Source of the DNA: Betaproteobacteria bacterium | GTDB taxonomy: Bacteria; Pseudomonadota; Gammaproteobacteria; Burkholderiales; Usitatibacteraceae | Length of the DNA stretch: 36,334 nt | NCBI GenBank assembly: GCA_025362705.1 | Contig: JANYFH010000232.1 | Location: forward strand, 1 to 36,334 | Direction of reading: 5' to 3' | Shown: positions 1 through 36,334 of the stretch, piece by piece | Layout: each line of letters starts with the position of its first letter | Numbering within the stretch: position 1 is the first letter of the stretch | The notes under the pieces: model-generated | Databases searched by the model: none | What the model saw: only the letters and a program-made list of their open reading frames with translations | What the model was told of the DNA's origin: nothing | Translations under genes and position numbers: made by a program

Positions 1-1
1 T

Positions 2-904
2 GGCAGCGTCTTTCCATGGACTTTTCCGCTGATGGGAACCTATTGGACTGCCGCCGATATCCTGGTTCAGCACGTTTCCAAAAAAGGTAGCCTGAAGGGC
101 AAGAAAATAGCGCTGGTGTATCACGACTCGCCGTTCGGCAAGGAGCCGATTCCAGTGCTGGAAGCACATGCCAAAAAACATGGCTTTGAATTAGTCAAAT
201 TGCCTGTTACGCATCCTGGCCTCGAACAAAAAGCCACCTGGCTGCAGATTCGCCAGCAGAAGCCTGATTACGTGTTCCTGTGGGGTTGGGGCGGCATGAA
301 CTCCACCGCGATCAAAGAAGCGATTGCCGTGTCGTATCCGCGTTTGCAAATGTACGGCGTGTGGTGGTCAGCAGCTGAACCGGATGTGCTGCCTGCCGAC
401 ATGGCGGCGAAAGGTTACAACGGACTGGCAATGCAGCATTCGAGCGAGAAAGATGCGGCCGTACATAAGGACATGCTGAAGTATCTCTACGACAAGAGCA
501 AAGGCACCGGCAAGAAAGAGGAAGTCGGCAATGTGCTCTACAACCGCGGCATGATCAGCGCAATGCTGGTGGTCGAAGCGGTCCGCAAGGCGCAATCGAA
601 ATATGGCAAGAAACCGGTGACGGGTGAGCAGGTGCGCTGGGGTGCAGAGAACCTGAATATCGATACCGCCCGAATCAAGGCTATCGGCTTTGAAGGCATG
701 TTGCAGCCGATCAAAACATCGTGCAGCGATCACGAAGGTGCGCACAAGGCGCGCATCCATACCTGGGATGGCAAAGCGTGGAGCTACACATCGGATTGGT
801 ATGAGGCCGACCGGGGCATGCTGGGCCCGATGATTACGGCGCAGGCCAAAAAATATGCGGAAGAAAAGAAAATTATACCGCGTGATTGCAGCAAAGAAAG
901 TTGA
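2..904 (+). CDS. ABC transporter substrate-binding protein, branched-chain amino acid (LivK-like) family, 5'-truncated by window edge
   Basis: Frame is open from base 2 (GSVFPWTFPLMGTYWTAADILVQHV...); periplasmic binding protein type I features (KGKKIALVYHDSPFGKEPI, KPDYVFLWGWGGMNSTAIKEA); followed by a LivF-like ATPase. Confidence 0.88.
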   Translation, partial: GSVFPWTFPLMGTYWTAADILVQHVSKKGSLKGKKIALVYHDSPFGKEPIPVLEAHAKKHGFELVKLPVTHPGLEQKATWLQIRQQKPDYVFLWGWGGMNSTAIKEAIAVSYPRLQMYGVWWSAAEPDVLPADMAAKGYNGLAMQHSSEKDAAVHKDMLKYLYDKSKGTGKKEEVGNVLYNRGMISAMLVVEAVRKAQSKYGKKPVTGEQVRWGAENLNIDTARIKAIGFEGMLQPIKTSCSDHEGAHKARIHTWDGKAWSYTSDWYEADRGMLGPMITAQAKKYAEEKKIIPRDCSKES

Positions 905-925
905 TGCTGGTTGAACGTTAGCCAC

Positions 926-957
926 TGGGCGCTGCGCAAAGCATCGTGTAGCGCCCA
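926..957. other. Intergenic hairpin between substrate-binding protein gene and livF
   Basis: Perfect 8-bp inverted repeat TGGGCGCT (926-933) / AGCGCCCA (950-957), 16-nt loop, no T-tract. Confidence 0.6.
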
Positions 958-985
958 ATAACGAACGCTCGAATCGAAGACACAA

Positions 986-1822
986 ATGCTAAACGCCACC
1001 CAACCTCCTGTTGCAGCAACAAAACCCCTGCTATCGGTCAACGGCATCGAGGTCATCTACAACCACGTCATCCTCGTGCTGAAGGGCGTTTCGCTTTGCG
1101 TGCCGGAGGGTGGCATCGTCGCGATCCTTGGCGCCAATGGCGCGGGCAAGACAACCACCTTGCGCGCCGTCTCGAATCTGCTGAAAAGCGAACGTGGTGA
1201 TGTGACCAAAGGTTCGGTCGAATATCGGGGTGAAAAGGTGCATCAACTGTCGCCGTCCGATCTGGTCAAGCGCGGTGTCATTCAGGTGATGGAGGGCCGC
1301 CACTGTTTTGCGCATCTGACGGTTGAAGAAAACTTGTTGACGGGTGCATATACGCGCAACGCTTCCCGCGCTGACGTTAATGTCGATCTTGAAAAGGTCT
1401 ACAACTATTTCCCGCGTTTGAAAACGCGTCGTAACTCCCAATCCGGCTACACCTCTGGCGGCGAGCAGCAGATGACGGCGGTCGGACGCGCCTTGATGTC
1501 GCGACCAAACATGATTCTGCTTGATGAGCCGTCGATGGGATTGGCGCCGCAGATTGTTGAAGAAATTTTTGAAATCGTGCGCAACCTGAATCAAAAGGAG
1601 AAGGTGAGTTTTCTGCTCGCCGAGCAGAACACGAATGTGGCATTGCGCTACGCAGAATTTGGCTACATCCTGGAAAACGGACGTGTAGTGATGGAAGGTG
1701 CAGCGAAGAGTCTCGCCGAGAATGAAGATGTGAAGGAGTTTTATCTCGGCATTTCAATATCTGGCCGCAAGAGCTTCAGGGACGTGAAGCACTATCGGCG
1801 CCGCAAGCGCTGGTTGGCGTGA
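986..1822 (+). CDS. livF: Branched-chain amino acid-type ABC transporter ATP-binding protein (LivF)
   Basis: Walker A GANGAGKTT, LivF-type TSGGEQQMTAVGRALMSRPNMILLDEPSMGLAP. Confidence 0.93.
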   Translation: MLNATQPPVAATKPLLSVNGIEVIYNHVILVLKGVSLCVPEGGIVAILGANGAGKTTTLRAVSNLLKSERGDVTKGSVEYRGEKVHQLSPSDLVKRGVIQVMEGRHCFAHLTVEENLLTGAYTRNASRADVNVDLEKVYNYFPRLKTRRNSQSGYTSGGEQQMTAVGRALMSRPNMILLDEPSMGLAPQIVEEIFEIVRNLNQKEKVSFLLAEQNTNVALRYAEFGYILENGRVVMEGAAKSLAENEDVKEFYLGISISGRKSFRDVKHYRRRKRWLA

Positions 1823-2118
1823 TGGCGAGGCTGTCAACTTCCGTGCTGGAAAATTTGCAGCCGTTGCTGGATAAGCTTCAGGACGCTCCCGGTCTTGTTC
1901 AAATTAAACCAGCGATTTTTTACTCCCGGCGTATTCCCATGCTGCATTTTCATGAAAGTTCAGACGGTGTTGTCGCGGATTTGAAGTGCGTGACGCCGAT
2001 TCCGTCAGGATTTGATCGAATGAAAATCACCAGTGTTGCCGGCCGGCAAAAGCTCATCAGGGAAGTGACCGCAAGATGTGCTGCGCTGGCTGCCACACAC
2101 GCGGTGAAGCGCTCATGA
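1819..2118 (+). CDS. Small hypothetical protein (99 aa) in the livF-paaK-like operon
   Basis: ATGA overlap with the livF stop (1819-1822) and a second ATGA overlap with the next gene (2115-2118), indicating translational coupling. Confidence 0.7.
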   Translation: MMARLSTSVLENLQPLLDKLQDAPGLVQIKPAIFYSRRIPMLHFHESSDGVVADLKCVTPIPSGFDRMKITSVAGRQKLIREVTARCAALAATHAVKRS

Positions 2119-3344
2119 GCATGCATTACGACACGCTCGAGACGAGGCCGCCGGAACAGCGCGAAGGTGAGTTGTTCGCAGCACTTCCCGCACAAGTCGC
2201 CCACGCGAAGGCAAACGCGCTGTATTTTGCGACATTGCTTGCCGGCATAGAGCCGCGTGACGTGGCCTCGCGCAAAGCATTGGCAACGTTGCCAGTCACG
2301 CGCAAATCAGATCTTGTGGATATACAAAAGCGCCGACTCCCATTCGGCGGATTGAACGCCATCGCCCCGGAAAAACTCGCGAGGCTGTTTGTTTCCCCCG
2401 GCCCGATTTACGACGCCGAAGGCAGGAGCCGTGATTTCTGGCGCACCGCACGCGTCATGTTCGCCGCAGGGTTTCGCGCAGGTGACATTGTGCACAACAC
2501 GTTTTCATATCACCTCACGCCCGCAGGATCGATGTTCGAAACCGGCGCACATGCGCTCGGTTGCGCAGTGATTCCGGCGGGCACGGGGCAGACAGAGATG
2601 CAACTCGCGACAATCGCGGCATTGCGACCATGCGCGTTCGCCGGCACACCGTCGTTCCTGAAATTGCTGATTGAGAAAGCCGACGAATACGATAGCGACA
2701 TAGGCCCGATCAAGAAAGCGATCTTGTCCGGAGAAGCGTTCCTGGCGCCTGCGCGCGAGCTCTTCAAGGCTCGCGGCATCGATGCTTACCAGGTCTACGG
2801 CAGCGCTGATCTGGGGATGATTGCGTATGAAAGCGGTGCCCGCGAAGGATTGATACTGGATGAAAACATCATCGTCGAAATTGTCCAGCCCGGCACTGGC
2901 AACCCCGTACCCGACGGTGAAGTTGGCGAGGTCGTGGTGACGACTTTCAATCGTGACTATCCGTTGATTCGTTTTGCCACGGGTGATTTGTCAGCTGTAC
3001 TTCTCGGGGCATCATCGTGCGGCCGTACCAATATCCGCATCAAAGGCTGGATGGGCCGCGCCGATCAAAGCACCAAAGTGCGCGGCATGTTCGTGCACCC
3101 ACACCAGATCGCCGAAATTGCGAAACGTCATCCAGAAATTTTAAAGGTAAGACTTACCGTAAGCCATGTGGATGCTGCGGATGCGATGATGCTCTCGTGC
3201 GAAGCATCAACTGAACTCGATCAGGAGGCAGTCAAAAATTCCATTCGCGAAATTACCAAGCTGCGCGGGGATGTGCGAATAGCAGCGAATGGATCGTTGC
3301 CGAATGATGGCAAGGTGATTGAGGATTGTCGAACCTACACTTGA
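2115..3344 (+). CDS. Phenylacetate-CoA ligase-like AMP-binding enzyme (PaaK superfamily)
   Basis: YQVYGSADLGMIAYES, VVTTFNRDYPLIRFATGDLS, IRIKGWMGRADQSTKVRGMFVHPHQI; ATG at 2115 inside the ORF-track ORF 2076..3344. Confidence 0.85.
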   Translation: MSMHYDTLETRPPEQREGELFAALPAQVAHAKANALYFATLLAGIEPRDVASRKALATLPVTRKSDLVDIQKRRLPFGGLNAIAPEKLARLFVSPGPIYDAEGRSRDFWRTARVMFAAGFRAGDIVHNTFSYHLTPAGSMFETGAHALGCAVIPAGTGQTEMQLATIAALRPCAFAGTPSFLKLLIEKADEYDSDIGPIKKAILSGEAFLAPARELFKARGIDAYQVYGSADLGMIAYESGAREGLILDENIIVEIVQPGTGNPVPDGEVGEVVVTTFNRDYPLIRFATGDLSAVLLGASSCGRTNIRIKGWMGRADQSTKVRGMFVHPHQIAEIAKRHPEILKVRLTVSHVDAADAMMLSCEASTELDQEAVKNSIREITKLRGDVRIAANGSLPNDGKVIEDCRTYT

Positions 3345-3388
3345 TGTGATGAGGCACTAGAATCGCGGCCCAAAGACGGAGAAAAGAC

Positions 3389-4477
3389 TTGAAAACTTAT
3401 CGCATCGCCACGATTCCCGGAGACGGAATTGGCAAGGAAGTCGTACCGGCAGGCCGCCATGTGCTGGAAGCACTTGCGGCCGCAGACGGTTCGTTTCGCT
3501 TCGAGTTCGAGAATTTCGACTGGGGCGGCGACTACTACCGCGCTCACGGCATGATGATGCCGGAGGATGGATTGAATCCATTACGCGACAAGGACGCGAT
3601 TTTGTTCGGCTCAGCCGGGGACCCGCATATTCCGGATCACATTACGCTCTGGGGTTTGCGCCTGAAAATTTGCCAGGGTTTCGATCAATACGCCAACGTG
3701 CGGCCAACGCGCATCTTGCCGGGCATAGATGCCCCGCTCAAGCGTTGTGCGATGGAAGATCTCAACTGGGTCATCGTGCGCGAAAATTCGGAAGGAGAAT
3801 ATGCCGGCGTCGGCGGTCGCGCGCACCAGGGGCATCCGATCGAAGTGGCAACCGATGTTTCGATCATGACGCGTGTCGGCGTCGAGCGCATCATTCGTTT
3901 TGCATTCAAGCTGGCGCAGTCGAGGCCGCGCAAGCTCCTGACGGTCATCACCAAGAGCAACGCACAGCGCCATGCGATGGTGATGTGGGATGAAATCGCC
4001 AATCTGGTTGCGAAGGATTTTCCGGACGTCAAATGGGACAAGGAATTGGTCGATGCCGCCACCGCGCGCATGGTCAATCGCCCGGCGAGCCTCGATACCA
4101 TCGTTGCCACCAACCTGCACGCCGACATTCTCTCCGACCTGGCTGCAGCGCTGGCAGGCAGCCTCGGCATCGCACCCACCGCCAACCTCGATCCGGAACG
4201 CCGCTACCCGTCGATGTTCGAACCGATCCACGGGTCGGCCTTCGACATCATGGGTCAGGGTCTGGCCAATCCCGTCGGTACTTTTTGGTCAGCGGTCATG
4301 ATGCTTGAGCATCTTGGCGAGGCTGAAGCCGCCAAACGACTGATGCAGGTAATTGAAGGCGTCACTGCCGACACCAAATTGCACACACGCGATCTCGGTG
4401 GCTCGGCGACCACTGTGGAAGTTACCGATGCTGTTTGCAAGCGCCTGGGTGGCAGCGTTCTGTACAGCGCTGCCTGA
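3389..4477 (+). CDS. Isocitrate/isopropylmalate dehydrogenase family, tartrate dehydrogenase / D-malate dehydrogenase-like (TtuC/DmlA type)
   Basis: TTG start; IATIPGDGIGKEVVPAG, ENSEGEYAGVGGRAHQG, FEPIHGSAFDIMGQGLANPVGTFWSAVMMLEHLG. Confidence 0.9.
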   Translation: MKTYRIATIPGDGIGKEVVPAGRHVLEALAAADGSFRFEFENFDWGGDYYRAHGMMMPEDGLNPLRDKDAILFGSAGDPHIPDHITLWGLRLKICQGFDQYANVRPTRILPGIDAPLKRCAMEDLNWVIVRENSEGEYAGVGGRAHQGHPIEVATDVSIMTRVGVERIIRFAFKLAQSRPRKLLTVITKSNAQRHAMVMWDEIANLVAKDFPDVKWDKELVDAATARMVNRPASLDTIVATNLHADILSDLAAALAGSLGIAPTANLDPERRYPSMFEPIHGSAFDIMGQGLANPVGTFWSAVMMLEHLGEAEAAKRLMQVIEGVTADTKLHTRDLGGSATTVEVTDAVCKRLGGSVLYSAA

Positions 4478-4641
4478 TACTTGTTCCCGGGAGAAAACAA
4501 AAATCATGGCAATTCGCTCCTGAACATTTGGATTTCGTAATCACGCTAAATAACAAACTGGCGAGCCAGATCAAGGATGAAATGGACAAGTTTGCCGGTA
4601 GGTAAAAAAGCTAAAGTGACCATCGATTTAATCGGTAAAGT

Positions 4642-4718
4642 CAAGAACCGGTGCGATTCACAGGCACAAATGCCTTCGAGATCCGCGCCAAATGGCGTTC
4701 TACGATTTACGCAACACC
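4642..4718 (+). repeat. Dispersed structured intergenic repeat, copy R1
   Basis: CAAGAACCGGTGCGATTCACAGGCACAAATGCCTTCGAGATCCGCGCCAAATGGCGTTCTACG; gapless match to R3/R4/R5/R7 with ATGGCG at repeat positions 51-56; internal hairpin AGGCA-CAAA-TGCCT. Confidence 0.75.
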
Positions 4719-4734
4719 TCAAACCTCAACTAGC

Positions 4735-4762
4735 CGTCATTCCGCCGAAGGCCGAAATGACG
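4735..4762. repeat. REP-like imperfect palindrome
   Basis: CGTCATTCCGCCGAAGGCCGAAATGACG: CGTCATT/AATGACG arms around CCGCCGAAGGCCG. Confidence 0.5.
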
Positions 4763-4826
4763 CGGTTAATAGGAGTTCCATTGAGGCAACATTGCCAAGT
4801 GTAAGCTTTGCGCAATAGCGACCTAG

Positions 4827-5144
4827 ATCAGAGTGATTTCCGCGCGCGGCATGAGCCGCAATGAATGGAAAATATGTGAAAGCCAAACTTAAACCCATAC
4901 CCACCTTCAAGTCCGAGGCAGCGGAACCGCATTCTGGCTAAAGAAAGACAGTACCAAGTACGTCGACAGGGCGAAAGCGAAGCGCGTAAGTTTCCCCAAT
5001 CTCAAACTAACGAACCAGAGCATTTCACTATGCCTGCAGTTGCACATGCTCAAACGCACCAAGGACAAAGCAAACGCAAACGCCCGCGATGTTACCTATC
5101 AATCGCTGATCAAGATTTGGCTGGAGGAGAACTTGTCAGCATAG
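4827..5144 (+). pseudogene. Remnant of a BrnT-like toxin tail plus frameshifted BrnA/CopG-like antitoxin
   Basis: Frame 4827-4892 reads IRVISARGMSRNEWKICESQT* (BrnT C-terminus-like). Overlapping GTG at 4876 reads VKAKLKPIPTFKSEAAE, then a 1-nt frame change, then AFWLKKDSTKYVDRAKAKRVSFPNLKLTNQSISLCLQLHMLKRTKDKANANARDVTYQSLIKIWLEENLSA*; 4876-5144 is 269 nt, not a multiple of 3. Confidence 0.7.
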
Positions 5145-5500
5145 GGATACTCAGCAACGATAAGAAGAAGTAATCGTGGATTTCATGTTCTTTGCGCGGT
5201 GCGGTTTGAACTCGCTGGATTAAGAACAGTTTAACGAGGGATGATTGTAACAAGAATCATTCTTAATAAGAGTAGCGAGCCTACGCTCCAGCAAGGGCGG
5301 GCTTCTCGGCGCATATCCCACCGAGACGTGCATCCAGCCTTGTTCACAGGGCAGTGTGTTTTCAACACAGGTTACGGGATAATCAAAAGAATTGCGTTGA
5401 ATTCACTGAGTGGTTTCAGTACACTTACGCGTTTTTGTGTTTCTGGTGTTTCCTAAAATGCCCGCAAAAACATGATTGTGTTGTTTCAGGAGAGTTGAAG

Positions 5501-6229
5501 TTGGTTACTGCAAAAGCAAAACCGAAGGCGAAAGCCGGGGGCAGCAAAACAAAAGTCGGCACAAAAGTTGCCAAACCCAAGGCAAAGCCCGTGGTGAAAG
5601 CCAAGGCCAAGCCAGCGCCGAAAATCGTCGCGAAGGCCAAGCCTGCGCCGAAAACAGTGGTGAAGCCAAAGGTAAAACCAAAGGCAAAAGTAAAAGTGGT
5701 GCCCAAGACGGTTGCCAAAGCCGCGCCTAAGCCAGCACCAAAAAACGTCGCTAAGCCCGTAACAAAGCTCATAACGAAACCAACACCGTACGTTTCGTCG
5801 AAGGCCGATACCCGCGTTCCGGGTTTGGCCACCGAAGCGGAACTGATCAAGCAGTCGAAGGCTGATTACATGTCGTCTGCGCAACGTAAATTTTTCAAGC
5901 ACCGTTTGCTTGAGTTGCAGACGCAAATGCGCGACAACGCTGACGCGACCACTGAACACTTGAGGGAACTGGCTGTAGCGCCCGATCCGGCAGACCGTGC
6001 GACGCAGGAAGAAGAACACGCGCTGGAACTGCGAACGCGCGATCGCGAGCGGAAGCTCCTGAAAAAGATCGAAGCTGCGCTTCTGCGTATCGAAGACGGT
6101 AGCTATGGTTACTGCGAAGAAACGGGCGAACCCATCGGTGTGCCGCGTTTGCTGGCGCGCCCCACCGCAACGCTGACGATCGAAGCACAAGAGCGTCGCG
6201 AACTGAAGCAAAAAATGTACGGCGAGTAA
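5501..6229 (+). CDS. dksA: DksA/TraR-family RNA polymerase-binding protein with long Lys/Ala/Pro-rich N-terminal tail
   Basis: C-terminal DksA core (YMSSAQRKFFKHRLLELQTQM...DRATQEEEHALELRTRDRERKLLKKIEAALLRIEDGSYGYCEETGEPIGVPRLLARPTATLTIEAQERRE). Probable TTG start at 5501, 8 nt after AGGAG; ORF-track start 5354 looks too far upstream. Confidence 0.88.
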   Translation: MVTAKAKPKAKAGGSKTKVGTKVAKPKAKPVVKAKAKPAPKIVAKAKPAPKTVVKPKVKPKAKVKVVPKTVAKAAPKPAPKNVAKPVTKLITKPTPYVSSKADTRVPGLATEAELIKQSKADYMSSAQRKFFKHRLLELQTQMRDNADATTEHLRELAVAPDPADRATQEEEHALELRTRDRERKLLKKIEAALLRIEDGSYGYCEETGEPIGVPRLLARPTATLTIEAQERRELKQKMYGE

Positions 6230-6252
6230 ATGACGTCCGTGCAGCACACAGG

Positions 6253-6278
6253 AAAACGGCCACGCATGTGGCCGTTTT
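6253..6278. terminator. Bidirectional rho-independent terminator between dksA and the NlpC/P60 gene
   Basis: AAAACGGCCAC-GCAT-GTGGCCGTTTT perfect 11-bp stem with A/T tracts on both sides. Confidence 0.88.
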
Positions 6279-6288
6279 CATTTGGACG

Positions 6289-6816
6289 TCAATCTTCGCT
6301 TAGCAGGCGCCGCGCACCATTGAAGCGTTTTTTCCAGTAATTGTCCGACATGCTGACGATCTCCACGCTCTTGCCACGCGAGGGAGCATGGACAAAACGG
6401 CCTTCACCGAGATAAATACCAACATGCGAAAAAGCGCGATTGAGCGTTTTATAAAAAACCAGGTCGCCCGGTTGCAGATCCTCACTTTTCACATTCACAC
6501 CAAGTTTGCCCATTGCGTAGGAACTGCGCGGTAATTCAAGTGCCAGCGACTCGGCAAACACATGGCGCACAAAGCCCGAACAATCGAAGCCAGATTGCGC
6601 TGAATTGCCGCCGTATTTGTAGTTCACGCCGATCATCGAGATTGCATGGATCAGTAAATTCTGCAAGCGGTCGGGCGGTGACAATTTCGCTTCCGCAATT
6701 GGTTCGGCGCGAAACTGCGGCTCGTCGCTAGTATCCGGTGCCACTCGATTGGCGAACGCCGGCATCAACGCGACCAAGTTTCCCGTAAGCAATATTGTCA
6801 TGAGTGCCCGAATCAT
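6289..6816 (-). CDS. C40 (NlpC/P60) family peptidoglycan hydrolase, secreted
   Basis: [27 protein letters not shown] ... [33 protein letters not shown]; start at [13 protein letters not shown] (signal peptide). Confidence 0.9.
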
Positions 6817-6880
6817 GCGTTTGATGATACCGGTTAACGACCGGCATATAATCAAATTTTCCAACCGAGGAAGATTCGCC

Positions 6881-7765
6881 ATGCCGCCAAAAACTGCCCA
6901 TGAACTGATTCCGGACCTTGTACCGTTTGCCCCTAAAACCGAATATTCCCGCCGAGATTTTGTGATGACTTCACTTGCTTCCGGATTCGCCGCCGCTGTG
7001 CTGCCCGTCAACGCACAAACGATCACCACCGATACCAAAGGTCTGACAGCGGGCGAGGTGAAAATTGCCGTCAAGGACGGCCAGATGCCTGCCTATCGCG
7101 CCATGCCTGCCGGGGGAAAAAATTTGCCGGTGGTGTTGGTCGTGCAGGAAATCTTTGGCGTGCATGAGCACATCAAGGATATTTGCAGACGCTTCGCAAA
7201 AGAGGGTTATCTTGCCATCGCACCTGAGCTATATGCACGCCAGGGCGACCCAACCAAATACAAGGAAATTGCGGAGCTGTTCAAAGAAGTTGTGGGCAAA
7301 GTGCCGGACGAGCAAGTGATGTCAGACCTCGATGCGAGCGCTGCGTGGGCGGCAAAGAATGGCGGCAACGCGGACAAAATGGCTGTCACCGGATTTTGTT
7401 GGGGTGGTCGCATCGTCTGGATGTACGCGGCACACAATCCACGCTTGAAGGCGGGTACCGCATGGTACGGTGGTCTGGTCCGTCCGGGTACACCGCTATC
7501 GCCGAAGAATCCAATCGACATTGCATCGACGCTCAAGGTGCCGGTACTGGGATTGTATGGCGCAGCCGACACGGGCATTCCGGGCGACACGGTGGAAAAG
7601 ATGCGCGACGCACTGAAAAAAGCGGGCAGTCAATCCGAGATTGTGTTGTACGTGGATACGCCGCACGGGTTCAACGCTGATTACCGGCCTTCGTACCGTC
7701 CTGGCGAGGCTAATGACGGGTGGAAACGAATGATGGTTTGGTTCCGGAAATACGGGGCAGCCTAA
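6881..7765 (+). CDS. Dienelactone hydrolase family protein with N-terminal twin-arginine-like signal
   Basis: [24 protein letters not shown] leader; [59 protein letters not shown]. Confidence 0.88.
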
Positions 7766-7784
7766 GCAGGGTAATACCGACCAG

Positions 7785-7804
7785 GCCGCGCCGAATGGCG
7801 CGGC
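7785..7804. other. GC-rich hairpin between convergent genes
   Basis: GCCGCGCC-GAAT-GGCGCGGC perfect inverted repeat; last base overlaps the stop codon of the minus-strand methyltransferase. Confidence 0.6.
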
Positions 7805-8421
7805 TAGGCCCGGCGCTGCCACACCTGCCAGCGCTCCTTGCCAGCGAAGACGGCAATGGAGTCGGTTGGCACGCTCTCCTCGATGAGATCGAAGTGGGGT
7901 GAAAGCAGTTCGACGAGCTCGGCGCGGGCTATTCCGAAAGGCGGACCTTTTTCGTTATTGTCGAAAAAGAAAAATCCTGTCAGGCGGCCATCGGGCGGTA
8001 TGAGTAGCGCGATGCGTGCGGCCCATGCAGGCCACAGCGACTTCGGTAGCGCGCACAGAAAAGCTCGTTCGTAAACCGTGCTAAAGCGCTCTTTGCCCAA
8101 GGCGTCACCAAAAAAATCCGCCTTTCGCACGTGGCTTCCCAATTCACCGAGTAGTTGTTTCGCGCGCGCCACTGCCGCTGGCGAAAAATCAATGGCGGTG
8201 ACATCCCAGCCAAGGCCCGCGAAAAAACGCACTTCATGGGCCGAGCCGCAGCCGGGAATGAGAACTTTCTTTGGTGCAGGGATTTGCGTAATGTAATCAA
8301 CCAATGATTGCGGTACACCGCCCTGATCCCAAGGGGTAAAGGCCGCATCAAAGCGCACATCCCAGAAGGCTGGTGAGGCCGGGTCATGTTTTGGAAAAGT
8401 TGGAATAATGGCAGAACCCAT
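7804..8421 (-). CDS. Thiopurine S-methyltransferase (TPMT)-family SAM-dependent methyltransferase
   Basis: FWDVRFDAAFTPWDQGGVPQSL, VLIPGCGSAHEVRFFAGLGWDVTAIDFSPAAV, start MGSAIIPTFPKHDPASPAFW. Confidence 0.87.
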   Translation of the reverse strand: MGSAIIPTFPKHDPASPAFWDVRFDAAFTPWDQGGVPQSLVDYITQIPAPKKVLIPGCGSAHEVRFFAGLGWDVTAIDFSPAAVARAKQLLGELGSHVRKADFFGDALGKERFSTVYERAFLCALPKSLWPAWAARIALLIPPDGRLTGFFFFDNNEKGPPFGIARAELVELLSPHFDLIEESVPTDSIAVFAGKERWQVWQRRA

Positions 8422-8535
8422 CAGCGCATTATAGGGGTCTCGTGCCGCGATTCCGGGGGTTCGTCGACTCGCTTTGACTTCCGGTTGATGTGGCGCTAAG
8501 GTGCGGCCTTCATTATGCGAAAGTGGAATGTTCGG

Positions 8536-10053
8536 ATGAAAACAAAACGATTTTTGTTGGTGTTTGCCAGTTGTCTGGGTGTACTTACCGCCTGTGGCGA
8601 CAAACCTGCAACGCAACAGACAGCGACCCTGCAATTGAATCCTTGCCGCGTTGCGCATGTGGACAACGAGGTCAAGTGTGGCACGCTTGAAGTATTCGAA
8701 AATCGCGAGACGCGGCAGGGTCGAAAAATTGCCATCAATATCGTTTTGCTCCCTGCAATCGCGCGCAACAAGGAACCCGATCCGGTTTTCTTTTTCGCGG
8801 GCGGCCCGGGTCAGGCGGCCGGAGAACTTGCGCGCGAGGCGCTGGCCATTGTCGGGGGCCTGAACAATAAACGCGATCTGGTCCTGATTGACCAGCGCGG
8901 CACCGGAAAATCCAATGGTCTTATCTGCACTTTTCCGGATGCGACATCGCCGGAATTGACTGACCCCGCCAAACGGGACGCGGCGAAACGCAAGGTAATC
9001 ACGGCATGTCGCGACAAGCTCGCTTTGAGGGCCGACCTTACTCAATACACGACCACGATCGCGATGGCTGATATCGATGAAGTGCGCGAGGCGCTGGGTT
9101 ACCAGACAATAAATCTCTGGGGTGGCTCTTACGGCACGCGGGCGGCGATGGAATATTTACGTCGCTATGAAAATCGCGTGAGGAGCGTTGTGCTTGACGG
9201 TGTTGCACCGCCGTCACTGGCGCTACCGGAAAGTTTTGCGCGTGACGCGGGTCAGGTGTTGGAAAAAATGGTCATCGCGTGCGGCAAGGAGACGCAATGC
9301 GCCAGGCAGAATGCGGACCTGAAGGCAACGCTCGATGATCTCCTTGCAACGCTTTCAAAAACGCCCCGCGGTGTGAACATAGCCGACTCTGTGACGGGGA
9401 TCAAACGTGACGCCAAGATAACCCGCGAGATGCTGTTGGCTTCTGTCTTTCCTGCATTGTACGTTCCTGAAATGGTGGCCATGTTGCCCGCAGCACTCGC
9501 GAACGCGAAGCTGGGTGACTATGCACCCTTGCTCACAATGGGCGGAATGTTCGGTAATTTTGCAGAAGAAAAGCTGGCCAGAGGCATGCAGCTTTCGGTG
9601 GTGTGCGCTGAGGATGTGCCACGCATAAAACGCGGAGAATCTCAAATGCAACCGCAGCCTTTCGGCCAAATATTTGTTGACGAATTTACCAAGGGCTGCG
9701 AAGTCTGGCCAAAAGGGTCGATGGCAAAAGACTTTGATCAGCCGGTGAAATCATCAAAGCCGGTGTTGATTCTCTCCGGCGCGCTCGATCCAGTCACACC
9801 GCCGCCCTATGGTGAGGAAGTGAAGAAAAATTTCTCCAATTCGCTTCACGCTGTTGCACCAAATATCGGGCATGGCGTCAGCCATCATGGATGCGGGCCA
9901 AAGCTCATCAAGAAGTTTGTCGAAACCGCTTCGGTCGCGGACCTCGACGCGAAATGTCTTGAACACATGCCGCGTCCGCTATTCTTCGCGCCGTTGCTGG
10001 AACGCACCAAAGCAGAAGTGGCGGAAAGCTCAGCACAGGAAGGCAAGAAATGA
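8536..10053 (+). CDS. Alpha/beta hydrolase (TAP-like / proline iminopeptidase family), predicted lipoprotein
   Basis: Lipobox-like MKTKRFLLVFASCLGVLTACGDKP; FFFAGGPGQAAGE, LVLIDQRGTGKSNGLIC, NLWGGSYGTRAAMEYLRRY, C-terminal KPVLILSGALDPVTPPPYGEEV. Confidence 0.88.
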   Translation: MKTKRFLLVFASCLGVLTACGDKPATQQTATLQLNPCRVAHVDNEVKCGTLEVFENRETRQGRKIAINIVLLPAIARNKEPDPVFFFAGGPGQAAGELAREALAIVGGLNNKRDLVLIDQRGTGKSNGLICTFPDATSPELTDPAKRDAAKRKVITACRDKLALRADLTQYTTTIAMADIDEVREALGYQTINLWGGSYGTRAAMEYLRRYENRVRSVVLDGVAPPSLALPESFARDAGQVLEKMVIACGKETQCARQNADLKATLDDLLATLSKTPRGVNIADSVTGIKRDAKITREMLLASVFPALYVPEMVAMLPAALANAKLGDYAPLLTMGGMFGNFAEEKLARGMQLSVVCAEDVPRIKRGESQMQPQPFGQIFVDEFTKGCEVWPKGSMAKDFDQPVKSSKPVLILSGALDPVTPPPYGEEVKKNFSNSLHAVAPNIGHGVSHHGCGPKLIKKFVETASVADLDAKCLEHMPRPLFFAPLLERTKAEVAESSAQEGKK

Positions 10054-10799
10054 TCAAGGTAGAAAACCTGAGAAAACAATTCGGCGCCGTCAAGGCGGTG
10101 GACGGCGTCACGTTCACCGCGAACAGTGGTGCAATCACCGGCCTGCTTGGGCCGAACGGCGCAGGAAAAACCACCACTATTCGCATGATCGGCACGCTGA
10201 TAGACATCGATTCCGGATTGGCGTTGATCGACAATGTCAATGTCGCAATTGACCCGGACGGCGCGCGCCGCGCCTGCGGTCTACTCACCGATTCGCGTGG
10301 CGTGTATACCCGCATGACTGCGCGCGAAAATATCCGCTACTACGCCGAATTGCGTGGCGTTGAAATTGCGCGTTCGGAAAAAACGCTGGCGCGATTCATT
10401 GAGTGGCTCGATATGAAAGACATTCTGGATCGCCGTACCGAGGGATTTTCGCAAGGCGAACGCATGAAAGTTGCCATCGTGCGTGCACTTATCCATGAGC
10501 CCACCAATGTCATTCTTGATGAGCCGACCAATGGCCTCGATGTGATGAGTACCAGGGCGCTGCGTGAACTTATCAAGCGCCTCAAATCCGAAGGCCAGAC
10601 GGTAATGTTTTCCAGTCACGTCATGCAGGAAGTTGCCGCGTTGTGCGACGAAATTATCATCATCTCCCATGGCCGCGTGACGGCGCAGGGAACCACGAGT
10701 CAGTTGATCGAGCTGAGCGGCAAGCAAAATCTGGAAGATGCTTTCATTGCATTGAGTGATGTTCTGAACACTGCAGCCACGCGCAAAGAGGCCGCATGA
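10050..10799 (+). CDS. ABC transporter ATP-binding protein (NatA-like)
   Basis: Walker A GPNGAGKTT, EGFSQGERMKVAIVRALIHEPTNVILDEPTNGLDV; ATGA overlap with upstream hydrolase. Confidence 0.9.
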   Translation: MIKVENLRKQFGAVKAVDGVTFTANSGAITGLLGPNGAGKTTTIRMIGTLIDIDSGLALIDNVNVAIDPDGARRACGLLTDSRGVYTRMTARENIRYYAELRGVEIARSEKTLARFIEWLDMKDILDRRTEGFSQGERMKVAIVRALIHEPTNVILDEPTNGLDVMSTRALRELIKRLKSEGQTVMFSSHVMQEVAALCDEIIIISHGRVTAQGTTSQLIELSGKQNLEDAFIALSDVLNTAATRKEAA

Positions 10800-11974
10800 T
10801 GTTGGCGACCATTGTTACCGTCTGCAAGAAAGAGCTCCTCGATCACCTGCGCGACAGGCGCACCGCCGCAATGATTTTTTTCCTGTCGATTGCGATGGGG
10901 CCGTTGTTGTTGTTTGGCTTGACACAGTTCATCGCCAGCGTGGAAAAGAAAGCCGAAGCGCGCGAAGTGTATGTGCAGGGCAAGGATAACAGTCCGGAAA
11001 TTGTTAACTACTTCGCGCGTCAAGATGTCACCATCAAGGATCCAAAGCCGGATTTTCGCGAGCTGATTAAAAACGGCAAGCACGACCCGGTGCTCGTGAT
11101 ACCAAAAGAATTTGCGGAAAAATTCAGTACTGGCACTGCCCAAGTGGAACTCGTGTTCGATGATACGCGCCAGGATTCAGGCAAGGTCTCCATCGGTGTG
11201 CTGCGCAGATTGATGCTCGGATTCAATGCAGAGGCTTCAACACAGCGCCTGATTGCACGCGGCATATCGCCGCAACTCACGCGTGTAGTCGATGTGCAAG
11301 ATGTGAATCTTGGCACGGCGGCGCAGCGCGCGGCAGGTTTGCTGTTCATTATTCCCTGGATCACACTGCTCGGTTGCGTGAGCGGGGTGACGGCAATTGC
11401 CATTGACGTTACAGCAGGCGAACGTGAGCGCGGATCACTGGAGCCATTGTTGATGAATCCGGTGTCACGCGCGGGACTTGTGACGGGCAAATGGCTGGCT
11501 GTCGCGCTCTATGGTCTGACAGTCGCCACGCTCACGATGTGCGGGTTCGCGTTAACTCTGAATTTTGTGCCGTTGCCAAATCTGGCCAGTGTGTTGTCGA
11601 TCAGCCCGGCGCAGTATTTCGGCTTTGCAATCACGATGTTTTCATTCGCGCCTGCGATGGGAGCTTTGCAAATGTTGATCGCCACCTACGGCCGCACCTA
11701 CAAGGAGGCGCAAACGTATGTGTCGTATCTCATCATGGCCGTTTCGATGGCGCCCGCGATCAGCATGCTGGCGCAGTTCAAGGACGCAACGTGGCAGTTA
11801 TTTGTACCGATGCTGGGGCAGTTGATGGTGATTACGCGAATCCTGCGTGGTGAGGCCGTGACGACGATCCATTACCTGCTGCCGTTCGCGATTAACGCGA
11901 CTCTTTGTCTGGTTGCGGTCGTGCTCATTTCCAAATTGCTTACCAAGGAGAAAATTATTTTCGGACGTGCTTAA
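10796..11974 (+). CDS. ABC transporter permease (NatB-like, ABC-2 type)
   Basis: CKKELLDHLRDRRTAAMIFFLSI, ITAGERERGSLEPLLMNPVSR-type segment (DVTAGERERGSLEPLLMNPVSRAGLVTGKW); ATGA overlap with NatA-like gene. Confidence 0.88.
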   Translation: MMLATIVTVCKKELLDHLRDRRTAAMIFFLSIAMGPLLLFGLTQFIASVEKKAEAREVYVQGKDNSPEIVNYFARQDVTIKDPKPDFRELIKNGKHDPVLVIPKEFAEKFSTGTAQVELVFDDTRQDSGKVSIGVLRRLMLGFNAEASTQRLIARGISPQLTRVVDVQDVNLGTAAQRAAGLLFIIPWITLLGCVSGVTAIAIDVTAGERERGSLEPLLMNPVSRAGLVTGKWLAVALYGLTVATLTMCGFALTLNFVPLPNLASVLSISPAQYFGFAITMFSFAPAMGALQMLIATYGRTYKEAQTYVSYLIMAVSMAPAISMLAQFKDATWQLFVPMLGQLMVITRILRGEAVTTIHYLLPFAINATLCLVAVVLISKLLTKEKIIFGRA

Positions 11975-12149
11975 GGATCCGCTGATCAAGTCCATTCCGC
12001 AAATCTTGCGTCGATATTGGGGCATCTGCAGGCCGCAGGCCGTGTTGCACTCCTCGTGCGGTAGCTTAAGCAACACACCTTCGTCGCACGCCTTGCATAT
12101 GCCCCAATCTCAACACAATCTTTTCGAAAGCGACTTAATCAGAGGTTCC
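11975..12149 (+). mobile_element. MITE-like long-hairpin element, copy 1
   Basis: Imperfect ~55-bp terminal inverted repeats (GGATCCGCTGATCAAGTCCATTCCGCAAATCTTGCGTCGATATTGGGGCATCTGC / GCATATGCCCCAATCTCAACACAATCTTTTCGAAAGCGACTTAATCAGAGGTTCC); flanked by TTAA at 11971-11974 and 12150-12153; second, inverted copy at 30334-30497. Confidence 0.8.
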
Positions 12150-12207
12150 TTAATATTGCGACGTGATGCGGCGGTGAAAAACAGCAACCGCAAGGTATCA
12201 TCCCGCT

Positions 12208-14205
12208 ATGTCAGAAATAAGCACGATCTTCGGCCCCGATGGGCCACTTGCCAAACGTATTGAAGGTTTTCGTCACCGCCAGAGCCAGATCGAAATGGCG
12301 GAAAAAATCGATGCCGCCATCAAGCGCGCGGGGGTACTGGTCGCTGAGGCGGGCACCGGCACTGGCAAGACGTTCGCCTATCTTGTTCCGGCGCTGCAGT
12401 CTGGCGGCAAGGTAATCATTTCGACGGGTACCAAGAACCTTCAGGATCAGCTTTTTCGTCGCGATATTCCCACCGTCATCAAGGCGCTGGGCATTCCTGT
12501 CAGCACCGCGTTGCTCAAGGGCCGTGCGAATTATGTGTGCCTGCATCATCTCGATGGTGCTATCGCCGACGGACGCTTCCTCAGCCGCGAAGACGTCAAA
12601 CACATTCACATTATTCGCCGCTTTGCTGATCGCTGCCTGAGCGGCGGCGGCACCGGCGACAAAGCGGAATTGCCTGATGTGTCCGAACGATCAAGCGCAT
12701 GGCCGGCAGCAGTGTCAACGCGGGAAAATTGTCTTGGCTCGCAATGTGCGCAGTACGCTGAATGCTTCGTCATGAAGGCCCGCAAAGCCGCGATGGAAGC
12801 AGAAGTGGTGGTCGTGAATCACCATTTGTTTTTCGCCGACCTGGTTCTGAAAGACGACGGCGCGCAGGATCTATTGCCGGCCTGCAACACTGTGATATTC
12901 GATGAGGCACATCAGTTACCGGAAACGGCAACGATGTTCTTCGGCGAAGTCGTTACGACTTCGCAATTGATCGAGCTCGCACGCGACTCACGCCTCGCCG
13001 GTGTTGAGCACGCAGGCGACTTCAAGGATTTGCAGGAGTCTTCAGGCGCACTCGACAAGGCTGCGCGTGATTTACGGCTGGTGATGCATGAAGACAACAC
13101 TCGCATTCCCGGCAAGGCGATCACCGAACGCGAAGGCTTTGCGGATGCATATGCCGATGTGCAGGAGAAAATTGCCGAACTGCGTGAGATGCTCGAAAGC
13201 CAGGCCGCACGCGCGCAAGAACTCGCCAATTGTCTCGAGCGCGCAGATGATTTCGCCAGCCGCATGACGCGCTGGCAGGATTCCAGCATCGAAGGTTATG
13301 TGCGCTGGGCAGAAGTATTCGGACATTCGCTCGCACTCCACCTGACACCGCTATCGATTGCCAATATTTTCAAGAGCCAGGTATTCGGCCAGAAACGCGC
13401 GTGGATTTTTACGTCAGCGACACTTGCTGTGAAAGGCGAATTTTCACACTACCAGACCGAAATGGGTTTGGTGAATGATCAATCTGCCGATGATTTCGAG
13501 GACGATGCGTTTGCCGAACGCAGCGTCGAAACCGCGTTCTGGCCATCGCCCTTCGACTACCCCAATCAGGCGTTGCTCTATGTGCCTGACAAAATGCCCG
13601 CGCCAAATACGTTTGAACATACTGAAGCCGTGGTCACTGCGGCGTTACCTTTGATCGAGGCTGCTGCCGGGCGCGCCTTCCTGCTGTTCACCTCATTGAA
13701 GGCGATGGATCGCGCTTACGAATCGCTGAAACTGCACGCCGAAAAGCGCGGCTGGGAATTTCCGCTTCTGGTGCAAGGTGAAGGCACGCGCAATGAATTG
13801 CTTGAACGCTTTCGTAAGCTCGGCAACGCCGTGCTGGTGGCCAGCCAGTCGTTTTGGGAGGGCGTCGATGTCAAGGGTGATGCCTTGTCACTCGTCGTGA
13901 TCGACAAGCTTCCCTTCGCACCGCCAGATGATCCTGTACTCGCCGCGCGAATCGACGCGATCAATCAGTCCGGCGGTAATGCATTCATGCAGTATCAGGT
14001 GCCGCACGCGGCGATTGCGCTGAAGCAGGGCGCGGGGCGGTTGATTCGCGATGAGACTGATCGCGGTGTGCTGATGATCTGCGATCCACGACTGGTCGAG
14101 AAGCCCTACGGCAAACGTATCTGGCAAAGCCTGCCGCCGATGAAACGGACGAGAGTGGAAGCGGAGGCAGTCGAGTTTTTCAGTGCCGAGAGCATGGTTC
14201 CCTAG
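12208..14205 (+). CDS. ATP-dependent DNA helicase, DinG/YoaA family (XPD-like)
   Basis: VAEAGTGTGKTFAYLVPAL, conserved Cys cluster (YVCLHHL...CLGSQCAQYAEC), VVVNHHLFFADL, IFDEAHQLPE, ASQSFWEGVDVKGDALSLVVIDKLPF, QGAGRLIRDETDRGV. Confidence 0.92.
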   Translation: MSEISTIFGPDGPLAKRIEGFRHRQSQIEMAEKIDAAIKRAGVLVAEAGTGTGKTFAYLVPALQSGGKVIISTGTKNLQDQLFRRDIPTVIKALGIPVSTALLKGRANYVCLHHLDGAIADGRFLSREDVKHIHIIRRFADRCLSGGGTGDKAELPDVSERSSAWPAAVSTRENCLGSQCAQYAECFVMKARKAAMEAEVVVVNHHLFFADLVLKDDGAQDLLPACNTVIFDEAHQLPETATMFFGEVVTTSQLIELARDSRLAGVEHAGDFKDLQESSGALDKAARDLRLVMHEDNTRIPGKAITEREGFADAYADVQEKIAELREMLESQAARAQELANCLERADDFASRMTRWQDSSIEGYVRWAEVFGHSLALHLTPLSIANIFKSQVFGQKRAWIFTSATLAVKGEFSHYQTEMGLVNDQSADDFEDDAFAERSVETAFWPSPFDYPNQALLYVPDKMPAPNTFEHTEAVVTAALPLIEAAAGRAFLLFTSLKAMDRAYESLKLHAEKRGWEFPLLVQGEGTRNELLERFRKLGNAVLVASQSFWEGVDVKGDALSLVVIDKLPFAPPDDPVLAARIDAINQSGGNAFMQYQVPHAAIALKQGAGRLIRDETDRGVLMICDPRLVEKPYGKRIWQSLPPMKRTRVEAEAVEFFSAESMVP

Positions 14206-14257
14206 CACTGGTGCGGGCTCCAGACATGAAATGTCCAGAGTACCGCGCCAATGCTGG
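14202..14257 (+). repeat. Dispersed structured intergenic repeat, copy R2 (overlaps dinG-like stop codon)
   Basis: CTAGCACTGGTGCGGGCTCCAGACATGAAATGTCCAGAGTACCGCGCCAATGCTGG; stem of positions 1-15 with 42-56 (one mismatch) and nested GACAT-GAA-ATGTC hairpin. Confidence 0.8.
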
Positions 14258-14377
14258 TGTTATTAATAATTGTTGGAGTCACGACGCAAATCAATCAAAC
14301 ATTGTTGATTCGAGCGCATCGGTTCTGTTCGGCTATGATTACTGCTCCATTGCCTTTAGGCTGCATAAGGGATTTGA

Positions 14378-16927
14378 ATGATCTACCGGTTCGCTACGGG
14401 GCGTTTTTTTAGTGCGGCAATCCGAGTCCTGTTGTTATTAGGAATATGTGCGTCCGTTGTCGCCCAGGTGGCAACAGTCTCGCAACCGGTGTCGAGGCAT
14501 CCGCTCGAAATACGAGCGCTTACTGATCCCGAAGGCGTGATTCGCGAACTTCCGGCCCGCGTGCAGGCGGCGACGGCGGCAATGGATTTTAAAGAACTGT
14601 CCCTGTTGCACCTTGCGGAATCAAACGCTTGCCGTGTCATCGCCGATTGGCAGTGCCAAAGTAATGCTGCCGCCCGCGCGCGCAAGGCGGCTGAGACGGC
14701 AAATTTGCCCGAGCTGCAGGCGCGGGGCCTGATCCTTGAAAGCCGCGGCCGTATGGCCATGCAGGATTTCAGTCGCACTTCGCAATTGCTTGGTGAAGCC
14801 GAGCGCATTCTGAAGCTACAGGCGTTTCCAGAATTGAGCGCCGATGTATACCTGGCTTATTCCTCGTTGAGCTATGCGGTGGGCAAGCACGCCAAAGCTG
14901 CTGAATACGCTGGACTCGGATTGGCAGTGCTCGCGGACAATCCGGCCTTGTTGATACGCGTCCGCTTGTTGCGGAATCAGGCACGAGCCATGGCCCAACT
15001 TGGCAACACTGCCGGCGCACGAATGGTGCTGAAACAAGCTTTGGAATTGGTCGACAAAATTCAGGATCCAAAGCTGAGTGCCGAACTGCACCTGGAAGAC
15101 GCGCGAATCGCACGGCTCACGGGTGATATTCCTACGCAGATCGAAAACGGTCGGCGCATCCTCGCGCTGGGTGCGCAATTGAGCAATTCACAGCTCACCG
15201 GCCTCGGACACGAAGTTCTCGGACTCGCTGCACTCAACCAATCGGATAATGTATCTGCGGAACGGGAGTTGCGGTTGGCTTACACATCGTTTCGCGATCT
15301 CAAGCTTGACCGGGACGAACGTCGTGTTTTGCGGTCGTTGATACGCAGTTTGCTGGGACGCAATATTCCTCGCGCCGAACTTGAAACACTGATGGCGCGC
15401 TCGCTTGCCCTTGAGGCCATGCTGGAGGCGGACGACCGCAACATGGCGGCCGACGACTTTGAAGCTCGACTCAAATACGCGCAGCAGGAACTCGATGTAC
15501 AACGATTGGAAGCCGCCGCCGCGCTGGCCGCAGAGCGCGCCGTGGCGTTGGCTGATCGGGAGCGCCTGTCCACGACTGTTGCCTTGCTGAGTCTGGGCCT
15601 GGTGGTGGTTTTTGGCGTGTTGCTGGTCACGCAGCGCTATTTCAACGCACGCTTGAAGCAGGCGCTTGCAAATTTGCAGGAAAGTGAATCGCGTTACCGC
15701 ATGCTTGCCGATAACTCGCGCGATCTGGTCGTCCGCATGCGGCACGACGGACACCGCCTGTATGTCTCGCCCGCGGCCAAAGACCTTTTAGGTATGGAAC
15801 CGGCCGAAATTGCAAAGCCCGGTTGGGATCTGGTGCATCCGGACGACCGCGGACATCTTGTCGCGGCGATCTGTGATCTGAGCGAAAACGGCGGGTCTGC
15901 ATCGGTTGTATATCGTGCCAGACATGCCGACGGTCACTATGTCTGGATTGAAGCCCTGGCCCGCCTCGTGCCGAGCCCTGATGATGGTGGTCTGCCGGAA
16001 ATTATCTATTCAGGACGCGATATTACCGCTCGGGTCCGCGCGGAAGAGGCATTGTCGATTAGCGAAAGCCACATGCGCGCCGTCACCGACAATATTCCGG
16101 CGATGATCGCGTGTGTCGACAAGGACCAGCGCTATACCTTTGCCAACGCCTTCATGGGCAGTGTATTTGGTGTCGATCCACGGTCCATGATTGGCCGCAC
16201 CATGCGTGAGGTTCGTGGGGAAGAAATCTATGGCGCGATAAAGTCGCACGCGGAAGCCGCGTTGCGCGGCGAGTCGGTGAGCTTTGAGGGCACGGGCGAA
16301 GCGCTTGGCAAGCTGTATCACTATCAGTCCAACTATGTGCCGAACCGGGACGCGGATGGCACCATACAAGGGTTTTACGCGCTCACATTTGATATCACTC
16401 AACTAAAGCTTGCCGAGGCCGAACTCGATCGTATGGCGCGCATCGACAGCTTGAGCGGAGTCGCAAATCGCCGCTATTTCGAAGAGCGTCTCACGGATGC
16501 GCTGGCACGCAGCCGCCGGCAGGGGACTGCGCTTTCCCTGCTGTGCCTGGATATTGATCACTTCAAATCGATCAACGACACCTACGGTCACCCGGTGGGA
16601 GATGCGGTGATCGTCGCGTTCGCTGCCACGCTTCAATCGTGCATTCGCGAGGATGATGTGGTTGCGCGCATCGGTGGCGACGAATTTGTGCTGCTGATCC
16701 AGCAGGCTGCACCGGAATCCGGCGAAAACGTTGCCAAAAAATTACTCACGATCATGCAACAACCCGTCACGGTGGACGGCGCCACACTGATCGTCAGCGC
16801 CAGCATTGGGGTCGCCTTTGCCACCTGCGCCACCTCGGCATCGGCGCTAATGGATCTCGCCGACAAGGCCTTGTATTCGGCGAAGCAATCAGGGCGCAAC
16901 ACCTACCGGATGGTAGTCGGCGAATGA
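14378..16927 (+). CDS. Membrane sensor diguanylate cyclase: TPR-like N-terminal region, transmembrane segment, two PAS domains, GGDEF
   Basis: Signal-like N-terminus, helical repeats, TM TVALLSLGLVVVFGVLLV, PAS segments (ESRYRMLADNSRDLVVRM; SESHMRAVTDNIPAMIACVD), GGDEF domain RIDSLSGVANRRYFEERL...VARIGGDEFVLLI. Confidence 0.92.
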   Translation: MIYRFATGRFFSAAIRVLLLLGICASVVAQVATVSQPVSRHPLEIRALTDPEGVIRELPARVQAATAAMDFKELSLLHLAESNACRVIADWQCQSNAAARARKAAETANLPELQARGLILESRGRMAMQDFSRTSQLLGEAERILKLQAFPELSADVYLAYSSLSYAVGKHAKAAEYAGLGLAVLADNPALLIRVRLLRNQARAMAQLGNTAGARMVLKQALELVDKIQDPKLSAELHLEDARIARLTGDIPTQIENGRRILALGAQLSNSQLTGLGHEVLGLAALNQSDNVSAERELRLAYTSFRDLKLDRDERRVLRSLIRSLLGRNIPRAELETLMARSLALEAMLEADDRNMAADDFEARLKYAQQELDVQRLEAAAALAAERAVALADRERLSTTVALLSLGLVVVFGVLLVTQRYFNARLKQALANLQESESRYRMLADNSRDLVVRMRHDGHRLYVSPAAKDLLGMEPAEIAKPGWDLVHPDDRGHLVAAICDLSENGGSASVVYRARHADGHYVWIEALARLVPSPDDGGLPEIIYSGRDITARVRAEEALSISESHMRAVTDNIPAMIACVDKDQRYTFANAFMGSVFGVDPRSMIGRTMREVRGEEIYGAIKSHAEAALRGESVSFEGTGEALGKLYHYQSNYVPNRDADGTIQGFYALTFDITQLKLAEAELDRMARIDSLSGVANRRYFEERLTDALARSRRQGTALSLLCLDIDHFKSINDTYGHPVGDAVIVAFAATLQSCIREDDVVARIGGDEFVLLIQQAAPESGENVAKKLLTIMQQPVTVDGATLIVSASIGVAFATCATSASALMDLADKALYSAKQSGRNTYRMVVGE

Positions 16928-17004
16928 ACGTTTGGCGAGTCGCCTCGATTGTTTCAGGCAAATCGTAGGCACAGATCGCGATGTATTTTCAGTAGCGCTT
17001 TTTC

Positions 17005-17081
17005 CCAGCACAAAGGGGCGCAGAACGCCATCTGGCGGGCATCACAGGCTGAAAGAGCCCGGGAATCCGTACCAGTGCTAG
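17005..17081 (-). repeat. Dispersed structured intergenic repeat, copy R3
   Basis: Minus strand CTAGCACTGGTACGGATTCCCGGGCTCTTTCAGCCTGTGATGCCCGCCAGATGGCGTTCTGCGCCCCTTTGTGCTGG; 7-bp closing stem CTAGCAC/GTGCTGG (one G-U). Confidence 0.82.
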
Positions 17082-17125
17082 TTTCAGTGCGAGGCTGGGC
17101 TCGCCACGTCAATGTGCCGCAAAAT

Positions 17126-17155
17126 AAAAAAGCCGACGCTATGCGGCGGCTTTTT
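17126..17155. terminator. Bidirectional rho-independent terminator
   Basis: AAAAAGCCGACGC-TAT-GCGGCGGCTTTTT, between convergent GGDEF and DUF3455-like genes. Confidence 0.85.
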
Positions 17156-17189
17156 AGGATGCCGCAATGCTTGCCGGCACTGAAGGGTA

Positions 17190-17576
17190 TTAGCCTTTCT
17201 TGAAGAACACGTAGTCTGTCTGGTAGCCTACCGAGGTCTTGGTGCCGACGTTGGTGGCTGCACAAACCGGCGTCGCAGAGGCAACGCCGCCAACCGTCTT
17301 CAGACGCTGGATGTAGGTCACGTCGGTCATGGCGCCCGTGCCGGTAGAGGGCGCGGCTTGTACCAATTGCAGTGGGATCGAGCCTGCAGCACCGGGCGAT
17401 ACGGCCAGTTGCTTGCCCGTCACCTTTGAGCCATCGTTGGATTCCCAGGTTGGGCCAGCATAGTATTTGCCGACTTCTTTCCTGTTGGCATCGAGCAGCT
17501 TGGCGTCCGTGCCGGCGAAGGTCCAGGCAAATGAGCCGGGCTTGTCAGCCACTGCCTTGCATTCGTAAGCCAGCAT
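17190..17576 (-). pseudogene. DUF3455-like protein lacking its N-terminus and signal peptide (truncated or decayed)
   Basis: YECKAVADKPGSFAWTFAGTDAKLLDANRKEVGKYYAGPTWESNDGSKVTGK...TYIQRLKTVGGVASATPVC; upstream frame (RDKSTCFKAALTLVGVG) reaches an in-frame TAG with no ATG/GTG/TTG before the internal ATG at 17576. Confidence 0.6.
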
Positions 17577-17627
17577 GCCTACGCCGACGAGCGTCAGTGC
17601 GGCTTTGAAACAAGTGGATTTGTCGCG

Positions 17628-18932
17628 CTACACGTTTGGCAGTGTATCAAGATCTGCCATGCCGGAAAATGACTTGTTGCCGGCACCGATATCCTCGCTG
17701 AAGCGCATCAACTCTACAACTGAAAATGCCCTTAGAAAGGCCGACGTGTCGGGAAAACGGTCAGCCGGTTTGATCGCAAGCAGTATGTCGAGTATCGGTT
17801 GAAGAATGCTCAGGTTGCGCGGCAGCGTGGGGCGCGGCGCGTGCAGATGCTGCATCAAAATGCTCTCCATGCGATCACCCGCAAATAGCCGTTGGTGAGT
17901 CAGCATTTCGTAGAATATCGCTCCCAGGCTGTAAAGATCGCTGCGCGCATCCAGTGTTTCGGAATTAATTTGTTCAGGGCTCATGTAATGCGGTGTGCCA
18001 ATTGTCTGGCCATGCAGCGTTAGCATGGCAACCGCCTGTAGATCCTTGGCGATACCAAAATCGACCAGCGCGATGGAGCCGTCCGTGCGCAACATGATGT
18101 TGGCGGGTTTGATATCGCGATGAATGATTCCCTGTGCATGGATCGCACCTAATCCGTCGGCAATCTGTCGCACATACGCCAACGATGTTCCCACCGAAAC
18201 GCCGTGTTCAATGGCCAGCTTCAGATCGCCGCACGGGAAAAATTCCAGCGCAATATAGACGTGATTGTCAGTGATGCCGTGATCGAACACCTTGGCGACA
18301 TTGGGATGATCGATGCGCGATAACAGCGCACGTTCTTCAAGGAAGCGCGTCAGAATTTCGGTCTGTTCCCTGCCTTCTTCCACCAGTGTCAACACTTTCA
18401 GCGCGCAGCGCAGGCCGGATTTTTTGCGGTCGGCCAGATAAACCTGGCCCATGCCACCTTCGCCGAGCGGACTAATCAGCGTGTAACCGGGTATCAGCGG
18501 CATTGAACTGCTGTTGCGCGCGTCAACCCCTGCCGGGGGCAGGTCACCTGAGGCTCGTCGCCGCTCGGTCTCGATCAGTTTCCCTTCAACTGCGGCAAGC
18601 AGCATTTCACGCGTAAATGGCTTTATCAGATAGTCGACCGCGCCAACGCCAAACGCCTGCCTGAATGACGGGCCGTCATCGCGGGAAGACATGAAAATGA
18701 TCGGAACCCAGCGCCGTTCGCCATCGGCATTCAGAATCGCTGCCATCTCGAATCCGCTCATCTCCGGCATGTTGATGTCCGAAATCACCAGGTCGGGCGT
18801 GTCGGCTGCGGCAAGACTGATCGCCACACGCGGCGAAGCGGTGAGCGTCACGGCATGACCGGCCGCCTTCAAGGCATGCCCTGCGAATGTTGTGAAAATT
18901 TCTTCGTCATCGACGATCAGGATACGAGCCAC
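17628..18932 (-). CDS. Response regulator receiver domain fused to serine/threonine protein kinase
   Basis: REC: ILIVDDEEIF, DLVISDINMPEMSGFE, IKPF; kinase: LISPLGEGGMGQVYLADRKKSGLRCALKVL, IIHRDIKPANIMLRTDGSIALVDFGIAKD, GTPHYMSPEQI. Confidence 0.93.
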   Translation of the reverse strand: MARILIVDDEEIFTTFAGHALKAAGHAVTLTASPRVAISLAAADTPDLVISDINMPEMSGFEMAAILNADGERRWVPIIFMSSRDDGPSFRQAFGVGAVDYLIKPFTREMLLAAVEGKLIETERRRASGDLPPAGVDARNSSSMPLIPGYTLISPLGEGGMGQVYLADRKKSGLRCALKVLTLVEEGREQTEILTRFLEERALLSRIDHPNVAKVFDHGITDNHVYIALEFFPCGDLKLAIEHGVSVGTSLAYVRQIADGLGAIHAQGIIHRDIKPANIMLRTDGSIALVDFGIAKDLQAVAMLTLHGQTIGTPHYMSPEQINSETLDARSDLYSLGAIFYEMLTHQRLFAGDRMESILMQHLHAPRPTLPRNLSILQPILDILLAIKPADRFPDTSAFLRAFSVVELMRFSEDIGAGNKSFSGMADLDTLPNV

Positions 18933-19004
18933 ATGAAACCTTCAAAAGTAGTTTTTCGGCCTGACGCAAAAATAAAGTGTGGTCCGCAGCGTTTATCTCA
19001 CCAG

Positions 19005-19817
19005 CTAGAACAACCGTCCAAGCAGCATCGTCAATCCTGTGAACACCGAACTATCCGCCACACCTGAGCGAATGCTGCGCGCGACGCCTGCATCGAGCGC
19101 GAGAGACTTGCTGATGTTGTAGCTCGCCGCGAAGAGTATCTGGCTGCTGCTCTCTGTGCCGTGCTGTTGTGTGCCCGAGAGTTCTCCGACAATGCCCCAA
19201 TGCTCGTCGAGCGACTTTGACAGCGATGCGGCCCACAATTTTTGTGTGCGGCTCACGCCGGCATCAGCCAAGCCGATGCGGGTGGAGGCGAGATTGAGAT
19301 CGGTGTGGTAATCGCCGATGTCGGCGCTATAAATGGCGTTGAGTGAATAGTCTGAACTGTCGCTGGTGATTCCACGCCGCCCCACGGGCAGCGTCGCGCC
19401 GGCTTCCAGACCGAAGACGGATGTGTCATTGATCGCGAAGCGGCGCTTGAGCACGATGCTGCCATCACCGCCGCCGCTGGTGCGGTGGCCGCTCTCATCA
19501 GTCTGCCGTACCCACGCATCACCGCCAACGCGCACGCCCCAATCCGGCGTGAACGCAAGCTTGAGCGTGTATGGCAGGCTATCGCGGCGCTCGCTGCCGC
19601 TGGCGCGCGCGTGCAACGCACCCGCCTCGATTTCCAGCCAGCCCGGTGCTGAAAGCGCCGCAGGCGTTGAGACGCTCGGCCGATAAGGCGTTACCGAAGG
19701 TTGATCGTCCGGTGGCGTTTGCGCAAATACGGACGTGCAGCACAATGCGGCGGCGACAACGAATGTGAGCGCACGCGCCTTGGCTGGGTAATCGCGTGAT
19801 CTTATGTGGGTATGCAT
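19005..19817 (-). CDS. Secreted/outer-membrane protein of unknown function, beta-barrel (MetA-pathway phenol degradation-like) type
   Basis: Signal peptide (ALTFVVAAALCCTSVFAQ) and alternating amphipathic strands (WLEIEAGALHARA..., LKLAFTPDWGVRVGGDAWV, GLEAGATLPVGRRG) ending in ...GLTMLLGRLF. Confidence 0.65.
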   Translation of the reverse strand: MHTHIRSRDYPAKARALTFVVAAALCCTSVFAQTPPDDQPSVTPYRPSVSTPAALSAPGWLEIEAGALHARASGSERRDSLPYTLKLAFTPDWGVRVGGDAWVRQTDESGHRTSGGGDGSIVLKRRFAINDTSVFGLEAGATLPVGRRGITSDSSDYSLNAIYSADIGDYHTDLNLASTRIGLADAGVSRTQKLWAASLSKSLDEHWGIVGELSGTQQHGTESSSQILFAASYNISKSLALDAGVARSIRSGVADSSVFTGLTMLLGRLF

Positions 19818-19933
19818 GGCAAAAGAAAGTGGCTGGAATTGTCTGAATGATTCGATACAACACTCACTATATCGAGTCAGGCGCATTTATTCCTGAGCGC
19901 TTGGGTCATGGTACTGTGAGTGCTTGACAAACT

Positions 19934-20010
19934 CAAGCACTGGCGCGGCTTTTCAGACATTTATGCTTTGGAATGCGCGCAGAATGGCGTTCTACGTTAC
20001 TTTACGCTAA
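19934..20010 (+). repeat. Dispersed structured intergenic repeat, copy R4
   Basis: CAAGCACTGGCGCGGCTTTTCAGACATTTATGCTTTGGAATGCGCGCAGAATGGCGTTCTACGTTACTTTACGCTAA; ATGGCG at repeat positions 51-56, gapless with R1/R3/R5/R7. Confidence 0.8.
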
Positions 20011-20055
20011 GAAAAAGTCAGCAACAACGGCATGAGCGTCCGTCCAATTTACTTA

Positions 20056-21780
20056 CTACTTTCCCGCCACCATCCCCGTCAAAAATCGACGCATGTGCGT
20101 AGCCGCTGCGATGACATCTGTATCGTGTCCAAAGCTCGGATAAAAATATGCTTCAGGCTTCAGTCCCGCCTGGCTCATACGCGCAATGATTTCCCGGCCA
20201 TTTGCCGGCTTGACTACACCATCATCCAGGCCGTAGTGGAATTGCGTGGGCGGCAAGCGCTCAGCGAAATACCGGGGTGAACTTGCCAGCAGCAGACGCC
20301 GTGTCTCTTCCAGGTTTTTCTCGCCCGCGACTGCGCCGGTGAGAAATGTTTCCAGGAACTGCCCGCCGAGGTCCTTTGGTTTTCCATGATTGCGCAGCGC
20401 ATCGGCCACTGACTCGCGCGGTGTCCAGCCGTCTTCACCTTGCAGGAAAAAATGATCGGTCGGCCCGGCCGCGGACACCACGCGGCGAATGCGTGGATCG
20501 CGCTCCGCTGCCAGCAGCACAACTGTCCCGCCACGACTGTGACCAAACGCCGCGATCCTGGCGGGATCAGCTTCAGGCGTAATTTTAAGCGCCACATTCA
20601 GCAAAGCGATCACGTCATCGGTCGCGCCATCCCAGACGTCGGTGCGATCACCTTCGGAAACCCAGCTCTCATCGCCGAGTATCAGCTTCTCTCCACGCAA
20701 TGAGGGCACCACGTAGATGAACCGGTCTCTGTCTTCGGCCAGGGACTGCATCAGATCCGAGGGATGCGTGAGGTTCAATGGGAAGTAATTCCAGGAAACA
20801 CCCTTGACGTCCAGCACCACGGTGCAACAGCCAGGCTTTGCATTCTTTGGCACAATGATCGCGCCGTAATGCTTCGAACCGTGGACCCGGTGCGAAACGA
20901 TGACGATTTCGGCAGGAAATTTTCCGAGATTGTCCAGGCTGTACGGAGCGCGCTTGATCACCTGCACGTCGCGCGGTTTGAGTTCACGGTGCTGCCAGTC
21001 GGCGAGAACTGCCTTGCGCTCGGCGTCGGTTGGCGTCGCAAACAGCGCATCCAGCGAAAATGGCAGCTTGATGCCGTCGGCCGCAAGCTCCGGGCCGCGC
21101 ACCCGCGCCAGCGCCTGCGCGATGTCGGGTCGAGCCGGCGCCAGCGCCAGTGCCAGTGCACGCGCGTAGTGCGGTGCGGCGCCATTGCGCTCTCCCACAC
21201 GGATCAACGCTTCGGCGAGTGCGAATTCGAGTTGCGCATGCGATTCCGGTTTGGCCGGTGGTGTTTCGGCCAGCCGCGTCAGGAAATCGCGAACGGTGCG
21301 CGCGTGCGAGGGGAAGCGTTCCACCATACGCGTGCCGAACTCCACACCGCGCTCAATATCTGCCGGGCTCCTGCGGAACTTTTGCACCGCTTCGGCCACC
21401 CGATCGGCAAACAGTAACTCCACTGGTGCAATGTCAGCATCCGCCATCTTCACCAAGCGACCGTCTGATTCGGTTTCGCTCATCGTCATCGCCACCACGC
21501 AGTGATTCGCGTCACGCTCGAATACCGCCTTCCGATTCGGCCGGTTGGCAACCTCGAAGTGGTCGGGCGAAGTTTCGGTCAGCACCTGTTCGCTAGGCCA
21601 GAATATCGGACGAACAACGAGGAGTTTTTCGCGCGAGTAGATCAGCAGCACCGTGCCCTCCGGGACGGCGTACCGACCTGTGTACTGGGCGTCGCCCTGG
21701 AGAGTCCGGTAGTCTGCATGGGCAAAGGCAGGAACGCCGCCGGCGAGCAGTATCAGTACGAGCGCACGTAAGGTACTCAT
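20056..21780 (-). CDS. Secreted alpha/beta hydrolase (prolyl oligopeptidase-like C-terminal domain)
   Basis: Signal peptide MSTLRALVLILLAGGVPAFAHA; AAFGHSRGGTVVLLAAERDPRI, HYGLDDGVVKPANGREII, FYPSFGHDTD. Confidence 0.82.
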   Translation of the reverse strand: MSTLRALVLILLAGGVPAFAHADYRTLQGDAQYTGRYAVPEGTVLLIYSREKLLVVRPIFWPSEQVLTETSPDHFEVANRPNRKAVFERDANHCVVAMTMSETESDGRLVKMADADIAPVELLFADRVAEAVQKFRRSPADIERGVEFGTRMVERFPSHARTVRDFLTRLAETPPAKPESHAQLEFALAEALIRVGERNGAAPHYARALALALAPARPDIAQALARVRGPELAADGIKLPFSLDALFATPTDAERKAVLADWQHRELKPRDVQVIKRAPYSLDNLGKFPAEIVIVSHRVHGSKHYGAIIVPKNAKPGCCTVVLDVKGVSWNYFPLNLTHPSDLMQSLAEDRDRFIYVVPSLRGEKLILGDESWVSEGDRTDVWDGATDDVIALLNVALKITPEADPARIAAFGHSRGGTVVLLAAERDPRIRRVVSAAGPTDHFFLQGEDGWTPRESVADALRNHGKPKDLGGQFLETFLTGAVAGEKNLEETRRLLLASSPRYFAERLPPTQFHYGLDDGVVKPANGREIIARMSQAGLKPEAYFYPSFGHDTDVIAAATHMRRFLTGMVAGK

Positions 21781-21940
21781 TGGCAGGGCATCCGTGGGCT
21801 TTCGATGATGGTTGTATCGTAATTCATGGCAGCGCTCCAATATGAGTGAATACTGTGATTAGACGGACGGTCAAGCGACTTTGGATTTGCCAGTGAATAA
21901 AATAGATCAGCATTGCGCGAACTACGATGAGGTACAAAGG

Positions 21941-22017
21941 CCAGTACTGGCGCGGGTCTTCGGGACGTTTGTGGCTGGCAGGTCGGCAAAATGGCGATCT
22001 GCGTGAATTTGTGCTGG
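21941..22017 (+). repeat. Dispersed structured intergenic repeat, copy R5
   Basis: CCAGTACTGGCGCGGGTCTTCGGGACGTTTGTGGCTGGCAGGTCGGCAAAATGGCGATCTGCGTGAATTTGTGCTGG; same 77-nt length as R3; closing stem CCAGTAC/GTGCTGG. Confidence 0.8.
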
Positions 22018-22085
22018 GAAAATCGTTTGCTAGAAATAATCCGTGGTACGCCCCCCATTACTAAATCGAACGTGCAAGCTTTAAT

Positions 22086-22358
22086 TTATTTCTTTGCTGA
22101 TTGATTGCAATACGGGTGCGTAAGGTGGCAATTGCTTGGTTGGCCGCGCCCGCCTTCACGTGCACGCACCACGTGATCATATGAAACAGATTTTTCCGCA
22201 TCCAAATATCCACCGCATATTGGACACTTTATTGCTGCTTTAAGGGCCACGTTTATGAACACTTGACTCTTCGTGTCATCGGAAAATTCCTCTTGGGCGT
22301 CAACACTATTCCCAACCACAATTTTCCCACCTAATCCAGACATCTTCACGAGTTCCAA
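22086..22358 (-). pseudogene. HNH endonuclease-like domain, probably a remnant
   Basis: CPICGGYLDAEKSVSYDHVVRAREGGRGQPSNCHLTHPYCNQSAKK (C-x2-C, DH, N, H motif); ORF-track start is a TTG, and the same frame extends upstream through one TGA to an ATG at 22448. Confidence 0.5.
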
Positions 22359-22499
22359 TTCAGATGGAGTGGCGCCGTTTCATCTGATATTGCTTCCGCA
22401 CTTAAGTGCGTTCAACCCGCAGTTGGCAATCAGTTTTGAATAGGGCATGATGATTTGTGAAGCTGCAAAATCTCAACGCACTCAAAAAGGGAAACGAAA

Positions 22500-22901
22500 A
22501 TGAAAAAAACATTACTCGTCGCTGCTGTTGCCGGTCTCATGTTGTCAGCCTGCGCGTCGCACCACGCGCATTTGCGCAACGCAGATCCGCTTAACACGCT
22601 CGTATCCGTTGCTGACGGCAAACAAATTGTTGTCAGCCAGGAGCCGATCTATGTTGCGAAGGGCATGAAGGACGTCAGGATCACGTGGCATGTGTCACCC
22701 GATTCGAAATACACGTTTGGCAAAGATGGCATCGTCGTCGCTGAGGCGCGCGAAGAAATTACCGATTGTCGTGCGGCACCGGACGGAATGAGTTTTTCCT
22801 GTTTGAACAGGCACACGAAGGCGGGAAAATACAAGTACACGGTGACGCTGACTGGCACACCTGCAGTCGCGCCTCTTGATCCAATTATGGTGAACGACTA
22901 G
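22500..22901 (+). CDS. Hypothetical lipoprotein
   Basis: MKKTLLVAAVAGLMLSACAS lipobox signal; SD-like AAGGGAAA upstream. Confidence 0.75.
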   Translation: MKKTLLVAAVAGLMLSACASHHAHLRNADPLNTLVSVADGKQIVVSQEPIYVAKGMKDVRITWHVSPDSKYTFGKDGIVVAEAREEITDCRAAPDGMSFSCLNRHTKAGKYKYTVTLTGTPAVAPLDPIMVND

Positions 22902-22904
22902 CCG

Positions 22905-25367
22905 CTAGGGAAAATTCTCCAGCCACGCACGCGCATCGTCCATCGCTTCCTGATAGGTGCGCGTGTGGCCGGTATCCTCAGCGGCGGCAAATTGCGCCGC
23001 TGCCAGCGCTGCCCGCGTTTGCACGATGCGCGGCGCGAGGAATGCTTCGTCGGCAGGGTCGCGGTGCAGGCCGGTCTGCATTGCCAGCGCCTCAGCCATT
23101 CCGTAGTACCGCGCCGCGTACTCCCATTGCTGGCGCAACGCGGCAAGACCTGCCGCAACTTCAAGCGCGCTTTGCCCAATCCGTTTTGAGCCGATCTCGT
23201 TGGCGATCACCAGCACTTCCAGCAATAGCGGTGAGGCGTGATCGGCTGCGCCGCGATCAATCGACACCATCGCGAGATTGAGCAGACCAATCGCAATGTT
23301 TTCGCGGTCCTGCACTTCCCTCGCAAGTGCCAGACTCTGTTCGTAAAGCGGTGCCGCCGCATCAAGCTGGCCCGCGACGCGGTGCAGTTGTGCGAATGCG
23401 TTGAGCGCAGCCGCAATTTCACGTTTGTTGCCGAGTGCCTGCGCCATATTGAGCGCCTCCTGCAAATGCGTGCGTGCGGCGGCCATATCACCCAGGCCGA
23501 GGCAGGCCATCCCCAGCGGCTGTAGCGCCACCGCCACGCGGCGCTGGTCGCCAATTGCGCGTGCGATGTCGATACTTTCTTCCAGGTACCCTTGCGCCTC
23601 GACGTAGCGGCCCATCAACACACCGATTTGTCCCGCGTCAAACAGGCAGCGGCATCGCGCGATGTTTCGCTCGCCAGCTTTGGGATGCGCGAGCGCCTCT
23701 ACAGTCATCTGCTGCCCGAGCCCCAAATAGCCGCGCGTAATCCAGTACGGCTTCAGCGCCCAAACCAGCCGCAATCCCGGCGCCGCACCTTCATCCATGC
23801 GCCCGGCCCAGGCGTGTGCGGCCAGCAGGTTCTCGCGTTCCAGATCGAGCCGTGCCAGCCATACGCCCTGTTCGGCGCCGGCGAGTGCTGGCCGCGCCTG
23901 TTCGGCAAGTGCGAGATAGAACTCGAGATGGCGTGTATGGGCATCATTTTCCTCACCCGATTCGTGCAGGCGTTCCTCTGCATATTGCCGCACCGTTTCC
24001 AGTAGCCGGTAGCGTTCGCCGTCGGCATCCATCATCAGCAGCGATTTTTCGACGAGTTGGATCAGGAGATCAAGAGCTGTAGAGCCATTTGCGTCGTCGC
24101 TGGCGCCCACGGCTTCGGCGGCATCCAGCGTCCAGCCACCGGCGAATACCGAAAGTTGCTGAAGCAGCGCGCGCTCGGGTTGCGAAAGAAAATCGAAGCT
24201 CCAGTCGATCGACGCGCGCAGGGTTTGCTGGCGCGGCATGCTGGTTTTATCGCCGCCGGTGAGTAAATTGAAACGGTCGCCCAGTCGTGCCGCAATCTGT
24301 TCCACGCTGATCGCATACACGCGCGCCGCCGCAAGTTCGATCGCCAGCGGAATACCATCGAGGCGGCGACAAATATCAGCGATTGCCGCTGCATTTTTTT
24401 GTGTGACTTGAAATGACGGTTGCGCTGCACTTGCGCGATCGATGAATAATCGCACGGCCTCGTTTTGTTTCAACGCCTCAAGCTGTGTGGCGCTGAGTGG
24501 TGAATCTGCGGTGTTTAGTGAATCCGGAACGGTGAGCGATGGCACCGGGTACGCGGTCTCGCCCATCACATGCAGGCGTTCGCGGCTGGACGCGAGCACC
24601 TGCACGGCGCGCCCCGATCGCAGGAGATTTTTGGCAAGTGCTGCCGACGCCTGCACCAGATGTTCGCAGTTATCGAGAATCAGCAACAGTTGACGATCCC
24701 TCACAAATTTTTCGAGCGCTTCGAGCACCGGATGACCGGCTTCTTCTTTCACACCCAGCACTGACGCCACCGCTTCTGGCACCAGCCGTTCATCGGCGAG
24801 CGAGGCGAGCTCCACCAGCCACACGCCATCCGGGTAGTCGTCCATCACGTCGGCTGCAACTTGTAGTGAGAGACGTGTTTTGCCGGTGCCGCCCATGCTG
24901 GTCAGGGTCACCAGCCGCGTGGTCGCGAGTAGCTCCTTAAGCTCGCCGATCTCGCGTTCGCGCCCGACGAAACTGTTGAGCTGCGCGGGCAGATTGTTTT
25001 TTCCTGGCGGCCTTGTCGATGCGCTCGCATCGCGAAGTTCGTCTTCGAGCTTGGGGGTGAAGCGATACCCGCGGCCGGCAACGGTGGCAAGCGCATTTGC
25101 GCCCAGCAATTTCCGCAGAGTGGACACCTGCACCTGAAGATTGTTTTCCTCGACGACCAGGCCGGGCCACACGAGCGCGAGCAATTCGTCTTTGCTCACC
25201 ACACGGTCGCGATGCTCGACGAGTGCGATCAGCAGATCGAAGGCGCGGGCACCGACGTTGGCGGGCAGGCCGTCGATCAATATCCGTCGTTCAGCCGGCC
25301 GGATTTCAACCTGACCGAAACGGTAGCACTGTGGCAAATGCACTCCATGGGTGAATGATTGAGGCAA
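22905..25367 (-). CDS. Winged-helix (OmpR/CadC-type) DNA-binding domain fused to NTPase and TPR region (predicted transcriptional regulator)
   Basis: YRFGQVEIRPAERRILIDGLPANVGARAFDLLIALVEHRDRVVSKDELLALVWPGLVVEENNLQVQVSTLRKLLG; Walker A TSMGGTGKTRLSLQVA, LLILDNCEHLV; C-terminal TPR-like repeats. Confidence 0.9.
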   Translation of the reverse strand: MPQSFTHGVHLPQCYRFGQVEIRPAERRILIDGLPANVGARAFDLLIALVEHRDRVVSKDELLALVWPGLVVEENNLQVQVSTLRKLLGANALATVAGRGYRFTPKLEDELRDASASTRPPGKNNLPAQLNSFVGREREIGELKELLATTRLVTLTSMGGTGKTRLSLQVAADVMDDYPDGVWLVELASLADERLVPEAVASVLGVKEEAGHPVLEALEKFVRDRQLLLILDNCEHLVQASAALAKNLLRSGRAVQVLASSRERLHVMGETAYPVPSLTVPDSLNTADSPLSATQLEALKQNEAVRLFIDRASAAQPSFQVTQKNAAAIADICRRLDGIPLAIELAAARVYAISVEQIAARLGDRFNLLTGGDKTSMPRQQTLRASIDWSFDFLSQPERALLQQLSVFAGGWTLDAAEAVGASDDANGSTALDLLIQLVEKSLLMMDADGERYRLLETVRQYAEERLHESGEENDAHTRHLEFYLALAEQARPALAGAEQGVWLARLDLERENLLAAHAWAGRMDEGAAPGLRLVWALKPYWITRGYLGLGQQMTVEALAHPKAGERNIARCRCLFDAGQIGVLMGRYVEAQGYLEESIDIARAIGDQRRVAVALQPLGMACLGLGDMAAARTHLQEALNMAQALGNKREIAAALNAFAQLHRVAGQLDAAAPLYEQSLALAREVQDRENIAIGLLNLAMVSIDRGAADHASPLLLEVLVIANEIGSKRIGQSALEVAAGLAALRQQWEYAARYYGMAEALAMQTGLHRDPADEAFLAPRIVQTRAALAAAQFAAAEDTGHTRTYQEAMDDARAWLENFP

Positions 25368-25506
25368 CAGGCGAATTTTAGTGCAGTTTCAGAACTTTTA
25401 AGGACGGCTTAAGTACGCCAAAGCCGCATCAGGCGGACAGTGCATGCATCGACAGGTCAGCACCGGATGTCAACTTGCAAGAGCCGCAAATGAAGGAGTC
25501 ACATCC

Positions 25507-25959
25507 ATGGTCACAACACAAGAAAACGATTGGCACCCGCAAGTGAATGGTGTGCCCTGGATGCAAAAGGCGCGGCCCGGCTTGCGTTCTGCCAGAAAAT
25601 TGCGATTCGCTGAATTGCCTCTGCCTGAATCATCTACATCACCCGATCAGATTACCTTGGAGAAAACCATGCCCACCGATGCACGCAAACAACGCCTGTT
25701 GCATGAGGCCCATGAGACGCAAAATGGCGGCAGTGCCAGTCTTGGAAAAGATGTCGAAATGATCATCGCGGCCGTTCTGGTGCTTGCGATTTATTGGGGC
25801 GCTGCCGCCTTCGCAGCGGGTTCGGCAATGTTTAAGCGGGGCGATGTCGTTCACCGCAACGAGATCACGCTGAAATACGAGAAGCCAATGGGCGGCTCGG
25901 TGCCTGTGGCGAATCCGCAGAATCGCGCCGCCAATGTCAAAGACAGTGGCGCACAGTGA
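25507..25959 (+). CDS. Small membrane protein of unknown function (one TM segment)
   Basis: ATG 25507 preceded by AAGGAG; alternative ATG 25669 preceded by GGAG; TM segment VEMIIAAVLVLAIYWGAAAFAAGSAMF. Confidence 0.55.
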   Translation: MVTTQENDWHPQVNGVPWMQKARPGLRSARKLRFAELPLPESSTSPDQITLEKTMPTDARKQRLLHEAHETQNGGSASLGKDVEMIIAAVLVLAIYWGAAAFAAGSAMFKRGDVVHRNEITLKYEKPMGGSVPVANPQNRAANVKDSGAQ

Positions 25960-25991
25960 CGCAACGCGACGAAAACGAGGAGCAATCAGAC

Positions 25992-26372
25992 ATGGAAAAC
26001 CAGGCTCGCCGCGAGAACCCCGCCGCCATCAAGCGCACCGATAACGTGATCGGATTGTTTCCTGGTGTGGTTGAAAATCTCAGCCAGAAAAATACCAGCA
26101 TGAGCCTGACTGTCAGCGCGGCGAGGCTCGAGCTGGCCAGTTTCGAGGCGCGACTGGCATCGATGGGAATTGGTTTGCTTGTCAGCGACGAGGTGCTGAC
26201 AGAAATTACGAAGGCAGGGTTTGACCCGCAATTTGGCGCGCGACCGTTGCAGAAAACGATCGAACTGCAAATCGAGTTTCCGCTTTCGAAAGCGGTGCTG
26301 AAAGGCAAGTTTGTGGCGAAAGACACGATCAAGGTGCGGCTGGGGGATGGCGTGATTGTGTTTGAGAAGTGA
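25992..26372 (+). CDS. Stand-alone ClpB-like C-terminal (D2-small) domain protein
   Basis: ASFEARLASMGIGLLVSDEVLTEITKAGFDPQFGARPLQKTIELQIEFPLSKAVLKGKFVAKDTIKVRL resembles the ClpB/Clp C-terminal domain; AGGAG before ATG 25992; no AAA+ core upstream. Confidence 0.7.
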   Translation: MENQARRENPAAIKRTDNVIGLFPGVVENLSQKNTSMSLTVSAARLELASFEARLASMGIGLLVSDEVLTEITKAGFDPQFGARPLQKTIELQIEFPLSKAVLKGKFVAKDTIKVRLGDGVIVFEK

Positions 26373-26392
26373 GCAACACGAAAATTTAAACT

Positions 26393-26460
26393 CTAGCGCT
26401 GGCGAGGGTCGCAGGGCATTTTCCTTCGGCATCACGATCAGCGCCTCCATCGTTGCGCGA
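26393..26460 (+). repeat. Possible divergent copy (R6) of the dispersed structured repeat
   Basis: CTAGCGCTGGCGAGGGTCGC... directly after a CDS; GCGCTG (pos 4-9) can pair with CAGCGC (pos 47-52); rest diverged. Confidence 0.4.
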
Positions 26461-26650
26461 GGTGACCCTCTAGCCCTGATCGCAATCGCAGCGTTCAACA
26501 TATTTGGTTAGTCGATCACTGGCGCGCAAACGTCCGGTCGTTGTTCAAGCTGGAGCGTGCTCGAAGCACACACTAGTGGTGCAAACGGTTGCGGGACATG
26601 CTCAAATCAACGATAGGTGATTTCGCCTTGCCCCAGACCGTGGTCAGACC

Positions 26651-28051
26651 ATGACTGCTTTGTTCGATCCGCTGCTAACGAGTGCGTTGACGCTCGACGC
26701 GCTCTCTGCCGGTCTTGCCGGACATGATGGCATCGCCGCGCGCCAACACCTCCGGCTCACGCGGTCGCTTGATGCCGCAATGCGGGGCTCAACGTTTTAC
26801 CGTGAACATCTACGTGGTGTGATCCCGGGCGTTACACCGTTGCGTAATTTGCCGACCGTCACGCGGGGCGAGCTGATGGTACGATTCGACGATTGGGTGA
26901 CTGACCCGAAACTGAAGCTGGGTGACATTCGGCAATTTATTGCGAATCCGCGACGCATCGGTGAGGCTTACCTCGATAAGTACATGATCTGGGAAAGCTC
27001 CGGAACCTCGCACCAGCCGGGCGTATTTGTTCAGGACGCACACGCGATGGCGGTTTACGATGCGCTGGAGGCGGTACGACGCAGTACGCCGCGCCTGCTC
27101 CATCGCTGTTTCGATCCCATGTTTCAGACCGAGCGCGTCGCCTTTGTCGGTGCCATTGGCGGACATTTTGCGAGCGTCGCATCGATACTGCGCTTACGCC
27201 GAATCAATCCATGGATGAAGACATCCGTGCGTTGCTTTTCGATCATGCGAGCCACCGGTAGCCTGGTGAACGAACTCAACGCATTTGCGCCCACCGTGAT
27301 TGTGACTTACCCGACAGCCGCGCTCGTGTTGGCCGATAAAACCACGCGCAGATCGCTGAGAGTCACGCCGCAAGAAGTCTGGACCGGTGGCGAAAAATTG
27401 ACGGTCAGCGCGCGTCAGCGGATCGAACATGCGCTGGGGTGCACAGTGCGCGACAGCTATGGTTCATCGGAGTTTTTCGCGATGGGTTGGGAGTGCGCAC
27501 GCGGGCGAATGCACGCCAATACCGATTGGATGATTCTTGAGCCGATTGATGAACACGGACGTCCGGTGCCGGCGGGTCAGCGTTCCCATTCCACCCTGCT
27601 CACCAATCTCGCCAATCATGTGCAGCCACTGATTCGCTATGAACTTGGCGACCAACTGACCATGAGTCCCAAACGCTGTGAATGCGGTTCACCGCTGCCA
27701 GTGATCGAGGTCGAAGGCAGGACCGATGATTTGCTGGAGATGGCAGGTCGCGACGGGCAACCGGTGATACTGCTGCCGCTGGCGTTGACGACGGTACTCG
27801 AGGACGAAGCAGGCGTGTTCGATTTTCAGTTGCGTCAGCGTGGTCTTCACACGCTCGTACTGTTACTGAATATGCAAGGTCCACAGGCCGCAGACGCGGC
27901 GGCGCGTTGTCGTACGGCATTGAAACGATTCGCGGCGGCGCAAGGTGTGACACTTTGCCGCATCATGATCGAGCTGGGAAAGCCGGCTTCAGCGGGGCGC
28001 AGTGGAAAGGCGCAACGGGTGGTGGCGAGTAAGGTGCACGTGCGGCACTGA
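26651..28051 (+). CDS. PaaK/CapK-like adenylate-forming enzyme
   Basis: IWESSGTSHQPGVFVQD, RDSYGSSEFFAMGWEC, LTNLANHVQPLIRYELGDQLTMSPKRCECGSPLPVIEVEGRTDDLLEM. Confidence 0.8.
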   Translation: MTALFDPLLTSALTLDALSAGLAGHDGIAARQHLRLTRSLDAAMRGSTFYREHLRGVIPGVTPLRNLPTVTRGELMVRFDDWVTDPKLKLGDIRQFIANPRRIGEAYLDKYMIWESSGTSHQPGVFVQDAHAMAVYDALEAVRRSTPRLLHRCFDPMFQTERVAFVGAIGGHFASVASILRLRRINPWMKTSVRCFSIMRATGSLVNELNAFAPTVIVTYPTAALVLADKTTRRSLRVTPQEVWTGGEKLTVSARQRIEHALGCTVRDSYGSSEFFAMGWECARGRMHANTDWMILEPIDEHGRPVPAGQRSHSTLLTNLANHVQPLIRYELGDQLTMSPKRCECGSPLPVIEVEGRTDDLLEMAGRDGQPVILLPLALTTVLEDEAGVFDFQLRQRGLHTLVLLLNMQGPQAADAAARCRTALKRFAAAQGVTLCRIMIELGKPASAGRSGKAQRVVASKVHVRH

Positions 28052-28066
28052 CCGCTGGTAAAAACT

Positions 28067-28143
28067 CTAGCACTGGCGCGGAGTTCATGGCACTTTTCTT
28101 CCGAAATCCTCGCCAAATGGCGACTTACGTATTGTTCTGCGGA
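28067..28143 (+). repeat. Dispersed structured intergenic repeat, copy R7
   Basis: CTAGCACTGGCGCGGAGTTCATGGCACTTTTCTTCCGAAATCCTCGCCAAATGGCGACTTACG; ATGGCG at positions 51-56. Confidence 0.8.
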
Positions 28144-28173
28144 AGAAATTGCAAAGAATTTGGTAGTGAGCAG

Positions 28174-29520
28174 CTACGCCACAAACGTTAATCGCGCCTC
28201 AGTACCGCCGCCTGCACGCGGTAGCAAATCAAACTTGGCGCTATGCATGCGCGCGATGCGCTCGACAATCGCGAGCCCAAGTCCGGCGCCGGATTCTCCG
28301 CTGCGCGCGTTATCCAGTCGCGTAAACGCTTTCTTGAGCCGCTCCACTTCGCTTACCGGAATTCCCGGGCCGCGATCAAAAACGCTCAGCACATAAGCGC
28401 CATCCGTTTCGCGACGCGTTTGAATCAGGATTTCGCCACCGCCATGTCGCGCTGCGTTGTTGATGAGATTGTCGATGGCGCGCTGCATCGCGACGGGACG
28501 CAACATCAGCGGCGGTAAGTCTGCAAGTTCGGTGGTTGCCGTGATTTGCATGCGAGCCGCGCGTTCGGCAGCGCCTTGCGCCAACTGCGTGAGATTCACG
28601 CGTTGCGGTGGCTCGCCTGATTCATCGCGCGCGAAGTCGAGAAACTGGTCGACCACCAGATTGATGTCGGTGATGTCTTTTTCCAGGGCACTGCGTGTGT
28701 CCTGGTCCGCGGGCAGCATTTCCACACCGAGCCTGAGGCGCGTGAGCGGCGTACGCAGATCGTGCGAGACACCGGCCAAAAAGGTGGCGCGCTCCTGATC
28801 AAGTCGCGTCAGGTCGGTGCGCATTTGATTGAATGCGGTTGCAACGGCACGCACTTCGCCGGGACCCATTTCAGTGACGGGTGGTGGTGTCTTGCCCTGG
28901 CCAAGTGCACGCGCCGCGCTTGCCAAGGCTTCTAGCGGCCGAATGACCCGCCACATCAAAAACACTGCGCCGACCAATGACAGAATTGCGCCAAGCACGC
29001 CCCAGCCAATCCAGGCGAGCGAGAAATCCGGTTCGATCACGCGGCTGCGAGGGAACACGACCCAATAGTAAGTTGAGCCTACCGGCAATTTGGTGATGAG
29101 TACCGGCGGCGGTGTGCCTTGCACGCCATCAGCGGAGGGCAAGACCCGGGGCGGGCGCTGGTAGACGAAGATGTCCGCCTCCGGCCCCAATTGTTCGTGC
29201 AGGCGTTCACGTACCGCGCGGGTGGCCGGCAAGTCTGGCGCTGGTTCGAGCTCCTCGGTAATGCGTTGCGGCGGAATGATACGAATGCCTTTTTCTTCGC
29301 GCAGTTTCACCAAAAATTCGCGATGCTGCGCAAGCGGAATGACCTCCAGCGCCGCGCGGATGGTTTTCAATTGACTGAGATAACCGACTGCGATGAGTTG
29401 AACGCGCGGCGATTGCGAGTAATACCGGAACAACAATACCGATGCCAACTGGCTCGCAAGCAAGGCCGATGCAATGACCAGCGCAGTGCGGGCCAGGAGG
29501 GATTTTGGTATCAGGGACAC
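28174..29520 (-). CDS. envZ: EnvZ-like sensor histidine kinase
   Basis: HAMP-like segment, AGVSHDLRTPLTRLRLGVEML, DNLINNAARHGGGEI, VFDRGPGIPVSEVERLKKAFTR, GAGLGLAIVERIA. Confidence 0.88.
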   Translation of the reverse strand: MSLIPKSLLARTALVIASALLASQLASVLLFRYYSQSPRVQLIAVGYLSQLKTIRAALEVIPLAQHREFLVKLREEKGIRIIPPQRITEELEPAPDLPATRAVRERLHEQLGPEADIFVYQRPPRVLPSADGVQGTPPPVLITKLPVGSTYYWVVFPRSRVIEPDFSLAWIGWGVLGAILSLVGAVFLMWRVIRPLEALASAARALGQGKTPPPVTEMGPGEVRAVATAFNQMRTDLTRLDQERATFLAGVSHDLRTPLTRLRLGVEMLPADQDTRSALEKDITDINLVVDQFLDFARDESGEPPQRVNLTQLAQGAAERAARMQITATTELADLPPLMLRPVAMQRAIDNLINNAARHGGGEILIQTRRETDGAYVLSVFDRGPGIPVSEVERLKKAFTRLDNARSGESGAGLGLAIVERIARMHSAKFDLLPRAGGGTEARLTFVA

Positions 29521-29569
29521 AGGATTGCGGCGCTGGGTCTATCGGCAAGAGTGAATTAGTTCGTGCATC

Positions 29570-30331
29570 CTACGCGTGCTTCTGCCCATCCGGCACGAAC
29601 ACGTAACCCAGGCCCCAGACCGTTTGCACATAACGCGGATTGGATGGATCCTCACCAAGCAATTTGCGTAACCGGGAGACCTGTACATCGATGGCCCGGT
29701 CAAACGTATCGTGTTCACGCCCGCGCGCGAGTTCGGTGAGTTTGTCGCGTGACAGTGGTACTCGCGCGTGTTCGACCAGCACTTTCAGCAAACCAAATTC
29801 ACCCGTGGTCATGGGCAGTGATTTGTCATCGCGCAGCAGCGAACGTGTGCCCAGGTTCAGGCTGAACGGGCCAAACAGCACAACCGTATCGTTGTCAGCC
29901 GGTGCACCCGGTGTCGGTAGCGGCACCTGCCGGCGCAGAACTGCGTTGATGCGGGCGACCAATTCACGCGGATTGAATGGTTTGGACAAATAATCGTCGG
30001 CACCGATTTCAAGGCCGACAATGCGATCAATGTCATCCCCTTTGGCGGTCAGCATGATGATCGGAATATTTGCCTCCGCTGCGCTGGAAGCACGCAGACG
30101 GCGACAAATGGCGAATCCATCCTCGTTCGGCAACATGACATCGAGCACCACCAGATCGTAGCGGCTGCGCGTGAATGCGCGATCGAGTGCCACGCCATCG
30201 GGCACGGTGTCGGCGGCGAAACCCTGCTCGGTCAGATAGCGTTTTAACAAGTCGCGCAGACGCAAGTCGTCGTCGACAACAAGAATACGATGGCGGGGGA
30301 GGGGATGCGGGTGAGGGTTGGCGTTGTTCAT
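29570..30331 (-). CDS. ompR: OmpR-like response regulator
   Basis: RILVVDDDLRLRDLLKRYL, DLVVLDVMLPNEDGFAICRRLR, winged helix C-terminus RAIDVQVSRLRKLLGEDPSNPRYVQTVWGLGYVFVPDG. Confidence 0.9.
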   Translation of the reverse strand: MNNANPHPHPLPRHRILVVDDDLRLRDLLKRYLTEQGFAADTVPDGVALDRAFTRSRYDLVVLDVMLPNEDGFAICRRLRASSAAEANIPIIMLTAKGDDIDRIVGLEIGADDYLSKPFNPRELVARINAVLRRQVPLPTPGAPADNDTVVLFGPFSLNLGTRSLLRDDKSLPMTTGEFGLLKVLVEHARVPLSRDKLTELARGREHDTFDRAIDVQVSRLRKLLGEDPSNPRYVQTVWGLGYVFVPDGQKHA

Positions 30332-30333
30332 AG

Positions 30334-30497
30334 GGAAGCTCTGATTGAGTCGCTTTCGAAGAGATTGTGTTGAGATTGGGGCATATGCAAGGCGTGCGAC
30401 GAAGGTGCGTTGCTTAAGCTACCGCACGAGGAGCGCAACACAGCAGATGCCCCAATATCGACGCAAGATTTTCGGAATGGACTTGATCAGAGGTTCC
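30334..30497 (-). mobile_element. MITE-like long-hairpin element, copy 2 (inverted relative to copy 1)
   Basis: GGAAGCTCTGATTGAGTCGCTTTCGAAGAGATTGTGTTGAGATTGGGGCATATGC ... GATGCCCCAATATCGACGCAAGATTTTCGGAATGGACTTGATCAGAGGTTCC; reverse complement matches 11975-12149 end to end apart from a short internal insertion in copy 1. Confidence 0.8.
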
Positions 30498-30746
30498 ATA
30501 AGCGCATATTAGTGGTCTCGTGGGTAGCCTGCAGGGTAAACGACAATCCAGTTGTAAGTAAATGTTAGCAAAGACCGGGACAAGCAGCGACGGGAGTGAG
30601 TGTCGTTACATGCAGTTACCAAGCGCATGCAACTGAATGGGACTTTCGACGTTCTATTGGTTAACCTGTGAATGTGTATTCGCATTCGCTGTTGAGCGCA
30701 TCCGCTACAGGTTTTTCGATAGCATCAATTTACATTGGAGAACACC

Positions 30747-31049
30747 ATGAAAAAAGTAAACGTAGCACTCATTACCACCTTGCTTGGGTTAAGTATCGGC
30801 GCGTCAATCGCGTTCGCCCAGACACCAGCAGAACAGCCCAACGGCGAGCGTGCACACAAAATGCATGAGCGTTGGAAAGCCGCCGACAAAGATGGCGACG
30901 GCAAAATCAGCCGCGCAGAAGCTGTCGCACTGCCGCGTATTAACAAGCACTTCGACGAGATCGATACCAACAAGGATGGCTTCATCACACTGGAAGAGCT
31001 GAAAGCGTTTCACGAAAAGCGCGGCGCCCTCAAGCAAAAGCAATCCTGA
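30747..31049 (+). CDS. Secreted EF-hand domain protein
   Basis: Signal peptide MKKVNVALITTLLGLSIGASIAFAQ; EF-hands DKDGDGKISRAEA and DTNKDGFITLEEL. Confidence 0.88.
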   Translation: MKKVNVALITTLLGLSIGASIAFAQTPAEQPNGERAHKMHERWKAADKDGDGKISRAEAVALPRINKHFDEIDTNKDGFITLEELKAFHEKRGALKQKQS

Positions 31050-31184
31050 ACAATGCGTTGTTAAAAAGCGCATGAACATGCTGATGAATCAATTTGCCGG
31101 TGCGGACGGTGCCATGTTTTGGGCATCGTTCGCACCAGCATGGTTCATGCAAAAGACTGTGCAAGGTTTATCCGGTCAATCGAC

Positions 31185-32264
31185 ATGAAACGCGATTTGC
31201 CACTGGTGCTGAAGTACTTTGCCATCGTTGGCATTTCTTGTTTTCTTGCCTATGTAACCTCACACAGCATCGCGTCCGCGCAGTCAGTGTCTCCTGCGGT
31301 CGGACCCAAAATAAATGCAGGCGACCAAACCGACTACTCCGCGCCTGGTGCATACAAGGTAGAAACGTCGTTAAGCACCTGGAAAGACGCATCGCGCATG
31401 CGGGAGGTGCCGGTCAAACTTTATTTCCCCATTACTGCTGCGCCTAAAACTGACGCAGCGAAATTCCCGGTAATACTTTTTTCTCACGGACTCGGTGGCA
31501 GTCGCGAAGGCGGCAAGCGCTGGGCCGAGCATTGGACGAGCCACGGGTACGTTGTGGTGGCGATGCAACATGCTGGCAGCGATGAAGCTTTGTGGAAAGG
31601 TGTGCCGCCACGAGATTTTGCGGAACGGATGAAAGCCGGTATGACGATGTCCAATCTTGGTTTGCGCATCGACGATGTACATTTCGTGATCGATGAAATC
31701 ATCCGTCGCACTGCAGCTAGCGAGGCGCCATTTGCGAATGCAGATGCGAAACGGATCGGTATGTCCGGGCATTCGTTTGGCGGTCAAACGACGCAGGCCG
31801 TTGCGGGTCAACGGACGCCGTCGTCGGATAAGCAGCCTGCTCTGGAAGCGCGCATCACAGCTGCGATTGCGTTTAGCGCCAATGCGCGCAACAAAATAGA
31901 TTTACCGCGACAGTTTGGCGGGATCAAACTGCCGTATTTCTCCATCACCGGCAGCGAGGATGGGAGTATTCTTGGTGACGACACCAAGCCGGAGGATCGC
32001 CGCTTGCCTTATGCAAATATGCAGCCCGGTCAAAAATATCTCGCCGTATTCGATGGCGGAGATCATATGGTTTTCGGTGGCCACGGGTTTGGCCCGCGTC
32101 GGCCTGAGACAACGCGCGATAAAAAAATCCAGCTGGACGTGATGGCCGGTACGCTGGCGTTCTGGAATGCGAATTTGAAGCAGGACATGGTTGCGCGCGC
32201 CTGGCTCGACGACGGTGGCTACAAAGCGACGCTGGTTGTAAAAGATATTTTCGAGCATAAGTAA
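31185..32264 (+). CDS. Alpha/beta hydrolase (dienelactone hydrolase / PAF-acetylhydrolase-like), secreted
   Basis: PVILFSHGLGGSREGGKRWAEHWTSHGYVVVAMQHAGSD, IGMSGHSFGGQTTQAVAGQ; start MKRDLPLVLKYFAIVG. Confidence 0.85.
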   Translation: MKRDLPLVLKYFAIVGISCFLAYVTSHSIASAQSVSPAVGPKINAGDQTDYSAPGAYKVETSLSTWKDASRMREVPVKLYFPITAAPKTDAAKFPVILFSHGLGGSREGGKRWAEHWTSHGYVVVAMQHAGSDEALWKGVPPRDFAERMKAGMTMSNLGLRIDDVHFVIDEIIRRTAASEAPFANADAKRIGMSGHSFGGQTTQAVAGQRTPSSDKQPALEARITAAIAFSANARNKIDLPRQFGGIKLPYFSITGSEDGSILGDDTKPEDRRLPYANMQPGQKYLAVFDGGDHMVFGGHGFGPRRPETTRDKKIQLDVMAGTLAFWNANLKQDMVARAWLDDGGYKATLVVKDIFEHK

Positions 32265-32281
32265 ATTGAGGGGCGAATGAA

Positions 32282-33772
32282 ATGCTGAACAAGATTGTTT
32301 TGACCGTCGCGGCGCTTGCGATTGCGAGCGCGACAAACGCATTCGCACAGGACGCCGCCATCGGTCTTGACGGTGCACGCCATTTGCTAGGCCGCGCCGG
32401 ATTTGCGGCAACCAGCAGTGACATACGCGCATTCGCCAAACTATCGCGCGCTGAAGCCGCAGATCGCCTCGTCAAGGCAGCAGCAGCAGCGACCTCTGCT
32501 ATCATGCCGCCGCCTTCATGGGTAAACGACAAGCCGCCTGCGCCCGCAAAACTGCAGGCGTTGTCGCAGCCTGAGCGTCAGGCCCTGCAGCGCGTGAATG
32601 TCGAACACGCGTTTGAATTACGTGAATGGTGGTTCCGTGAAATGTTGAATACGCCGTCGCCGTTAGCCGAAAAGATGACCCTCTTTTGGCACAACCATTT
32701 CGCAACCAGCCAGCAGAAAGTCCGTTTCACACCGCTTGTGTATCGCCAGAATCTGCTGCTGCGGCGCAATGCGCTCGGCAATTTCGGCACCATGCTGCGC
32801 GAAATGGGACGGGACCCGGCGATGCTGGTTTATCTCGATGGCGCCAACAGCCGCAAGGAGCAGCCGAACGAAAACTTCGCGCGTGAAGTGATGGAGCTTT
32901 TCACGCTGGGCGAGGGGCATTACAGTGAGAAGGACATCAAGGAAGCGGCGCGCGCATTTACTGGCTGGAGCGTTGATCGTGAAACGGGCGAATTCATGTT
33001 CCGTCGTGCCATTCACGATTACGGTAACAAGACTGTTCTGGGCAAGACCGGCAATTTCGATGGCGACCAGGTTTTCGATGTATTGCTGAACAAACCCGAG
33101 GCGGCGCAATTCATCACCAGAAAATTGTGGAAAGAATTCGTCTCAATGACGCCTGATGAGCGTGAGATCACGAAGCTTGCAGCGATGTTTCGCGACAGTG
33201 GATACAACATCGCTAAACTCATGCGCACCATGCTTTCTTCGGACGCGTTTTACGCGCCGGAGAATCGTGCCGCATTGATCAAGTCGCCGGTCGAGTTTGT
33301 GGTCGGCACCATGAAGACGTTCGAGATTGAGACGCCGAATCTGCGTCCATTCGTGCTCGCCAGCGCGCTGCTCGGGCAAAACGTATTTGCGCCCCCGAAC
33401 GTGAAAGGCTGGCCCGGCGGGGAAGCGTGGATCAACACCGCAACACTTCTGGGCAGAAAGCAGTTGCTCGATCGCCTTTTCAGGAACGAAGATCGCATGG
33501 ACGTCGCCATGCGTTCGGTCGATGCGATGGCCGAGCAGAATGGTGATGTCGCGCCACCCGGACGCGACGCGCGCATGCGGCGCCAAATGGAGCGGCAGAT
33601 GGGCGGCATACGCTGGAATCTGGATAAATGGGCCAAGGACTTCGGCACCGGTGTGCCGGAAATGACCAGGGTGATATTGCCGATGGCACCGATGACTGCC
33701 GTCGCCAGCGCTGATAACCCTGCCGACATCGTGCGGCAGTTGGTAGTCGATCCCGCGTATCAGCTGAAATAA
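32282..33772 (+). CDS. DUF1800 domain-containing protein
   Basis: ARHLLGRAGFAATSSDIRAFA, MTLFWHNHFATSQQKV, NENFAREVMELFTLGEGHYSEKDIKEAARAFTGWS, PPNVKGWPGGEAWIN. Confidence 0.92.
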   Translation: MLNKIVLTVAALAIASATNAFAQDAAIGLDGARHLLGRAGFAATSSDIRAFAKLSRAEAADRLVKAAAAATSAIMPPPSWVNDKPPAPAKLQALSQPERQALQRVNVEHAFELREWWFREMLNTPSPLAEKMTLFWHNHFATSQQKVRFTPLVYRQNLLLRRNALGNFGTMLREMGRDPAMLVYLDGANSRKEQPNENFAREVMELFTLGEGHYSEKDIKEAARAFTGWSVDRETGEFMFRRAIHDYGNKTVLGKTGNFDGDQVFDVLLNKPEAAQFITRKLWKEFVSMTPDEREITKLAAMFRDSGYNIAKLMRTMLSSDAFYAPENRAALIKSPVEFVVGTMKTFEIETPNLRPFVLASALLGQNVFAPPNVKGWPGGEAWINTATLLGRKQLLDRLFRNEDRMDVAMRSVDAMAEQNGDVAPPGRDARMRRQMERQMGGIRWNLDKWAKDFGTGVPEMTRVILPMAPMTAVASADNPADIVRQLVVDPAYQLK

Positions 33773-33784
33773 TTGGAGACCAAA

Positions 33785-34957
33785 ATGAATCGCCGCAAAT
33801 TTTTAAGTGCTGTTGGCAGTCTTCCATTGATGGGCACAATCAATGGCGTCGCCTGGGCCGCGGCGCCGACGACAGCTGCTTCCACGCCGTATAACAACCT
33901 GCTGGTACTGATCGAATTGAAAGGTGCCAATGACGGCCTGAACACAGTTATCCCTTTCACCAATCCGCTCTATGCACAACTGCGTCCGCGACTCGCCATC
34001 GCGCGCGATCAGGTATTGCAACTGTCCGAGCAGGAGGGCTTGCATCCCGCATTGCAACCCTTGATGCCGCTGTGGCAGAACAAAGAGCTCGCAGTGGTGC
34101 AGGGTGTCGGTTATCCCAACGCCAATCTTTCGCATTTTCGCTCCATCGAAATCTGGGATACCGCATCGAAGAGCGATGAGTATCTCGATGCCGGCTGGCT
34201 CGCACGCGTATTCGCGCAAACACCCGCGCCACGCCAGTTTGCGGCCGACGGTGTGGTGGTGGGTTCGAGCGACATGGGGCCGCTGTCAGGGCTGGGGGTG
34301 CGTACGATTGCACTGGCGGATACTGCGCAATTCCTGCGCAACGCCAAGCTCGCGCAGTCCGGCACCGATGAACGCAACGCCGCGCTGAAGCATATCCTTG
34401 GCGTTGAAAACGAGATTGTCCACGCAGCCAGCAAGCTCAACGCCAATCGCGTATTCAAAACCGAATTTCCGCGTTCTGCATTTGGCAATCAGGTGCGCAC
34501 TGCGGCGCAGTTGGTCGCAAGCAACGCCGGCATGGCAACGATCCGGCTTACTTTGTCCGGCTTTGATACGCATGCCGGTCAGTTGGGAACACAGGCAAAC
34601 CTGCTCAAGGATTTGGCCGAGGGTACCAGCGCGTTGAAGGCGGCATTGACAGAACTGAATCGCTGGGATTCCACATTGGTGATGACGTACGCAGAGTTTG
34701 GTCGTCGCCCGAAAGAAAACCAAAGCGGCGGAACTGACCACGGCACGGCCAATGCGCACTTTGTCACCGGCGGCAAAGTCGTTGGCGGCATCTACGGGCA
34801 AGCACCGCAATTGAATCGCCTCGATGGCAATGGCAATCTGCCTTTCGCGGTTGATTTTCGCAGCATGTACGCCACCGTGATCGACAAATGGTGGGGACTG
34901 AATTCAGACAAGATTTTGCAGGGAAAATTTGCACCGCTGGATTTTGTGAAGACTTGA
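33785..34957 (+). CDS. DUF1501 domain-containing protein
   Basis: MNRRKFLSAVGSLPLMGT leader; LVLIELKGANDGLNTVIPF, SGFDTHAGQLGTQANLLKDLAEG, TDHGTANAHFVTGGKVVGGIYGQAPQL. Confidence 0.92.
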   Translation: MNRRKFLSAVGSLPLMGTINGVAWAAAPTTAASTPYNNLLVLIELKGANDGLNTVIPFTNPLYAQLRPRLAIARDQVLQLSEQEGLHPALQPLMPLWQNKELAVVQGVGYPNANLSHFRSIEIWDTASKSDEYLDAGWLARVFAQTPAPRQFAADGVVVGSSDMGPLSGLGVRTIALADTAQFLRNAKLAQSGTDERNAALKHILGVENEIVHAASKLNANRVFKTEFPRSAFGNQVRTAAQLVASNAGMATIRLTLSGFDTHAGQLGTQANLLKDLAEGTSALKAALTELNRWDSTLVMTYAEFGRRPKENQSGGTDHGTANAHFVTGGKVVGGIYGQAPQLNRLDGNGNLPFAVDFRSMYATVIDKWWGLNSDKILQGKFAPLDFVKT

Positions 34958-34992
34958 ATGATGTAGCGTGCACAGCGTAAATAGCTTAATCG

Positions 34993-35048
34993 TTAGCACT
35001 GGTGCGGTTTTCAGGCAATAAGTGTCTGTAAAGCCCCGCCGGTTCTAG
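34993..35048 (+). repeat. Dispersed structured intergenic repeat, copy R8
   Basis: TTAGCACTGGTGCGGTTTTCAGGCAATAAGTGTCTGTAAAGCCCCGCCGGTTCTAG; gapless with R2; nested hairpin CAGGCA-ATAAG-TGTCTG. Confidence 0.78.
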
Positions 35049-35167
35049 TGTTTTTACTATTTCTCCTTTGTGCCGCACCGGTGTGTGAAGCGGGTTGCCG
35101 GACTTGATCTGAGGCTACCCGGGCATGCGCCGCTTATAATTGGCGCTTGCAATTTACTCATGCCGCC

Positions 35168-35899
35168 ATGAACCTCCTCGCCCTCGAGACTTCCACCGAA
35201 CGCTTGTCCATCGCGATCCTGCGCGATGATGAGTCGTTCGCGCGTGATGTCGATGCCGGGCAGCGGCATTCGGAGCTGGCGTTGCCGCTCATGCATGAAT
35301 TGCTCGCCGAGGCGAGACTGACTCTGCGCGATTTCGATGCCATCGCGTTCGGCCAAGGCCCCGGATCGTTCACTGGCGTGCGTATTGGCTGTGGACTTGC
35401 GCAAGGCCTGGCGCTGGGCATCGGCAAATCGCTGGTTCCAGTGCACACGCAGATGGCGCTCGCTGAGCAAACCGGTGAAGAACAAGTGCTGGTCGCAATC
35501 GATGCGCGCATGGGCGAAATTTATTTTGCGGCATATCGGCGCGACGAAACGTCGCCCAATGGATGGGCGGCGGTTGTGGCGCCGATGCTGGCCAGGCCCG
35601 AAGCGCTGCCGCTGCTGGAAGGAAATGACTGGTGCACGGTTGGCAGCGGCTTCGATGTGCCGCTGCTTTCAGATCAGCTGATGACGCGTTACCATGGCCA
35701 GATTGCGCGCGTCGCCCGCGACGTCTTGCCACGGGCTCTAGATGTTGCACACATTGCTGCGCGACAACTCAGAACAGCGGGCATGTCCAGCGCGATTCGG
35801 CCAGAGCATGCCGCGCCGCTCTACCTGCGCAACAAAGTCGCGATGACCATCGACGAGCGGCGTGAGCATCACGCGGCTAAAACAATTGCAGTTTCCTGA
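35168..35899 (+). CDS. tsaB: tRNA threonylcarbamoyladenosine biosynthesis protein TsaB
   Basis: MNLLALETSTERLSIAIL, AFGQGPGSFTGVRIGCGLAQGLALG. Confidence 0.92.
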   Translation: MNLLALETSTERLSIAILRDDESFARDVDAGQRHSELALPLMHELLAEARLTLRDFDAIAFGQGPGSFTGVRIGCGLAQGLALGIGKSLVPVHTQMALAEQTGEEQVLVAIDARMGEIYFAAYRRDETSPNGWAAVVAPMLARPEALPLLEGNDWCTVGSGFDVPLLSDQLMTRYHGQIARVARDVLPRALDVAHIAARQLRTAGMSSAIRPEHAAPLYLRNKVAMTIDERREHHAAKTIAVS

Positions 35900-35908
35900 A
35901 CGCCGACG

Positions 35909-36334
35909 ATGAGTGCCGTACTTTCAACGCTGCCTGTCCCGGAATTATCATTTATCGCGATGCGCGAGCACGATCTGGACGCGGTCGCCGCAATCGAGGC
36001 GGACGTGTATGTTTTCCCGTGGACCATCGGCAACTTTCGCGATTCGCTGCTAAGTGGGTACGATTGCTGGGGCTGTTGGACGGACGGTGAACTGATCGGC
36101 TATGCGATCGTGATGACGGCACTCGATGAAGCGCATCTGCTGAATTTTGCAGTGGCTAGCCGCTGGCAGCGACGCGGCGTAGGCGCCGCGTTTCTGCAAT
36201 TTCTCATCGATTGCGAGCGCAGCGGCAAACGCGACGTGTTGTATCTTGAAGTGCGACCGTCGAATGTGGCGGGATTGCGGCTGTACGAGCGGTTCGGTTT
36301 TAAACAGATGGGCGTGCGGCGCGACTACTACCCG
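35909..36334 (+). CDS. rimI: Ribosomal protein S18-alanine N-acetyltransferase RimI, 3'-truncated by window edge
   Basis: ATG 35909; translated MSAVLSTLPVPELSFIAMREHDLDAVAAIEADVYVFPWTIGNFRDSLLSGYDCWGC...LLNFAVASRWQRRGVGAAFLQFLI...LYLEVRPSNVAGLRLYERFGFKQMGVRRDYYP; directly after tsaB. Confidence 0.9.
   Translation, partial: MSAVLSTLPVPELSFIAMREHDLDAVAAIEADVYVFPWTIGNFRDSLLSGYDCWGCWTDGELIGYAIVMTALDEAHLLNFAVASRWQRRGVGAAFLQFLIDCERSGKRDVLYLEVRPSNVAGLRLYERFGFKQMGVRRDYYP

Follow-up and report, generated by a model that had tools for sequence, protein, structure and literature searches.

The window, a stretch of 36,334 nucleotides that constitutes one contig (C213) of the draft genome of a betaproteobacterium of the Usitatibacteraceae (GCA_025362705.1; 421 contigs totalling 2.75 Mb, with a completeness of 85%), contains two related elements in opposite orientations about 18 kb apart (Table 1). 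The first lies between genes for an ABC-2 type permease and a DNA repair helicase, and the second directly adjoins the ATG of a gene for an OmpR-like response regulator. A preliminary description of this DNA recognized the pair as reverse-complement homologues with no ORF of note inside, flanked by TTAA on both sides in copy 1 and by ATAG and ATAA in copy 2, and all of this was confirmed, with 89% identity between the copies in blastn. The extra segment that it ascribed to copy 1 consists of GCAGGCC repeated in tandem (12028-12034 and 12035-12041), and this copy is 11 bases longer. The imperfect terminal repeats of about 55 bp described there have to be divided: inverted arms are present (65 nt, 77%, at 11971-12035/12089-12153 in copy 1; 58 nt, 76%, at 30331-30388/30443-30500 in copy 2), but only the outer 18 bp are of the transposition type and shared with an insertion sequence (IS), the remaining arm being part of a ~100-bp imperfect hairpin (hereafter the module), which is present once per element. 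A transcript would indeed form one long hairpin: copy 1 folds as RNA at -70.4 kcal/mol (z = -7.2, with 0/200 shuffles as good), and copy 2 folded as DNA gives z = -7.6. The lower covariance model score of the module in copy 1 is due to its local duplication.

Table 1. Features of the two elements and adjoining genes in the window; the strand given for each MITE is the direction of its hairpin module.
Feature	Position	Strand	Remarks
ABC-2 type permease gene	10796..11974	+	Stop codon within TTAA duplication
Left target-site duplication TTAA, copy 1	11971..11974	.	Contains permease TAA stop (11972-11974)
MITE copy 1, 175 bp	11975..12149	-	Homology, flanks
IS5-type 18-bp end, copy 1, right-end type	11975..11992	+	GGATCCGCTGATCAAGTC
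Hairpin module, copy 1	12013..12116	-	Covariance model 38.0 bits, E 5.7e-9
GCAGGCC x2 tandem duplication, copy 1 extra segment	12028..12041	.	
49-bp module core, copy 1	12044..12092	-	GGCGTGCGACGAAGGT...GAGGAGTGCAAC
IS5-type 18-bp end, copy 1, left-end type	12132..12149	-	GGAACCTCTGATTAAGTC, exactly the IS left end
Right target-site duplication TTAA, copy 1	12150..12153	.	
DNA repair helicase YoaA (DinG-like) gene	12208..14205	+	Downstream of copy 1; NF053712, 867 bits (cut-off 680)
OmpR-like response regulator gene	29570..30331	-	Start codon abutted by copy 2; NF007005, 385 bits (cut-off 331)
Left target-site duplication ATAG, copy 2	30330..30333	.	Overlaps OmpR-like start codon (30329-30331, minus strand)
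MITE copy 2, 164 bp	30334..30497	+	Homology, flanks
IS5-type 18-bp end, copy 2, left-end type	30334..30351	+	2 mismatches vs search pattern
Hairpin module, copy 2	30367..30468	+	Covariance model 69.3 bits, E 1.1e-18
49-bp module core, copy 2	30391..30439	+	
IS5-type 18-bp end, copy 2	30480..30497	-	GGAACCTCTGATCAAGTC, exactly the IS right end
Right target-site duplication ATAA, copy 2	30498..30501	.	One base changed

As the permease stop codon falls inside the TTAA duplication, copy 1 would have left that gene intact. At the OmpR-like gene, copy 2 would have moved the promoter region 164 bp away from the start codon, with a hairpin of 164 nt now lying between the two, and because of this intervening hairpin the expression of the gene has probably changed. 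In the adjoining intergenic region between the OmpR-like and EF-hand genes (30550-30640) TTGTAAGTAAATGTTAGCAAAG and GTTACATGCAGTTACCAAGCGCA are strongly conserved among congeners, and these are likely to be regulator sites. The other copies in the genome are intergenic, with many situated 0-15 bp from a gene end; insertion at stop codons is explained by the TAA or TAG within the target.

Genomic copies and the partner insertion sequence

The genome holds at least 18 loci of the element, comprising 17 full-length copies (~164 bp) and one truncated by a contig end; this is a minimum count, as draft assemblies break at repeats. The search for further copies thus yielded 16 loci besides the window pair, far above chance. 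The IS5 family follows a 4-bp YTAR target rule, and YTAR is found at 21/40 flanks as against ~0.6 expected under equal base use. Duplication of a 4-bp target holds for the copies taken together, as left and right flanks match beyond shuffled pairing (p = 0.0025), but not for every copy: those with mismatched flanks, several in number (L009, L014, L015), are old, recombined or misassembled. On contig C192 (L018) the left flank is that seen in C44 (L008) and the element sequence that seen in C40 (L006); misjoins or breaks in the assembly are probably due to the MITE. One 227-bp copy (L073, 436-662) has an arm with an additional ~60-bp palindromic insert (GCGTCCCATGGGACGC). There are also solitary 18-bp IS5-type ends, mostly beside YTAR (L066 395, L067 421-438, L069 388, L070 361-378 and L072 297-314), for which no partner ends were found within the 0.7-3 kb stretches examined; they are apparent remnants of deleted elements.

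An IS with matching ends is present in the same assembly: the 18-19 bp at both MITE ends are identical to those of a 1195-bp IS5-family element, which we reconstructed from two contig ends (L061 1-1089, minus strand; L068 411-657). The 18-bp end GGANCCTCTGATYAAGTC is also present on contigs C35 and C373, whose terminal stretches share an identical 141-bp overlap and join to give the 1195-bp IS with CTAG at either side. The 341-codon ORF on C35 is a transposase of the transpos_IS5_4 family (NF033581, 346.8 bits, cut-off 140), with additional matches to PF01609 and PF05598. Even the difference between the left and right ends of the IS is kept in the MITE (GATTAAGTC at one end and GATCAAGTCC at the other), and the similarity stops after 18-19 bp, with nothing evident shared further inward. 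The joined flanks of the IS read GCACCAATG-CTAG-CATTGGTGC, a palindromic target that the flanks at L003, C20 and C134 (CTAGCAYTGG) resemble.

The genome also has another IS5-ended MITE, ~141 bp long (L062 300-440, L063 336-476 and L064 334-475), which lacks the hairpin module, and therefore the module is not needed for mobilization by IS5. The congener G011 has a 147-bp relative (L091 1501-1647), and another, G003 (L096-L102), has 7 IS5-type transposase matches with 43-49% identity to the C35 enzyme, without these MITEs.

The module-bearing element itself is absent from 12/12 congeneric genomes tested, and in 104 kb from relatives that lack the MITE no match to the covariance model of the module had E < 0.7, the best candidate scoring 11.8 bits vs ~22-48 for module matches. 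At the position of copy 2, G001 has an empty site, GTCATAGGCGCATG; the window has TTCATAG-(164 bp)-ATAAGCGCATA there, so that copy 2 has inserted cleanly and duplicated 4 bp (ATAR). Copy 1 is missing between the same gene pair in G002 and G010. The MITE architecture suspected in the preliminary description is accordingly borne out by the multiple copies, the partner IS with identical ends, the 4-bp target duplications and the empty sites in congeners.

A widespread hairpin module

Searches with the core pattern GGCGYGCGACRAAGGT-N-GAGGAGYGCAAC, permitting a spacer of 8-38 bases, recovered it in 9/399 genomes of the order, with matches listed all of 48-49 bases and none for a reversed-pattern control. 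Across 84,980 species genomes (own genome possibly excluded) it occurs on 27 contigs, with matches of 47-49 bases, from Nitrosomonadaceae, Gallionellaceae, Thiobacillus, Rhodocyclales and others. The elements around these core matches are mostly 265-285 bp long and have ends of several kinds (GGAACCTCTGATTAAGTC and variants, GGAACCTCCGATTGYTTTATCC, TTAACAGGCTGTTGAARAACTC and GCTAGAACTCATTTCATAAATG). When 369 genomes sampled from the Gammaproteobacteria were searched with a covariance model of the module, 51 of them, representing 39 of 272 genera, contained it, often as 5-11 copies per genome among the 11 candidates scored in each.

Over 33 module matches, 95.5% of the cells are paired vs 65.4% when shuffled, with a covariation score of 0.725 vs 0.189 and 19 of the 21 pairs changed on both sides, the pairing being somewhat inflated by the fitting of the alignment (A3) to the covariance model. 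Sliding the stem partners abolishes the covariation in these 33 matches, and this loss, together with the size of the effect, argues for a real structure despite the model-fitted alignment. An inner loop, in which unpaired AAGGCG faces GCAAC, is nearly invariant, this invariance being partly by construction in the betaproteobacterial set, because the search pattern used to collect that set already specifies parts of the core. In terms of context, 20/29 modules lie between the inverted repeats of elements of 171-314 bp vs 0/366 random positions, and the terminal repeats around them are of at least ten unlike sequences. In one genome (G062) the module comes with ends of two kinds (L150, L147), and modules with 88-93% identity may have ends that are only 39-67% identical (e.g. 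L165/L147, L171/L172 and L147/L172). Elements of ~250-280 bp often hold two modules head-to-head, the window element being the small, one-module form; those of ~275 bp fold as a T, with an end stem and two arms (z = -13.5).

In tandem gene contexts the module shows no orientation bias (4 copies co-directional, 5 opposed). Neither consensus promoters nor terminators were found by scans of the elements, a similarity search with the element and its relatives gave no match in plasmids and phages, and an Rfam search of the window, beta- and gammaproteobacterial elements gave no credible match; mir-592 (E 0.027) and M23 (E 0.093) were below gathering scores and were dismissed. We also rejected an integron attC reading, as the conserved CAAC by our reading faces GGCG rather than a GTTG partner. 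A text search limited to open-access texts found no description of the module, keyword queries leading to reviews and to other MITEs; the genome paper of Polaromonas JS666 reportedly mentions MITEs.

Mobilization and origin of the element

We conclude, with a probability of about 0.9, that both copies are non-autonomous MITEs mobilized in trans by a DDE transposase of the IS5 family (IS5 subgroup), built around a widespread hairpin module that is not derived from an IS. The IS5 transposase would bind the 18-bp ends GGAACCTCTGATYAAGTC and then cut, and the excised MITE would be joined to a YTAR-type target with a 4-bp stagger, giving rise to the duplication. We infer such mobilization in trans, be the activity current or past. 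The mobile element itself is an ordinary IS5-type MITE, and its unusual part is the module. On sequence comparison the interior is not IS sequence: the module is found in many beta- and gammaproteobacteria in elements with unrelated terminal repeats. We favor the view that it is an old element core, which kept its fold while the ends were repeatedly replaced, or evolved, to suit the available transposases. That its geometry is fixed and its stems covary suggests selection for the fold, either as cruciform DNA or as RNA. It is possible, though somewhat less likely than not, that the module is a separate selfish or host-recognized unit that spreads through proteobacteria by taking on terminal repeats from many different IS families, in most cases as two modules that face each other and fold into a T.

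The strong covariation and the location of copies in intergenic gaps, often 0-15 bp from a gene end, could also be taken to mean that the element is a dispersed structured RNA or cis-regulatory hairpin (a terminator, processing site or small RNA) kept for the host, with transposition only as its delivery. This appears unlikely, given that the proximity to stop codons is expected from the YTAR target, that no Rfam family, consensus promoter or consensus terminator corresponds to it, that the module is nearly evenly divided between the two directions relative to tandem genes, and that it is absent in all congeners tested. There is even less to recommend the idea that the MITE arose simply by internal deletion from the resident IS5 and has a decayed IS interior: while the match to the IS over 18-19 bp, with left and right differences kept, is what such an origin would leave, nothing evident is shared with the IS ends beyond this, and homologues of the interior are found as modules with other terminal repeats in other genera, which largely refutes such an origin. 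Hairpins with a conserved internal mismatch, and their head-to-head pairing in ~275-bp elements, recall REPIN/BIME-like repeats moved by a RAYT (TnpA-REP) enzyme, but a DDE transposase is indicated by the ends of IS5 type, the YTAR duplications and the empty sites, and the unit of ~100 nt with no GTAG tag at the palindrome end renders such an affiliation very improbable. Least credible, despite the inverted orientation and 89% identity of the copies, is the suggestion that they serve as inversion substrates flipping the intervening 18 kb, since in MITE-free congeners the genes on either side of each copy lie next to one another in the same order, so that the window has the ancestral arrangement and no 18-kb inversion was fixed between the copies, and since a repeat of only 164 bp with 89% identity makes a poor substrate for recombination.

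Comparison with known elements

Bacterial MITEs are usually explained as deletion remnants of IS elements, each linked to one IS. A covarying core in elements with unrelated ends, across at least 39 genera, is at odds with this view, and would imply that the interior of a MITE can be under selection and able to change its mobilizing enzyme. The covariance model offers a ready annotation tool for these intergenic repeats, and the internal loop a specific structure for a binding-protein test.

The element is like MITEs of the IS5 family (IS5 subgroup) in that its 18-bp ends are those of a resident IS5-type IS, and in its 4-bp YTAR/CTAG duplications, want of an ORF, intergenic location and multiple copies; it is unlike them in that its interior is a structured module common to elements with other ends, rather than an IS remnant. 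The Correia elements or NEMIS of Neisseria are likewise betaproteobacterial inverted-repeat elements of 100-200 bp that lie near genes and fold as long hairpins. In Correia elements the target duplication is TA and the ends are ~26 bp long, whereas here the ends are of the IS5 type with a different sequence, and the 4-bp flanks are YTAR, not TA. With REPINs and BIMEs the element shares imperfect palindromes, often two head-to-head. Those are built of REP palindromes of 20-40 bp that bear a GTAG or CGTC tag and are associated with RAYTs; the present unit is far longer (~100 nt), has no terminal tag and comes with DDE-type terminal repeats and target duplications. Variable ends around a conserved core have been reported within one genome for QMITE1 of Coxiella burnetii (PMC5896051). 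By description this is a likeness to the present elements, which differ from it in that one folded core, bounded by unrelated terminal repeats, recurs in many genera. The novelty, then, apparently lies in a hairpin interior with changing ends, and not in the mobility of an IS5-type MITE.

Follow-up and report, generated by a model that had tools for sequence, protein, structure and literature searches.

What keeps a short dispersed palindrome foldable in a bacterial genome: selection on the fold at each site, or the way in which the repeat spreads? The question is raised by a window of 36,334 nt, the whole stretch of DNA analysed here, from the draft genome of a Betaproteobacteria bacterium (G000). 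Two repeat copies in this window, at 14202 and 34993, had been proposed from the letters alone to hold a folded structure conserved by compensatory base changes. Our analysis suggests that the repeat is probably a REPIN-like, non-autonomous palindromic mobile element, in which palindromy is maintained in the replicating sources while resident copies drift.

Both sequences are present where the sequence-only reading placed them, positions 1-15 do face 42-56 in each, and the nested hairpins described there exist. The unit, given as 14202-14257, was correctly located but drawn too short: it measures 66 nt, and its two short-subtype copies occupy 14197-14262 and 34988-35053, both on the plus strand. 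The first contains the TAG stop (14203-14205) of a helicase gene (12208-14205), and the second lies about 30 nt past the stop of a DUF1501 gene (33773-34957). Altogether the window holds eight copies, one of them partial. Those reported at 4642, 17081 and 21941 do belong to the repeat, but we assign them to a long subtype of about 89 nt, as a diverged copy at 4638-4708 (plus strand), a copy at 17000-17082 on the minus strand, 3' of a GGDEF gene (14378-16927), and a copy at 21936-22022 (plus strand). Two further long copies are found on the plus strand at 19929-20017 and at 28062-28150, the latter between convergent genes (26651-28051, plus strand; 28174-29520, minus strand), and the partial copy is a weak plus-strand match of 18 bits at 26388-26432. 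Near the long copy at 17000-17082 there is also a canonical intrinsic terminator (17126-17157, AAAAAGCCGACGCTATGCGGCGGCTTTTT), which is unlike the repeat itself.

The short subtype is an imperfect palindrome with consensus AAACTCAAGCACTGGCGCGGTTTTCAGGCCAAAAATGGCCTGAAAGCCCCGCCAATGCTAGAGTTT, derived from 65 copies of G000 found by profile; its ends read AAAC...GTTT or, more fully, AAACTC...GAGTTT. Two inverted conserved words of about 20 nt, approximately AAACWCWAGCAYTGGYGCGG, flank a 26-nt spacer of constant length that is able to form a hairpin, which is the architecture expected of REP/REPIN families. Facing positions are Watson-Crick in 58% of cases on the true axis versus 21-32% on neighbouring axes (51 short copies), far above chance, and strong hairpins fold in most copies. 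The element ends are sharp: conservation outside the 66-nt unit drops to about zero, save for faint A/T-rich patches 4-10 nt beyond the ends. Indels are rare, being absent from 101 of the 108 near-full-length matches and from all 64 copies in G002, a second species of the genus. The long subtype has its 5' half in common with the short one, and its 3' part ends in ...CGCCAAATGGCGTTCTACG followed by a weakly conserved tail.

The repeat is abundant and taxonomically narrow. Its core, CACTGGYGCGG, has 100 exact matches in the draft genome versus 16 for a reversed control pattern. A profile search of the same genome gave at least 150 matches, many of them double counts of a palindromic copy that matches on either strand; the non-redundant copies in the sampled loci, short and long forms together, number 112. 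G000 thus carries at least 100 copies, as expected of a high-copy, intergenic, palindromic REP/REPIN repeat, and extrapolation of the density in this one window would give several hundred per genome. We found the repeat in all 13 genomes (species) of one uncultured Burkholderiales genus. The rest of the order is nearly devoid of it: a match at E<=1e-5 occurs in 8 of 299 sampled order genomes, and six of these eight belong to the genus. The named matches are uncultured Betaproteobacteria/Burkholderiales MAGs, and a match in Chitinimonas is half-length. Matches from a sister genus (L134, L135, L136, L138 and L143) are alike between genomes and have no AAAC/GTTT ends; we judged them unrelated to the dispersed family.

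Among the copies of G000 we saw no sign of compensatory evolution. The two changes offered as such, 2/55 (T-G versus T-A) and 8/49 (T-A versus T-G), are one-sided wobble changes and not double changes, and the list of mismatches in the two copies was incomplete, the 34993 copy having a further C·C mismatch at 13/44. In a set of 51 copies, picked by exact match to the 5' arm and so with little of that arm free to vary, Watson-Crick cells at facing positions numbered 917 versus 942 expected from independent columns, and the covarying pairs anticipated by the sequence-only reading did not appear, no axis pair being found among the 45 best corrected mutual-information pairs. Nor did RNAalifold, one of its proposed checks, recover a consensus stem in the G000 copies; it returned two trivial pairs only. 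Within a copy, the two arms are no more complementary to each other than to arms taken from different copies (outer stem, p=0.36), and in the inner stem own arms pair worse than arms of different copies (p=0.999, 51 copies). Because the register of the inner hairpin varies between copies, such fixed-axis counts may be depressed; a register-independent comparison with two-copy chimeras likewise showed that real copies fold no better on either strand. The paired share (78.4% versus 78.8% in shuffles), the number of double-change cells (32 versus 35) and, for the 65 copies found by profile, similarity to their own reverse complement (0.555, versus 0.583 to that of other copies) all give the same result for G000. 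Its copies are star-like, without copy-specific complementarity.

These results bear directly on the proposal that the copies form a family of structured non-coding RNAs kept for their fold, which we disfavour and regard as very improbable. The strong hairpins in most copies and the one strongly covarying pair in G002 described below speak for it. However, an Rfam scan of the window gave no match, and in G000 we detected no strand preference, no orientation bias and neither covarying pairs nor a consensus structure. G·U pairs are not in excess over A·C beyond what column composition predicts in the 51 copies (164 versus 163 expected; 145 versus 137 expected), and together with the lack of orientation bias this argues against a strand-specific RNA.

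A different picture emerges in G002 and between species. In G002, pair -2/51 of our unit numbering (the same as 2/55 above) covaries strongly, with 22 C-G, 10 A-T and 9 T-A copies: 41 are paired versus 20.8 expected, and none of 2000 shuffles reached as high. The remaining 29 pairs jointly show no excess (1408 versus 1422), with 7/42 (p=0.014) and -4/53 (p=0.036) leaning towards covariation. Whole G002 copies fold somewhat better than chimeras (-41.85 versus -40.65, sd 0.49), and they are nearer to their own consensus than those of G000 (0.84 versus 0.72), the former value being inflated by the choice of the best model matches. For 253 copies pooled from ten species, 4920 cells are paired. Shuffling the 3' letters across the whole pool lowers this to 4554, and shuffling them within species only to 4879, so that differences between species account for about 89% of the excess pairing. 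The within-species share is if anything overstated, since for species beyond G000 and G002 each window was placed around its own best palindrome, a choice that slightly inflates copy-level pairing; independent events are few because the species fall into a few groups. Double changes that keep pairing between species include 9/40 (C-G to G-C), 16/33 (C-G to T-A) and 11/38 (G-C to C-G). Positions 3/46, 9/40 and 11/38 are mostly unpaired in G000; G002 and G012 tend to restore pairing there through a change in the 3' arm, and some copies of G003, G007 and G009 do so through a change in the 5' arm. Compensatory changes between the two arms number none in G000, one pair in G002 and several between species. 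Positions 17/32 of G002 may in addition leave a single base bulged out of the inner hairpin; it shows as A·G or C·T according to the orientation and recalls the bulges described in REPs.

The earlier interpretation of a conserved fold is therefore partly supported. That selection or mechanism acts on the fold rather than the sequence does not hold for single copies of G000, which show no covariation, but it does at the level of the family, as seen in the G002 pair and in the switches between species; it fits the source lineages of the repeat and not the copies in the window. A mechanism of spread explains the conservation of the fold better than an RNA function at each site.

The uneven conservation along copies and the rarity of indels could instead reflect selection at each site. 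The 112 copies lie 3' of genes, with 36 in convergent, 45 in tandem (co-directional) and 9 in divergent gaps, the others being inside genes (5) or at contig edges (17). Their orientation relative to transcription shows no bias (23 versus 22 in tandem gaps). Element-free gaps of 60-600 nt at the same loci comprise 3 convergent, 51 tandem and 32 divergent ones, a contrast that is indicative, given that gene calls relied on a simple hexamer score and that the loci had been selected around copies. This location is what one would expect if each copy were selected at its site as a functional bidirectional terminator of transcription or a 3'-end hairpin. The A/T-rich patches outside the ends point the same way, the T-rich patch on the right flank being stronger downstream of transcription in tandem contexts (T 0.43 for ++ versus 0.23 for --). 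So do the 3' ends of the helicase and DUF1501 genes, where several species have a copy of one subtype or another, although this may reflect old insertions, repeated insertion or selection. A true U-tract is nevertheless absent, with a weak T-rich patch in its place; compensatory changes are lacking among copies; and the lower share of canonical terminators at gene ends with a copy (10 of 101) than at those without (16 of 98) is not significant (p=0.21). Moreover, G001 has an ortholog of the copy at 34988-35053; the two are about 85% identical and their flanks 87%, so that the element is roughly as diverged as its surroundings. A terminator role is possible for some copies; as an account of the family we consider it unlikely. 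After the helicase gene, three species (L184, L185 and L186) have a different conserved 3' piece, AAAAAAATCCCGGCGATGTCACCACCGCCGGG...TACGAGGAGGCAC, where G000 has the 66-nt repeat.

We return, then, to spread as the probable cause, and to the known systems that the repeat resembles. REPINs are inverted REP doublets (Bertels and Rainey 2011, PMC3116915), and the repeat shares with them two conserved inverted words, a less conserved hairpin spacer of fixed length and many intergenic copies. Like the GTAG- and CGTC-tagged REP dimers (PMC3733652), it lies between convergent or co-directional genes near 3' ends. The long subtype is similar to GTAG-tagged dimers also in that its 3' end, read backwards, is a GTAG-tagged hairpin (cGTAG-AACGCCATTTGGCG, ending in CGTAGAACGCCATTTGGCG). 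It is thus conceivable that we are dealing with a classical REP/REPIN family mobilised by a RAYT that is missing from the draft genome or unlinked; besides the match in architecture, abundance and 3' location, 12 of the 13 genus members have Y1_Tnp genes. Several observations nonetheless make this quite unlikely. RAYT genes have been described as invariably having their REPs alongside (PMC2817692), whereas the draft genome itself has no Y1_Tnp match and, using seven models and the GTAG pattern, we found the repeat beside none of ten sampled Y1_Tnp (RAYT-like) genes of the genus, a subset of all those it carries. The consensus of the short subtype contains no GTAG/GTGG or CGTC tag. In the loci searched, the GTAG hairpin is confined to the long subtype (22 of 22) and, unlike in the tagged dimers, is never found alone. 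The repeat also differs from REPINs, for which compensatory changes are said to be common, in that such changes are nearly absent among the copies here.

We therefore say that the repeat appears to work like a REPIN, to judge from its architecture, abundance, constant length and position, rather than that it is one, because two features were sought and not found: a RAYT beside the repeat and, in the short form, a GTAG/CGTC tag. Most likely, we infer, it would spread through a folded single-stranded DNA intermediate recognised by a trans-acting enzyme. Selection for a foldable palindrome would then act on those copies that still replicate, with the consequence that the family consensus changes while pairing is kept, as we observe between species and for one pair in G002. 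Insertion would be preferred, or tolerated, just 3' of genes, where the copies are indeed located. Once inserted, a copy would be inherited vertically and then drift, as in the orthologous pair above, and drift of the residents would account for the lack of compensatory evolution among G000 copies. The need for a foldable palindrome during propagation, combined with drift of residents, is the simplest account of this two-level pattern. A more tentative version, which we think rather unlikely, has the repeat spread by a non-RAYT enzyme, with the symmetry of source copies restored when one arm serves within the hairpin as the template for the other; such template-directed correction would produce compensatory changes without selection on an RNA. 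We saw neither a pair of recently duplicated copies nor an empty site. The closest pair, L012/L024 (0.88), was rejected as a recent duplicate, its flanks being similar too, and is probably part of a larger duplication.

This case separates two easily confused readings of covariation in dispersed repeats. A fold can be conserved in a replicating family while the copies of one genome drift freely, and a few paired changes between two copies are then uninformative about a functional RNA. The family, present in 13 sampled species, also offers a test case for REPIN-like spread without a linked RAYT.

Two other classes of palindromic element deserve comparison. Integron attC sites are imperfect palindromes in which the ends and a mismatch or bulge are conserved while the centre varies, and the repeat resembles them in all these features. 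They are, however, bounded by RYYYAAC...GTTRRRY and stand in cassette arrays; the ends AAACTC...GAGTTT do not match these core boxes and the copies are dispersed singly. MITEs are short, non-coding, dispersed elements with terminal inverted repeats and a target-site duplication. The repeat is likewise short, non-coding and dispersed with inverted-repeat ends, but the 65 copies show no convincing excess of target-site duplications (offsets 0-7, lengths 2-9), and the whole unit is one palindrome.

Half-copies with the 5' arm alone occur in L053, L063, L066 and L105. In L053 and L063 the arm runs straight into similar sequences that include a short open frame (MTYRIRSLPIADLEFK... in L063), and the repeat looks as though cut near its centre. 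We considered whether the four half-copies are ends of a larger transposon and rejected this, as neither a facing partner arm nor a transposase was seen. The window also contains a second dispersed repeat, with two inverted copies at 11969-12153 and 30331-30503 and inverted ends of about 60 nt (...GGACTTGATCAGAGGTTCC); this end adjoins the 66-nt repeat in L004, L013 and L017.
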